DNA from: Sphingomonas sp.
Lineage (GTDB): Bacteria; Pseudomonadota; Alphaproteobacteria; Sphingomonadales; Sphingomonadaceae
Assembly (NCBI GenBank): GCA_019753375.1
Contig: JAIELC010000032.1
Span: 62,001-126,000 of the forward strand
Length of the DNA: 64,000 nucleotides
Direction: 5' to 3'
A model generated the notes under the pieces. The model made no database searches. It was given only the letters and a program-made list of their open reading frames with translations, and was not told where the DNA came from. The position numbers were made by a program, and so were the translations under genes. Shown one piece after another: positions 1 through 64,000 of this stretch. The number at the start of each line of letters is the position of its first letter. The first letter of the stretch is position 1.

Positions 1-2
1 TC

Positions 3-119
3 GTAGGACGACAAGGGCCTGGCGCTCGGACGCATCTGGTATCACCGGCCATGGCAGCGGCAGCGGCAATAACCGGTCGCCTGACCGACGTAAGGAACTT
101 CGCGGGGGGAGACGCCTGA
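3..119 (+). CDS. leuC: 3-isopropylmalate dehydratase large subunit, C-terminal end (truncated by window start)
   Basis: Frame 3 reads [38 protein letters not shown], typical LeuC C-terminus; leuD follows downstream. Confidence 0.85.
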
Positions 120-120
120 T

Positions 121-969
121 ATGAAACGCGCATTATATTTGCTGATTGCCGGCACGGTATTGAGCGGCATCGCCGCCTACTCCGCCAGCGGCCAGACCGC
201 GACCAGCACCAAATTGTGGCGGCTCGATTGCGGCGCTGCGCAGGTGAACGATCTGAATGTCTTCAGCGACACCAATGCATATACCGGCATGAAGCGGCGC
301 TTTACGGCCAGCTGTTATCTGATCAAGCATGGCGATACGTACATGTTGTGGGACACCGGCCTTTCCGCCGCGTTGAAGGGGGCCCCGCTCAGCGACAAGG
401 TCGCGCTTTCGGCAACGGTAACCGTCACCATCCCGGAACAACTAGCCAAGATTGGCGTCAAGCCCGAAGATATTTCGATCATCGGCATCAGTCATTATCA
501 TTTCGACCATATCGGTCAGGCGGCTGCGTTTCCGCAAGCTAAACTGTTGATTGGTAAAGGGGATTATGATTCGCTGGCTGCGTCCCCTGCGCTAAATGGA
601 GCCGATCCGGTGCCGCTGAAAAACTGGTTCGGTGGCACCGGCAAGGCAGAAGCCGTGTCGGGCGACAAGGACATATTTGGCGATGGCAGCGTCACGATGA
701 TCGACTTGCCCGGACACACGCCGGGCCATCATGGATTGCTGGTCAAACTGGCTGGGATGGGCAACGTGCTGCTGAGTGGCGACGTTGTTCACTTCCAGGA
801 AAATTATGACACCGGAGGCATACCCGGGTTCAACTATAATCGGGCGGATTCGATTGCGGCGATCGATCGCTTCAAGGGATTGGCCAAAAATCTGAAGGCA
901 ACAGTGATCATCCAGCATGAGCCGCGCGATATCAGCAAATTGCCCGCGTTCCCGGCAGCTGCTGAATAA
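121..969 (+). CDS. N-acyl homoserine lactonase-like metallo-beta-lactamase fold hydrolase with signal peptide
   Basis: N-terminal hydrophobic signal; SHYHFDH metal-binding motif, later [10 protein letters not shown] and SGDVVH motifs. Confidence 0.8.
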
Positions 970-1598
970 TGGAAGCTGTGACGAAGGTAGACGGCGGCGC
1001 CTATCCATGGGGCGCCAAGAATGTCGATACCGACGTGATTATACCAGCGCAGTGGCTCAAGACGATCAGCCGATCTGGCCTGGGTAAGGGCGCCTTTGAA
1101 TCGGTTCGCACCGAAGCGGGCAATATATTTGACGATCCACGCTACGCGGGAAGCCCGATCCTTATCGCAGGCGACAATTTTGGTTGTGGGTCCAGCCGCG
1201 AACACGCAGCCTGGGCGCTGGCCGATATGGGCGTGAAGGCGGTCATCGCCCCCAGCTTTTCGGATATTTTTTCAGGCAACGCCTTTAAAAACGGCATCGT
1301 CACCGTTGTGTTGCCGCAGGAAGCGATCGACCGGCTGCTCGACGTCGCCAAGGATCAACCAATCAGCGTCGATCTGGAAACCATGACGGTGACCACCCCC
1401 TTTCAGGACCGTTTTACCTTTGCCCTCGATCCGTTTCGTCGTGCCTGCCTGATGGAGGGACTGGACGAGATTGGCCTGACGCTGGCAAGGGATCAGGCGA
1501 TTACAACCTATGAGGCCGGTGTCAGCGCACAGCGGCCATGGATGATCCGGGAGAGAAATGATGCGGGCTCTGCTATCGAAGGCGCCGGGCGGTCCTGA
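969..1598 (+). CDS. leuD: 3-isopropylmalate dehydratase small subunit
   Basis: [33 protein letters not shown] motifs. Confidence 0.95.
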
Positions 1599-2562
1599 AA
1601 CCCTTGTCATTGACGATCTGCCCGATCCGGTAGCCGGCAAGGGCCAGGTCATTGTCGCCGTCAAAGCATGCGCCATCAACTATCCTGACGTGCTGATCAT
1701 CGAAGACAAATATCAGTTCCGTCCTGAGCGCCCGTTTGCGCCGGGGGGAGAAATATCCGGCGTTGTCGAAAGTGTTGGCGAAGGCGTGACGACCCTGGCG
1801 GTTGGCGATCGCGTGCTTGGAACGATCGGCAATGGAGGCTTGGTCGAAAAAGTCGCCGTTGATGCCTCTCGATTATATCCGTTGCCAGATGGCCGCAGTT
1901 TTGAAGACGGGTCGGCGTTGCTGCTAACCTATGCGACCACGATCCATGCGTTGCTTGATCGCGGGCACCTGAAGGAAGGCCAGACGCTGTTGGTACTGGG
2001 CGCCGCGGGCGGCGTCGGCCTGGCGGCGGTCGAGCTTGGCAAGGCATTCGGTGCGCGTGTCGTTGCGGCAGTATCGAGTGAAGAAAAAGCAGCGGCCTGC
2101 CGCGATGCTGGGGCCGATGAGACCATTATTTACGGCCGTGCCCCATTCGACAAAGATCAGTCCAAGGCCCTGGCTGAACAATTCAAGGCGGCTGTCGGTC
2201 CGAATGGCGCGGATGTTATCTACGATCCGGTGGGAGGCGATTATGCCGAGCCCGCGCTTCGCTCAATCGCCTGGGAGGGTCGATACCTAGTTGTCGGATT
2301 CCCGGCGGGCATTCCCCGGCTGCCGCTTAATCTGACGCTGCTAAAGAGCTGCGACGTGTGCGGCGTCTTTTGGGGCGCCTTTGCCGCACGCGACCCCAAG
2401 GCCAACCAGGCCCATGTCGACCGGCTGTTCCGTCTCTGGAAAGATGGCCAGATTGCACCTCGCGTGACGGAGACTTTTTCCTTTGCCGATGGGGGGCAGG
2501 CGATCGCCAAAATGGCGGCGCGCGGGGCCATTGGTAAGCTGGTTGTGCGCGTGGCGGATTAA
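1558..2562 (+). CDS. NADPH:quinone oxidoreductase / zinc-type alcohol dehydrogenase-like protein
   Basis: MDR family: [25 protein letters not shown]; start could be 1558 or 1561. Confidence 0.85.
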
Positions 2563-2639
2563 TGCGCCGCGATGGGCGTTGCCATGCTGCCAGACCCTCC
2601 CTATTTGCACGCAGTCAGAAATATATTTGGAGTTCGCCC

Positions 2640-2963
2640 ATGACCACCTTCGACGACCGCGAACAGGCGTTCGAAGCGAAATTTGCACGCGACGAGGAAG
2701 TTGCGTTCAGGGTCAGTGCGCGTCGTAACCGCCTGCTCGGGCAATGGGCTGCGGAAAAGATGAAGCTTACTGCCGAAGAAGCGGATGCCTATGCCAAGGC
2801 GGTCGTCCAAGCCGATTTCGAAGAAGCTGGTGACGAAGATGTCGTGCGTAAATTGCTTGGCGATATGCTGGCGGCCGGCGTGGATATCGACGATGCAAGC
2901 GTGCGGCGCGCGCTCGAAGAAAAGGCGGTTGAAGCGCGTCGCCAGTTGATGGAATCGAAATAA
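2640..2963 (+). CDS. DUF1476 domain protein (ATPase zeta-inhibitor-like)
   Basis: MTTFDDREQAFEAKFARDEEVAFRVSARRNRLLGQWAAEKM; start moved to 2640. Confidence 0.88.
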   Translation: MTTFDDREQAFEAKFARDEEVAFRVSARRNRLLGQWAAEKMKLTAEEADAYAKAVVQADFEEAGDEDVVRKLLGDMLAAGVDIDDASVRRALEEKAVEARRQLMESK

Positions 2964-2966
2964 TCC

Positions 2967-3200
2967 ATGCCGATGCCAGCCGATGAGATTGAACGCTTGA
3001 TCAGGCAGGGAATCCCCGATGCGGCCGTCGAAATTACCGACCTTGCCGGCGATGGTGATCACTACGCCGCGCGCGTTATCAGCGCGAGTTTTCGTGGCTT
3101 GCCACGAATAAAACAACATCAGGCGGTTTATACCGCGCTGGGTGGCCGTATGGGCGGCGCTTTGCATGCATTGCAACTGACCACTGCCACACCCGATTGA
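2967..3200 (+). CDS. BolA family protein
   Basis: Small BolA-like ORF directly upstream of monothiol glutaredoxin. Confidence 0.85.
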
Positions 3201-3211
3201 AGGACGACGCG

Positions 3212-3544
3212 ATGACAGACGAAACACAGACCCGCCTTGCTGATCTTGTCAGCGGTAATGATGTGCTGCTTTTCATGAAGGGTAGCCCGTTATTTCCACA
3301 GTGTGGCTTCTCCAGCCGCGCAGTGGCTATTTTGCAGCATTTGAACGTCAATTTTGACAGCGTCGATGTCTTGCAGGATCAGGCCATTCGCCAGGGCATC
3401 AAGGAATTTTCCGATTGGCCAACGATCCCACAATTATACGTGAAGGGCGAATTTGTCGGCGGCTCCGACATTATGATGGAAATGTATGAATCGGGTGAGC
3501 TTGCTGAACTGCTAACGTCGCACGGCCTGGTCGGCACCGCGTAA
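3212..3544 (+). CDS. grxD: monothiol glutaredoxin, Grx4 family
   Basis: [42 protein letters not shown] active site. Confidence 0.93.
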
Positions 3545-3576
3545 ACTGTTCGCGTTGGGCGAGGGGCTGGGGGCGT

Positions 3577-4860
3577 ATGAAATTGCTTGATTCTGCGGAC
3601 CTGATGGCGCTTCCCGGCGGGAACGCCCCGTTGCTGCTTTGTGATTTGACCCAAAGCTATTCGCCGGCAGGCGGCGGCGGCATCAGCACTTATCTGCGGG
3701 AAAAGCGCGACTATATCCTGAATCATACGCCGCACCACTTGCTCCAAATTGTTCCCGGTCCGGAAGACAAGGTCGTGGTGAACGGGCGGCATATCTGGGC
3801 AGAGGTGGGCGCGGATCCGGTCCGCGGTAGCCCGAATTACCGGTTCATTCTGCGGACCAAAATCGTTCGCGCCTTGCTGGCGGAATATCACCCGAATGTC
3901 ATCGAATCGCTGTGCCCGTGGATTTTGCCCTGGACGGCAATCAATCACCGCCGAGCTTTTCCGGACACAACCCTTGTAGCCGGCTATTCGACCGATTTTC
4001 CCAATGCGCATGTCCACCGCGTGATGCTGCCAAAGGTAGGGGCGACATTGGCGGCAGGGCTCAGGTGGCTGTCCTATGGCTATGCTGAAATTACCTATCG
4101 TGAATTCGACTGGGTCTACACGCTGAGCGATGACATTCGGCAGGTTCTGGCAAAGCACAACGTACCGCGCGGCAGCGTTCTGCAGCTCGGCGTCGATACG
4201 ACGATGTTCCATCCGTCGAAGCGCGATTCAGGATATCGGGCGTCGCTTGGGCTGGAGAGCCACGGCCCGCTGCTGATTTACGCTGGACGCATTGACAACG
4301 AGAAGCGCGCTGACCGTGTCGTCGACATGTTTAGGCGCTTGCCTGACTCGTTTGGGGCGTCGCTCGTAATGATTGGCGACGGCAAACTGCATGACCGCCT
4401 CGTCGCAGAAAGCCAGGGGTTGCGGATTGCTTTTACTGGGTTTGAGCCTGATCGCGAAAGGCTCGCACGCGCGCTGGCATCATCCGATATTTATGTTTCA
4501 GCCATGGCCGATGAAACCTTCGGTATCTCGATTGTCGAAGCCCAGGCCGCCGGTCTTCCGGTCGTAGGTGTTGCCAGCGGGGCAATGATTGATCGGATCC
4601 CATATGGGCTTGGCCTATTGGGGCCGGTCGACGATACGCAGCAAATGGCGGTCAACGTCATGGCGATCTGGGGCCAGGACCATCGGGCGATCGGTGATGC
4701 GGCGCGCGCGCACGTGCTTGACCGGTTCAGCTGGAACCGGACGTTCGACATCCTGTTTGGCGATATTTACCCGCGAGCAATGGCGCATACCGCCGAGCGG
4801 CTGGCGGGCAAACGCGTCTTTGATAATCGGGTCATGCTCGGGGCCGCGACCGCTAGCTGA
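3577..4860 (+). CDS. glycosyltransferase, GT4 family
   Basis: LIYAGRIDNEKRADRVV ... ADETFGISIVEAQAAGLPVVGV. Confidence 0.85.
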   Translation: MKLLDSADLMALPGGNAPLLLCDLTQSYSPAGGGGISTYLREKRDYILNHTPHHLLQIVPGPEDKVVVNGRHIWAEVGADPVRGSPNYRFILRTKIVRALLAEYHPNVIESLCPWILPWTAINHRRAFPDTTLVAGYSTDFPNAHVHRVMLPKVGATLAAGLRWLSYGYAEITYREFDWVYTLSDDIRQVLAKHNVPRGSVLQLGVDTTMFHPSKRDSGYRASLGLESHGPLLIYAGRIDNEKRADRVVDMFRRLPDSFGASLVMIGDGKLHDRLVAESQGLRIAFTGFEPDRERLARALASSDIYVSAMADETFGISIVEAQAAGLPVVGVASGAMIDRIPYGLGLLGPVDDTQQMAVNVMAIWGQDHRAIGDAARAHVLDRFSWNRTFDILFGDIYPRAMAHTAERLAGKRVFDNRVMLGAATAS

Positions 4861-4898
4861 CGCAAACACGTTACTGATTTGCTTAGAAAGCCGGGTGA

Positions 4899-4943
4899 GG
4901 GCGGATCGACGCGAGACCGGGTGAAGGAGCAGTCGATCCGCCC
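4899..4943. repeat. perfect 12-bp inverted repeat (GGGCGGATCGAC / GTCGATCCGCCC), 21-nt loop
   Basis: Read directly from sequence. Confidence 0.9.
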
Positions 4944-5122
4944 AGCTGAAGCGTTAGTCGCTCGGCGTATTATGAAGTCTGCAGGGTGCGTGCCAAACCT
5001 GAAAACTCACCCATTCCCTGCACACATAGTGGTTAACGATTGGTAACCAACATCGCGTAGCGTCAAAAAATCCGACACTTGCGGACTTTCTGAACGATGG
5101 CGCACGACAAAAATTTCCTGTT

Positions 5123-5159
5123 GACTACAGCCGTAATCAGTACGATTACAGGCGTAGTC
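5123..5159. promoter_or_regulatory. twin BlaI/MecI-type operator upstream of blaI-like gene
   Basis: GACTACAGCCGTAATC-AGTAC-GATTACAGGCGTAGTC: two TACA-N3-GTA dyads arranged as a larger palindrome overlapping a candidate TTGACT -35. Confidence 0.7.
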
Positions 5160-5174
5160 GAAAAGGAGAGTCGA

Positions 5175-5543
5175 GTGGTTGAGCGCATAAGCGATGCCGA
5201 GCATGCGGTGATGGAGGTGCTGTGGAATCAGGCGCCGCTGACGGCCCAGGATGTGGCTGAACGGATCGGCCCTGATCGGGATTGGACGGCCAACACGGTC
5301 AAGACTTTGCTCGGTCGACTCCTTGCCAAACAGGTCATCGCGCATGAAGCCGATGGTCGCCGCTATCTCTATCGGCCATTGGTCGCGCGGAACGATTATG
5401 TCGAACGCGAATCACGGCGGATGATTGATCGATTGTTCGGCGGAAAACTGACGCCTTTGGTTGCCCATCTCGCCGAGCGCGACGCGCTGACCGACGACGA
5501 TATTGCGGAGATTGAGGCGTTGCTCAAAGGGCTCAAGTCGTGA
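5175..5543 (+). CDS. BlaI/MecI/CopY family transcriptional regulator
   Basis: GTG start after AAAAGGAGAG; MVERISDAEHAVMEVLWNQAPLTAQDVAERIG..DWTANTVKTLLGRLLAK. Confidence 0.88.
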   Translation: MVERISDAEHAVMEVLWNQAPLTAQDVAERIGPDRDWTANTVKTLLGRLLAKQVIAHEADGRRYLYRPLVARNDYVERESRRMIDRLFGGKLTPLVAHLAERDALTDDDIAEIEALLKGLKS

Positions 5544-7144
5544 TCGCCTGGGCCGTAGAGGCAATGATTGCCTCTGCCATTCTGATGCTGCTCGTCCTGA
5601 TGGTGCGTGGACCGGTGCGCCGGAGCTTTGGGCCAAACATAGCCTACGCGCTTTGGCTATTGCCGGTGACGCGGCTGTTGTTGCCGCCGCTGCCAAATTT
5701 GTGGCGCGACGAAGCAGCTGGGCCCATTGCGCAGGCGGGGGAGGGCATTACCGTTCTGGTTGTCGAGCCGCTGGGTCTCAACACTGCCGCGGCCGCTGTG
5801 ACGCCGGCTATTGATGCGCCGTCGATCGCGATTGGACTGCTGGTTCTGTGGGCCGTCGGGGCAATTGCCTTCCTGATTTGGCACAGCATCTCTCATGCAC
5901 GGTTCTGCCGCCGCATTCTGTCGGCTGCGCGCGATATCAAGCGCGGTCGGGTTCATGTGATCGAAACCGATGCGGCGACGGGTCCGCTCGCCTTTGGTAT
6001 CTGGCGTAGATATGTCGCGTTCCCGAGGGATTTTGCCGAACGTTATGATGCCGATGAGCGTGACCTGGCACTGCAGCACGAGCTGACCCATCATGCTCGC
6101 GGTGACTTGATCGCGAACTGGGTCGCCCTCTTCGTGCTGGCGTTGCACTGGTTCAATCCGATTGCGTGGCGGGCATTCCGGGCATTTCGCGCCGACCAGG
6201 AAATGGCCTGCGATGCGCGGGTTCTGGCGGGTCGCGATCCTGCGATGCGCCACGCCTATGGTCGCGCGATCGTCAAATCTGCCCATGGCGGCGCCGTTTC
6301 AGCCGCCTGTCATCTGCACACAATCATTGATTTGAAGGGAAGGTTGAAAATGTTGTCGATGGGAAAAAAATCGCGCTCGCGCGTTATTGGTGGGACTGTA
6401 TCCGTCGTTGTCCTCGCCTTGGCGGGCCTCGGCCTGACAGCATCTGGCACACAGGCTGCAGAGCAGTTGCGCTCCAAGGTCAACGATACCATCGGCGTTG
6501 ACATCGCCAAGCTGGACGTTGCGATAGCTGCGGCGCCGGCGACGCCGGTGACCCTTGGCAACGCCGTTGCCCCTGCCGCGCCAAGGGTCATTGCGATTGC
6601 TCCGGTCGCGGGCCGACCCGCTGCTGACATGGCTGCTCCGGGTGCGCAAGCGGATGCGCCATCGGCGCCACCTGCACCTCCCGCTCCACCCGCACCTCCT
6701 GCGCCGGTTGCCGGCGTCGATCGCGATGTTGACACTGTGACGATCACCGATCCCGATGGCAAAAAAGTCAGCAAGCGCGTGAAGATCATCATGCGGTCCA
6801 AGGACGGCAAGATTCTGACAGAGGATATGCACGGCATGGACATTCCAGAGGTCAGCTCGGCCAATTGCCCACCCGACGGCGATGCCCACCAAACGGTGAT
6901 CAACGGCAAAAAGGATGGCAAGCACATCATCCTGATCTGCACCAACCGGATCGAAAAGATGACAGAGGAGGCGGCAAAGGTTGCCGCAAATAGCAAGGAC
7001 ATCGAACGGAATGCCTACCGATCGGCATTGTCCGGTTTGCGGAACGCCCGAGCCGGAATGGCAGCCAAAGGGAACGATGAAGCATTGAAGGCAATCGATG
7101 AAGCCATTGCCGAAGTCGAGGCAGATCTGGCCAAGATCAACTGA
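5540..7144 (+). CDS. BlaR1/MecR1-type M56 family peptidase
   Basis: LQHELTHHARGDLIANW zinc motif, adjacent to blaI-like gene, Pro/Ala-rich C-terminal part. Confidence 0.85.
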   Translation: MIAWAVEAMIASAILMLLVLMVRGPVRRSFGPNIAYALWLLPVTRLLLPPLPNLWRDEAAGPIAQAGEGITVLVVEPLGLNTAAAAVTPAIDAPSIAIGLLVLWAVGAIAFLIWHSISHARFCRRILSAARDIKRGRVHVIETDAATGPLAFGIWRRYVAFPRDFAERYDADERDLALQHELTHHARGDLIANWVALFVLALHWFNPIAWRAFRAFRADQEMACDARVLAGRDPAMRHAYGRAIVKSAHGGAVSAACHLHTIIDLKGRLKMLSMGKKSRSRVIGGTVSVVVLALAGLGLTASGTQAAEQLRSKVNDTIGVDIAKLDVAIAAAPATPVTLGNAVAPAAPRVIAIAPVAGRPAADMAAPGAQADAPSAPPAPPAPPAPPAPVAGVDRDVDTVTITDPDGKKVSKRVKIIMRSKDGKILTEDMHGMDIPEVSSANCPPDGDAHQTVINGKKDGKHIILICTNRIEKMTEEAAKVAANSKDIERNAYRSALSGLRNARAGMAAKGNDEALKAIDEAIAEVEADLAKIN

Positions 7145-7302
7145 GTGACGGCCAGTTGAGTGACGGCCAAATGAAAGACGGTCAGCGTAAGGCAGGGTCG
7201 GCCGGTCGGGTTCGCGATCGGCCGGCGCTCCTTTAAACAGGGGGCGGGCGATCTTGCCGGCCTTCCCTTGTGTTATCGGCCCCAAAACGCCATTTGATAG
7301 AT

Positions 7303-8160
7303 ATGGATACGCTGCCGACGGGCGACTGCATGGTGATCGATGGCCTGATCGCACGCGTGCTTGCGCCCAACCCGTCCCCCTATACCTACACCGGAACCCA
7401 GACCTATCTGGTCGGCACTCAAAACGTCGCTGTGATTGATCCGGGCCCCGATGAGCCAGATCATCTTGCCGCGTTGATGCGCGCGATCGCCGGACGCCCC
7501 GTCGTTGCGATCATGTGCACACACACGCACCGGGACCACAGCCCTGCCGCGCGCGCGCTGAAGCAGGCAACCGGCGCCCCGATCATCGGCTGTGCGCCGC
7601 TTGTCCTCGATGACGCAGGGCCGCGTGCCGACGCTTCGTTTGACCGTGATTATGCGCCCGACCGGGTCCTGACAGATGGAGAGTCGCTGTCGGGCGATGC
7701 ATGGACCATCGCTGCGGTGGCCACCCCGGGGCATACGAGCAATCATTTATGCTATGCAGTGCCGGAAAATGGCGCGCTGTTTACCGGCGATCATGTGATG
7801 GGTTGGTCGACAACGGTCGTGTCGCCGCCGGATGGCGACATGAAGGCCTATATGGCTAGCCTCGCCAAGCTTTATGATCGGAGCGATCGCACCTATTACC
7901 CTGCCCATGGCGAGCCGATTACCAATCCGCATCAATTCGTTCGCGGGCTGATCGGTCACCGTAAACAGCGCGAAAAGCAGATCCTGCGGTTGTTGGGTGA
8001 GGGTGTCGGGGCAATTCCCGACATGGTCACGCGCATGTATGTGGGACTCGATCCTCGTCTGAGCGGCGCTGCGGCGCGATCGGTGCTCGCGCACCTGATT
8101 GATCTCCGCGATCGCGGCATTGCCACGGAAACGGATGATCATTGGCGAAATGCCGCCTGA
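7303..8160 (+). CDS. MBL fold metallo-hydrolase (glyoxalase II/LACTB2-like)
   Basis: CTHTHRDHSPAARAL, ATPGHTSNHLCY, LFTGDHVMGWSTTVVSPPDGDM; ORF may start at 7270. Confidence 0.85.
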   Translation: MDTLPTGDCMVIDGLIARVLAPNPSPYTYTGTQTYLVGTQNVAVIDPGPDEPDHLAALMRAIAGRPVVAIMCTHTHRDHSPAARALKQATGAPIIGCAPLVLDDAGPRADASFDRDYAPDRVLTDGESLSGDAWTIAAVATPGHTSNHLCYAVPENGALFTGDHVMGWSTTVVSPPDGDMKAYMASLAKLYDRSDRTYYPAHGEPITNPHQFVRGLIGHRKQREKQILRLLGEGVGAIPDMVTRMYVGLDPRLSGAAARSVLAHLIDLRDRGIATETDDHWRNAA

Positions 8161-8840
8161 TGCGGCGCCTTTTTCAGTTTCTGGCTGCTATTGGGATTGT
8201 CGTTGTCCTGATCGTCGGCGTCGTGGTTGGCATCAATCGCTACGTCGCCCAGCGGTTGAATCCGGACCCTGAAACCATTGCGACGGCCAGTTTGCGCGGG
8301 CTGCGTGAGCAGAACAGGCTGTCGGCCTTTGCCGCACAATATGTTGCCGTTGTGATGTCCAAGCAGACGCGATTGGGTCTCAGCACGCAAAAGACGCTGA
8401 TCATGCCCGGGATGGTGCGCTATGAAGTTGATCTCGCCAAGCTGCGCCAGCGTGACGTCCATTGGGATGCATCGACACATACCCTTTCGGTCCTTTTGCC
8501 GCCACTTGAGACCGACCAGCCGCAGATCGATTTGGCGCGGCTTCGTGAATATGGCGATGGGGGATTGCTGGCTGTTTTCACCGACGCCGGCAAACGGCTG
8601 GATGCGGTAAATCGTGCCGCAGGCCAAAAAGAACTGCAGCGCCAGGCGCATCAGCCAACTATGATTACGTTGGCACGCGACGCAACGCGTCGGGCAATCG
8701 AACGCAGCTTTACCTTGCCGCTGGCCGCGGCAGGGATTGAAGCCAAAATAAGCGTGCGGTTCGCCGATGAAGCCCAGACCACTGATCAACCTTGGGACAT
8801 CAGCCGATCAGTAAACGAGGTGCTGGCCAATCAGCAGTAG
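8160..8840 (+). CDS. DUF4230-like membrane-anchored protein
   Basis: N-terminal TM helix; TASLRGLREQNRLSAFAAQYVAVV; overlaps previous stop (ATGA). Confidence 0.6.
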   Translation: MRRLFQFLAAIGIVVVLIVGVVVGINRYVAQRLNPDPETIATASLRGLREQNRLSAFAAQYVAVVMSKQTRLGLSTQKTLIMPGMVRYEVDLAKLRQRDVHWDASTHTLSVLLPPLETDQPQIDLARLREYGDGGLLAVFTDAGKRLDAVNRAAGQKELQRQAHQPTMITLARDATRRAIERSFTLPLAAAGIEAKISVRFADEAQTTDQPWDISRSVNEVLANQQ

Positions 8841-8906
8841 CGTCCTATTTCGTCTGCTTTGGAAATTTGATACACTGTATGTCGATAATGCTGGGGGGAC
8901 TTATCG

Positions 8907-9677
8907 ATGGCAACGTTAGCAACGTCGGCGGTTGGCTCGCGTAGCGACGACCGGTTTTTCCTGACGATGGCATTCGTCATGGCAGCAACAATTGTGGCGG
9001 GATTCTCCCTACAACTGGCCATGGGACGATCGAGTTTTGACCGGCCCCTGCTGGTTCACGCCCATGCCATTGTCTTTATGGGCTGGATGGTCATCTACCT
9101 GCTCCAAAACTGGTTTGCGACCATCGGTCCCTTGCGGTTGCACCGGGTGCTGGGCTGGCTGGCGGTGGGTTGGATCATTGCGATGATCGGCCTGGGCACG
9201 GCGGTAACGCTGGACATGGTTCGTGGTGGTCGGGTGCCCTTCTTTTTTCAACCGCTCCATTTTCTGGTCTTTGACCCAATGTCAGTCATCGGCTTTGCTG
9301 GCATCATAGCGGCCGGCATCGCCTTGCGGCACCACACCGGATGGCATCGGCGGCTCAATTATTCGGCGATGGCGCTGCTAACGGGCCCTGCTTTTGGCCG
9401 GCTATTGCCGCTGCCGTTCTTGATCCCCTGGGCATATCAGTCGGCCTTTGCCGCGACCTTAATCTTTCCGCTAATCGGGATTGTTGGCGATCTACGCAGA
9501 ACCGGGCATATCCATCCGGCGTGGTGGTGGGGTCTCGGTGGCATGTTTGCGACCGAATGCATCACCGATTTTATCGCATTTGGGCCGTTCGGAGCCATGC
9601 TTTATCAGGCCGCAACGGCGGGTACGCCGGGGGCGGCTATTGCGCCGCTGGCATTTCCGCCATCACCGCTGGGTTGA
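8907..9677 (+). CDS. multipass membrane protein of unknown function
   Basis: Several predicted TM helices by inspection. Confidence 0.65.
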   Translation: MATLATSAVGSRSDDRFFLTMAFVMAATIVAGFSLQLAMGRSSFDRPLLVHAHAIVFMGWMVIYLLQNWFATIGPLRLHRVLGWLAVGWIIAMIGLGTAVTLDMVRGGRVPFFFQPLHFLVFDPMSVIGFAGIIAAGIALRHHTGWHRRLNYSAMALLTGPAFGRLLPLPFLIPWAYQSAFAATLIFPLIGIVGDLRRTGHIHPAWWWGLGGMFATECITDFIAFGPFGAMLYQAATAGTPGAAIAPLAFPPSPLG

Positions 9678-9722
9678 TCCGTAGCGCGCGGAGGGCCATG
9701 TGCTCCGGACAGTCGCGGGAGC

Positions 9723-10691
9723 ATGAACATGGACGCACGTAAGGGTATTGGCGGCAGCCTGACCGGGTTGGATTTGCGCGACGAGATTGATCGGCTGCGC
9801 AAGGAAAGAAACGCCGTGATTCTGGCGCATTATTACCAGCGCCCGGAAATTCAGGACATTGCAGATTTTGTCGGCGACAGCCTTGATCTGAGCCGCAAGG
9901 CGCAGGCGACCAATGCCGATGTGATCGCCTTTTGCGGCGTGAAGTTCATGGCAGATACCGCCAAGATATTGAGTCCCGACAAAATCGTCGTGCTGCCCGA
10001 TCTGAAGGCCGGTTGCAGCCTGGAAGACAGCTGTCCGCCAGACAAGTTTGCCGCATTCCGCAAAGCGCATCCCGATCACATCGCGTTGACCTACATAAAT
10101 TGTTCGACCGAAGTGAAGGCGCTGAGCGATATCATCGTGACGAGTTCGTCGGCGGAAAGGATTCTGAGTCAAATCCCGCCCGAACAAAAGATCATCTTTG
10201 GGCCCGACAAGCATCTGGGGGGCTATCTTGCGCGCAAGACCGGGCGCGACATGTTGCTGTGGCCGGGGGTTTGCATCGTCCATGAAGCGTTCAGCGAAAC
10301 CGAATTGCTGAAGCTAAAGGCGCGCCATCCCGAAGCGCCGGTCGCCGCGCACCCCGAATGCCCCGCCTATATTCTGGATCATGCGGATTATGTCGGGTCG
10401 ACCAGCGGCATTTTGAAATATGCCAACGAGATGCCGGGCGACATGCTGATCGTGGCAACCGAACCGCACATCATGCACCAGATGGAAAAGGCGATGCCGC
10501 AGAAGACTTTCATCGGCGCGCCGGGAGCAGACGGCGTCTGCAACTGCAATATCTGCCCATATATGGCGCTCAACACGATGGAAAAGCTCTACATCGCGCT
10601 GCGCGATCTGGAGCCGCGCATCGAGATCGAAGAAGGGTTGCGGTTACGGGCGAAAAAGAGCCTCGACGCCATGCTGGAGATGACGCGTTAA
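9723..10691 (+). CDS. nadA: quinolinate synthase
   Basis: RNAVILAHYYQRPEIQDIADFVGDSLDLSR, CNCNICPYMALNTMEKL. Confidence 0.96.
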   Translation: MNMDARKGIGGSLTGLDLRDEIDRLRKERNAVILAHYYQRPEIQDIADFVGDSLDLSRKAQATNADVIAFCGVKFMADTAKILSPDKIVVLPDLKAGCSLEDSCPPDKFAAFRKAHPDHIALTYINCSTEVKALSDIIVTSSSAERILSQIPPEQKIIFGPDKHLGGYLARKTGRDMLLWPGVCIVHEAFSETELLKLKARHPEAPVAAHPECPAYILDHADYVGSTSGILKYANEMPGDMLIVATEPHIMHQMEKAMPQKTFIGAPGADGVCNCNICPYMALNTMEKLYIALRDLEPRIEIEEGLRLRAKKSLDAMLEMTR

Positions 10692-10702
10692 GTCAGCAAT
10701 CG

Positions 10703-12004
10703 CTAGCGCCCTACACCAGTGTAGTGAAACCCGGCTGCTTCGACATCGGCGCGGTTATAGATGTTGCGCAGATCAACGATGACCGGTTCCTTAAGCAACG
10801 CCTTGATCCGTTTCAGGTCCAGCGCGCGGAACGCATCCCATTCGGTAACGATGGCCAGCGCATCGGCGCCGTCGATCGCTTCATAGGGGCCATCGCAATA
10901 GGTGACGTTATCGAGCACATGCTTGGCCTGCTCAATCCCTTCAGGGTCATAGGCGCGCACCGACGCGCCTGCATCCTGTAGGGTTTGGATCACCGAAATC
11001 GCCGGGGAATCGCGCATATCATCGGTGTTCGGCTTGAAGGTCAGGCCCAGGATGGCGACGGTCTTCCCGCGCACGTCGCCGCCCATAGCGGCAACGATCT
11101 TGCGGCCCATGGCGCGCTTGCGGTTGTCATTCACGGCTACCACGGCTTCGACAATCCGCTGCGGCGCATCATTATCCTGCGCAGTCTTGAGCAGGGCAAG
11201 CGTGTCCTTGGGGAAGCACGAGCCACCATAACCGGGACCGGCATGCAGGAACTTGTTGCCGATACGGTTATCAAGGCCAATGCCGCGCGCGACATCCTGA
11301 ACATCGGCGCCGACCTTTTCGCACAGATCCGCAATTTCATTGATGAACGTGATCTTGGTCGCAAGAAATGCGTTACCCGCATATTTGGTAAGCTCGGCGC
11401 CCCGACGGCTCATCTCGATAATCGGCGACCGACCAATGGCGAGCGGGCGATAGATTTGGCGCATAACTTCCAGCGCGCGCGGATCATTGCCGCCAATGAC
11501 AACCCGGTCTGGCCGCTTGAAATCGTCGATTGCGGCGCCTTCGCGCAGAAATTCGGGGTTCGAAATCACCGCAAAATCGGCGTCGGGATTGGCGTCGCGA
11601 ACAATGCGCTCGACTTCATCGCCCGTGCCGACAGGGACGGTCGACTTGTCGACAATGACCGTGAAGCCATCGATCGACCCGGCAATTTCTTCGGCGGCCG
11701 CGTAAACGTAGCTTAGATCCGCGTGCCCATCGCCACGGCGTGATGGTGTCCCTACCGCAATGAAAACCGCGTCGGCGCCCTTCACATTGGCGGGCAAGTC
11801 GGTGGAGAAAGACAATCGACCAGCCGACACGTTGCGTCCCACCAGCTCGGCAAGGCCGGGCTCATAGATCGGCATTTTGCCGTTCAGCAACGCATCGATC
11901 TTTCCTGCGTCCTTGTCGACGCACACCACATTATGCCCGAAATCGGCGAAACAGGCGCCTGACACCAGGCCAACATAGCCCGAACCAACCATCGTAATGC
12001 GCAT
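10703..12004 (-). CDS. ugd: UDP-glucose 6-dehydrogenase
   Basis: MRITMVGSGYVGLVSGACFADFGHNVVCVDKD, PGYGGSCFPKDTLAL. Confidence 0.96.
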   Translation of the reverse strand: MRITMVGSGYVGLVSGACFADFGHNVVCVDKDAGKIDALLNGKMPIYEPGLAELVGRNVSAGRLSFSTDLPANVKGADAVFIAVGTPSRRGDGHADLSYVYAAAEEIAGSIDGFTVIVDKSTVPVGTGDEVERIVRDANPDADFAVISNPEFLREGAAIDDFKRPDRVVIGGNDPRALEVMRQIYRPLAIGRSPIIEMSRRGAELTKYAGNAFLATKITFINEIADLCEKVGADVQDVARGIGLDNRIGNKFLHAGPGYGGSCFPKDTLALLKTAQDNDAPQRIVEAVVAVNDNRKRAMGRKIVAAMGGDVRGKTVAILGLTFKPNTDDMRDSPAISVIQTLQDAGASVRAYDPEGIEQAKHVLDNVTYCDGPYEAIDGADALAIVTEWDAFRALDLKRIKALLKEPVIVDLRNIYNRADVEAAGFHYTGVGR

Positions 12005-12085
12005 TCAGATCACCATCATCAAAAGTGCTGCCACGGCACGATTGGCGCGCCACGGCAAAATCCCATCACCGCTTTATAGACTGGC

Positions 12086-12958
12086 TCAATCCTGTCCAAG
12101 CAGATCGCGCGCGAAGGAACGCACGGCGTCACCAATGTCGTCGCGCGTGATTGCGACCGCTAGGTTGGCCTGAACATACCCCGCTTTGTCGCCGCAATCG
12201 TACCGCTTGCCGCTGAAGGAGAGCCCATGGAACGGCTGGCTACCGATCATTTGCGCCATGGCATCGGTCAGCTGAATCTCTCCGCCCGCGCCCTTGCCCT
12301 GCGTCTCCAGCACGCGCATGACTTCTGGCTGCAAGATGTAGCGGCCCGGCAGCATCAGGTTTGACGGCGCGGTGCCGGGGGCGGGTTTTTCGACCAAGCC
12401 AAGAATTTCGGTCAGCGGGCCATCGGTTTTGCCGGGCATGATGACGCCGTAGCGGTGGGTTTCTTCTGCCGGCACTTCAAGCGCCGCCACCACATTGCCG
12501 CCCACGCGGTGATACGCCTCAACCATCTGTGTCATGCAGCCGGGCGTACCCCACATGAATTCATCGGGCAGGAAAATGGCGAAGGGCTCATCGCCGATAA
12601 TATCGCGCGCGCACCACACGGCATGGCCCAGCCCCATCGGCTCTTGCTGGCGAACATACACGACGTTGCCAGGCTTAAGTCGCGTCCCGGCCAGCTGATC
12701 GAGCGACTTGCCCCGCGCAGACATCGTCGCTTCCAGTTCATAGGCAATGTCAAAATGATCCTCGATCGCGCTCTTGCCGCGACCGGTGACGAAAATCATT
12801 TGCTCAATGCCCGCTTCGAGCGCTTCATCCACCGCATATTGGATCAACGGTCGATCGACGATCGGCAGCATTTCCTTTGGCACGGCCTTTGTCGCCGGGA
12901 GGAATCGCGTACCAAGTCCTGCAACGGGAAAGACGGCCTTGCGGAGCGGCTTGATCAT
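12086..12958 (-). CDS. galU: UTP--glucose-1-phosphate uridylyltransferase
   Basis: KAVFPVAGLGTRFLPATKAVPKEMLPIVDRPLIQYAV. Confidence 0.96.
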   Translation of the reverse strand: MIKPLRKAVFPVAGLGTRFLPATKAVPKEMLPIVDRPLIQYAVDEALEAGIEQMIFVTGRGKSAIEDHFDIAYELEATMSARGKSLDQLAGTRLKPGNVVYVRQQEPMGLGHAVWCARDIIGDEPFAIFLPDEFMWGTPGCMTQMVEAYHRVGGNVVAALEVPAEETHRYGVIMPGKTDGPLTEILGLVEKPAPGTAPSNLMLPGRYILQPEVMRVLETQGKGAGGEIQLTDAMAQMIGSQPFHGLSFSGKRYDCGDKAGYVQANLAVAITRDDIGDAVRSFARDLLGQD

Positions 12959-13097
12959 GGATGGGGGATCCCCTGTTAAGGCTGCGCCGCCCTAACGCAC
13001 CCACTGATCAGCCGCAACGCCGTTTCGAACCGGTGCAGCATCGCGGCAACGCCAATCGGGGTCGCTGCAGGTTGTGCTGCCCAAATCAGACAGCATG

Positions 13098-13171
13098 TGG
13101 AGCGGGTGAAGGGAATCGAACCCTCGTCGTAAGCTTGGGAAGCTTCTGCTCTGCCATTGAGCTACACCCGC
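13098..13171 (-). tRNA. tRNA-Gly, anticodon CCC, with encoded CCA
   Basis: Minus strand GCGGGTGTAGCTCAATGGCAGAGCAGAAGCTTCCCAAGCTTACGACGAGGGTTCGATTCCCTTCACCCGCTCCA folds as a cloverleaf; loop TTCCCAA. Confidence 0.93.
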
Positions 13172-13470
13172 TGAGCACCCCGCGAGTTGCACAAGTCGCG
13201 TCGGTGCGTCAACCATTGCTTGCAGCGGTGGGTGTGCCGCCTGAAAAGTCACCAAGATAAACCGGACGTTACAGCGCTACGCATGAGATTTAGAACAAAG
13301 AGGGACGTTTCACTTCCAATATGGCCGATGCGATTTTATGGTGCCAAGTGATCCAATAAAGAGCCGCTCCTCCTAGTTTGGATGGGTTCTGGTCCGATCT
13401 GCAAGAACGTAAAGGCGGCTGGCGATAGCTGCTACAACGCTTTGAAGCATCTGCAGTATAAGGTGATTAT

Positions 13471-14733
13471 ATGGCTCGAACTATAATTTCGGGCGTCGCT
13501 GGTCTTTCGGCCCGGTTGGGTCTTACCAAGACAAAATTTCGTGCGCCCGACGGCAAGCGACAGCTCCTCGTTGATGTATCTACCATCGCGCGGACTGACG
13601 CTGGTACCGGGATACAGCGCGTGGTTCGCGCACTGTGGCTTCAGCTTAGGGCCCTTGATCGTAATGCGCTGATCGTTACGCCGATTGTTGCTTCTCGCCG
13701 GAGCGGTTATCGAATTGCTCCTGCCGATTTTCTGCAAAATCCGATCATCGCAGACCCAGCGACCCTGCCACCGGTGGCGATCGCAGAGGGTGATGTCTTT
13801 CTTGGGCTCGATCTCGCCTTGCATGTCATTCCACACCGGGCGCACGAGTTACGACGGTGGCAAGCCTGTGGGGTGCGGCTTGGCTTTGTCGTCTATGATC
13901 TGCTGCCGGTTCTGCATCCCTATTGGTTCAGCCCAAAGATCAACAGGCGATATGTGCGCTGGATTGGCGTTGTCGCACGCCATGCAGATGAGATTCTGTG
14001 CATTGCTCGGGCGGTGCAGGACGACCTGGAAAACTGGATCGAAGCCAATATTCCTCGCCGGATCAAACGTCCCCGGATGTCGGTAATCCGGCTCGGGGGT
14101 GACATAGTGGCGAGTGCCCCGAGCGAGGGCTTGCCGATCGACGCCGAGGCGGTGCTCAGTTGGGCTCGCAATCGACCGACAATCCTGATGGTGGGCACAA
14201 TTGAGCCTCGCAAGGGATACGATCAAGCGCTGGCAGCATTTGAGTATCTGTGGTCGGAGGAGAGCGCGTCGGTGCGCGATCTGGTGCCGAGCCTGCTTAT
14301 CGTCGGTCGGCCCGGGTGGATGACCGAAGCGCTTCAGGATCGACTTCGCTACCACCGCGAGCAGGGGCGTCGCCTGCGTTGGATCGACGATGCCAGCGAC
14401 GAATATCTTGGAAAGCTATATGAGGCCAGCACGGGATTTCTGTTCGCGTCCCAAGCCGAGGGGTTCGGACTGCCAATCTTGGAGGCGGCGGGATACGGCA
14501 AACCCATTCTTGCCAGAGACCTGCCGGTATTTCGCGAGATTGCGCCCGATGGTGCTGCTTTCTTTCAGGCGACAACCGGTGAGGAGCTGGCCGGGCTGAT
14601 CAAAACTTGGCTGGCGGAAATTACGTCCGGCAAACCTGATTTAGCGCCTTCAATCTTGCCAGATTGGACCATGGCCGCCGAGGATTTAGTTGCCGCGCTA
14701 GGCCTTGATCTGCCGGTTGCTGGTAGAGATTGA
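13471..14733 (+). CDS. glycosyltransferase, GT4 family (TGIQRVVRA-type)
   Basis: MVGTIEPRKGYDQALAAFE ... SQAEGFGLPILEAAGYGKPILARDLPVFREIA. Confidence 0.85.
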   Translation: MARTIISGVAGLSARLGLTKTKFRAPDGKRQLLVDVSTIARTDAGTGIQRVVRALWLQLRALDRNALIVTPIVASRRSGYRIAPADFLQNPIIADPATLPPVAIAEGDVFLGLDLALHVIPHRAHELRRWQACGVRLGFVVYDLLPVLHPYWFSPKINRRYVRWIGVVARHADEILCIARAVQDDLENWIEANIPRRIKRPRMSVIRLGGDIVASAPSEGLPIDAEAVLSWARNRPTILMVGTIEPRKGYDQALAAFEYLWSEESASVRDLVPSLLIVGRPGWMTEALQDRLRYHREQGRRLRWIDDASDEYLGKLYEASTGFLFASQAEGFGLPILEAAGYGKPILARDLPVFREIAPDGAAFFQATTGEELAGLIKTWLAEITSGKPDLAPSILPDWTMAAEDLVAALGLDLPVAGRD

Positions 14734-14868
14734 GCGAACGAAAAGGGTATTTATGATACTGTTTTAAATCGCTGGTTGTGCGATCGATTGCTCTTTCAAT
14801 AGCCGGGTGCTTCTCATATGAGCCTCGCAGATCGCTGGGCAGCCCTCTGCCGTTAGACACTCTCGGAT

Positions 14869-15983
14869 ATGGAAATGCTTGGTAATATTGTCGATCGAAT
14901 AAGGCGCCTGGGTGCGCTTTTTCAACTTTGCGTTGTTGTGCCTACCATAGCAGCATTGTTGTATTTCGGGTTGTTCGCCTCTGACGTTTACCTCTCGGAG
15001 TCGCAATTCGTGGTCCGGAACCCCGAAAAACCAGCGGCTACGGGCCTTGGCGTTTTGCTGAAATCAACCGGCATCGGGGATGGAGGCGATGAAATTTATT
15101 CTGCAGAGAGTTTTGTTCAGTCGCGCGATGCGCTCTCGGCGCTTAACAAAGACGGTTTTATCAAGACTGCCTATACTCGGCCAACGATATCTATTTTTGA
15201 TCGCTTCAATCCGGTAGGCTGGGACCGGACATTCGAGGACCTTTACCGCTATTTTCAACGGCGCGTGACAATAGAGCATGAATCGACTGGATCGATAACG
15301 AAGTTAACAGTGCGGGCCTACACGCCGGCGGATGCCTACAAGATAAACCTGCGCCTGCTCGAATTGTCCGAAGGCTTGGTCAACAGGCTTAACGCCCGTG
15401 CGCGCGCCGATCTTATCCGATTCGCCGAGGTTGATGTCCGCGATGCCGAGCGAAAGGCCGCTGCCGCCGCACTCGCGCTTTCGTCTTATCGCAACAATCG
15501 AGGCGTCGTCGACCCAGAGAAGAGGCCACGGTCCAACTGCAAATGATCTCAAAATTGCAGGACGAATTGATTGCTACCAAGACGCAAATTTCAGAGCTTC
15601 GCACCTATGCACCGCAGAATTCTCAGATTGAGGTGCTCACGACACGCGAACGGCAACTTTCGTCGGAAATCGAACGTCAGTTGGGAAAGGTAGCGGGGGA
15701 TAACACCTCTCTGTCGAGTACGGCAGCAGGGTATCAGCGCGTGCAGCTTCAGAGTCAGTTTAGCGATCGTCAATTGGCGGTTGCACTGGCGTCCTTGGAA
15801 GACGCGCGCAACGAAGCGCGGCGCAAACAGTCTTATGTCGAACGCATCGTGCAGCCCAACATGCCGGATGAGGCGCTGGAACCAAGGCGGCTGCGCAGCA
15901 TTGCCGCGGCAATTATATTGGGCTTCGTAGCTTGGGGCATTCTAAGCCTGTTAATAGCTGGTGTGCGTGAACATAATGGCTAA
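14869..15983 (+). pseudogene. capsule export inner-membrane protein (KpsE-like, polysaccharide co-polymerase), split by a frameshift near 15522
   Basis: 14869-15546 and 15543-15983 are N- and C-terminal parts of one protein (TM - coiled coil - TM); frame lost at GAGAAG|AGGCCACGGTCCAACTG. Confidence 0.75.
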
Positions 15984-16794
15984 TTATTCACCGCAGAAAT
16001 TAATTGGCTATCGGCCGAGCTTGCGGGCGGGGCTTGAAATACAACTTCGAGTAATCGCTGCGTTGTTTATGCGAGAAGTCATCACGCGGTTTGGTCGACA
16101 TAATATCGGTTTCCTTTGGATATTCGTCGAGCCAATGTTGTTCACCACAGGTGTCACGACACTGTGGTATTTCGCTGGTGCAAATCATGGATCTAGCCTG
16201 CCGATCGTTGCATTTGCGCTAACGGGGTATTCAAGCGTGTTGCTTTGGCGAAACATGCCAAGTCGCTGTGTAGTAGCCATCGAGCCTAATCTAGCGCTCC
16301 TATTCCACAGGCCTGTGAAAGTAATCGACGTTTTTGTCGCGCGAATCCTGCTGGAAGGCGCGGGGGCTACGATGTCTTTTGCCATACTTTCTACATTGTA
16401 TATCGGCCTCGGCTGGGTTGCGCCGCCGGAAGACGTTTTAAAGGTGATGTTTGCTTGGGTAATGCTCGCATGGTTTGGAGGCGTTCTGGGGCTCTGCGTG
16501 GGGACGCTCGCTTTCTTTTCGGAGTCGGTAGATAAGCTCTGGCATCCAATGTCGTATTTGCTCTTTCCGTTGTCGGGAGCGGCTTTTCTCGTCTCCGCTC
16601 TCCCTCCAGCAGGGCAAAAAGTGATTTTGCTCTTGCCGATGGTCCATGGAACGGAACTGCTTCGAGAAGGCTATTTTGGGTCCAAGGTTCACAGCATTTA
16701 CGACGCAAATTATCTCATGCTGGCGAATTTGGTGCTGACTCTCGTAGGTCTGTTGTTGTTGCGGGCCGTTTCCAATCGCGTGGTGCCGGGATGA
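15976..16794 (+). CDS. polysaccharide ABC transporter permease (KpsM-like)
   Basis: AALFMREVITRFGRHNIGFLWIFVEPMLFT; followed by KpsT-like ATPase. Confidence 0.88.
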   Translation: MANYSPQKLIGYRPSLRAGLEIQLRVIAALFMREVITRFGRHNIGFLWIFVEPMLFTTGVTTLWYFAGANHGSSLPIVAFALTGYSSVLLWRNMPSRCVVAIEPNLALLFHRPVKVIDVFVARILLEGAGATMSFAILSTLYIGLGWVAPPEDVLKVMFAWVMLAWFGGVLGLCVGTLAFFSESVDKLWHPMSYLLFPLSGAAFLVSALPPAGQKVILLLPMVHGTELLREGYFGSKVHSIYDANYLMLANLVLTLVGLLLLRAVSNRVVPG

Positions 16795-17453
16795 TTGATC
16801 TTCAGGGCGTACAGCGCCGTTATCCTACGCGCCACGGGGACGTTACCGTTCTCAAGGGTGTGGATTTCAATATCCGACCTGGGGAGAGAGTTGGTATCGT
16901 CGGTCGTAACGGTGCCGGCAAATCCACAATGGTTCGGCTATTGAGTGGCGCGGAAAAGCCCGATGCCGGCAATATAACTCGTTCGATGTCGGTATCTTGG
17001 CCACTCGCATTTTCCGGCGGGTTTCAGGGCACGTTGACCGGGCTCGACAACTTAAGATTCATTTGCCGTATTTACGGGAAAAATTGGCGCGATCACGTCG
17101 ATTATATTCAAGAATTTACCGAGCTTGGTCGGTTCCTGAATGAGCCACTCAAGACCTATTCTTCGGGGATGCGGTCACGCCTGGCGTTCGCCCTATCGAT
17201 GGTTATTGATTTCGATTGTTTCCTGATCGATGAAATCATGGCGGTGGGCGATCATCGTTTTCATGAACGTTGCCGCATCGAGCTGTTCGAAAAACGGGCG
17301 CATCACGCGATGGTGATTGTTTCCCACGACGCCAGCTACGTCCGCAGTGTCTGTAGCCGCATTTCAGTACTCGAAAACGGCTATTTGCATAATTTCGACG
17401 ATCTAGATCAGGCCTATGAATTTTATTATCGGCCCGAGATTGCGCTCGCTTAG
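16791..17453 (+). CDS. polysaccharide ABC transporter ATP-binding protein (KpsT-like)
   Basis: GIVGRNGAGKSTMVRLLSG, YSSGMRSRLAFALSM, FLIDEIMAVGD; short 220-aa form. Confidence 0.92.
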   Translation: MIDLQGVQRRYPTRHGDVTVLKGVDFNIRPGERVGIVGRNGAGKSTMVRLLSGAEKPDAGNITRSMSVSWPLAFSGGFQGTLTGLDNLRFICRIYGKNWRDHVDYIQEFTELGRFLNEPLKTYSSGMRSRLAFALSMVIDFDCFLIDEIMAVGDHRFHERCRIELFEKRAHHAMVIVSHDASYVRSVCSRISVLENGYLHNFDDLDQAYEFYYRPEIALA

Positions 17454-17558
17454 TAATTTGGCAATGGGAGTGCCATTGAGTAACGAGAAACATTGGACTT
17501 GTAACGGTTTTGTGCCGGTCATCTGAGCGTTTAGAGCTCGTAACAGGAGACCGACGAG

Positions 17559-17873
17559 ATGATGAAGGCAGCCATCTTCCAATACATCAACAGCTTCTAC
17601 AGCATTCGCAGGTGCCATGCATATATGGACGGCATCAGCCCGCTCGCATTCGAAGCCGCGGTGTGCGGAGTGAGATGGGTGACGGGCGCAATACCTTTAC
17701 AAGTCCATCTCTTTGATTACTTCAAGGATGATAGGGCGGCGCGTTTGATCGAAAGTGTGCAGACATGGCTCCGGCATCGGCGCGCTCTAGACGCCGAAGC
17801 GATAGCGACCTTGACCCGCTGGGCGGACAGTGCATTGGCGCGCGAGCGGTCACCTGGAATGATGCGAGTATGA
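17559..17873 (+). CDS. hypothetical 104-aa protein, possibly a C-terminal fragment of a capsule enzyme
   Basis: AGGAG before ATG; stop overlaps ATG of the next gene (ATGA at 17870). Confidence 0.5.
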   Translation: MMKAAIFQYINSFYSIRRCHAYMDGISPLAFEAAVCGVRWVTGAIPLQVHLFDYFKDDRAARLIESVQTWLRHRRALDAEAIATLTRWADSALARERSPGMMRV

Positions 17874-20677
17874 GCGCGGTAGGTTCTACTTCCCACCGAA
17901 CCATTGCGGCACCAAGCGGGTCCGAAGGGGCGTTTGCGCCGGTATTCGTCTACTCCGGCTACCGGAGTTCGAGCACTTGGCTTTGGAGCAAGTTTCGCGA
18001 GAATCCAAAGGCCTGTGCGTACTACGAGCCATTTAACGAAGGCTTGGCGACGATTTCGGCCGACACGCTGCAATCCGTCAGTCCAGAGTCCTGGCGCTCG
18101 CACCATCCGTCAAGTGGTGGGTACTGGGCCGAATATGCCCCGCTTCTTGCGAAAGAGCCTGGGGTGCCCTTGTTCCCGCTCGGCGACCAGAATGGCGAAC
18201 GGTTTATGGGTGCTGCGGGCATCGAAGGGACCCTAGATCCTGACGTCCACTCTTACGCCGCCTCGCTCATCGCGGCAGCGCAGGAACGTCGCCGGGTGCC
18301 TGTTCTGGCTTGCACCCGCATGCTTGGCCGCGCTGCCGGTTTTCGCAACGCCTTCGGCGGCCATCATTTTCTTCTCGTCAGGAATCTTTTCCAGCAGTGG
18401 ATTAGCTATTCTGGCCAATATCGGTTCGGCAATGATTACTTTTTGAGAAAACTTTATAGTTCCGTACAAGCACCATCCGCTGACAAATTCATAACTCATA
18501 TTCAAAGTTATTTCTCCGATGCGGAGACCGCAGATTTCTCCGACTGGATGACGCCCACCAGCCATGATCGAGTTTTCTGCTTCTTTGTCGCCTATCAGAT
18601 CTACGTGTTAATGGTCTCTCGCCGTCAAGTTGATCTAGTTATTGATGTGAACAGGTTGGCGCGGAGCGGCCCATCATATCGCCTCGAGGTTGCGGAACAG
18701 GTCGCAACTATATCCGGGCTCAGCGTGGATTTGAGCGATGCGCGCGAAAGCGTCGATTATCCGTATCAAACACTGAGATCGGTGGATGATTGCCGCATGC
18801 TGCTGCGCGCCATGGTGGATCGGCTTCTCGTTGAAGAAGCGCGTGGTGAAGACGATCGGTCCTTTATTGAAGGGTTGGTTTCGGATTTGTGGGAAGAGCA
18901 TGCGCGGTTTACGGCCATGACCGCCGGTGCTGCCGAGGTCATTGCCGTTCAGCAAGCCAGAGCCGAAGACGATGCGCGGCGCCTGCATGAGCTCGAGGCT
19001 TTAGAAGCGGAAACCGCAGCTCGATTAGCGGAATTGGATCGCCAGTCGATAGAGCGTATTGATGAGCTGACAGCGGCAGTAAACGCTGAACGGGCCTCAG
19101 GGTTGGCCGCTTCGGCTACGCTCACGGAGACCCAAGCCGCAGTCACGCTGGCAACCGAGCAGCTCGAGGCGGCTCTGCAGGATATAGACCGCCTTCAACG
19201 GCGGGCCGTCGAGGAGGCCAGCGCGCATTGCTCAGCCCGCGATCGAGCGGAGAGCAAGGCCGCCGAAGCTTCAACGCGCCTAGAAGAGGCGAAAGCCGCG
19301 CTGGACGAGTTGCAGACCAGAAGTGCGGAGCAGGCGCGCGACCATGGGATCGCCCTGAAATCTGCAGAAGAGCGTATTGCCGCGACCGAACGCGAGTGCG
19401 CCAAAATCGCTACCCAGCTCGAAACATTGCAGCAGGATCGTCTTGTGCTGGTTCGCGAGAACGGCCGGCTCGAGGGCCAATACGTCGCGCAAAGCGAAGC
19501 TCACTCCGCCAGATTGGCCGATGCGGAAGCCGCCAGCAACGTTCTGACTGCTCGCCTCGGCCGTGCCGAGCAGGCGCTCTTCAGCGCGCAGAGTGATGTT
19601 GCTGAGCTTCGTGGCGAGCTCGCATATCAAGCCAAGCGTCACCTAGATGATCTAGCTAAGGCCGAACAACTCTACGCGATTAAGTCCGACGCGTTTACGG
19701 TCGAGCTCGACGGGGTGCGGCAGCAAGCCGCCTCCGATATCCTTTCGCTTAATGATAGGCTCGCCCAGCTTCAGCACCGCATCGAATGGCGCGAGAGCCA
19801 ATTGCGGGCTGCGGTCACCCTGCTCGACGGCATGCCGCAGCCGCTCGTCGGACGCCCAGCGCTTCTGGCGGCGCTCATCCGCCCACGGAGACGCGCGGCG
19901 GAGCAGGCGGTGATATCCAAGCACCGGGAAGCTTTCGATAATTGGCACCGCGATTTGTTGTTGCCTCTCGACCCCAAAGTGTTGCAAGAACAGCAGATGT
20001 TGCTGGATAATCAGACTGTTAGTTTAGCTGCCGCAGTCGAACACGGGGGCATTGGGATCATGGAAAGCGACGAGCCGGTCACTTCTGTGCCGGCGCTGCT
20101 TGCGCCGCATGATCGGGCATTCATCCATACCGCCTACCGGGCAGTGCTCGGCCGTGCCCCCGATCTGGAGGGCGAGGCTTATTACCTGGCGCGCATTCGT
20201 GCTGGCAATCACAAGCTTGCCATTCTCAAGCAGCTGCGCCGCTCGCAGGAGGGCAGGAAGTTTATTCCAGGGGTCGCTGGTCTCGATCGCGCCATCAAGA
20301 AATACCGCTGGGCTACGTTGCCCGTATTGGGCGTTATGGTACGGCTGCTCTTAGGAGAAGAAGGCAATGGTGCGACACATCGCGCCCTACGGGTGCTTGC
20401 CAATGACGTCGGCCGTCTCCGCTCAGAACAGACCAGATTTCAGACAGAGCAGGCTTCCTTAGCGCGCGCGATGCGAGAGCTTTCTGCGCGTTCGTTTGGA
20501 GAAGCAGATGGCGCTATCTCGGAGCGCCCGGCTGATCTACAGCCCGCAACCCAAGCTGCAAACGGGTTTGGTGTGGAGGCACAAGAATTCGATCCGAGCC
20601 TTGGTCGAGGTGCTTCCCACATCCTTCATCTCCTCGCTTCAGCCATGCGGACACGACGGATACAAAGGGCTGGTTGA
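17870..20677 (+). CDS. sulfotransferase-like domain + long coiled coil + DUF4214-like domain protein
   Basis: PVFVYSGYRSSSTWLWSKF (5'-PSB-like), FLLVRNLFQQWISYSGQY (3'-PB-like); about 300 aa of E/A/R/L-rich heptads; HTAYRAVLGRAPDLEGEAYYLARIRAG. Confidence 0.7.
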   Translation: MSAVGSTSHRTIAAPSGSEGAFAPVFVYSGYRSSSTWLWSKFRENPKACAYYEPFNEGLATISADTLQSVSPESWRSHHPSSGGYWAEYAPLLAKEPGVPLFPLGDQNGERFMGAAGIEGTLDPDVHSYAASLIAAAQERRRVPVLACTRMLGRAAGFRNAFGGHHFLLVRNLFQQWISYSGQYRFGNDYFLRKLYSSVQAPSADKFITHIQSYFSDAETADFSDWMTPTSHDRVFCFFVAYQIYVLMVSRRQVDLVIDVNRLARSGPSYRLEVAEQVATISGLSVDLSDARESVDYPYQTLRSVDDCRMLLRAMVDRLLVEEARGEDDRSFIEGLVSDLWEEHARFTAMTAGAAEVIAVQQARAEDDARRLHELEALEAETAARLAELDRQSIERIDELTAAVNAERASGLAASATLTETQAAVTLATEQLEAALQDIDRLQRRAVEEASAHCSARDRAESKAAEASTRLEEAKAALDELQTRSAEQARDHGIALKSAEERIAATERECAKIATQLETLQQDRLVLVRENGRLEGQYVAQSEAHSARLADAEAASNVLTARLGRAEQALFSAQSDVAELRGELAYQAKRHLDDLAKAEQLYAIKSDAFTVELDGVRQQAASDILSLNDRLAQLQHRIEWRESQLRAAVTLLDGMPQPLVGRPALLAALIRPRRRAAEQAVISKHREAFDNWHRDLLLPLDPKVLQEQQMLLDNQTVSLAAAVEHGGIGIMESDEPVTSVPALLAPHDRAFIHTAYRAVLGRAPDLEGEAYYLARIRAGNHKLAILKQLRRSQEGRKFIPGVAGLDRAIKKYRWATLPVLGVMVRLLLGEEGNGATHRALRVLANDVGRLRSEQTRFQTEQASLARAMRELSARSFGEADGAISERPADLQPATQAANGFGVEAQEFDPSLGRGASHILHLLASAMRTRRIQRAG

Positions 20678-23600
20678 TGCGTCTTGTCATTGATCTACAG
20701 GGAGCTCAGACATCCAGCCGGAATAGGGGCATTGGTCGCTATAGCATGTCATTGGCCAAGGCGATGGCGCGCAGTCGTGGCGATCACGAGGTGTTTATCG
20801 CCCTGAATGGCCTGTTCCCTGACACAATCGAGCCCATTCGCGCGGGGTTCGACGGCCTGCTGCCGCAGGACAACATCCGGGTGTGGACGGCGCCCAACCC
20901 GGTCAGTGCCCTCGATGCAGCGCATGATGCCCGCCGCCAAGCGGCTGAGTTGCTCCGCGAACAGTTTCTAGCCAGCCTTTCCCCTGACATCGTGCTGGTG
21001 AGTTCGCTGTTCGAAGGGCTGATTGATGATGCGGTCACCAGCATTGGCGCGCTGTCAAGCAAAGTGCCAACCGCGGCTATTCTTTATGATCTTATTCCAT
21101 TGATTCACCGCAACATCTATTTGCAGAATACGGTTGCTGAGCGTTGGTATGAAAACAAGCTTGATCATTTGCGCCGAGCTAATCTGTTGTTGTCGATTTC
21201 CGCATCGTCAGAGCAGGAAGGCATAGATTATCTGGGCTTCGACCCCCGGCAGGTCAGCAATATCCTAACGGCTGCCGAAGGGCATTTCACGCCCGGGGAC
21301 GTCTCGGCCGAGGTTCAGAGGCGCCTGGCAGGGCAATACGGTTTGAACAAGCCCTTTGTCATGTACACCGGGGGTATCGACCATCGCAAGAACATCGAGG
21401 GCCTGATCGCTGCCTATGCCCGGCTTCCGGCCACGCTTCGACGCGCTCATCAATTGGCGATTGTGTGCTCCATCCAGCCAGCGGATCGCGAGCGCCTGCT
21501 CGAGCTCGCCCGCGAAGAGGGGCTGGAGAAGGGCGAACTAATCCTCACCGGGTTCGTCCCAGAAGAAGACCTGTTGGCGTGCTATCGGGCCTGCAAGCTA
21601 TTCATCTTTCCATCCTGGCACGAAGGGTTCGGCCTGCCGGCGCTGGAGGCCATGCACTGCGGCAGAGCAGTGATTGCGGCCAACACTTCCAGCCTCCCGG
21701 AAGTGATCGGGCGTGAGGACGCTTTGTTCGATCCTTTCGATACCGATGACATCGCCCTAAAGATGGAGCGGGTGCTCAACGACGACGCGTTCCGTACCGA
21801 GCTCGAGCGACACGGGCCGGTGCAGGCTCGGCGATTCAGCTGGGACGATACGGCGTCACGGGCTTGGCAGGCCCTAGCAGTGAGCGTCGGCGCTCTTGGC
21901 AAAGGCTCATCCGATCCGGACAGGCGCCCTCGACTGGCCTTCGTGTCGCCGCTCCCGCCCGAAGCGAGCGGCATCAGCGACTATAGTGCCGAACTGTTGC
22001 CCGAACTCGCCCGGCACTATCGCATCGAGGTCATCGTGGCGCAGGAGCAGGTGGCCGATGCCTACGTGCGCGCCAATTGCCCAATCCGCGACGTCGACTG
22101 GTTCCGCCGCCATGCACATGAGTTCGACCGGGTGCTTTACCACTTCGGCAACTCTCCCTTTCACAGCCACATGTTCGATTTGCTGCATGAGCACCCCGGC
22201 GTGGTCTTGCTTCATGACTTCTTTCTCTCAGGCATCGTAGCCCATCGCGACTGGACCGGCGAAACCTCTCATGGCTTGGAGAAAGCCTTGCTGGTGGGGC
22301 ATGGTTGGTCGGCCGTCAAAGAGCGTTTCCAAACGCAGGACCCCGCAGAAGCGGTGTGGGCTTATCCCAGCAACTTGGAAGTGTTGCAGGATGCCCTGGG
22401 CGTTATCGTCCACGGCGACTATTCCCGCCAGCTGGCGCAAAAATGGTATGGGCCTCATGCCGCCGACGACTGGCGACTGATACCACTAACGCGCAGGCCC
22501 GCTGGTACCGTCGATAGCCGAGCAGCGCGGCGTGCCTTGAGCATAGGGGAAGATGCCTTCGTCGTTTGCAGTTTCGGCCACCTCGGCCCCACTAAGCTCA
22601 ACCACCGCCTCCTCGCCGCTTGGGGCTCATCGCCCTTGGCGCAGGATCCGCGATGCCGATTGGTGTTCGTGGGGCAGAATCATGGCGGCGATTACGGGGC
22701 TGAACTGGTGCGTGCCATTCGTGAGGCGTCGGGTGGCAGCAGCATCGAAATCACCGGTTGGGCCGAAAGCGACACCTTCCGCCGGTGGCTGGCAGCTGCC
22801 GATGTTGGTGTGCAGTTACGCACCTTCTCCCGCGGCGAAACCTCGGCAGCAGTGCTGGACTGCATGAATTACGGTCTGGCAACCATCGTCAACGCCAACG
22901 GGTCGGCTGCCGAACTTGATCGAGAAGCAGTGTGGTTGCTGCCGGACGACTTTGATGACCTTCAGCTTGCCGACGCCTTAAAGACGCTGCACGCCGACCC
23001 GCTGGTCCGGAGAAGTCTCGGCAATAAGGCTCGCCAAGTGGTTGCGGAGCGCCACGCTCCCCGCCGCTGCGCCGCCCTATATGCGGAGGCCATAGAGGGC
23101 TACTACGAGAAGACGGCAGTTGGCGTACGAGGTTTGCTGGCGGCTATCGCCTCGCGAGAACCTGCTCTGCCGTCGCGCGAATGGGCATCAGTTGCCGCCG
23201 CTATCGCCAAGAACTCACCACCCAAACCGCGAAGAAAGCAACTCCTGGTCGATATTTCAGTGCTGGTCCAGCACGATGCAAGAACAGGAATTCAACGTGT
23301 CGTTCGCGCGATTTTGAACCACTGGTTGCGTAGCCCACCGGACGATTGGCAGGTCGAGCCAATCTACGAAACGATGGAAGCGGATGGCTATCGCTATGCC
23401 CGTAAATTCATCAGCCGCTTTCTTGGCGTACCGGAAGATTGGGCTACTGATGATCCAGTCGAGGCAAATCCCGGCGATGTATTCTTCGGTTTGGATCTGC
23501 TTTCCCATGTCCTTCCCAGACAAATTTCGGTTCTGGAAGATTGGCATCAACGCGGTGTTAGCGTACAATCCATTATTTACGATCTGCTGCCTGTGTTGGT

Positions 23601-24426
23601 GCCCGAAGTGTTCCCTGATGGGGCTAGTGAAGGGCATCAGCGATGGTTGGAAGCAGTAGCACAGTTCGATGGCGCTGTTTGTATTTCTCGCGCTGTAGCT
23701 GATGAACTTCAAGCATGGCTTCAAACCTTCGGGCCACAACGTGAGCGACCTTTTGCCGTTAAGTGGTTCCACCTTGGCGCCGACACGGAAAACTCCGCGC
23801 CAAGCACCGGTTTGCCGGGCGATGCTACGAAGACAATTTCATCACTCAGCGTTACACCAAGTTTTCTTTCGGTAGGAACCATCGAACCGAGAAAAGGTCA
23901 GGCCCAAACTCTTTCTGCCTTCGAGTTATTGTGGGCAAGAGGTGTTGATGCCAACCTCGTACTTGTCGGCCAGCAAGGTTGGAAGATGGAGGGCCTAATC
24001 AAGCGCCTGCAAAACCATCCCGAGTTCGGGAAGCGCTTGTTCTGGCTGGCCGGGATCAGCGATGAATATCTCGACAAGGTCTATGCGGCCAGCACATGTC
24101 TTATCGCTGCGAGCGAGGGCGAAGGCTTTGGGCTGCCTTTGATCGAAGCTGCGCAACACAAGCTGCCGATAATCGCCCGAGACATCCCGGTGTTTCGCGA
24201 AGTCGCGGGAGAACACGCCTTCTATTTTTCTGATAGTAAGGAACCGGAGGTCCTCGCTCGGGCGATTGAGGCATGGCTCGAGCTGGATCGCGCGGGGCAG
24301 GCTCCAAGTTCAGATACTATGCCTTGGTTGACCTGGGCGCAGAGCGCCGAGGCTCTGCTTGCATGCGTGCTGGGGCAATCGCCCGCCTATCGGCAATGGC
24401 GTCCCGACGGCTCGCTCCGCCTGTGA
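20674..24426 (+). CDS. 1250-aa multidomain glycosyltransferase with three GT-B/GT4-like modules
   Basis: Three successive modules: SWHEGFGLPALEAMHCG; ITGWAESDTFRRWLAAADVGVQLRT; SEGEGFGLPLIEAAQHKLPIIARDIPVFREV. Confidence 0.85.
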   Translation: MMRLVIDLQGAQTSSRNRGIGRYSMSLAKAMARSRGDHEVFIALNGLFPDTIEPIRAGFDGLLPQDNIRVWTAPNPVSALDAAHDARRQAAELLREQFLASLSPDIVLVSSLFEGLIDDAVTSIGALSSKVPTAAILYDLIPLIHRNIYLQNTVAERWYENKLDHLRRANLLLSISASSEQEGIDYLGFDPRQVSNILTAAEGHFTPGDVSAEVQRRLAGQYGLNKPFVMYTGGIDHRKNIEGLIAAYARLPATLRRAHQLAIVCSIQPADRERLLELAREEGLEKGELILTGFVPEEDLLACYRACKLFIFPSWHEGFGLPALEAMHCGRAVIAANTSSLPEVIGREDALFDPFDTDDIALKMERVLNDDAFRTELERHGPVQARRFSWDDTASRAWQALAVSVGALGKGSSDPDRRPRLAFVSPLPPEASGISDYSAELLPELARHYRIEVIVAQEQVADAYVRANCPIRDVDWFRRHAHEFDRVLYHFGNSPFHSHMFDLLHEHPGVVLLHDFFLSGIVAHRDWTGETSHGLEKALLVGHGWSAVKERFQTQDPAEAVWAYPSNLEVLQDALGVIVHGDYSRQLAQKWYGPHAADDWRLIPLTRRPAGTVDSRAARRALSIGEDAFVVCSFGHLGPTKLNHRLLAAWGSSPLAQDPRCRLVFVGQNHGGDYGAELVRAIREASGGSSIEITGWAESDTFRRWLAAADVGVQLRTFSRGETSAAVLDCMNYGLATIVNANGSAAELDREAVWLLPDDFDDLQLADALKTLHADPLVRRSLGNKARQVVAERHAPRRCAALYAEAIEGYYEKTAVGVRGLLAAIASREPALPSREWASVAAAIAKNSPPKPRRKQLLVDISVLVQHDARTGIQRVVRAILNHWLRSPPDDWQVEPIYETMEADGYRYARKFISRFLGVPEDWATDDPVEANPGDVFFGLDLLSHVLPRQISVLEDWHQRGVSVQSIIYDLLPVLVPEVFPDGASEGHQRWLEAVAQFDGAVCISRAVADELQAWLQTFGPQRERPFAVKWFHLGADTENSAPSTGLPGDATKTISSLSVTPSFLSVGTIEPRKGQAQTLSAFELLWARGVDANLVLVGQQGWKMEGLIKRLQNHPEFGKRLFWLAGISDEYLDKVYAASTCLIAASEGEGFGLPLIEAAQHKLPIIARDIPVFREVAGEHAFYFSDSKEPEVLARAIEAWLELDRAGQAPSSDTMPWLTWAQSAEALLACVLGQSPAYRQWRPDGSLRL

Positions 24427-24591
24427 GGGAGCGACCATCGCTTGCATACCCGGGTAAGACATCGACACTGCTACCGCGCATGCAGACCATTGGAGCGCCC
24501 GGCCTCCTCATTTTCGGACCTTTACCTCCTGCTGCCGGCTGGGACCCACCGCCTGCGTGCTTGAAGTGATGCTCGCGGTGCCTGAATTTGA

Positions 24592-24783
24592 GATTCGGAT
24601 GTCCTCCGCTCCAGCTATGACATGCACAACATTAGCGGCATCCTATGCGGTGACGCTGTCCGTTCCAACGGAAAGGAGAGTGAGTTCCTTGCTGGTCCCG
24701 GCTCAATGCTACCGAACGGTAGCTATACCTTTCGAGTAGATATTGAAAAACTGCCAGGAAATGCTGGTGAGCTCAAAATCTGA
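24592..24783 (+). pseudogene. remnant reading frame without start codon
   Basis: Open frame DSDVLRSSYDMHNISGILCGDAVRSNGKESEFLAGPGSMLPNGSYTFRVDIEKLPGNAGELKI*; protein-like composition, no start. Confidence 0.4.
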
Positions 24784-25200
24784 ATAGTTCATGATGAACG
24801 TCGTTCAAATTAGGATCGACCGAAGTAACTTTAGATATAAATTCTGTATCTAACCATGCTGTCAATCTGACGGACTATTCTGATCAGATAATTTATAATT
24901 TCGAAGTTATTTCAAATGTAATTTATAATGGTCCATTTATATAAAAAATAATCATGATTAAGGTTATTTAATAAAATTATAATTTATTTTTTCTTGAAAG
25001 CCCGTGTAATATGTTAATGACTAAATTTCAATTGATCAATATATTGCTTAGTTATATAATAAAATATGTGGATGGTTTTATTTATACATCAAAATGTGAT
25101 ATGATTTTTTTATAATAATCGTGTTATTTGTATTTACTATTTTTTGACATTTAATATCATAATTTGATATATAGATCGAATTTTGCCGTTTTTAATTTGC
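24784..25200. other. AT-rich non-coding island
   Basis: Strikingly A/T-rich by eye, no ORF, inside GC-rich surroundings. Confidence 0.85.
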
Positions 25201-25210
25201 AAAGCTTGGG

Positions 25211-25235
25211 AACCGAACGAACAAGCGGTTCGGTT
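25211..25235. repeat. inverted repeat AACCGAAC-N9-GTTCGGTT
   Basis: Perfect 8-bp arms upstream of gmd. Confidence 0.7.
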
Positions 25236-25397
25236 TGTACCTTTGTTTGCAGACAGCCGATGTTATATTTGAGTCTCTGACGTTTTGATTTTCCGACAAG
25301 CGGACAGATCGTATTGGCAGGAATTCACGCGAGTCGACCAAGCTCTTGCGAGACAAGCATACCGACGGGCGTTATCAAGCCGGATCTCAATCACTAG

Positions 25398-26450
<1,053 letters not shown>

Positions 26451-26499
26451 TGATGGGCGCCAGACTGGTCAGTGGCTTCGCGCCAGCGTTAGCGCTGCA

Positions 26500-27399
26500 A
26501 TGAGCCGCGTCCTGATCACCGGTATCGATAGTTTCACCGGCCGCTATGCAGCGAAGGCGCTGGTGGAGCGCGGGCATGAAGTGGTTGGCATGGCGCGCGA
26601 CCGTTCTGTTACGCACGATGCCCCAGTGTCCGAAACCTATTATGCCGACCTTGCTGACTCGGGCGCCCTCTCCGACGCTGTGCGCGATGCACGACCTGAC
26701 AAGGTTCTTCACCTCGCAGCGATTTCTGCCGTCACGCACGGCGATGTTGCGGCGATCTATCAAACCAATCTCGTCGGATCGCGCAACTTGTTGCAGGCGA
26801 TCGTGGAAGCCGAATCGCGCCCGGATGCTGTGCTGCTTGCCAGCAGCGCGAACATCTATGGCAATGCGAGCGAAGGTCAGATCGACGAATCCGCGGCGGT
26901 TATGCCGGTCAACGATTATGGTGTCAGCAAGCTCGCGATGGAGCATGTCGGACGTATTTACAGCGACCGATTGCCGATCATCATTGTCCGACCGTTCAAT
27001 TATACGGGAGTGGGGCAGGGTACAGGCTTTATCATCCCCAAATTGATCGACCACGCCCGCCGTCGGGAAACCCGGATCGAGATGGGCAACCTGGATGTCG
27101 CGCGCGACTTTTCCGACGTCCGTACCGTCGCCGATTGCTATGCGCGCCTGCTCGAAGCGCCGGGTGCTATCGGCAAGACCCTAAACATATGCTCCGGGCA
27201 TCCATATGTGCTGCGTGACGTTGTAACGATGGTTGAACGGCTCGCCGGCCTGTGTTTCGACATAGGCGTCAACCCCGCCTTTTTGCGTAAATCGGACCTT
27301 GCCACGCTCTTTGGCAGCCGGGCATTGCTGGAACAGGTAATCGGTCCCGTCGACATGCCCCCGCTGGAGGACACGCTGCTGTGGATGCTGCGAACCTAG
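26500..27399 (+). CDS. NAD-dependent epimerase/reductase, probable GDP-6-deoxy-D-mannose reductase
   Basis: Extended SDR (VLITGIDSFTGRYAA; YGVSKLAME), directly after gmd. Confidence 0.78.
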   Translation: MSRVLITGIDSFTGRYAAKALVERGHEVVGMARDRSVTHDAPVSETYYADLADSGALSDAVRDARPDKVLHLAAISAVTHGDVAAIYQTNLVGSRNLLQAIVEAESRPDAVLLASSANIYGNASEGQIDESAAVMPVNDYGVSKLAMEHVGRIYSDRLPIIIVRPFNYTGVGQGTGFIIPKLIDHARRRETRIEMGNLDVARDFSDVRTVADCYARLLEAPGAIGKTLNICSGHPYVLRDVVTMVERLAGLCFDIGVNPAFLRKSDLATLFGSRALLEQVIGPVDMPPLEDTLLWMLRT

Positions 27400-28520
27400 G
27401 CCAGGGACATTTACGAGTCGCGTTTTCGGTCGATGCGCTTATGCCAAATCTGACAGGTATTGGCCGCTATTGCTGGGAGCTGACGCAACGCGTGCCGCGT
27501 GATTCACGTATGGCTGGGCTATCATGTTTCAGGGGGGCGCAGTGGTTTGACGATCCCTCGATCCTCTTGCACGGCGATGGCCAACAACGCCGCCGTCGGG
27601 GACAAGGCTTGCGTCGCCGATTGGATAAATGGTGGCGGTACGATCGGTTTGGCAATGGGATTGTCCATGCGCCCAACTATTTTCTTCCTGATTGGGCAGA
27701 GCGGGGGATGGCGACAATCCACGATCTGTCGGTCTTCAAATTTCCCGAAACTCACCCCGCCGCAAGGATTGCCGCGTTCGAGGCCAATTTTACGAAGACG
27801 GTTGATCGCGCGCGACTGATCTTGACAGACTGCGAATGGATAAGACGTGAGCTGATCGAATTCACCGGACTTGGGGAGGATCGCGTCTGGTCGGTCCCGC
27901 TCGGTGTAGGGCCGGAATTTGCACCGCGTTTGCGCTCGGAGATCGAGGGGCCGCTTCAATCACTGAAGCTTCAACCGGGCGGCTATGGGCTCTGCATTTC
28001 GACGCTTGAGCCCCGCAAGCGAATAGATCGGTTATTGTCGGCATGGCAGATGCTGCCGTCGCCGCTGCGGTTACGCTATCCGCTGGTGATTGCGGGATCG
28101 ACCGGTTGGCAGAACACACCGCTACTCGACCAGATTGACCAAGGGCTGCACGAAGGCTGGCTGAAATACCCCGGCTTTGTTTCGAACGCGGATTTACCAC
28201 TGCTTTATGCTGGTGCACGGGTTTTCTGCTATCCGTCGCGCTATGAGGGATTTGGCTTGCCGCCGCTTGAAGCGATGGCAAGCGGCGTGCCGACACTGAT
28301 CGCGGGGAACACATGCTTGACTGAAGTGGCTGGCGAGGCCGCTATGGTGATTGAGCCGGAGGACGTTCCGGGCTTTTCGGTAGCGATCGCTCGTGCGCTA
28401 GAGGACGAAAGTTGGCGTGAAGGGGCGATTGCGGCCGGTATCGCGCAAGCGGCGCGGTATAGCTGGGCCGAATGCGCGACACGCACCGTTGATGCTTATG
28501 ATCATGTTGCCAAGTCGTAG
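27381..28520 (+). CDS. glycosyltransferase, GT4 family (mannosyltransferase-like)
   Basis: ISTLEPRKRIDRLLSAW ... PSRYEGFGLPPLEAMASGVPTLIA; GTG start. Confidence 0.85.
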   Translation: MDAANLGQGHLRVAFSVDALMPNLTGIGRYCWELTQRVPRDSRMAGLSCFRGAQWFDDPSILLHGDGQQRRRRGQGLRRRLDKWWRYDRFGNGIVHAPNYFLPDWAERGMATIHDLSVFKFPETHPAARIAAFEANFTKTVDRARLILTDCEWIRRELIEFTGLGEDRVWSVPLGVGPEFAPRLRSEIEGPLQSLKLQPGGYGLCISTLEPRKRIDRLLSAWQMLPSPLRLRYPLVIAGSTGWQNTPLLDQIDQGLHEGWLKYPGFVSNADLPLLYAGARVFCYPSRYEGFGLPPLEAMASGVPTLIAGNTCLTEVAGEAAMVIEPEDVPGFSVAIARALEDESWREGAIAAGIAQAARYSWAECATRTVDAYDHVAKS

Positions 28521-28648
28521 CGACAGCGTTGCGAACGTCGGCCGATTGACGATAGTCGGCCGGACGGTGCAACGCATCCGATTTATGGGCGCCCCCTATG
28601 CGTTATGCTGCCACAATTTCGGGCTAATCTGAATGCAATACAGGCTTT

Positions 28649-28687
28649 GCTCTGTCCGTCGATCTTGGATAGAGCGGGGCGTTTTTT
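28649..28687 (+). terminator. putative rho-independent terminator
   Basis: GCTCTGTCC-GTCGATCTT-GGATAGAGC then GGGGCGTTTTTT. Confidence 0.6.
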
Positions 28688-28808
28688 AGAGCATGCAGCA
28701 TAGACATTCGACAATCGGTAAAGCCGGAGCGCATGAGTACTCACTGTCCTCCGGTCGATTTTTGAACGTCTTTAACAGCACTAATATTGAATTTAGTTTA
28801 GGAAAACG

Positions 28809-30038
28809 ATGAGCAGGCAGCCAGGCAATTTGCCACAAGTGAACCATATTACGTTTGTCCGGCCAATCTTGCTCAGCGCTATTGTTGGGCTGAGCTGCTT
28901 GGCATTGTCGGGATGTTCGTTCATTTCAGCCGCTGGCCCAAGCGCCCGCGCGGTTAATCGGGCAGGAACAAGCGCGGTCGCGGGCAATGCCGATATCCGT
29001 ATCGTTGATGTTTCCGACTCCGTTGCTCGCCGGATTGTTAATGAAGAGCATGTTGGTCTGTTTTCAGACCGGCTGGGAGACGGCATTCCAATCGGGTCGG
29101 TCGTCGGTCGTGGCGACGTACTCGATATCGCGATTTGGGAAGCGCCTCCTGCCGCATTGTTCGGCGCCACAAGTGGTGACAGTCGGCTCGCCTCGGCGGC
29201 CGCAACTAACGCGCTCGCGCGCGGGACGACCTTGCCTGAGCAAATGGTCAACAGCGAAGGGCGTATTACCATCCCCTTCGTTGGGTCGGTGGTTGCTGCA
29301 GGCCGTACGCCGCAGCAGATCGAAAGGGACATTACCAGCCGGCTTATTGGCAAAGCTCACGAGCCGCAGGCGATTGTCCGGTTAACCCGCAATGCGAGCG
29401 CGAACGTGACGATTGTGGGCGACGTGGCGAACAGTGCGCGTGTGCCGCTTACCGCCCGCGGTGAGCGGTTGCTCGACATTCTGGCGGCGTCGGGTGGCGT
29501 TAAGCAGCCCGTCGGCAAGATGACGATCCAGATCACGCGGGGGGCGACGGTGGCGTCGATGCCACTCTCGGGCGTGATCAATGATCCGCGCCAGAACATC
29601 CGGTTGCAGGCCGACGATGTCGTGACGGCGCTCTACCAGCCGTTCAGTTTCACCGCGCTTGGTGCGACCGGGCGCAATGAAGAATTGCCCTTTGAGGGTA
29701 CCGGCCTGACACTCGCACAGGCGCTGGGTCGTGTCGCCGGGCTGCAGGATCAGCGCGCCGATGTGCGCGGTGTTTTCATATTCCGCCTCGAGGACCCATC
29801 AGTTCTTGGTCTGCCACCGGGTACAGAAGTGCGCACGACGCCCGATGGCAAGGTGCCCGTTATCTACCGCGTGGACATGAAGAATCCGGCCACCTTCTTC
29901 ATCGCACAGGGCTTCCCAATCAGGAATAAAGACGTGCTCTATGTATCGAACGCGCCTTTAGCCGATGTACAGAAATTTGTGAGCATTATCTCCTCGACGA
30001 TTTTACCAATCGCGACCACGGCAGCTATTATCCCATAA
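28809..30038 (+). CDS. outer-membrane polysaccharide export protein (Wza/KpsD-like)
   Basis: Lipobox LALSGCSF; VGRGDVLDIAIWEAP; VNSEGRITIPFVGSVVAAGRTPQQIE. Confidence 0.88.
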   Translation: MSRQPGNLPQVNHITFVRPILLSAIVGLSCLALSGCSFISAAGPSARAVNRAGTSAVAGNADIRIVDVSDSVARRIVNEEHVGLFSDRLGDGIPIGSVVGRGDVLDIAIWEAPPAALFGATSGDSRLASAAATNALARGTTLPEQMVNSEGRITIPFVGSVVAAGRTPQQIERDITSRLIGKAHEPQAIVRLTRNASANVTIVGDVANSARVPLTARGERLLDILAASGGVKQPVGKMTIQITRGATVASMPLSGVINDPRQNIRLQADDVVTALYQPFSFTALGATGRNEELPFEGTGLTLAQALGRVAGLQDQRADVRGVFIFRLEDPSVLGLPPGTEVRTTPDGKVPVIYRVDMKNPATFFIAQGFPIRNKDVLYVSNAPLADVQKFVSIISSTILPIATTAAIIP

Positions 30039-30068
30039 CGGACTTTGATATTTGTTGATGATCGGGTC

Positions 30069-30764
30069 ATGACAGCCATCTTGATCATATTTGCTGCTTC
30101 TTTGAGCGCTAATCTGGCGTTCGCTGTTGTGCATGCCGATATCTGGGTGCCCATTGCTATCTTGGTTGGTTGGTATTTTGCTGACTTGGCGTCGGGCGTT
30201 ATTCACCTTTACATGGACTATCGCCCATGTCGCTCAGGCGTTGGGTTTGACGACCTGTATTTTTACACCGGCGACCGCACCAGCCAGCATTATCAGGATC
30301 TGCGCCGCCAGGTGATGGCAAAGGTCGGCCCATTTGAGCGGCTAGTCTATGACTTCAAGAATCATCATCCACGCCCAGATGCGTTGGGCAGGCGTTCGAT
30401 GATTGTGCAAATTGGCTCAACCGTCGTCGCGGTCACACCCTTGTCGCTGTTGCTCAATTTGTCTTGCTGGGTTTTATCGCCTCCTGGCTGGGTCATTGCC
30501 GGGTTCGTTGCACTCATGGTTGGCGGCACTTTCGCCCAATATTTTCATGGGACGCTACACCGGGACGATAACCCGACGATCATTATTCTTATGCGTCGTC
30601 TGGGCCTGCTAATGTCACCCGCCGCCCATCAGAAGCATCACGATAGTCTAAAACGTGATTTTGCGACCAACAACGGCTGGAGCAATCCGGTCATCAACCC
30701 AGTCTTTCGCTTGCTTTATCGTCACGGCTGGCTAACCGATGCGGGGCTGGAGCCAACGGGCTGA
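30069..30764 (+). CDS. TMEM189/CarF-type lipid desaturase (plasmanylethanolamine desaturase-like)
   Basis: His motifs GVIHLYMDY, FKNHHPRP, QYFHGTLHRDD, HQKHHDSLKRDFATNNGWSNP; ATG start preferred over TTG at 30045. Confidence 0.8.
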   Translation: MTAILIIFAASLSANLAFAVVHADIWVPIAILVGWYFADLASGVIHLYMDYRPCRSGVGFDDLYFYTGDRTSQHYQDLRRQVMAKVGPFERLVYDFKNHHPRPDALGRRSMIVQIGSTVVAVTPLSLLLNLSCWVLSPPGWVIAGFVALMVGGTFAQYFHGTLHRDDNPTIIILMRRLGLLMSPAAHQKHHDSLKRDFATNNGWSNPVINPVFRLLYRHGWLTDAGLEPTG

Positions 30765-30797
30765 TGTGCTGTTTGGATCGGTAGTCGACAGACTTTT

Positions 30798-31973
30798 ATG
30801 GCAGCCAACCCTACTCTGCTGATCGACGTCAGCCGAATGCTTTGGCGGCGCTGGCGCGGCCAGTTACCGACCGGGATCGACCGGGCCTGCCTCGCCTATA
30901 TGCATCATTTTGGTGATCGCGCCCAGGCTGTCGTCCAGCGCGGCGGCTTCACGAGAGTGCTGGCGCGGAACCAATCGAAAGAGCTGATTACAATGTTGGC
31001 GGAGCACCGCGAGGGGTTTCGTCGCCGGGCGATCGCCTTGCTGGCTCGGGCTCTGGTCGACCTGGACGGAAATAGCAGGAGTCTGCGCGGAGCGACCTAT
31101 CTGAATTTAGGCCATACCGGACTTGATCTCCCCGGGCATGCTCGGTGGGTGCGCGGTTCCGGGGTTCGCGCAATCTATTGCATCTATGACATCATCCCAA
31201 TCACCCATCCTCAATTCTGCCGCGCTGGCGAAGCGATCCGCCACGCCGAACGCATGCGGGGTGCACTTAGCGTGGCAAGTGGAATTTTGACGATTAGCCG
31301 TGAAAGCGAGCGACTCCTGGCGCAATTTGCGGGCGAGCAAGGGCTGCCGATGCCACCGACGCTGGCTGTGCCGCTAGGGATCTCGATTCGGCGGCCTACC
31401 AATAGCTCCCCCCCCATCGCGAAGCCCTATTTCGTGATGATTGGTACGATTGAAGGACGTAAGAATTACGCCTTGGCGTTGCGCATTTGGGAAGAGCTTG
31501 CTGTTCGATTGGGGCCGGATACGCCGCATCTTGTGATTATTGGGGCGCGTGGCTGGGCGGCTGAGGATGTATTTGCCGCGCTGGACCACAACGCCGATCT
31601 GCGACGGCACGTCATTGAGCGAAACCACTGCAGCGATGATGAGCTAACCGCCTATCTGACGCATGCCTGTGCGTTGCTGTTTCCTAGCTTCGCAGAAGGG
31701 CAGGGTCTGCCGCTATCCGAAGCTTTGGCGATGGGAACACCTGTCATTGCGAGCAATTTAGCGGTGTTTCGCGAAACAGCCGAAGACATCGTCGATTATC
31801 TTGATCCTAATGATGTCCCTGGGTGGGTTGATCTTCTGCTGCAGTATCTTGCCCCGAATAGCTGTCAGCGGGCGGCCCAGGTCGAGCGGCTGACACATTT
31901 TACAGCGCCATCATGGGAACAGCATTTTGCCGAGGTGGAGGCATGGCTGGATGAAACAACAGCCTATCAATAG
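30798..31973 (+). CDS. glycosyltransferase, GT4 family
   Basis: MIGTIEGRKNYALALRIWEEL ... PSFAEGQGLPLSEALAMGTPVIASNLAVFRE. Confidence 0.85.
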   Translation: MAANPTLLIDVSRMLWRRWRGQLPTGIDRACLAYMHHFGDRAQAVVQRGGFTRVLARNQSKELITMLAEHREGFRRRAIALLARALVDLDGNSRSLRGATYLNLGHTGLDLPGHARWVRGSGVRAIYCIYDIIPITHPQFCRAGEAIRHAERMRGALSVASGILTISRESERLLAQFAGEQGLPMPPTLAVPLGISIRRPTNSSPPIAKPYFVMIGTIEGRKNYALALRIWEELAVRLGPDTPHLVIIGARGWAAEDVFAALDHNADLRRHVIERNHCSDDELTAYLTHACALLFPSFAEGQGLPLSEALAMGTPVIASNLAVFRETAEDIVDYLDPNDVPGWVDLLLQYLAPNSCQRAAQVERLTHFTAPSWEQHFAEVEAWLDETTAYQ

Positions 31974-32032
31974 GCCAATAAAAACAGGCTTCATCGTGGC
32001 GCCCGAGCCCTGCCGGACAAAGGTACACTGGA

Positions 32033-33295
32033 TTACCCGGCCGTTCCTTTAGCGAGGGCAAATTCAGTCCGTACGTCGAATTTGTCGTCTGAAATCAGCC
32101 GTTCAACACTGTTTTCCAGCAGCGTCGCGATCGCCGATTCGCTGGCAAGGCCGCCGCGTACGAGTGATCTGTGGTGCAGGACTTTTTTAAAGGCATGCCA
32201 AAGCTCGGCGTCGGGAAGCTGCGGCGCGCACCAGAAGGTGTCGAGCGCGCCCTGGTGCGTGACGCCAGCGATGTCATATACCGCGTCGCCGAGCACAATG
32301 ACCGGTGTGCCGGTTTCCAGTGCTAACGTACCCGACGTGCTGTTGACGCAGACAACCCCGACTGAATTTTGCGCCAGAGACTGCAGATCGCCGCCGTCAA
32401 TATGGATTATCCGGTCCGCCAGGCCGAGCGCCCTCGCGCGCTTTCGGAAAAACGCGGGCCAGCTGTGGAATCCGCAATCGAGCGGATGTTCTTTCACAAC
32501 CAGCAAGCTGTTCGGTGGGGCATTCTGAGCAAAGCTGTCGAGCACATAATCGGCGGCAATTTCCATTGATCCAAATGGGGAGTGCGCGCGGATCTGATAA
32601 TCGCCCGTCAATTGCAGCGGGAACAGGAAATAGTCGCGATGTTTAATTGCAGCGAGCGCCTCGTCCGCCAGGCGTTGACGCCGCCTTGCAAGGAGAAACT
32701 TCTTAATCCAGCCCAGACCTTCCCCGATGATAAATCCTTGGCGGTGGTTGTGGTAATAGGGAAAGCGCAGCCGTCCAGTAACGATGTAATGATAGTGCCA
32801 GTATGAATCATGCGCGCGGCGCTTGAAGCTGGCGGTGATCGGCGGCAGCTGGGGCAAAGCGGGTAACCCGCGGGCTGCCGCTATAATTTCCGCCGGGTCG
32901 CGGATAATTGTCGAGTGGCCATTTACGCCATCGCGCTCCAGCGTCATCCAGTCCGGACGAATGTAACCTTCCTCGAACACGTGGATGCGGATGCCGCGCA
33001 ACTTAGCCAGCCTATGCGCGGACAAATGCATAGGACGGCAGTCGCCATATAGAACGAGGTCAGTGACGTTGTGTTGCCGAACGAAGCGGTCAAAGAACAT
33101 AGGCCAATCGGCCGGTGTACCGCGAAACTCGATGCTACCTTCGCGCCAGTCGCGCCGGTCGCCGCCATTCAGATTGATCCGGTAGATGCCCATGCCGCGC
33201 CGCAGCAATTCGTCACCCAGTCGGCGGAAAAACGGTCCGGGCGGTCCTTGCAGGAACAGAAAAGTCCGCGGTGGCAACGCAATTGGTTTAATCAT
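32033..33295 (-). CDS. capsular polysaccharide export/Kdo-transferase-associated protein (KpsS-like)
   Basis: FLQGPPGPFFRRLGDELLRRGMGIYRINLNGGDR; HVFEEGYIRPDWMTLERDGVNG. Confidence 0.85.
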   Translation of the reverse strand: MIKPIALPPRTFLFLQGPPGPFFRRLGDELLRRGMGIYRINLNGGDRRDWREGSIEFRGTPADWPMFFDRFVRQHNVTDLVLYGDCRPMHLSAHRLAKLRGIRIHVFEEGYIRPDWMTLERDGVNGHSTIIRDPAEIIAAARGLPALPQLPPITASFKRRAHDSYWHYHYIVTGRLRFPYYHNHRQGFIIGEGLGWIKKFLLARRRQRLADEALAAIKHRDYFLFPLQLTGDYQIRAHSPFGSMEIAADYVLDSFAQNAPPNSLLVVKEHPLDCGFHSWPAFFRKRARALGLADRIIHIDGGDLQSLAQNSVGVVCVNSTSGTLALETGTPVIVLGDAVYDIAGVTHQGALDTFWCAPQLPDAELWHAFKKVLHHRSLVRGGLASESAIATLLENSVERLISDDKFDVRTEFALAKGTAG

Positions 33296-34781
33296 GGCGA
33301 CGCCCCCATGCATTGAAAAACAAGTTAAGCCTTCCTTGCCATTGGCGCAAACGAACAACTGGTGTGATGATGGCCGTTGCACCCGCTTCCATGCGCTGGA
33401 CGAGCATCTCAACAGGGCAAGGTAGTCTGGAGACGGGGTCAAAATATATCGGATAGAGGATCAGCGTCGCTACCACGAGTTCATCTATCTTTCGGCGTCG
33501 CGTTCGCCGCGCGGACACCTGCTGCAAGTCGGTAGTGACTCCCCAACCAGCGAAGAAAGGCGCGCCGTGCGCCACGACCTCCTTGCCTCGCATCAGACCT
33601 TCAAATCCCGCCAGGGAGGTAATGACATGGATGGCTTCGACGCTCGCCAATATTCCTGCAATGGGCGCCCGTCGCTCCACCAGATCGGCGAACACAAGAG
33701 CATCGCTGTCGGCTATTCTGCCTTTGCGGTGACCTGCCTCGACGTCCGGATGCGGCTTGTAGATGAGATAAGCGTCCGGCTCTAAGGCCCGCGCTTGCCG
33801 CAAGAGGTCGAGGTTGCACATGCCAGCCCCACCAGTCAGTACCGACCGATCGTCTTCTACCTGTCCTGTCACAAGGACTTGGCGGCGCGCGCCAGCGGGG
33901 CGGACAAATGGCTCAGCGTCCAGGCCATACTTACTGATCCCGGCGACTATAAGCCTTTCGCGTAACGCCGCTGCACGCGCCAGGGTTTCATCGTCGATAT
34001 CGGCATGCTGTAGTATCGTCTCAAGGTCGCTGGGCTGGCCGGGGTCGAAATAGATGCCCTGGCGGTCGACCACGATCGACAGGGGCGGGATGCAATCGGC
34101 GCCGAGCCCTGCCGACCTGATAAATCCATCCTCAAGCTCGGCGATCTGGCGGCCTGAGGCAAGCAGGGCATCGAGTGCGGCGCGCGGGGTGCGGGATTTC
34201 CAGACGGCGACGATGCCCGGGCGTTTCAGGTCGCCGACCTGGCGAATGTAATGCGGGCCATGCATGCCGTCCCACAGCATCGCTGTCATGGTCGATCGCT
34301 TCCACCGCGCGACGCCCATGACGCCGGCAATCTCCCGGTTGTTCATGATCAGCCTGCGCCATTCGCTAAGCTGGGCAATGGTCTTTGGGGCATTGGTGGT
34401 CGTGCCATCAAAGGGCGAGACGAAGCGCCATCCGACAAGCACGTGGCGCTCGACCAGCGTTGTGGTCTCATACCCCTGATCACTGGCGCAATCGGCAAAG
34501 CGGCCGTGCCCTTCCAGCTTCACGCGGAGCCCGGCAATGCGGGCGAGCAGCGCGTTTTCGTCATCAGCCTTGCCGTGCCATTCCAGCTTGCCGTCAAACG
34601 TCGACCAGGGATCATCTTCGCCCCAAAAGGCGCCCCCCACGCGGTGCTGACGCATCAGGGACGCACATTCTTCAGCGGTTTCTCGTTCAACTGGTGCGGG
34701 GGCATCCTGGACGGCGAGCAAAGGAATTTTCGCGCCGGGGAAGGGTGGGCATCGAAGCACAGACAGCGGCGGCTGCGGCAT
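33288..34781 (-). CDS. capsular polysaccharide Kdo transferase-like protein (KpsC-like)
   Basis: ELEDGFIRSAGLGADCIPPLSIVVDRQGIYFDPGQPSDLE; YLIYKPHPDVEAG. Confidence 0.85.
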   Translation of the reverse strand: MPQPPLSVLRCPPFPGAKIPLLAVQDAPAPVERETAEECASLMRQHRVGGAFWGEDDPWSTFDGKLEWHGKADDENALLARIAGLRVKLEGHGRFADCASDQGYETTTLVERHVLVGWRFVSPFDGTTTNAPKTIAQLSEWRRLIMNNREIAGVMGVARWKRSTMTAMLWDGMHGPHYIRQVGDLKRPGIVAVWKSRTPRAALDALLASGRQIAELEDGFIRSAGLGADCIPPLSIVVDRQGIYFDPGQPSDLETILQHADIDDETLARAAALRERLIVAGISKYGLDAEPFVRPAGARRQVLVTGQVEDDRSVLTGGAGMCNLDLLRQARALEPDAYLIYKPHPDVEAGHRKGRIADSDALVFADLVERRAPIAGILASVEAIHVITSLAGFEGLMRGKEVVAHGAPFFAGWGVTTDLQQVSARRTRRRKIDELVVATLILYPIYFDPVSRLPCPVEMLVQRMEAGATAIITPVVRLRQWQGRLNLFFNAWGRRHD

Positions 34782-35611
34782 CAGAACGCAGACGGTTGCT
34801 CGTGAAGCGCCTTCAGCTCGGCGGCAAGCGTTTCGAACTTGTCCAGCGGCCAGCTATTGGGCCCATCGGACAGTGCCTGGTCAGGATCAGGGTGCGTTTC
34901 CATGAATACGCCGTGTGCGCCCGCTGCCACTGCCGCCCGGGCAAGAACGGGGACGAACCGACGATCACCGCCCGACCGGTCGCCCATGCCGCCGGGCAAT
35001 TGGACCGCATGGGTGGCATCAAACACGATCGGGCAACCGGTCTGCGCCATTGTCGCAAGGCCCCGCATGTCAACGACCAGATTGTGATAGCCAAAGCTGC
35101 TGCCGCGCTCGGTCAGCGCGAAATTGTCGGTCGCCACGCCCGCCAACTCGGCGGCGCGGCGCGCCTTGGCCACCAGCTGCGCCATGTCGCCGGGGGCCAT
35201 GAACTGGGCCTTTTTGAAATTGACCGGTTTGCCCGTGGCGGCCGCCGCCTCGATCAGGTCGGTCTGGCGCGCCAGAAAAGCGGGGGTCTGAATAACATCA
35301 GCTACCTGAGCCGCGATCACAGCCTGTTCCGGCGTGTGGACATCGGTCAGCACGGGCAGGCCGGTCGCGTCGCGTACCTTGGCCAGGATGTTGAGCCCTT
35401 CATCGATGCCCGGTCCCCGGAACGATGCGCCGGATGACCGGTTCGCCTTGTCGAAGCTGCTTTTGAAAATGATCATCATGCCCAGCTTGTCGGCGATGCT
35501 GCGCAAGCGATCGGCCACCTGCATGACCAGTGCCTCGGATTCGATCACGCATGGTCCGGCGATCAGGAACAGGGGCTGGTCCTTGCCGATCTTGTGCCCG
35601 TTGATCTCCAT
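34781..35611 (-). CDS. kdsA: 3-deoxy-8-phosphooctulonate synthase
   Basis: [49 protein letters not shown]. Confidence 0.96.
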
Positions 35612-35616
35612 GTGCG

Positions 35617-36453
35617 TTACTCAATGCCTCGCTGGGCCAATATTGCTTCGATCGCGGGAAGGTCGCCCGGATTATTGAGTTCGATCAAATCCCAGGCGGG
35701 AGGGTCGCTCGCGACCACCGCAACGGGGATGCCATGAACCAGAAAGCGCAATTGTTCCAGACCTTCCAGATCTTCGAGCGTCGTTGCCGGCTGGGCCGCA
35801 TAGTGCGCCAGGGCAGACCGGCGATAGGCATATAACCCGACATGCAACAGCACCGGGGGCTCTGCCTCAGCCGGATGACCGGGCGGCAGATGGGGTAATA
35901 CGCGCTTTGAAAAATACAGGGCGTTGCCCTTTGCATTGACGACGACGGTGGTGCCGCCAACGCGGCCGGCTGATTGGTCGGCGATCAGATAACGATACGC
36001 AGATGGTGAACAGCGCACGGCGGCGGTCGCAACAGGGCAACCGGGATTCGCGGCCATGTGGGCGATCAGGCGTTCAACCAGATCGGGCGGGGTCAGCAGC
36101 GCATCGCCTTGAAAATTGACGATGATGTCAGCCAAACCATCGTCGGCCATCGGCAGGCGCGCCACCGCGGCCGCGACCCGTTCGGTGCCATTGGCGCAGC
36201 TTGCCGGCGTCATAACCACCGAAGCGCCAAAGCCGCGCGCGGCAACTGCAATCCGGTCATCATCCGTTGCAACCACCACGCTGGGGGTGCCTTGCACGGC
36301 ACAGGCGGCCTCGTAACTGCGCTGGATCAGCGATTTCGCGACGCCGCCAGCGCCGTGCACCGCTGCGAGAGGTTTGCCGGGATAGCGACTGGATGCATAT
36401 CGGGCGGGGATGACAATAATGGCATCAGCGACGGCGAAATTGCCAGCGGTCAC
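35617..36453 (-). CDS. kdsB: 3-deoxy-manno-octulosonate cytidylyltransferase
   Basis: [41 protein letters not shown]. Confidence 0.93.
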
Positions 36454-37448
36454 GCAATCAATTCTAGATCGTGAATATGGATGATGCCCAGCGGCTTTCG
36501 ATCATTATCCCGTGCCACGACCACCAGCACGGTGATACGATTGTCGTGCATTACGTGATAGGCATCCTCGCGTGTGCGGCCCTCCCGGATCGTCAGCGGT
36601 TCAACATTCATCACATCACCGCACCGCGAAACATGCACCTTGTCGATGGACCGGCGGATGTCTCCGTCGGTGATGATACCGACCAGCAAACCGGCATCGT
36701 CGACCACGCACACCGCGCCGCGACCCGCCGACGTCATTTCGACGATGGCGTCGCTCAGCATGGCATCGGGGCCCACCAATGGCAGCCGTGCACGCGGACG
36801 AAGCAGCGTTTCCACCGGCGCCAGCCGATTGCCGATCGATCCCGCTGGGTGAAACCGGGCAATGTCGGCAATGGTCGTGCCGCGCACCCGCATCGCCGCG
36901 ATCGCGAGCGCATCGCCCAAGGCGAGCATCATCGTTGTCGATGACGTCGGCGCCGTCCCATGCGGGCAGGCTTCGGTCACATCGGGCAACAGCAACGGAA
37001 AATTGGCGGCATTGACCAGAAACGACCGCGGCCGTGACGCGATGGCGATGACCGGGACGTTCAGTTGCAGCGCGCGCGCGATGATCGGCCGTAATTCGGC
37101 GGTTTCCCCCGAATTCGACAGCGCCAGCAGCACGTCGTTCTCGCTCAACATGCCCAGGTCGCCATGCCCTGCCTCGGCGGCATGGAGAAAGAAGGACGGC
37201 GAACCGGTTGAGGCAAGCGTCGAAGAAATCTTTCGACCGATATGGCCGGATTTACCAAGCCCGGTAACGACGATCCGGCCCCGGCACGATGCCAGCACCT
37301 GCGCGGCGCTGCCAAAGGAATCGCCGACCGCGTCGGCAAGCGACAGCAGTGCCTGCGCCTCCTGCCGGATTACCGCCGCGCCAATCAAGGCGGGGGTAAC
37401 GATATCGGGAGCACTGCCGGGTCGCGGCCTGTTGACTTGCGTTGCCAT
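36450..37448 (-). CDS. arabinose-5-phosphate isomerase, KpsF/KdsD family
   Basis: VTGLGKSGHIGRKISSTLASTGSPSFFLHAAEAGHGDLG plus C-terminal CBS repeats. Confidence 0.93.
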   Translation of the reverse strand: MATQVNRPRPGSAPDIVTPALIGAAVIRQEAQALLSLADAVGDSFGSAAQVLASCRGRIVVTGLGKSGHIGRKISSTLASTGSPSFFLHAAEAGHGDLGMLSENDVLLALSNSGETAELRPIIARALQLNVPVIAIASRPRSFLVNAANFPLLLPDVTEACPHGTAPTSSTTMMLALGDALAIAAMRVRGTTIADIARFHPAGSIGNRLAPVETLLRPRARLPLVGPDAMLSDAIVEMTSAGRGAVCVVDDAGLLVGIITDGDIRRSIDKVHVSRCGDVMNVEPLTIREGRTREDAYHVMHDNRITVLVVVARDNDRKPLGIIHIHDLELIA

Positions 37449-37958
37449 GGTTACCGATCCAGAACTCTGATCATTAACGCTCTCTAAGCCGGCTAGGTAT
37501 TTTTGCCTACTATCTAATTGGGCTAAATACGTGTTTCAGAAAAATTACACCCAACGCATATTGTATTTTCGCAACACAAAGGGACGATCGTGAGATGATC
37601 GCCCAACTCCCCGCTCAACGTTCGACGCCGCCAGAACCTTCGCCGCCACTGTCATTTTTTTCTGATTTTGCGATCGCGACCTTTTCCGACAAATTAATGA
37701 CCATAACTTGCTAAAATGTTTCTCTGGCCGAATAGTTCCATGATGGCGGTGTAGCGGTGCCGCAATTATTTGCTGTCCTCTACCCGGGTACGATCATTTC
37801 ATAAGCTTGCTAAAATGGTCTCCGGCCCGGTGGTTCATGCTTGGGGTGGGGCATTGCGGCCAACTTTCGGTTTGCGCCATCGCGGCGCTATTGGGTCAGA
37901 TGGCGCAAAGGCGCAGCAGAAGGTGCGCGGGCCGGGTGATGTTTTGGTCCGATACATT

Positions 37959-37992
37959 CTGTCCGCACAAACTGGCTGTCCGCTCAAACTGG
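37959..37992. repeat. two adjacent 17-bp direct repeats, one mismatch
   Basis: CTGTCCGCACAAACTGG CTGTCCGCTCAAACTGG. Confidence 0.9.
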
Positions 37993-38044
37993 CCTAAAGC
38001 ACCAGTGGACTTGTTTGGGGAAGCACCGTAATAGACTAAGTGTT

Positions 38045-38794
38045 GTGTCTGTAATCCATGCTCTGGCGAACCCCGCGCGGTTCTTGAAAATTGCTCGCCC
38101 GCTGACGCCGATTCTGTTCTGGACCGGTGTGCTCCTGATCGCGATCGGGGTATGGGCCGGGTTGACCCAGACACCGCCCGATTATCTGCAGGGCGAAACG
38201 GTTCGCATTCTGTACATTCATGTCCCCACGGCATGGCTTGGTATGGCGGGATGGAGCGGGATTGCTGTTTCCAGCCTGATTTATCTTGTCTGGCGGCATC
38301 CGCTCGCGGCCGTGGCGGCCCGCGCAATTGCGATGCCGGGGGCAATGTTCGCCGCGCTTTGCTTGGCCACCGGATCAATCTGGGGGCGTCCGACCTGGGG
38401 CACATATTGGCAATGGGACGGACGCCTGACATCGATGCTGCTGCTGTTCTTTGTCTATCTGGGATATATGGCGCTTGCCCGGGCGGACGCCGATCGCGGG
38501 GGCGACGGACGCATCCCCGCAATTTACGGCATCGCCGGATCGGTGCTGTTGCCGATCATTCGTTATTCGGTCGTCTGGTGGAATACGCTCCATCAGGGGC
38601 AAAGCATCGGCCTGACCAAATCGACGATCGACAGCACCTTGCTATGGCCATTGTGGTACACGCTCGGCGGGTTCACGCTCTTTTTTGCCGCTATCGTCAT
38701 CATGCGGATGCGCGCAATGCTGGCGACCGCGCGGATAGAGGCGCGGATGCGTCGCATGGCGGCGACCAGCGATTTCGCAACGGAGAGTAATTGA
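38045..38794 (+). CDS. ccmC: heme exporter protein CcmC
   Basis: ILYIHVPTAWLGMAGWSG, ATGSIWGRPTWGTYWQWDGRLTSMLLLFFVYLGYMAL; GTG start proposed. Confidence 0.93.
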   Translation: MSVIHALANPARFLKIARPLTPILFWTGVLLIAIGVWAGLTQTPPDYLQGETVRILYIHVPTAWLGMAGWSGIAVSSLIYLVWRHPLAAVAARAIAMPGAMFAALCLATGSIWGRPTWGTYWQWDGRLTSMLLLFFVYLGYMALARADADRGGDGRIPAIYGIAGSVLLPIIRYSVVWWNTLHQGQSIGLTKSTIDSTLLWPLWYTLGGFTLFFAAIVIMRMRAMLATARIEARMRRMAATSDFATESN

Positions 38795-38907
38795 TGAACC
38801 CCTGGCCCTTTGTAACCGCGGCCTATGTATTGACGCTGGTCGCGTCGGCAGGGATCGCGCTGATCAGCTGGCTGTCGATGCGTGCGGCGGAAAAGCGGTC
38901 GTCATGA
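38794..38907 (+). CDS. ccmD: heme exporter protein CcmD
   Basis: 37-aa ORF MNPWPFVTAAYVLTLVASAGIALISWLSMRAAEKRSS between ccmC and ccmE; not in the supplied track. Confidence 0.85.
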   Translation: MNPWPFVTAAYVLTLVASAGIALISWLSMRAAEKRSS

Positions 38908-39338
38908 AGGCAAAACATCAACGACTGGTGCTGGCGTTATTGGCGGTCGGCGCGATTGCCGGGGCCAGCGGTCTGGCGCTGTCCGCGTTGAAGGATCAGG
39001 CATCGTTTTTCTTCGCGCCCGGTGATGTGAAGAAAGACGGATTGCCGCTTGGCAAGTCGGTGCGGCTGGGCGGCATGGTTGAGGGCGGATCGATCAAGCG
39101 TCAGCCCGACGGGGTTTCGATCCAGTTTATCGTCACTGATGGCAAGGCAACCGTGCCAGTCAGTTTCCGGGGGGTAACCCCTGATCTTTTCAAGGAAAAG
39201 TCGGGCGTCGTTGCCGAGGGCCAGTTCCGGCCTGATGGCAGCTTTGTTGCCGATAATCTGCTCGCCAAACATGATGAGCGGTACATGCCGCCGCAAATGG
39301 CGGGCAAGATGCATGAGACGAAAACGCTGCAACAATGA
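38904..39338 (+). CDS. ccmE: cytochrome c maturation protein CcmE
   Basis: FFFAPGDVKKDGLPLGKSVRLGGMVEGGSIKR; LLAKHDERYMPP. Confidence 0.95.
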   Translation: MKAKHQRLVLALLAVGAIAGASGLALSALKDQASFFFAPGDVKKDGLPLGKSVRLGGMVEGGSIKRQPDGVSIQFIVTDGKATVPVSFRGVTPDLFKEKSGVVAEGQFRPDGSFVADNLLAKHDERYMPPQMAGKMHETKTLQQ

Positions 39339-41278
39339 TTGCTGAAGCGGGGCTCGCCGCACTCTGGTTCGCAGCTGCTTTGGCGGCATTGCAATTGATC
39401 CTCGCAGCCGTTGGGGTTGCGAGGGATCAGCACGATGCGATGCGGGCCGTACGGCCGATCGCGATTGTGCAGGGGCTGCTTGCTGCAGCGGCGATGCTGC
39501 TGCTCATCGCCGTGTTTGTCCGGTCGGACATGTCGGTGCTGTTGGTGGCTGAAAACAGCCATTCGGCCAAGCCGCTGATCTACAAGATCGCCGGGACCTG
39601 GGGCAATCACGAAGGCTCGATGCTGCTCTGGGTCACCATCTTGGGACTGGCGGGGGGCGCGGTTGCGATTCTGGAACATCGTCTGGACCAGCGCACCCTG
39701 ATCGCGACGCTGGGCGCGCAGGCATCAATTGCGCTTGGATTCTATGCATTTCTGCTGTTTTCTTCAAACCCATTCACGCGAATTACGCCACCGCCAGCAG
39801 ACGGTAATGGTCTGAATCCGCTACTCCAGGACCCCGGTTTGGCGTTCCATCCACCGACACTTTACATCGGCTATGTCGGGATATCGGTTGCGTTCTCGTT
39901 CGCGGTCGGCGCGATGGTCACGCGTGATGTGGGCCCTGCCTTTGCCCGCGCGATGCGACCCTGGGTGCTGGGCGCGTGGGTGTTCCTGACGCTTGGCATA
40001 ACTGCGGGCAGCTACTGGTCCTATTACATCCTTGGCTGGGGGGGGTGGTGGTTCTGGGACCCGGTGGAAAATGCCTCATTGATGCCATGGCTGGCGGCAA
40101 CGGCGCTGCTCCATTCGGTAACGGTGCTGGCGACGCGCGACGGCCTGCGGGCCTGGACGATCATGCTCGCCGTGGTAGCCTTTTCCATGTCGATGGTGGG
40201 GACGTTTCTGGTCCGGTCGGGCATTTTGACCAGTGTCCATTCGTTTGCGGTCGACCCCAAGCGCGGGGCGTTCATCCTTGCGCTGCTGGCGATTTACATC
40301 GGCGGTGCGATGACATTGTTTGCGCTAAGGGTCAGCACCATTCGCGCGGGATCAACCTTTGAACTGGTCAGCCGGGAAGGTGCGCTGGTTGCCAACAATC
40401 TGTTGCTTTCGGTCATCCTTGGCATCGTGCTGATCGGCACGCTGTACCCCATCGTCGCGGCCGGCATGGGGGTCCAGCTATCGGTGGGGCCGCCCTTCTT
40501 TGACAAAACGACCGGTCCGATTGCGCTGGTGCTGTTTGCGATTATGGCCGCTGGCCCGCTGATCCGATGGCGACGCGATGGCATTAACCCGCTGACCCAG
40601 CGCATGACCATCCCGATTGCGGTGACGACGTTTGCGCTGGCCAGCCTGATTGCGTTGGTCCCGTCGATGCCGCTGATGCCAATGTTGGGGCTGGCAATCG
40701 CGCCCGGCCTGGCGGTGGCGAGCGTGGCGCCGCTGTGGAAGCGGGATCTGCGCCGGACGCCCTTGTTCACTTATGGCATGGTGATCGCACATCTGGGCAT
40801 TGCGGTCAGCGTCGCGGGCATGGCGTGCGAAACGGCCTTTACCAAAGAAACGCTGGTGGCGGCTTCGGTGGGCGAGGCGAAGCGGGTTGGTCCCTATCAG
40901 GTAACATTGGAAGGGATTACGCCAATCGTCGGCCCCAACTGGACCGCCCTGCAAGCAACGTTGCTGGTCAACCAAATTGGCAGCAACGGCGAGCCTGCCG
41001 GTACCGCGTTCCGCTTATATCCCCAGTCGCGTTATTTCGCCAACCCGGTCACCACGACCAGTGAATCGGCGATTGCGACCCGGGCTGGCGGCCAGCTTTA
41101 CACCGTGCTCGGCCAGCCTGCTGATGATGGCCGCTGGCAATTGCGGCTATGGTGGAAACCATTTGTGACGTTGATCTGGCTGGGTGGAATCTTGGTCGCA
41201 TTCGGCGGCACCCTGTCGTTGCTTGGCCGCATCCGGCGTGAAGCCCGCACGACCCAGCGTGTGGCCGTGCCAGCATGA
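39335..41278 (+). CDS. ccmF: heme lyase CcmF
   Basis: KIAGTWGNHEGSMLLWV; GWGGWWFWDPVENASLMPWL. Confidence 0.96.
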   Translation: MIAEAGLAALWFAAALAALQLILAAVGVARDQHDAMRAVRPIAIVQGLLAAAAMLLLIAVFVRSDMSVLLVAENSHSAKPLIYKIAGTWGNHEGSMLLWVTILGLAGGAVAILEHRLDQRTLIATLGAQASIALGFYAFLLFSSNPFTRITPPPADGNGLNPLLQDPGLAFHPPTLYIGYVGISVAFSFAVGAMVTRDVGPAFARAMRPWVLGAWVFLTLGITAGSYWSYYILGWGGWWFWDPVENASLMPWLAATALLHSVTVLATRDGLRAWTIMLAVVAFSMSMVGTFLVRSGILTSVHSFAVDPKRGAFILALLAIYIGGAMTLFALRVSTIRAGSTFELVSREGALVANNLLLSVILGIVLIGTLYPIVAAGMGVQLSVGPPFFDKTTGPIALVLFAIMAAGPLIRWRRDGINPLTQRMTIPIAVTTFALASLIALVPSMPLMPMLGLAIAPGLAVASVAPLWKRDLRRTPLFTYGMVIAHLGIAVSVAGMACETAFTKETLVAASVGEAKRVGPYQVTLEGITPIVGPNWTALQATLLVNQIGSNGEPAGTAFRLYPQSRYFANPVTTTSESAIATRAGGQLYTVLGQPADDGRWQLRLWWKPFVTLIWLGGILVAFGGTLSLLGRIRREARTTQRVAVPA

Positions 41279-41802
41279 GGCGGGCGCTTATCTGGCTGCC
41301 GCTGGGATTGTTTGCGGTCCTGTTTGCCGTGATCGGCTTTGGATTGCTCAAGCCGGCTGACCGCACTGTTCATTCCGCAATGATTGGGCGCCCACTTCCG
41401 GCATTTGCACTGGCCCCGATGGTTCCGTCAAAGCCCGGATTGTCGACTGCCGCCTTTAAGCAAGGCAAGTCGCGGCTGCTCAATGTTTTTGCGAGCTGGT
41501 GCATCCCCTGCATTGCCGAAGCGCGGCAACTGGCGCGTTTGAAACAGATGGGCATTACGATCGATGCCGTGGCGATCCGCGATACACCTCGCGACGTCCA
41601 GGACTTTCTCAGTCGTTATGGCGATCCATATGCCAGCATCGGCAATGATCCGGATAGCTCGATCCAGTTGGCGCTTGGATCGTCCGGCGTTCCGGAAACC
41701 TTTGTGATCGATGGGCAGGGCAGGATATTGCTCCAGCATATCGGCGAAATTCGCGCCGAAGATGTCGATGAGATCGCCGCGTTGATCAGGAGGGGCGCAT
41801 GA
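41275..41802 (+). CDS. ccmG: thiol:disulfide interchange protein CcmG/DsbE
   Basis: LNVFASWCIPCIAEARQLARL; GVPETFVIDGQGRILLQHIG. Confidence 0.93.
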   Translation: MRRALIWLPLGLFAVLFAVIGFGLLKPADRTVHSAMIGRPLPAFALAPMVPSKPGLSTAAFKQGKSRLLNVFASWCIPCIAEARQLARLKQMGITIDAVAIRDTPRDVQDFLSRYGDPYASIGNDPDSSIQLALGSSGVPETFVIDGQGRILLQHIGEIRAEDVDEIAALIRRGA

Positions 41803-42215
41803 AGCGGCTTGGCCTGATCCTGCTGATGATCGTCGCCATGCCGACCTTGGCCATTGCCGATTCGCGGCTGCCGCCGGCTGATATGGCCTACACCCAATTG
41901 CCCGATCCGACTCAGGAAGCGGAGGCCAAGGCACTGATGACGACACTGCGCTGTGTCGTTTGTCAGGGGCAATCGATCGCAGATTCAGATGCCGAAATGG
42001 CGGGCGACATGCGATCGCTGGTGCGCAAACGGATTGCGGCTGGCGAAAAGCCGCAGGCGGTTCGCGCCTGGCTGATCGAACGCTATGGCAATTATGTAAC
42101 CTATGATCCGCCGCTGAGCGGCGTAACCGCGCCGTTGTGGATTGCCCCCTTGCTGCTGCTCGGTCTTGGGACGTGGATTGCGCGCGCCAGTTTCAAACGG
42201 CGAGTGCAGCGCTGA
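41799..42215 (+). CDS. ccmH: cytochrome c maturation protein CcmH
   Basis: LRCVVCQGQSIADSDAEMAGDMRSLVRKRIAAG. Confidence 0.93.
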   Translation: MKRLGLILLMIVAMPTLAIADSRLPPADMAYTQLPDPTQEAEAKALMTTLRCVVCQGQSIADSDAEMAGDMRSLVRKRIAAGEKPQAVRAWLIERYGNYVTYDPPLSGVTAPLWIAPLLLLGLGTWIARASFKRRVQR

Positions 42216-42856
42216 TGGGCTGGGTTGTCCTTATTCTGCTTGGACTGGCCGTCGCTGCAGGGCTGTGGCTGCTTGGTGTGCCGCGCCTTCTTTGGACCAG
42301 CGTGGGTGCCGCGCTGATGCTTGCTGCCACCGGCTATGTTCTGCAGGGCAGCCCGGATGTCGCCGAACATGCGGCAACGCCGGCAACCGAATCGGTCAGG
42401 ATTGATGCCGACGATATCGAGTTGCGCGATGAAATGTTCGGCACCTTTCATAATGGCATTTCCTATCTCGGCGCCGCCGATGCGTTGATCCGCGCGGGGC
42501 AGCCGCGGACCGCCGCCCAGGCCGCGCTGGGCGGCGTCCGCCGCTATCCTAATAATGCCGCGTTATGGACCGAACTGGGAAGCACGCTGTCGGCCAGCGA
42601 TGGCGGCGCGGTGTCGCCCAGCGCCTTATTCGCCTTCACGCAAGCGAAGCGCCTGGCACCCGGACATCCCGCGCCCTATTATTTTCTGGGCCTCGCCTAT
42701 CTGTCCGGCGGGCAATTGCAGGCCGCGCGTGACCAGTGGACCAGGGCGTTGCGGTTAACGCCCGCCAATGCAGCCTATCGCGGCAAGATCATCGAACGAC
42801 TGCAATTGATTGATCAGTTCATCCAGATGAATAGTCAGGCCGCGCCGGCAGGCTGA
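42215..42856 (+). CDS. CcmI-like TPR cytochrome c biogenesis protein
   Basis: N-terminal TM plus TPR-like repeats, last in ccm operon; start reassigned to 42215. Confidence 0.75.
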   Translation: MGWVVLILLGLAVAAGLWLLGVPRLLWTSVGAALMLAATGYVLQGSPDVAEHAATPATESVRIDADDIELRDEMFGTFHNGISYLGAADALIRAGQPRTAAQAALGGVRRYPNNAALWTELGSTLSASDGGAVSPSALFAFTQAKRLAPGHPAPYYFLGLAYLSGGQLQAARDQWTRALRLTPANAAYRGKIIERLQLIDQFIQMNSQAAPAG

Positions 42857-42859
42857 CCA

Positions 42860-43651
42860 TCAGCGAACGACGACGCGCGTGTACAAATGCCAGGTCGCAT
42901 AGCCGAGCCAGGGCAGCACAACCGCAAGGCCGATCCCTGCGGGCATAGTGCCCAACGCCAGCAGCGCAGCGATCCGCATCCCCCAACCCATCATCGCGCC
43001 TGCGTTTTCACGCGCCGCCTTTACCGACGTGCGGACCGCCGTCAGCGCATCGACGGGTTTGTCGACCACCATCGGAAACGACATCGCGCTTGTCACCAGC
43101 GTGACGACGGCAAAGCCGAGTCCGACCAGATTCCCAATCAGGATCAGCGCCCAGCCTTCGCTGGTGGTGAATAGGCGGCCGGCAATGTCACTGACATGGA
43201 TCGGTTCGAGCCCGGTAAAGACGAGAACATAAATCAGATAAGCGGCGATCAGCCAGCCGACGAACAGACCGGCTAGCCCGATGGTGAGGACGGCGAGCGG
43301 GACGCGGCTGCGCCCCTGCAACGGATCAAGAAAATGCCACCAGCTGGCATCGAGATGCTCTTCACGCCGGCGGGCGAGTTCATAAAATCCGCTGGCGACG
43401 GCGGGCCCGGCAATGGAAAGTCCGGCGACAAGCGGAAAGAGTAACGGCAGCAGCGGATCGTTGACCGTCACATAGATCGCGGTCAGGCAGATGATAGGAT
43501 AAAGCAGCCCGGCAAAGATCAGGTCGCCGCGCTTTGCCCGGAAATCCTTCCACCCTTCGGCCAGTGCCCAATTGAGATCCGCAGTGCCGATCTTGCGAAT
43601 ATCGGGCAGCGTTATGGCATGGGGAATGGCGGTGGCACCCAGCGTTGGCAT
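42860..43651 (-). CDS. DUF2189 membrane protein
   Basis: TADLNWALAEGWKDFRAKRGDLIFAGLLYPIICL; SGFYELARRREEHLDASWWHF. Confidence 0.75.
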   Translation of the reverse strand: MPTLGATAIPHAITLPDIRKIGTADLNWALAEGWKDFRAKRGDLIFAGLLYPIICLTAIYVTVNDPLLPLLFPLVAGLSIAGPAVASGFYELARRREEHLDASWWHFLDPLQGRSRVPLAVLTIGLAGLFVGWLIAAYLIYVLVFTGLEPIHVSDIAGRLFTTSEGWALILIGNLVGLGFAVVTLVTSAMSFPMVVDKPVDALTAVRTSVKAARENAGAMMGWGMRIAALLALGTMPAGIGLAVVLPWLGYATWHLYTRVVVR

Positions 43652-43737
43652 GGCGGCTTTCCTTTCAGGCGTTCGGCATCATGATCCTCTTCATCAACGA
43701 CCTTATTCTACACGCGAACTGCGCCGTTCCCAAATGG

Positions 43738-44232
43738 CTAGACCTTGCCAAACGGCTGGTTGAGCCGGACGATCGTCCAGTTGAGGAACGCGGCAAAGCT
43801 GACCCAGGCAAGATAGGGCAGGATGAGCAGGCTTGCCTGGTGCGAAATCTGCCACAGCACCAGCACCATCGAGACCAGCGATCCCCACAGGAAAATGACT
43901 TCGACCAATGCCCAGTCGGGGCGCCGGAGCGTGAAGAATAACGGACTCCACGCGAAGTGGAACACGCCGTTGACCAAAAAGAGGGTGACGACGGCTGTCC
44001 GCTCCATCTCGGTATGCGCGGCATACCAGGCAATGATCGCGGCCCAGGCGGCAAGCCCCAGAATGATTGTCCATGCCGGCCCAAACAGCCAATCGGGCGG
44101 CTGCCATGAGGGTTTCTTCAGCTTTCTATACCACGGGCCGATGGTCGTCATGAATCCGCCCACACCACCGAGAATGACGGCCCAGGCGATGCCTGCAATG
44201 ACTGGAATTGGCATAGAGTTACTGGTGCCCAT
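43738..44232 (-). CDS. tspO: TspO/MBR family tryptophan-rich sensory protein
   Basis: PWYRKLKKPSWQPPDWLFGPAWTIILGLAAWAAIIAW; start 44232 or 44214. Confidence 0.93.
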   Translation of the reverse strand: MGTSNSMPIPVIAGIAWAVILGGVGGFMTTIGPWYRKLKKPSWQPPDWLFGPAWTIILGLAAWAAIIAWYAAHTEMERTAVVTLFLVNGVFHFAWSPLFFTLRRPDWALVEVIFLWGSLVSMVLVLWQISHQASLLILPYLAWVSFAAFLNWTIVRLNQPFGKV

Positions 44233-44241
44233 CTTGTGGAG

Positions 44242-44259
44242 TGTCCAACGCATGTTACA
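44242..44259. promoter_or_regulatory. PpsR/CrtJ-type operator TGT-N12-ACA
   Basis: TGTCCAACGCATGTTACA between divergent tspO and bchI. Confidence 0.7.
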
Positions 44260-44267
44260 CGGGATGC

Positions 44268-45278
44268 ATGCGTCTTTCCTTCCCATACACTGCAATCGTC
44301 GGTCAGGACGAGATGAAACTGGCCCTGCTGCTGGCGGCCGTGGATGCCCGGATCGGCGGGGTCATGGTTTTTGGCGATCGGGGCACCGGCAAATCGACCG
44401 CCGTTCGTGCGCTCGCTGGCCTGTTGCCGCCGATTCCGGTTGTTGCGGGCTGCCGGTACAACTGCAATCCGGGAACCGGCGATCGCTGCCCGGCGCCCGA
44501 ACTGCACAAGCCCGGCAAGGCCGCGACCATGCCGGTGCCGTTCGTCGACCTGCCGTTGGGGGCAACCGAGGATCGGGTAATTGGTGCGCTGGATCTGGAA
44601 CGCGCGCTGGGGGCTGGTGAGAAAGCGTTTGAACCCGGATTGCTGGCACGCGCCAATCGCGGATTCCTCTATATCGATGAGATAAACCTGCTGGAGGATC
44701 ACATCGTTGACCTGTTGCTCGACGTGGCGGCGTCGGGGGAAAACGTCGTCGAACGCGAGGGGCTGAGCATTCGCCATGCTGCCCGGTTCGTGCTGGTCGG
44801 CAGCGGCAACCCGGAAGAAGGTGAGCTTCGCCCGCAATTGCTCGACCGCTTCGGCCTGTCGGTCGAGGTGCGGACGCCCCAGGACCTGAAGCAGCGTGTC
44901 GAGATTTTGAAGCGCTGCGACGCGTTTGAACAGGACGCGCCGCTATTTGTCGAGAAGTGGAAATCGGCAGAACGCAAGACGTTGAAGCGTATCGCCAAAG
45001 GCCGCGATCTCCTGCCATCCGTCGAAATGCCCGATGCCGTTTTGTCGCGAGCGTCGGCATTGTGCATGGCAGTCGGCGCCGACGGGCTGCGCGGCGAACT
45101 AACCCTGATGCGCGCCGGTCGTGCTTTGGCAGCGCTTGACGGTGACACGGTTGTCACGGCCGATCATCTGAAACGAGTGGCACCAATGGCGCTGCGCCAT
45201 CGGCTGCGCCGCAACGTTTTGGACGATACAGGGTCCACCGCGCGGATCGAGCGGGTCCTGTCCGAACAATTCGTATGA
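44268..45278 (+). CDS. bchI: magnesium chelatase ATPase subunit I
   Basis: AIVGQDEMKLALLLAAVDARIGGVMVFGDRGTGKSTAVRALAGLLPPI; CRYNCNPGTGDRCPAPE. Confidence 0.96.
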   Translation: MRLSFPYTAIVGQDEMKLALLLAAVDARIGGVMVFGDRGTGKSTAVRALAGLLPPIPVVAGCRYNCNPGTGDRCPAPELHKPGKAATMPVPFVDLPLGATEDRVIGALDLERALGAGEKAFEPGLLARANRGFLYIDEINLLEDHIVDLLLDVAASGENVVEREGLSIRHAARFVLVGSGNPEEGELRPQLLDRFGLSVEVRTPQDLKQRVEILKRCDAFEQDAPLFVEKWKSAERKTLKRIAKGRDLLPSVEMPDAVLSRASALCMAVGADGLRGELTLMRAGRALAALDGDTVVTADHLKRVAPMALRHRLRRNVLDDTGSTARIERVLSEQFV

Positions 45279-47017
45279 CGGGACCGCAAGCGGCGGCACC
45301 TGACGCGTGGGATGATGCGGTTCTGGCCGCGCGACTGCTTGCGATTGATCCTGCCGGGCTGGGTGGCATGCTGTTAAGCGGCGGCGACGGGGTTCGCGAC
45401 GAGGTGCTGGCGGCGATGACGGCAGCGATGCCGGATAAGGCAGCGGTCAGACGTATGCCCGCATCGATTGATGATGAACGCCTGCTCGGCGGGATCGATC
45501 TTGGCGCCACCTTGTCGCAGGGCAGGCCGGTATGGCGAAATGGTCTGCTGGCCGAGATCGACGGCGGCGCGCTGATTGTGCCGATGGCCGAGCGGCTGAG
45601 CGAGGGTATTGCTGCCCGGATTGCTGCGGTTCTGGACAATGGCGAAATTCAGGCCGATCGGGGTGGCATTGTCGAGGCGATGCCGACACGCTTTGCGATC
45701 ATGGCATTTGATGACGGCTGCGACGATGACGATGCGGTGCCGATGGTGCTCAGCGAAAGGCTGGCGTTTCGAGTAAATGTATCGGGGGTTAGACCCCGAT
45801 CCCTGCCGGCCATTATACCGGCGCCGTCTGGGCCGGTTGAGCCCGCCAGTGATGACGTCTTAGAAGCGATTACCGCGACGGCGGCCATTCTCGGTATCCA
45901 GTCGATCAGGGCGCCGATCTTTGCGCTGCGGGCAGCCAGGGCCTCGGCAATCATCGCGGGCCGGTTGGAAATAACCGAAGTCGATGTGGCCCTTGCCGCG
46001 CGGCTGGTGCTGGGTCCGCGCGCGACTCAGCTGCCACCGTCGGACGAAGCGCCACCGATCGACGATGAAGACCCGTCGCCGCCACCGTCGCCGCCTTCCG
46101 ATCAGGACGTTGATCAGCGTGCAGAGCCCGAAACCGAACAGGCACCGATGGCCGATGTCGTGCTTGAGGCCGCTCTTGCCAGCCTTCCCAAGGGGCTGCT
46201 CGCCGAAATTGCGCGCGGCGGGCAGCGACGCGGCCCGTCCAGTAAAGGGCGTGGCAAGGGCGAGCGCCGTAAGTCGCCAACCCGCGGTCGCCCGGTTGGC
46301 GTGCGCGCCGGTGTGCCGCGCGGCGGCCTGCGGCTTAGCCTGATCGATACGCTGCGTGCTGCTGCTCCATGGCAAAAGATTCGCGCAGACGGCGGCGAAG
46401 ATCATCGCCGGGTGCGCATCCGCCGCGATGACTTGCGCATCCGCCGTTTTGAAAGCCGTACCGAAGCGACGACAATCTTTGCGGTCGATGCGTCGGGGTC
46501 GTCAGCTCTCGCCCGCCTGGCCGAAGCCAAGGGCGCGGTCGAACTATTGCTCGGCGAAGCCTATGTGAAGCGTGCGCAGGTCGCGTTGGTCGCGTTCCGG
46601 GGGCAGGGTGCCGATGTGCTGTTGCCGCCAACCCGGTCGCTGGTTCGCGCCAAGCGGTCGCTTGCCGATTTGCCGGGTGGCGGCGGGACACCAATTGCGG
46701 CGGGACTGAATGCGGCGCGGGCATTAGCCGACGATGCTCGCAGGCGCGGACGCTCTCCCTTCATTGTCGTTCTGACTGATGGTCGCGCCAATGTTGCGGC
46801 CGATGGCAGCCACAGCCGCGATCAGGCCGACGCCGACGCACTGGCAGCGGCAGGTGCCATTGGTGCGGCGGGCTATAAATGTGCGTTTGTCGATATTTCG
46901 GTCCGCCCAAGGCCCGAAGGCGAATCGCTGGCGGCGGCGATGGGGGCGCGCTATTTGGCTTTGCCGCGCGCCGACGCCACGCAAATGCATGCCGCTGTGA
47001 AAGCTGCCCAGCGATGA
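45275..47017 (+). CDS. bchD: magnesium chelatase subunit D
   Basis: FAVDASGSSALARLAEAKGAVELLLGEAYVKRAQVALVAFRG; acidic/Pro-rich linker; after bchI. Confidence 0.95.
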   Translation: MTGPQAAAPDAWDDAVLAARLLAIDPAGLGGMLLSGGDGVRDEVLAAMTAAMPDKAAVRRMPASIDDERLLGGIDLGATLSQGRPVWRNGLLAEIDGGALIVPMAERLSEGIAARIAAVLDNGEIQADRGGIVEAMPTRFAIMAFDDGCDDDDAVPMVLSERLAFRVNVSGVRPRSLPAIIPAPSGPVEPASDDVLEAITATAAILGIQSIRAPIFALRAARASAIIAGRLEITEVDVALAARLVLGPRATQLPPSDEAPPIDDEDPSPPPSPPSDQDVDQRAEPETEQAPMADVVLEAALASLPKGLLAEIARGGQRRGPSSKGRGKGERRKSPTRGRPVGVRAGVPRGGLRLSLIDTLRAAAPWQKIRADGGEDHRRVRIRRDDLRIRRFESRTEATTIFAVDASGSSALARLAEAKGAVELLLGEAYVKRAQVALVAFRGQGADVLLPPTRSLVRAKRSLADLPGGGGTPIAAGLNAARALADDARRRGRSPFIVVLTDGRANVAADGSHSRDQADADALAAAGAIGAAGYKCAFVDISVRPRPEGESLAAAMGARYLALPRADATQMHAAVKAAQR

Positions 47018-47041
47018 CGAAGCCATGATAAGGGTACGACC

Positions 47042-47941
47042 ATGTTAAGTGACCGACCCGACTGGGAAACCGATGGCCGCGACTGGCCAAATCGTGCGCA
47101 GAGCCGGTTTGTCGATGTTGGGCGCGTTCGTTTCCATGTTCAGGTCATGGGGCAGGGACCCGTGTTGTTGTTGATCCACGGCACCGGCGCTGCGACGCAC
47201 AGCTGGCGCGAAGTGGCGCCCATGCTGGCCGAGCATTTTACCGTGATTGCGCCTGATTTACCGGGGCATGGTTTTACCACCGGGCGTCCCGCCGGGGGCA
47301 TGTCGATGCAGGGCATGGCGTGTGCCATGGGCGATTTGCTTCGGGCTTTGGCAGTGGAGCCCGCCTATATCGTCGGCCATTCGGCGGGTGCCGCCATCGC
47401 CGCCCGAATGGTCCTTGACGGGATTGCTGCGCCGCAGATGGTGATTGGCCTTAACCCGGCCTTGATGCCGTTTCCCGGAATCGCCGCCAAGATATTCCCG
47501 ACGCTGGCCAAATTATTGTTCGTCAATCCGTTTGCGCCGCATATCTTTGCAAGGATTGCCGCGGGCGAGGGCGAAGTTGGCCGGTTCCTGACGCGCAGCA
47601 CCGGATCGCACATCGATGCCGCCGGCGCGGCCTTTTATGGCCGGCTGTTCCGGCGCGCCGGCCACTGCGCCGGGGCGATCACGATGATGGCCGAATGGAA
47701 TCTCGACGCGCTGTACCAGGACCTGCCCCGCCTCGCGCTTCCCGTTGTCCTGATTCACGGCGCAGCTGATGCGGCCGTGCCTTTATCGGGCGTCGAGCAG
47801 GTAGCATCGTGTATTCCAGGGGCGACGGTGGAGGTTCTGGCCGGGCTTGGTCACCTCGCGCATGAAGAAAATGCGGCGCTGGTGGTGCGGTCGATTATCG
47901 AGGCGATTAGTGTTCGGGGCCTGGCCGACGCGGTAGCATGA
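47042..47941 (+). CDS. bchO: alpha/beta hydrolase BchO (Mg chelatase-associated)
   Basis: LLIHGTGAATHSWREVAPML; VGHSAGAAIAARM; position bchI-D-O. Confidence 0.92.
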   Translation: MLSDRPDWETDGRDWPNRAQSRFVDVGRVRFHVQVMGQGPVLLLIHGTGAATHSWREVAPMLAEHFTVIAPDLPGHGFTTGRPAGGMSMQGMACAMGDLLRALAVEPAYIVGHSAGAAIAARMVLDGIAAPQMVIGLNPALMPFPGIAAKIFPTLAKLLFVNPFAPHIFARIAAGEGEVGRFLTRSTGSHIDAAGAAFYGRLFRRAGHCAGAITMMAEWNLDALYQDLPRLALPVVLIHGAADAAVPLSGVEQVASCIPGATVEVLAGLGHLAHEENAALVVRSIIEAISVRGLADAVA

Positions 47942-47998
47942 TGATGACATGCCGATCGGCCATCACCGGATCGGCAATGGTAAAAGGGTGATCGGCCA

Positions 47999-48178
47999 AT
48001 GGATCCCAAATATCTCAGCCTGGTTGAACTCCTCCTCTCCGGTGCCATCGGCATCGGCTTTTGTGTCTGGCAATATGTGTCGGTCAGCCGATCAATCGCC
48101 GCCGACAAGCGCAAGGCAGCCGACTCACCAGAAAGCGCGGGGCATGCGGTAGGGGAGCATCATCTGGACAAGGGGTGA
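47999..48178 (+). CDS. 59-aa single-TM protein of unknown function
   Basis: MDPKYLSLVELLLSGAIGIGFCVWQYVSVSRSIAADKRKAADSPESAGHAVGEHHLDKG*; upstream AAAAGGG; below size cutoff of supplied track. Confidence 0.6.
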   Translation: MDPKYLSLVELLLSGAIGIGFCVWQYVSVSRSIAADKRKAADSPESAGHAVGEHHLDKG

Positions 48179-49309
48179 TCGAAACCGGTTGAGCGACAGG
48201 CTTTCGTGTACTGCACGGACCGATTCGCCGTACATCGTCGTCGCCAGCGCGGATCGGGCATAGAAGGGAGCATCCACCCAGGTCCGAAGCACTTTTGGCC
48301 TATGCCCTGCGTCGGCGCGGGTTTTGCGATCAATCATCCAGCCGGTGTGCGCCAGCTGCGCCATGGGCGGCGGCGCAACGTCTTCCCAATTGCCCTGCTG
48401 ATCCATCCGCAGCGCCAGATTGAAAGGGTCGCCGTTACGGCGCGTGCCTTCATACAGCACCGCCACATCGCGGCTCAAATGCGCGCGTGACCAATGCCAG
48501 TCCTCGAAACCTGCCTCGAGCGGCTCGTTACCGAAATTGGAATCGAAATATCCATCGCCATTCCAGCGGACATTGGGGCTGTCCATATCCACCTCGACGC
48601 GCGCGCGGGGCGAAATCGGATGCCAGCGATGCAATCCCGCCGGATCAAGCGCGAACGCGGTATTGCCGATCATCATCGGAAACACACGGACGCGACCGCG
48701 GACGCGCGCCGGCAACGGAGCGGATACCTCGTCAATATCGATGGTCAGCGCCGCCCCATCCCAGTGAAGCGCGCTCGGCCCGACCGCAAAATGGGTCGCG
48801 CTTCGATCGACGCGCTGCCTGGGGCGTTCGGTCATTGCCCACGCGCCCGAACGGGGGCCGGTAAAGGCGACATTGATCGCGCAATGATTTTCGGGGTCGC
48901 CGCGGCCTGAGAATTTGTAATAAGGCGAAAACACGCTGCCGACGAATGCAATTATCGTCAGGCCATATTGGCCGTCTTCACTAAACGCATCGATATACCA
49001 CCACGCATAGCCATTGGCATCGACCTGCACATCGAATCGCGGACCTTGGTGCGCGATGCGGCGACTCGCCGGGCCGATGACGCCGGGTTCGGGCGGCGGA
49101 AACTGGCCAAGGCCGCGCAGCGCTTGCCAAGGTGGCGATTGTGCGTCGCTGACGCTGGGCAGGCCCCCGCTCACGCGGGCGACGCCGCGCCATAATGGGC
49201 TCCATTCGTCATACGGATTGCCGAGTCGAGCGGCAATATTGGGTGTCTGCTCAGTGCCTCTGCTCCCGCCGGCAAAGGCGTGTGTTTCCTGCGCATCTGG
49301 TCCGAACAT
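48125..49309 (-). CDS. crtC: carotenoid 1,2-hydratase
   Basis: FVGSVFSPYYKFSGRGDPENHCAINVAFTGPRSGAWAMTERPR. Confidence 0.93.
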   Translation of the reverse strand: MFGPDAQETHAFAGGSRGTEQTPNIAARLGNPYDEWSPLWRGVARVSGGLPSVSDAQSPPWQALRGLGQFPPPEPGVIGPASRRIAHQGPRFDVQVDANGYAWWYIDAFSEDGQYGLTIIAFVGSVFSPYYKFSGRGDPENHCAINVAFTGPRSGAWAMTERPRQRVDRSATHFAVGPSALHWDGAALTIDIDEVSAPLPARVRGRVRVFPMMIGNTAFALDPAGLHRWHPISPRARVEVDMDSPNVRWNGDGYFDSNFGNEPLEAGFEDWHWSRAHLSRDVAVLYEGTRRNGDPFNLALRMDQQGNWEDVAPPPMAQLAHTGWMIDRKTRADAGHRPKVLRTWVDAPFYARSALATTMYGESVRAVHESLSLNRFRSPLVQMMLPYRMPRAFW

Positions 49310-49349
49310 CGATAGACCCTCTCACCACGGTTGACGTTAGGCTAGCATC

Positions 49350-49367
49350 TGTCAAATCAATTGGACA
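49350..49367. promoter_or_regulatory. PpsR/CrtJ-type operator TGT-N12-ACA
   Basis: TGTCAAATCAATTGGACA between divergent crtC and crtF. Confidence 0.75.
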
Positions 49368-49412
49368 GTCAGTTTCGTCCAGCGCGACGGACGCCAGCAG
49401 CAAGGACAGGGC

Positions 49413-50516
49413 ATGACCGGACGCGAGCGATGGATCGGATGGCGGAACAGGCTGCTGGCCGATCCCGCGTTTCAGCGCTTCGCCGCGCGATTCCCACTGA
49501 CGCGCCCGTTCGCGCGCTGGCGGGCGCGGGCGATCTTTGATCTGGTGGCCGGGTTTACCTATTCGCAGACGCTCGCTGCCTGCATCCAGACCGGATTGCT
49601 GCAGCATCTTCACCCCGAACCGCTGACGACCGATGCGATTGCCCGGCAGATCAACCTGCCCGCTGACGGTGCCGATCGGCTGCTCCGCGCGGCGCGGGCG
49701 CTGAAGCTGGTTGAACAATTGCGCGATCGACGCTGGGCACTGGGCGCCGATGGCGCGGCGCTGATCGGTAATGGCGGGATTGCCGAGATGGTAGCGCACC
49801 ATCATCTCCTTTACGCCGATCTGGCCGATCCTGTTGGGTTGCTGCGGCGCGGCGGCGGCGGCGGCCAGTTGTCGGATTACTGGCGTTACGCTGAACGCAG
49901 CGGGCAGGGATCAAGCGATGATGTGTCGCCCTATTCGCGGCTGATGGCGGCATCACAGCCGCTGATTGCCGAACATGTCATTGGTGCATATCGATTTTCC
50001 GATCATCGCCGCATGCTGGACGTTGGCGGCGGGGAGGGAGCCTTTATCGCCGCGGTGGCGCGCGCGGTCCCTGGGCTGAAGTTCGGTCTGTTCGATCTGC
50101 CCGCGGTCGGTGACCGCGCTCGCGCTGCGTTGAATGCGGCCGGGCAGGGTGACCGGGTGACCATTCATGGCGGCAATTTCATGGCGGACGCCTTACCGGC
50201 CGGGCACGACCTGATCACGCTGATCAGGGTGCTCCACGACCATGATGACGGTCCCGCACAAAATCTGCTGCGCAGCATTTTCGAATCGCTTGAGCCGGGG
50301 GGAAAATTGCTGATCGCTGAGCCAATGGCCGAAACTCCCGGCGCGGAACCGGCGGGTGATGCCTATTTCGGCCTGTATCTTTTGGCGATGGGATCGGGCC
50401 GCCCGCGCAGCATGGCAGAGATCAGCGGCATGCTTCGACTCGCGGGCTTTAACCAAATTCGGCCGCTCCGGACACCGATGCCGCTGACCGTACGAGCGGT
50501 TGTCGCAACGCGCTGA
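49413..50516 (+). CDS. crtF: demethylspheroidene/hydroxyneurosporene O-methyltransferase
   Basis: RRMLDVGGGEGAFIAAVARAVPGLKFGLFDLPAV; between crtC and bchC. Confidence 0.9.
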   Translation: MTGRERWIGWRNRLLADPAFQRFAARFPLTRPFARWRARAIFDLVAGFTYSQTLAACIQTGLLQHLHPEPLTTDAIARQINLPADGADRLLRAARALKLVEQLRDRRWALGADGAALIGNGGIAEMVAHHHLLYADLADPVGLLRRGGGGGQLSDYWRYAERSGQGSSDDVSPYSRLMAASQPLIAEHVIGAYRFSDHRRMLDVGGGEGAFIAAVARAVPGLKFGLFDLPAVGDRARAALNAAGQGDRVTIHGGNFMADALPAGHDLITLIRVLHDHDDGPAQNLLRSIFESLEPGGKLLIAEPMAETPGAEPAGDAYFGLYLLAMGSGRPRSMAEISGMLRLAGFNQIRPLRTPMPLTVRAVVATR

Positions 50517-50526
50517 CAGAATAAGC

Positions 50527-50570
50527 GTCAATAAAAGTTGACATAGAAAAGCGTCAATATAGAGTGACAC
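50527..50570 (+). promoter_or_regulatory. twin PpsR-like sites overlapping candidate bchC promoter
   Basis: CGTCAATAAAAGTTGACA (50527-50544) and CGTCAATATAGAGTGACA (50553-50570), each CGT-N12-ACA; TTGACA-N16-TAGAGT as -35/-10. Confidence 0.6.
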
Positions 50571-50619
50571 CTGTGAAGAGGACCCGTTTTGGAACGGGCC
50601 TCAAGCAGGGGAGCGGAAG

Positions 50620-51544
50620 TTGGATACGCTGGCGGTTATTTTGGATGCTCCGCAACGGATTGCGTTCCGCCAGTTAAGCCTGACGCCCGTCGGTGATGCT
50701 GACGTCCTGATTGAAATCGATTGGAGCGGCATCAGTTCGGGCACCGAAAGGTTGCTCTGGACCGGCCAGATGCCGGCTTTTCCCGGCATGGGATATCCCC
50801 TGGTGCCCGGTTATGAATCGGTTGGCAGGATCATCGATGCCGGCAAGGATGCGCGTGGCCGGATCGGTGAGTGGGTCTTTGTACCCGGCGCGAATTTACA
50901 CGGAGGCGCGAGGCCTGTTTGGTGGCACCGCCCGGCGGGTCGTGATGCCAGGCATTCGCGCGATCCCCATTCCCGAGTCGCTGGGCCGCGACGGTATCCT
51001 GATGGCGCTTGCCGCTACGGCGCACCATGCAATTGCTGGCGGGACAACCCCCGACCTGATTGTCGGCCACGGTATTCTTGGTCAGCTCCTCGCGCGGCTG
51101 ACGATTGCCATGGGTGGCCCGGCGCCGACGGTTTGGGAAACCAACCCGACGCGCCGCCAAGGCGATGGCTATTTGGTGGTCGATCCTGAGAGCGATGCGC
51201 GCCGTGATTATGGCACGATCATCGATGCCAGCGGCGCGACCGACATTGTCGACGCGCTGATCGGGCGGCTTGCAAAGCGCGGTGAGATTGTCCTGGCCGG
51301 ATTTTACAGCCGGATTAGTTTTGGCTTCCCGCCGGCGTTTATGCGCGAAGCGCGGTTGCGAATTTCCGCCGAATTCACCCCCGAAGATCTGGCGGCGACG
51401 CGGTCGCTCGCGGAATCGGGAGCGTTGAGCCTCGCTGAACTGATCAGCCATGTGCGGCCGGCTGATCAGGCGGTCGACGCTTATCCGGCGGCTTTTGAAG
51501 ACGCGACCTGCCGCAAGATGGTACTCGATTGGAGACAGATATGA
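50620..51544 (+). pseudogene. bchC: bacteriochlorophyllide a dehydrogenase, frameshifted near 50896
   Basis: Frame 1 ends [14 protein letters not shown]..., frame 2 resumes [31 protein letters not shown] through to 51544. Confidence 0.85.
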
Positions 51545-52524
51545 CGATGCTCGATGTAAGCGCGTTGCGCGACGAGGCGTCACAAGAGCCCGATCCCGTG
51601 CCGACCGGCCCAATAACCAAAGAGACCCAGATCATCGCGATCTATGGCAAAGGCGGTTCGGGCAAATCCTTCGCGCTCGCCAATCTGAGCTACATGATGG
51701 CGCAGCAGGGCAAGCGCGTGCTGCTGATCGGCTGTGATCCCAAGTCTGACACGACCAGCCTGTTGTTTGGCGGTCGATCCACCCCGACCATCATCGAGAC
51801 ATCTTCCGCCAAAAAGCTGGCGGGCGAGGAAGTGAAGATCGAGGATGTCTGCTTCCAGCGCGACGGTGTGTTCGCGATGGAGCTGGGCGGACCCGAAGTG
51901 GGTCGCGGCTGCGGTGGTCGCGGGATCATTCATGGCTTTGAAACGCTCGAAAAGCTTGGCTTTCACGAATGGGGCTTTGACTATGTCCTGCTCGATTTCC
52001 TGGGCGACGTAGTTTGCGGCGGCTTCGGCCTGCCGATTGCGCGCGATATGTGCCAGAAGGTCATCGTCGTGGCATCGAACGACCTGCAATCGCTGTATGT
52101 CGCCAACAACGTCTGCAAGGCGGTGGAATATTTCCGCAAAATGGGTGGCAATGTCGGCGTGGCGGGCATGATCCTGAACAAGGATGATGGCACCGGCGAA
52201 GCCAACGCCTTTGCCCGTGCTGTCGGTATTCCGGTGCTGACCGCTATCCCCGCCAATGAGGATATCCGCCGCAAATCGGCGAATTATCAGATCATCGGTA
52301 AACCCGACAGCCAATGGGGGTCGCTGTTTGAAGAGCTGGCGCTCAACGTGCAGGAAGCGCCGCCGTTGCGGCCGTCGCCGCTTGATCAGGATGGCCTGCT
52401 GTCGCTGTTCAGCGCGGATGTGACGGGCGCTGACTTCACGCTCAGGCCGGCCACCCAGGCCGATATGCACGGCAAGGATTTTGTCGTGAAGCCGTCGCTC
52501 GAAATCGTGTACGATCAGGTCTGA
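51541..52524 (+). CDS. bchX: chlorophyllide a reductase iron protein subunit X
   Basis: [47 protein letters not shown]. Confidence 0.96.
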
Positions 52525-52529
52525 TCGGC

Positions 52530-54056
52530 GTGGATCTCGAAGCTCCTCCATCGCGCAACGCCGATCGGATCGATCTCTCGCCGAGCGCGGACGGCGGTTG
52601 CCATGCCGGCGCCGCGACAATGCACGACGCGGCGTCGAAGGCGGGCAAGAGTGATATCCTTGATCGCTATGCGGCCGACTATCCAAAGGGTCCGCATGAT
52701 CAGCCGCAATCGATGTGCCCGGCGTTCGGGTCGCTGCGCGTCGGCCTGCGCATGCGCCGGACCGCGACAGTGCTCTCCGGGTCTGCCTGCTGTGTCTATG
52801 GTCTGACCTTTACCTCGCATTTCTATGGTGCGCGCCGGACGGTCGGCTATGTTCCCTTTTCGTCGGAAACGCTGGTCACCGGCAAGCTGTTCGAAGACAT
52901 TAAGGAAGCGGTTGAGGGACTCGCCGATCCCGCGCTGTACGACACAATCATTGTCACCAATTTGTGTGTACCCACCGCTTCGGGCGTGCCGCTCCAGCTG
53001 CTCCCCGATCAGATCAACGGCGTCCGCGTAATCGGGATTGATGTGCCCGGATTTGGGGTACCAACCCATGCGGAGGCGAAGGACGTCTTGGCTGGCGCCA
53101 TGCTGGCCTATGCGCGCAAGGAAGCCATGGCAGGCCCCGTTGCCGCCCCCAAAGATCGATCGAGCCGGCCGACGGTGACTCTCCTGGGTGAGATGTTCCC
53201 GGCCGACCCACCCGGTATCGGCTTAATGCTGGAGCCGCTGGGCCTTGCGGCGGGCCCGGTCGTCCCGACGCGTGAATGGCGCGAGCTTTATGCCGCGCTC
53301 GACTGCGCGGCAGTTGCGGCCATCCATCCCTTCTACACCGCCAGCGTTCGCGAATTTGAAGCGGCGGGGCGTGCGGTGATCGGATCGGCTCCCGTCGGCC
53401 GCGACGGCACGGCGGCATGGCTGGACGCCATTGGCGCCGCGTGCGGCATAGCGCGCGATAAGATCGACGCGTCAAAAAACAAATTCCTGCCGGCAATCAG
53501 TGCCGCGCTGGCGGCCCGCCCGATTAGCGGACGCATTACGGTTTCAGGCTATGAAGGCTCTGAACTGCTGGTGGCGCGTCTGCTGATCGAAAGTGGCGCT
53601 GATGTGCCTTATGTTGGCACGGCCGCCCCACGCACCGTCTGGTCGGATCCGGATCGCGACTGGCTGGAAGCACATGGTTGCCGCGTCCAGTACCGGGCAA
53701 GTCTTGAGCAGGACATTGCTGCGGTTGAAGAATTTGGCCCTGACCTTGCGATCGGTACGACGCCGGTCGTTCAGCACGCCAAGCAAAAGGCGATTCCCGG
53801 CCTGTATTTCACCAATCTGATTTCCGCACGCCCGCTGATGGGCCCGGCGGGAGCTGGCAGCCTGGCCATGGTTGTCAATGCGGCGATGGCCAACAAGGCA
53901 CGCTTTGACAAGATGACGGCGTTTTTTGACGGCGTCGGCAGCGGTCCAACCGCTGGCATCTGGTCCGAAACGCCCGTCGACCGCCCCGAATTCAAGGCCA
54001 AATTTGCCGCGCAGCGCCTTGCCGCTGCCAAGGCAGAAGAAAGCGTCGGTACATGA
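52530..54056 (+). CDS. bchY: chlorophyllide a reductase subunit Y
   Basis: [53 protein letters not shown] start at 52530 or ATG 52620. Confidence 0.95.
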
Positions 54057-55498
54057 CGCTCATTCTCGACCATGACAGGGCCGGCGGATACTGGGGCGCC
54101 GTCTATGCCTTTACCGCGATCAAGGGCCTGCAGGTCATCATCGATGGGCCGGTGGGGTGCGAAAATCTGCCGGTAACATCGGTGCTGCATTACACAGACG
54201 GCCTGCCGCCACACGAATTGCCGATCGTTGTCACCGGACTCGGCGAGCAAGAGCTTGGCCGCGACGGCACCGAAGGCGCGATGAAACGCGCCTGGAAGAC
54301 GCTCGACCCTGATCTTCCCGCCGTGGTGGTCACCGGATCAATCGCCGAGATGATCGGTGGTGGCGTGACGCCCGAAGGGACCAATATCCAGCGCTTTCTG
54401 CCGCGCACCATTGATGAAGATCAGTGGCAGTCAGGCGACCGCGCGCTGACCTGGCTTTGGACGCAGTTCGGATCGAAAAAGGTTCCGAGCCCAAAGGCAC
54501 TCAAGGACGGCGATAAGCCGCGCGTCAATATCATCGGGCCGATGTACGGCACATTCAACATGCCGTCCGACCTCGCCGAAATACGGCGATTGGTGGAAGG
54601 CATCGGCGCCGAAATCAACATGGAATTCCCGCTTGGCAGCCATCTTGCCGATGTCAAGAAACTCGCCAATGCGCACGTCAATGTGTGCATGTACCGCGAA
54701 TTTGGCCGCGGGCTGTGCGAAGCGCTGGAACGGCCCTATCTGCAGGCGCCGATCGGCCTCGAATCGACCACGCTTTTCTTGCGCAAACTGGGCGAGCTGA
54801 CGGGCCTCGATCCTGAGCCGTTTATTGAGCGTGAAAAGCACACCACCATCAAGCCGCTTTGGGATCTCTGGCGGTCGGTGACACAGGATTTCTTTGCGAC
54901 CGCCAGTTTTGCGATCGTCGCGACTGAGACCTACGAACGCGGCATCCGCAAGTTCCTGGAAGACGATATGGGGCTGCCCTGCAGCTTTTCGTTCCGGCGG
55001 ACGGCCGGGGTGAAGCCCGACAATGCCGCGGTTCTTGAAGCGATCCGGACCACGCCGCCGCTGATCATGTTCGGCAGTTATAACGAGCGCATGTACATGG
55101 CCGAAACCGGCGCGCGGGGCATTTATGTCCCCGCCAGTTTCCCGGGCGCCGCGATCCGTCGGCATACCGGTACCCCGTTTATGGGATATTCGGGTGCGAC
55201 CTACCTGGTCCAGGAAGTGTGCAACGCGTTGTTCGATGCGTTGTTCAACATCATCCCATTAGCCGCGCAGCTCGATGCGGTCGAGGCAACGCCCGCTCGG
55301 ATCGAGCGCGATGTTGCCTGGGACGACGATGCCAAAGCCGATCTCGACGCCGTTGTTGAACGCGAGCCGGTGCTGGTTCGGATTTCCGCCGCCAAGCGCA
55401 TTCGCGATGCCGCAGAACGCGGTGCCCGGCGTGCCGGCGAAACCACTGTTTCCGCACGGCGCCTGGCCGATGCGATCACCGAAAGCCGGGGGCCATGA
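54053..55498 (+). CDS. bchZ: chlorophyllide a reductase subunit Z
   Basis: [64 protein letters not shown]. Confidence 0.96.
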
Positions 55499-55634
55499 CG
55501 GCGCCCGCAGCCATTAGCCGCGATCCGCGGCTTACCCAATCCTCTCGGCGCGCCGCGTCGAGTGGATACCGCCGGGGGACGCGTGCCGCGCGCCCGATCT
55601 CGTCGGGACGACCGAAAATGAAGGAACAATCGAT

Positions 55635-55856
55635 ATGACAGACGAACGATTGGGTCCGGGCACATATATGACCCCGGATGAGGCCAAGGAGTTCCACAAA
55701 CTGTTTGTCGTCAGCATGGGCTTTTTTGTCCTGATGGCGGTGATCGCGCACATCCTAGTTTGGACTTGGCGCCCGTGGTTCCCTGGTACTGATGGCTACA
55801 AGTCGCATCCCACGACCGCTCTGGTTGCGCCGATGCATCAGTCCGGCAAAGCCTAA
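55635..55856 (+). CDS. pufB: light-harvesting complex 1 beta subunit
   Basis: LTPDEA-like [38 protein letters not shown]. Confidence 0.95.
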
Positions 55857-55870
55857 AAGGAGCAAATGCC

Positions 55871-56053
55871 ATGTGGAGAATGTGGGTAACTTTCGATGGA
55901 CGTCGGGTTTTAACGGCGCTGGCAGTATTTCTGTTCGCGCTCGCAATCCTGATCCACTTCATCTTGCTGAGCACCACCCGTTACAACTGGCTCGAAGCGC
56001 CGGCGGCACCTGCAGCAACCGCTGCGGTATCGGCACCCTCGACCAGTTCCTGA
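55871..56053 (+). CDS. pufA: light-harvesting complex 1 alpha subunit
   Basis: [42 protein letters not shown]. Confidence 0.96.
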
Positions 56054-56089
56054 ACGGTTCGGTAACTCGATCAACTGCCGCACAAACAA

Positions 56090-56149
56090 GCGGCGGGGCG
56101 GACGGATCCTAAGGTGCCAAAGCGCTGAAGTATCCGTCCAAGCCGCCGC
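56090..56149 (+). promoter_or_regulatory. large intercistronic hairpin between pufA and pufL
   Basis: GCGGCGGGGCGGACGGAT ... ATCCGTCCAAGCCGCCGC with 24-nt loop. Confidence 0.8.
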
Positions 56150-56210
56150 GCGGCAACCAAAATTATAACTGCCATCCCGGCGTGTGCGCGGTGGGAGAAG
56201 GAGCTGATCC

Positions 56211-57047
56211 ATGGCACTCTTAAGCTTTGAACGGAAATACCGAGTAAGAGGCGGTACGCTGATCGGCGGCGATCTGTTCGATTTCTGGATTGGCCCCTTC
56301 TATGTCGGCTTTTTCGGAGTCACGACCGCTCTGTTCGCCGGGTTGGGCACTGCCCTGATCCTCTACGCAGCATCACAGGGGCCGACATGGAACCCGTGGC
56401 TGATTTCGATCGCGCCGCCTGACCTGAAATATGGTCTTGGGCTTGCCCCATTAAAGGATGGGGGCTTCTGGCAGATCATCACCATTTGTGCGGTTGGGGC
56501 ATTTGTGTCCTGGGCGCTGCGAGAGGTGGAAATTTGCCGCAAGTTGGGCATGGGATACCATGTACCAATTGCCTTTAGTGTTGCCATCCTGGCCTATGTC
56601 ACGCTGGTCGTTGTCCGCCCCGCTTTGATGGGCGCCTGGCATTGGGGCTTCCCTTACGGGATTTTCAGCCATCTGGATTGGGTGTCGAACACCGGATACC
56701 AGTATCTGCATTTCCACTATAACCCGGCGCATATGATCGCGGTGAGCTTTTTCTTCACCACGACGCTCGCGCTTGCGCTCCACGGCGCGCTGGTATTGTC
56801 GGCGGTCAACCCGCCCAAGGACGGTACCGACGGCGGTGTTGTGAAGTCGCCCGAATATGAAGACGCCTTTTTCCGCGACACGATCGGCTATTCGATCGGC
56901 ACGCTCGGGATCCATCGGCTGGGACTGTTCCTGGCGCTGTCAGCCGGCTTTTGGAGCGCGGTCTGCATCGTCATCAGCGGACCCGTCTGGACCCGTGGCT
57001 GGCCCGAATGGTGGACCTGGTGGCTCAACCTGCCGATCTGGCACTGA
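56211..57047 (+). CDS. pufL: photosynthetic reaction center subunit L
   Basis: [61 protein letters not shown]. Confidence 0.97.
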
Positions 57048-57063
57048 GTGAGGACCTAATACG

Positions 57064-58038
57064 ATGGCACGCTATCAGAACATCTTCACCCAGGTGCAGA
57101 TCCGCGGTACCGCGGAAATGGGCCCCCCCATGCTCGATGCAAGCGAGCCGCGCACGAGCGCTGCTGGCTTCAACTACTGGATCGGCAAGCTGGGCAACGC
57201 GCAGCTTGGCCCTATCTACCTTGGCTACCTTGGAACCATCTCGCTGGTTTTTGGCTTCATTGCCTTTGAAATCATCGGGCTTAACATGTGGGCTTCGGTC
57301 AATTGGGATCCCGTCCAGTTTGTCCGGCAGCTTTTCTGGCTGTCGCTCGAACCACCAGCACCCAAATATGGCCTGAAGGTCATTCCACCGCTCGCCGAAG
57401 GGGGCTGGTGGCTGATCGCCGGCTTCTTCTTGACGGCGTCGGTTATCCTGTGGGCGGTCCGCACGTACCGCCGGGCCAAGGCACTCAACATGGGAACCCA
57501 TGTTGCCTGGGCGTTCGCATCGGCGATCTGGTTGTACCTAGTGCTGGGCTTTATCCGCCCGATCATGATGGGCAGCTGGTCGGAAGCCGTGCCGTTCGGT
57601 ATCTTCCCGCATCTTGATTGGACCGCGGCTTTCTCAATCCGCTACGGTAATTTGTTCTACAATCCGTTCCACGCGCTTTCGATCGTCTTCCTTTACGGAT
57701 CGACGCTCCTGTTCGCGATGCACGGTGCCACCATCCTAGCCATAGGTCGGTATGGCGGTGAACGCGAAATCGAACAAATAACGGATCGTGGTACTGCTTC
57801 CGAACGCGCGGCGCTGTTCTGGCGCTGGACGATGGGCTTCAACGCGACGATGGAATCAATCCATCGCTGGGCGTGGTGGTTCGCCGTGCTGACGACGCTG
57901 ACGGGCGGCATCGGCATCCTGCTGACGGGCACGGTTGTCGACAACTGGTACCTCTGGGCACAGCAGCATGGCTATGCCCCAGCCTACCCGACGACGGGTG
58001 TCGTCGACCCAGCCACTTTGCCGGGAGCACCGAAATGA
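57064..58038 (+). CDS. pufM: photosynthetic reaction center subunit M
   Basis: [53 protein letters not shown]. Confidence 0.97.
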
Positions 58039-59168
58039 AATCCAGGCTAAATTCACTCGCCGGAATGGCGGTGGCCAGCGTAACCATCCTCACCCTCAGT
58101 GGGTGCGAATTGGGGCCCAAAAAGGTTGAACAGACCGGCTACCGGGGCACCGGCGGCGATCAGGTAACGGCCGTAAAACGGATCGCCGCGCAGGCCGTGC
58201 CTGCCCCGCCGTTCGAACTGCCGGCTGATGGCGGGCCGACCGCCGGCGAGACCTATCAGAACGTCAAGGTTCTGAACGGCCTGAGCGCGGAACGCTTCAA
58301 CTATCTGATGGCGTCGATCAACAATTGGGTGGCCCCGCAGACGGGCGATCCGAACAAGGTCGGATGCAATTATTGCCATAATCCGGAAAATATGGCGTCT
58401 GACGAAAAATATACCAAGGTCGTCGCACGCCGCATGATCCAGATGACCATGAACATCAATTCGACCTGGTCCACTCACGTCAAACAGACAGGCGTGACCT
58501 GCTATACCTGCCACCGCGGCAATGCGGTACCGCAGTATAAATGGGCGATGGCGGATGATCCCAATGCGACCATCCGCTTGATGGGCAATAAACATGGTCA
58601 GGACACCCCGACCTCTGCCGTGGCCTTCAGTTCCTTGCCTTATGACCCGTTTGCAAGCGATCTTGGCGGTAACGGCAAGATCCGGGTCCAGGACCCGCAT
58701 GCGGTTGCGGATGGTTATCGCGGTGCCTCGATTGCGGACACCGAAAAGACCTATGGGCTGATGATGCACATGTCATCGGCGCTGAACGTCAATTGCACCT
58801 ATTGCCACAACACCGACTCGTTCAGCAGCTGGTCGAACAGCCGGCCGCAGCGCGCCGTTGCCTGGTACGGGATCCGAATGGTCCGCGACACCAATGAGAA
58901 TTACATCTCGTCGCTGACGTCGGTTTTTCCCGCCAATCGCAAGGGGCCGCATGGCGATGTCTACAAAGTGTATTGCACGACCTGTCATCAGGGCTTGAAC
59001 AAGCCGCTGGGCGGGAAGAGCATGCTGGGCGACTATCCGTTCCTGCGCGGTCCGATCGGGGCCGCACCGGCGATGGAAGCACCGGCAGCACCCGCGCCCG
59101 CAGCGCCGGTTGCGGCAGCCACGGTACCCGCACCGCCTGTGCTTCCAGGCCAGGGAAGCAGCAACTGA
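58035..59168 (+). CDS. pufC: reaction center tetraheme cytochrome c subunit
   Basis: Lipobox LSGCEL and four CXXCH: CNYCH, CYTCH, CTYCH, CTTCH; start trimmed to 58035. Confidence 0.95.
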
Positions 59169-59203
59169 TCGCATCGGCCTTGGCCAATGCCTGAAGGATT
59201 GTA

Positions 59204-59923
59204 ATGCACGCGTTCACCGCCCTCGTCGTCCTGCATGTGATGGCGGGGGCGGTCGGTTTAATATCGTTCTGGATCCCCATTGCTACCCACAAGGGCGGAC
59301 CATCGCATCGCCGCTGGGGCCGCATCGGTGCCCGGGCATTGATGATTGCGGGCGCGCTGGCCGTGGCGATGGCGCTGCTATCGCTCTACGGACCGGAAAA
59401 GCGCTTGCCGATGATCCGCGATCGTGCGCTTTTCGACGGTCTGTTCGGCTGGATGATGCTCTATCTGGGGCTGCTGACGATCAGCTTTGCCGATTATGGC
59501 CTGTCCACCGCCCGGCTCCGGCAGCAACGCCTCAGACTGCGCGCTGCCCGCCATCAGTTGCTGTTCGTCGCGGTGGCTGCAGCGGCCATCAAATGCGCGG
59601 TCTATGGCGGTTCGATCGGGCAGCCGTTGATGGTCCTGGTCGCGGCTATCGGCCTGATCGCAATTGCAACCCAGCTCACGCATATCTGGCGCCGGAGCGT
59701 CGATCACCGCGCCTATGTTGCGGAACATTTTCGCGCGCTGATCGGCATGGGCATTTCCGCCTATACCGCGTTTCTGTCCGTCGGCCTGATCAGGCTGGTG
59801 CCCGACCATGTCTTCAACCCGGTCATCTGGGCAATCCCCAGCATTGTCGGTGTGTCACTGATCGCCCGCTACACGCTGGTCGTCAATGGCGGATCGTTCA
59901 TTTCCCGCCGCGCGCGGCAATAA
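59204..59923 (+). CDS. multipass membrane protein of unknown function (DUF2306-like)
   Basis: Several TM helices; lies between pufC and crtD. Confidence 0.6.
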   Translation: MHAFTALVVLHVMAGAVGLISFWIPIATHKGGPSHRRWGRIGARALMIAGALAVAMALLSLYGPEKRLPMIRDRALFDGLFGWMMLYLGLLTISFADYGLSTARLRQQRLRLRAARHQLLFVAVAAAAIKCAVYGGSIGQPLMVLVAAIGLIAIATQLTHIWRRSVDHRAYVAEHFRALIGMGISAYTAFLSVGLIRLVPDHVFNPVIWAIPSIVGVSLIARYTLVVNGGSFISRRARQ

Positions 59924-61406
59924 TCGCCAGTGCCGCCCGTCGCCCCGACAGGCTTGCCATCGGCAATCCGGCGCCTGGATGGACGCCACCGCCCGCCAGA
60001 TAAAGTCCGGGCAGCTTGCTGGTATCACCCGGTCGCTGAAACGGTGCACGCCAGCCATGGTTCGCAAGACCGTAAATCGCCCCGCCCGTTGCCGGAAACA
60101 ACGCCTCATAATCGGCCGGCGTGACTAGTCGCGCCGCGTGTTCGGCGTACATGACGGACAACCCACAGCGTTGCAGCATGCCAAAAGTTGCTGCCTCGCA
60201 GGCGGCGACCGCCTCGGCTGCCGGTGGACCGTCATCACCATTTGCCGGCGCGTTGACGATCAGCTGCAGCCGCTCGGGACCGTCGACCTCGGTACCGCCT
60301 TGATCATCGCGGTCCTGCGCGCAAACATAGACGGTCGGTTCCCCAGCCAGCTTGCCTTGCTTGAAAATGGCATCAAATTCAGCGCGGTAGTCGCGCGAAA
60401 AAAACACATTATGGCGAACGAGCGGGAAGCCGTGGGTCGTCGCGCTCAACAAATAGGTCATGCTCGACAGCGATCGCCGTGTGGCCGGAACCGACGTGAC
60501 CGCGCGTCGCGCTGCCTTGCCGAACCGACCAATCGACAAGGCGGCCGGATCGCCATTGTGCAGAATGGCGCTCGCAGCAATTTCTTCGCCCGTGCACAGC
60601 CGGACTCCAGCGGCGCGGCCGCCCGCGACCAGAATTTCGGCGACATCGGCATCGTACCGAAACGTCGCACCGTGACGCGTGGCGAGCCCGGCAATCGCCC
60701 GCGCAATGGCATGCATCCCGTCGCGCGCCAGCCAGACGCCCTCGCGTTCGACATGCGCAATCAGCATCAGCGTGGCCGGCGCGACAAACGGCGATGCGCC
60801 GCTATAGGTGGCGTATCGGCCCAATAGTTGTTTCAATCGCGGGTCGTGGAAATGCCGGTTGAGCGCGCGCCACAGCGATTGATGCGGGCGAATTTCCAGC
60901 GCATCGGGGAGCCGCGTCAGGCCGATCCGCGCCATCAGGCTGACCGGGTTGGGCCGCGATGCATCGAGAAAACTATGCTCCAGCACATTATAAATGCTGC
61001 GCGCTTCATCGCAGAACCCACGATAGGCCTCTACTTCCCGAGCGCCGAAAAATGCGCCGATTGAATCCTCGCACGCCGCCTGATCAGCAAACAGGTCAAA
61101 ATGGCCACGATCGTCCCACGCATGGCGGGCGAGCAACTCGGTCGGCGCCAGGCGGACTTCGCTGGCCAGATCGCCCCCCGCTTCGGCAAATAATCGTTCG
61201 AAGACCCAGCGCATCGTAAATACGGTCGGTCCTGCATCAACGGGTCGGCCATCGACCATGACCTGACGTAATTTGCCGCCAGGGGCGCTCTGCCGTTCCA
61301 GTACGACCACTGGCACACCACGCGCAGCCAGAATAGCGGCGGCACTAAGGCCCCCCATACCCGCTCCGATGATGATGACGGGCGCGTCTGTCACCTGCGC
61401 ACCCAC
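59898..61406 (-). CDS. crtD: 1-hydroxycarotenoid 3,4-desaturase (CrtI/CrtD family)
   Basis: VIIIGAGMGGLSAAAILAARGVPVVVLERQSAPGGKLRQ; DAGPTVFTMRWVFERLFAEAG. Confidence 0.88.
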   Translation of the reverse strand: MGAQVTDAPVIIIGAGMGGLSAAAILAARGVPVVVLERQSAPGGKLRQVMVDGRPVDAGPTVFTMRWVFERLFAEAGGDLASEVRLAPTELLARHAWDDRGHFDLFADQAACEDSIGAFFGAREVEAYRGFCDEARSIYNVLEHSFLDASRPNPVSLMARIGLTRLPDALEIRPHQSLWRALNRHFHDPRLKQLLGRYATYSGASPFVAPATLMLIAHVEREGVWLARDGMHAIARAIAGLATRHGATFRYDADVAEILVAGGRAAGVRLCTGEEIAASAILHNGDPAALSIGRFGKAARRAVTSVPATRRSLSSMTYLLSATTHGFPLVRHNVFFSRDYRAEFDAIFKQGKLAGEPTVYVCAQDRDDQGGTEVDGPERLQLIVNAPANGDDGPPAAEAVAACEAATFGMLQRCGLSVMYAEHAARLVTPADYEALFPATGGAIYGLANHGWRAPFQRPGDTSKLPGLYLAGGGVHPGAGLPMASLSGRRAALAIIAARGGK

Positions 61407-61498
61407 AATCCGTTTAAGACCTGCATTGACCTTGACGCTAGCATGCGCGTCGAAGAGAGGACAGCAGCAATGGTGATTTTGCTACAGGACGGGCAATC

Positions 61499-62758
61499 AT
61501 GAACCTAGCTGAGCGCAGTCACCCGTTAAGAGCATCATTGTCGGCGGAAATGCATGTCCGTCGGATGCCGCTGTTCTCAAGCCCGTGCCGGCTGATGCAA
61601 GTGGTGGCGATGCTGGGCGAGCATGGCGCGCGGCACAGCTATGCACATATCGCATCAATTGCCGACGCGCACGGCGTAAAGGTTGCTGAACAGGCAAAAT
61701 ATGCGACCTTTGATATCGGCGATTCCGTTCTGGTGTGGGAACGGCACACCGAATTTGCGAGCTATACCTTTGTCCGACCAGGTGGGTTCGACGACCCGTT
61801 CGATCCTGCGCTATTCGATGCGGTTGCCGAAAATGTGCTTGGCGAGCTGCCGGGGCAGGTTATCCGCGCGACGCAAATTGCGATTCTGCCTGTCGGCATT
61901 GCCTTCCCCAATCTTGATCAACTCGATCAATGGTTTGGCCGCGATGCGCTGGTGGTCTGCGACGTCGTGGGGGGCAAGGCGCGGGTCGCGTCCGATTTCA
62001 GACTGCATGACGACGGTTTTGGCCGGTTGTTGATTGCCGATATGGGGATGCAGGGCGATGAACCGTCGCAACTCGTCCAGCGCATCCAGGAACTCGGCAA
62101 TTACCGGAACATGGCGCTGCTTGGATTGCCGCTTGCCCAAAGGCTGACCCCGGATCTGACCCGGCTCGAACAGCGGCTCGCCTCGCTCACAAAATCGGTA
62201 TCAGAGCGGGTGAGCGAAGATGACGCACTGCTCGATGAATTGACCTATTTGTCGGCAGAGCTGGCGCGACTGGCGGCGGAAACGCGCTATCGGATGAGCG
62301 CAACGCGCGCTTATGCGCAGTTGAGTATCGAACGGTTGAACGCGCTGGGGGTAACCGCGCTTGCGGGCTACCAGACGCTTACCGATTTTACCGAGCGCCG
62401 GTTGATGCCGGCGGTGCGCACGTGCGACAGTTTTTCTGCCCGGATCGATGATCTGCAACAGCGCGCGGCCTGGACCAGCGAGCTGCTGCGGACGCGTATC
62501 GACATCGCGCTTGCCAAACAGAACCGCGACCTGCTCGAATCGATGAACAAACGCACGCAATTGCAGCTACGCCTGCAACAGGCAGTCGAAGGGCTGTCGG
62601 TAGTGGCGATCAGCTATTACCTCGTCGCGCTGATTGCTTATGTCGTGAAGGCCGTTCGGGGTATCGACCATGAAGCGACCATCGCGATCATCGTGCCGAT
62701 TGTGGCGGGTGGCGTGGCGCTGGCGTTGCGGTTCCTGCGACGCCACATCAGCGAATAG
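61499..62758 (+). CDS. DUF3422 family protein
   Basis: VWERHTEFASYTFVRPGGFDDPFD; C-terminal TM helices. Confidence 0.8.
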   Translation: MNLAERSHPLRASLSAEMHVRRMPLFSSPCRLMQVVAMLGEHGARHSYAHIASIADAHGVKVAEQAKYATFDIGDSVLVWERHTEFASYTFVRPGGFDDPFDPALFDAVAENVLGELPGQVIRATQIAILPVGIAFPNLDQLDQWFGRDALVVCDVVGGKARVASDFRLHDDGFGRLLIADMGMQGDEPSQLVQRIQELGNYRNMALLGLPLAQRLTPDLTRLEQRLASLTKSVSERVSEDDALLDELTYLSAELARLAAETRYRMSATRAYAQLSIERLNALGVTALAGYQTLTDFTERRLMPAVRTCDSFSARIDDLQQRAAWTSELLRTRIDIALAKQNRDLLESMNKRTQLQLRLQQAVEGLSVVAISYYLVALIAYVVKAVRGIDHEATIAIIVPIVAGGVALALRFLRRHISE

Positions 62759-62763
62759 AAAAA

Positions 62764-62787
62764 GGGCCCCGGGTTTCCCCGGAGCCC
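62764..62787. terminator. bidirectional hairpin between convergent genes
   Basis: GGGCCCCGGG-TTTC-CCCGGAGCCC (one mismatch), minus-strand U-tract CTTTTTC. Confidence 0.7.
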
Positions 62788-62811
62788 ATCGGTTTTGGCC
62801 AAGCTGGCTGC

Positions 62812-63993
62812 TCAGGCAGCCATTGATCGCCTGGCCAGCTCGCAATGCGACCAGATTTCTGACAAGGCGCGGACCAACTTGTCGATGTCGCCATCGCTGT
62901 GCACCGGCGACGGCGTCAACCGCAATCGTTCGGTACCGACGGGCACGGTCGGATAGTTGATCGGCTGCACATAAATGCCGTGATTTTCGAGCAGCCAGTC
63001 GCTGATCATTTTGCATTTCTTGGCGTCGCCCACCATCACCGGGATGATGTGGCTGGGGTTTTCGATGGTCGGGATGCCCATGCCATGCAGGCGACGGCGG
63101 ACCGTTGCCACCCGGTCCTGGTGCGCATTGCGTTCTGCATTGCTTTCCTTCAGGTGCCGGATGCTGGCGGTGGCGCCAGCCGCCAGCGCCGGGGGCAGGG
63201 CCGTGGTAAAGATGAATCCGCTCGCAAAGCTGCGCACGAAATCGCACATCGCGGTCGAGCCGGCGATATAGCCGCCCATGACGCCAAATGCCTTGCCCAG
63301 CGTCCCTTCGATCACCGTTATCCGGTCCATCAGCCCTTCGCGTTCGGCAACACCGCCCCCGCGCGGCCCGTACAGACCGACACCGTGCACTTCATCAAGA
63401 TAGCTCATTGCACCGTGTTTTTCGCAAACATCCAGAATGTCCGCGATCGGGGCAATATCGCCGTCCATGGAATAGACGCTTTCGAAAGCGACGAGCCGTG
63501 GGCGACTGGGGTCGATGCCCGACAGCAGGCGATCAAGATCTTCTGGATCATTGTGCTTGAAGCGCAGGCATTCCGCACGGCTGTGGCGGATACCTTCGAT
63601 CATTGAGGCATGATTGAGCGCATCGGACAGCACCACGCAATTGGGGAGCTTGGATGCAAGCGTGCTAAGCGCAGCCCAGTTCGAAACATAGCCTGAGGTG
63701 AACAGTAAGGCGGCTTCCTTGCCGTGCAGATCAGCGAGTTCGCGTTCCAGCACGACATGCGCGTGCGTGGTGCCCGAAATATTGCGCGTGCCACCGGCGC
63801 CCGCGCCGCAAGCATCGAGCGTTTCGTGCATCGCTTCGAGCACCTTGGGATGCTGGCCCATGCCAAGATAGTCATTTGAGCACCAGACGGTCACGTCGCC
63901 GACTTCCCCGTCATGGTGATGCTTGGCGTGCGGGAAGGCACCGGCCTTGCGCTCAAGCTCTGCAAAGATCCGGTAACGACCGTCGTCTTTCAA
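62812..63993 (-). CDS. hemA: 5-aminolevulinate synthase (N-terminus may extend past the window)
   Basis: [69 protein letters not shown]. Confidence 0.96.
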
Positions 63994-64000
63994 AGTGTCG

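Follow-up and report, generated by a model that had tools for sequence, protein, structure and literature searches.

In a 64,000-nucleotide stretch of Sphingomonas DNA (hereafter the window), we describe a sulfotransferase–coiled coil–DUF4214 protein that, as far as its domains and gene neighbourhood allow, is probably a terminator and molecular ruler of the WbdD type with a PAPS-dependent sulfotransferase head, encoded in a KpsC/KpsS-type capsule locus. We read the gene in this way because different enzyme heads are exchanged on one C-terminus and because the slot that WbdD holds is occupied by such proteins in other bacteria. In the Klebsiella pneumoniae and Escherichia coli O-antigen systems, a coiled-coil ruler carries the terminator at its far end, the length of the coil sets the length of the polymer, and the polymerase is recruited by the region next to the membrane (PMC11231755, PMC3482155). 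A 2025 review considers that a chain-length-controlling factor of ABC-transporter-dependent capsules, should there be one, is yet to be identified (PMC12220298); for the known group 2 (KpsC/KpsS/KpsMTED) capsule loci, neither a terminator nor a ruler has been described. The terminating groups in the terminator papers covered are methyl, methylphosphate and Kdo, sulfate not being among them, and neither a sulfotransferase terminator nor a report of sulfotransferases together with WbdD and Wzt was found in the literature searched, which consisted mostly of papers available without subscription. The locus is a concrete candidate for capsule length control that would combine a ruler of an established type with a novel cap, and it suggests that some bacteria may control the length of their capsule chains and end them with sulfate.

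A three-part protein with a sulfotransferase-like head

The source genome is a Sphingomonas MAG of 2.6 Mb in 158 contigs. In the ORF list the ruler gene spans 17765-20677 and encodes 970 aa from the ATG at 17765 or 935 aa from the ATG at 17870; the second start is the likelier, since in the orthologues the sulfotransferase domain is preceded by about 25 aa. An earlier note on this DNA, made from the letters alone, had taken 17870..20677 (forward strand, as are all features below unless stated) for a fusion protein, and the gene is real, supported by the ORF list and by two syntenic full-length orthologues (L047, L048). Alignment, coil prediction and Pfam likewise bear out the three parts then proposed: an N-terminal domain of ~350 residues with PAPS motifs is followed by a coiled coil (residues 396-688), and the C-terminal part includes DUF4214. 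This architecture is unlikely to be due to chance, as it is conserved in both orthologues with 60-62% identity in the sulfotransferase domain and the same synteny.

The N-terminal domain (17894..18979) is very likely a PAPS-type sulfotransferase, a call that rests on invariant PAPS-site residues, on Pfam matches among relatives and on structural modelling. Relatives of the head were taken from 50 loci found in one scan of public genomes, and 43 sequences were aligned. The alignment places a 5′-phosphosulfate loop at R67..S70-T71 (17963-17977) and a 3′-phosphate site at R206..S214 (18380-18406), with a conserved E88 between the two. In domain numbering, R24, S27 and T28 of the loop, E45, and R163 and S171 of the 3′ site do not vary among the 43 relatives, and the window protein has kept all of them, in line with the PAPS-binding-like motifs that the earlier note had seen at the N-terminus. 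No Pfam model of a sulfotransferase recognizes the window protein itself, and a whole-protein sequence search of the PDB returned no match; PF13469 (Sulfotransfer_3) matches six of the 43 relatives (best E 4.9e-7). An AlphaFold2 model of the head, from which plasmid-derived alignment rows were left out, reached pLDDT 92.5 and pTM 0.90, with its final helix pointing towards the coil. Its first ten Foldseek matches in the PDB, including Stf0 and tyrosylprotein sulfotransferases, are all PAPS sulfotransferases, at modest scores (best E 5.8e-3, TM ~0.3); these matches point to the PAPS fold that the earlier note had proposed to look for with AlphaFold. The 14-3-3-like PDB matches from a profile search with the head were discarded as spurious. 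With the Stf0, tyrosylprotein and glycosaminoglycan PAPS sulfotransferases (PF13469/PF00685 superfamily) the head has the 5′/3′-phosphate-site motifs and the fold matches in common, but it has no detectable pairwise sequence similarity to solved structures and, unlike them, carries a coiled coil. An APS kinase is encoded in the same genome and, although this is non-specific, PAPS should therefore be available.

These invariant residues bear on the view that the protein is mainly a scaffold bringing the WbdA-like polymerase to the membrane, its head being inactive or secondary. Coiled coils commonly act as scaffolds, and DUF4214-only and TPR proteins occupy the same slot in some related loci (see below), but an inactive head is hard to reconcile with PAPS-site residues and an E45 that are intact here and unchanged across 43 relatives, and we give the scaffold view little credence.

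The coiled-coil rod (residues 396-688; 18950..19828) was delimited by COILS-type prediction with shuffle and protein controls, with a scoring matrix for which absolute probabilities are approximate. Within it, 246 residues reach P>=0.5, whereas shuffling the segment ten times gave 0-170, and three neighbouring proteins gave 0 coil residues by the same calculation. The coil of about 300 residues claimed earlier is matched by this 293-residue span, which exceeds all ten shuffles, would measure ~43 nm if continuous, and is roughly twice the calculated span of O9 WbdD (125 residues) and three times that of O8 WbdD (95 residues). A stretch of 357 residues from residue 334 is free of proline. The Syntaxin model of Pfam also matches the coil, though below its cut-off, and we regard this as an artefact of coiled-coil sequence. 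In Sphingomonas glacialis, two sulfotransferase-coil proteins (L061:9695-13060 and L057:9842-12202) have highly repetitive coils of very different lengths, as if length varied through repeat number.

From the end of the coil, a conserved block that is also found in FkbM-methyltransferase-headed homologues extends to about residue 905 (19742..20479), and within it the DUF4214-like domain proposed earlier is recognized by PF13946 (residues 781-829; 20105-20251), whose curated cut-off is passed at E 3.9e-7. For the C-terminal 281 residues, the AlphaFold2 model reached pLDDT 45.8 and was left out of the fold search, and the window protein has no strong basic amphipathic helix after the coil.

The capsule locus and the neighbouring polymerase

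KpsC, KpsS, KpsM, KpsT, KpsE and KpsD are all encoded in the window, together making up the gene set of a group 2-type ABC capsule. Upstream of the ruler gene lie a GT4 glycosyltransferase (13471..14733; Pfam and synteny), whose orthologues elsewhere sit between KpsT and the ruler gene, then a KpsE of the BexC/CtrB family (14869..15983), the ABC-2 permease KpsM (15961..16794; Pfam/NCBIfam) and the ATPase KpsT (16791..17453; Pfam), which at 220 aa is without the Wzt_C cap-reading domain. KpsE is split by a frameshift into two ORFs, which NCBIfam recognizes as halves and between which tblastn with the L047 KpsE shows a change of frame; its orthologues are single ORFs. The frameshift may stem from the assembly or, if genuine, would put the exporter out of action. 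Downstream, a protein with three GT4 modules by Pfam (20674..24426) overlaps the ruler gene by 4 bases, such that the position between KpsMT and a multidomain glycosyltransferase given in the earlier note is confirmed on both sides. Judged by sequence, this protein is a WbdA homologue: its first GT4 module is 40-48% identical to the WbdA-type polymerases of plasmid-borne O8/O9 loci, and in those loci the protein before the polymerase is a true WbdD.

Further downstream are gmd, encoding a GDP-mannose 4,6-dehydratase (25416..26450; TIGR01472 over cut-off), and a probable rmd, encoding a GDP-4-keto-6-deoxymannose reductase (26500..27399), which is assigned by Pfam, by its position after gmd and by an orthologue in L010 that is named rmd; it passed no equivalog model. 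The pair suggests GDP-D-rhamnose and hence a D-rhamnan-type polymer. A second GT4 glycosyltransferase (27381..28520; Pfam) and a KpsD-type outer-membrane polysaccharide export protein (28809..30038; PF02563) follow, and two beta-Kdo transferases are encoded on the reverse strand, one KpsS-like (32033..33442; PF05159 at 2e-74, NF050054 below cut-off) and one KpsC-like (33288..34781; PF05159 at 1.4e-38). Thirteen related genomes were tested and all have KpsC/KpsS-type genes, several of them next to this cluster. The 989 bp of low GC that separate the polymerase from gmd (24427-25415) contain no clear gene, where orthologous loci have a gene of 356-372 aa. We considered that a remnant of the methyltransferase-like gene that follows the polymerase in L037 and L048 might lie there, but tblastn gave no support for it.

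Exchange of heads and occupants of the WbdD slot

The search for the same architecture beside multi-glycosyltransferase genes that the earlier note had proposed was rewarded in two other Sphingomonadales, the orthologues introduced above, where the same sulfotransferase-coil-DUF4214 protein (head 60-62% identical) is found in the gene order KpsE-KpsM-KpsT-GT4-ruler-polymerase-x-gmd-rmd-GT4, although the simple gene caller missed the permease and rmd of L048. Sulfotransferase-coil proteins also lie beside KpsEMT in two Novosphingobium, a Sphingobium and an Erythrobacter (L049-L052), with no DUF4214 detected in the same protein. In three further loci, from genomes G284 (L037) and G081 (L038) and from a Sphingobium plasmid (L010), the head that a coil links to this C-terminus is an FkbM methyltransferase. 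The C-terminal block of the window protein is 44% and 46% identical to those of the FkbM-headed L037 and L038, and 44% and 41% identical to those of the sulfotransferase-headed orthologues. A further FkbM-coil protein with a diverged, double-DUF4214-like end occupies the same slot in G334 (L111). In the polymerase tree head types do not cluster, and its supported branches imply at least two origins of sulfotransferase heads and at least three of FkbM heads. The DUF4214 block is too short for its tree to resolve, and a single clade of sulfotransferase heads is not rejected by it (AU p 0.156); the argument for exchange therefore rests on the identities and the polymerase tree. Such natural exchange of heads on one C-terminus suggests a modular route to polymers of set length with a chosen end group.

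In alpha-, beta- and gammaproteobacteria alike, the slot immediately ahead of the WbdA-like polymerase is filled by a true WbdD (O8, O9), by a methyltransferase-coil protein or by a sulfotransferase-coil protein. For example, an Aromatoleum contig has the order manC-manB-(wzm)-wzt-[sulfotransferase-coil]-WbdA-like, which is the operon order of the annotated O8/O9 plasmids, its wzm being inferred from a gap. A sulfotransferase gene directly follows a Wzt with Wzt_C in seven loci (Aromatoleum, Pseudomonas, Methylococcaceae, Rhodocyclaceae, Nitrospirota, Rhodobacteraceae and Halieaceae), and a WbdA-like polymerase then follows in three of the seven (Aromatoleum, Methylococcaceae and Rhodobacteraceae). 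The post-coil regions of those three match WbdD by hhalign (probability 96.8%, E 2e-10), and a profile of the three tails, run with hmmsearch against ~1,170 ORFs, recovered O8 WbdD (7e-7) and O9 WbdD (3e-5) plus other slot proteins. This WbdD-type tail, common to relatives L083, L091 and L095, is dominated by an SxSWRxTxPLR motif that is absent from the window protein.

Many slot proteins, both WbdDs included, also carry a motif near AxxIYxxL at the extreme C-terminus. Scored with a matrix built without them, seven of 11 independent slot proteins outscore 95% of the 854 control C-termini (Mann-Whitney p 5e-4), and C-termini of this kind are found in L130, L133, L139, L083, L047, L048, L037 and L040. 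The motif is common to bona fide WbdD and to unrelated proteins encoded just before WbdA-like polymerases, and we propose it as a candidate polymerase-docking peptide; the window protein has a degenerate version, with a score exceeded by 6% of control C-termini.

These comparisons also weigh on two other readings of the head. First, the sulfotransferase might decorate the chain along its length, the coil and DUF4214 serving only as a tether to polymerase and membrane and measuring nothing. Internal sulfate is known from capsules of ABC-exporter clusters, as in Vibrio KMM 8419 (PMC11641403), and the window KpsT has no domain with which to read a cap. The exchangeable FkbM heads and the occupation of the true WbdD position point instead to end-capping, and the coil-less sulfotransferases of the family are mostly away from exporters: an ABC exporter adjoins coil-bearing sulfotransferases in 11 of 19 loci and coil-less ones in 2 of 24 (Fisher p 6e-4, uncorrected for relatedness). 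On balance we consider decoration along the chain unlikely. Second, the enzyme might act on another target, such as a lipid anchor, the Kdo linker or another glycan, with its place in the operon reflecting co-regulation, and the family does have standalone members away from exporters. That head and coil belong to a single polypeptide whose polymerase-adjacent C-terminus is kept across heads, and that the WbdD slot is occupied in several bacterial classes, makes such a target highly improbable.

A few related loci have neither head nor coil in the slot, which there holds DUF4214-only or TPR proteins (L040:10056-10622, L041:9537-10127, L117:10126-10593 and L136:4016-4996). Capping would thus not be obligatory in those where the slot holds only a DUF4214 protein. 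In one of these loci KpsT is fused to a GT90-like domain in a protein of 687 aa (L041:11184-13247).

A possible sulfate cap and its relation to known terminators

For the window protein as a terminator and ruler, we propose that the C-terminal end (the DUF4214 block and tail) would recruit the WbdA-like polymerase of the next gene, while the coiled coil would keep the sulfotransferase tens of nanometres away, such that only sufficiently long chains would reach the head. The head would then sulfate the non-reducing end and so stop elongation, and the polymer, probably of D-rhamnan type on a KpsC/KpsS Kdo linker, would leave through KpsMTED. PAPS activity, chain-end sulfation, recruitment of the polymerase, control of length and the identity of the polymer are all inferred here. 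As KpsT is without Wzt_C, the sulfate cap would determine chain length without serving as a signal for export, which fits the loci whose slot has only a DUF4214 protein. More broadly, it may be that interchangeable terminator-rulers set chain length in Sphingomonadales KpsC/KpsS-type capsules with sulfate as a terminating cap, and that the same heads substitute for WbdD in the Wzm/Wzt O-antigen-type loci of other Proteobacteria and of Nitrospirota, a tentative generalization that we regard as about evenly poised.

The analogy with WbdD and WbdA drawn in the earlier note stands in large part, given the WbdA homologue next door, the FkbM heads on the same C-terminus, the sulfotransferase-coil proteins that hold the WbdD slot elsewhere and the WbdD-like tails of relatives. 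Like WbdD of E. coli O9a/O8 and K. pneumoniae O3/O5, the protein has an N-terminal enzyme head, a long coil and a C-terminal region, and its gene lies directly upstream of a WbdA-type multi-glycosyltransferase polymerase in an ABC-exporter locus. The window system departs from WbdD in the DUF4214 tail, which takes the place of the SxSWRxT tail of WbdD, and in the KpsT without Wzt_C, unlike the cap-reading Wzt of WbdD systems; as the tail differs and the cap-reading partner is absent, the window protein is not strictly a WbdD. Its head is moreover a sulfotransferase where that of WbdD is a kinase-methyltransferase or methyltransferase, and its locus is a KpsC/KpsS capsule locus, complete in export and linker genes, where WbdD systems make und-PP O-antigen.

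The terminating module is likewise at the distal end of a coil in K. pneumoniae O12 WbbB, O4 ORF7 (GT137) and O7 ORF6 (PMC11231755), whose heads are Kdo transferases or methyltransferase-kinases rather than sulfotransferases. In O12 and O7 the polymerase is fused in the same chain, an arrangement that an Ensifer adhaerens plasmid also seems to have, with sulfotransferase, coil and GT4 in one protein (L011:5971-9717). In an Acidobacteriota locus, a sulfotransferase is joined directly to a GT2 (L084:7431-9272).
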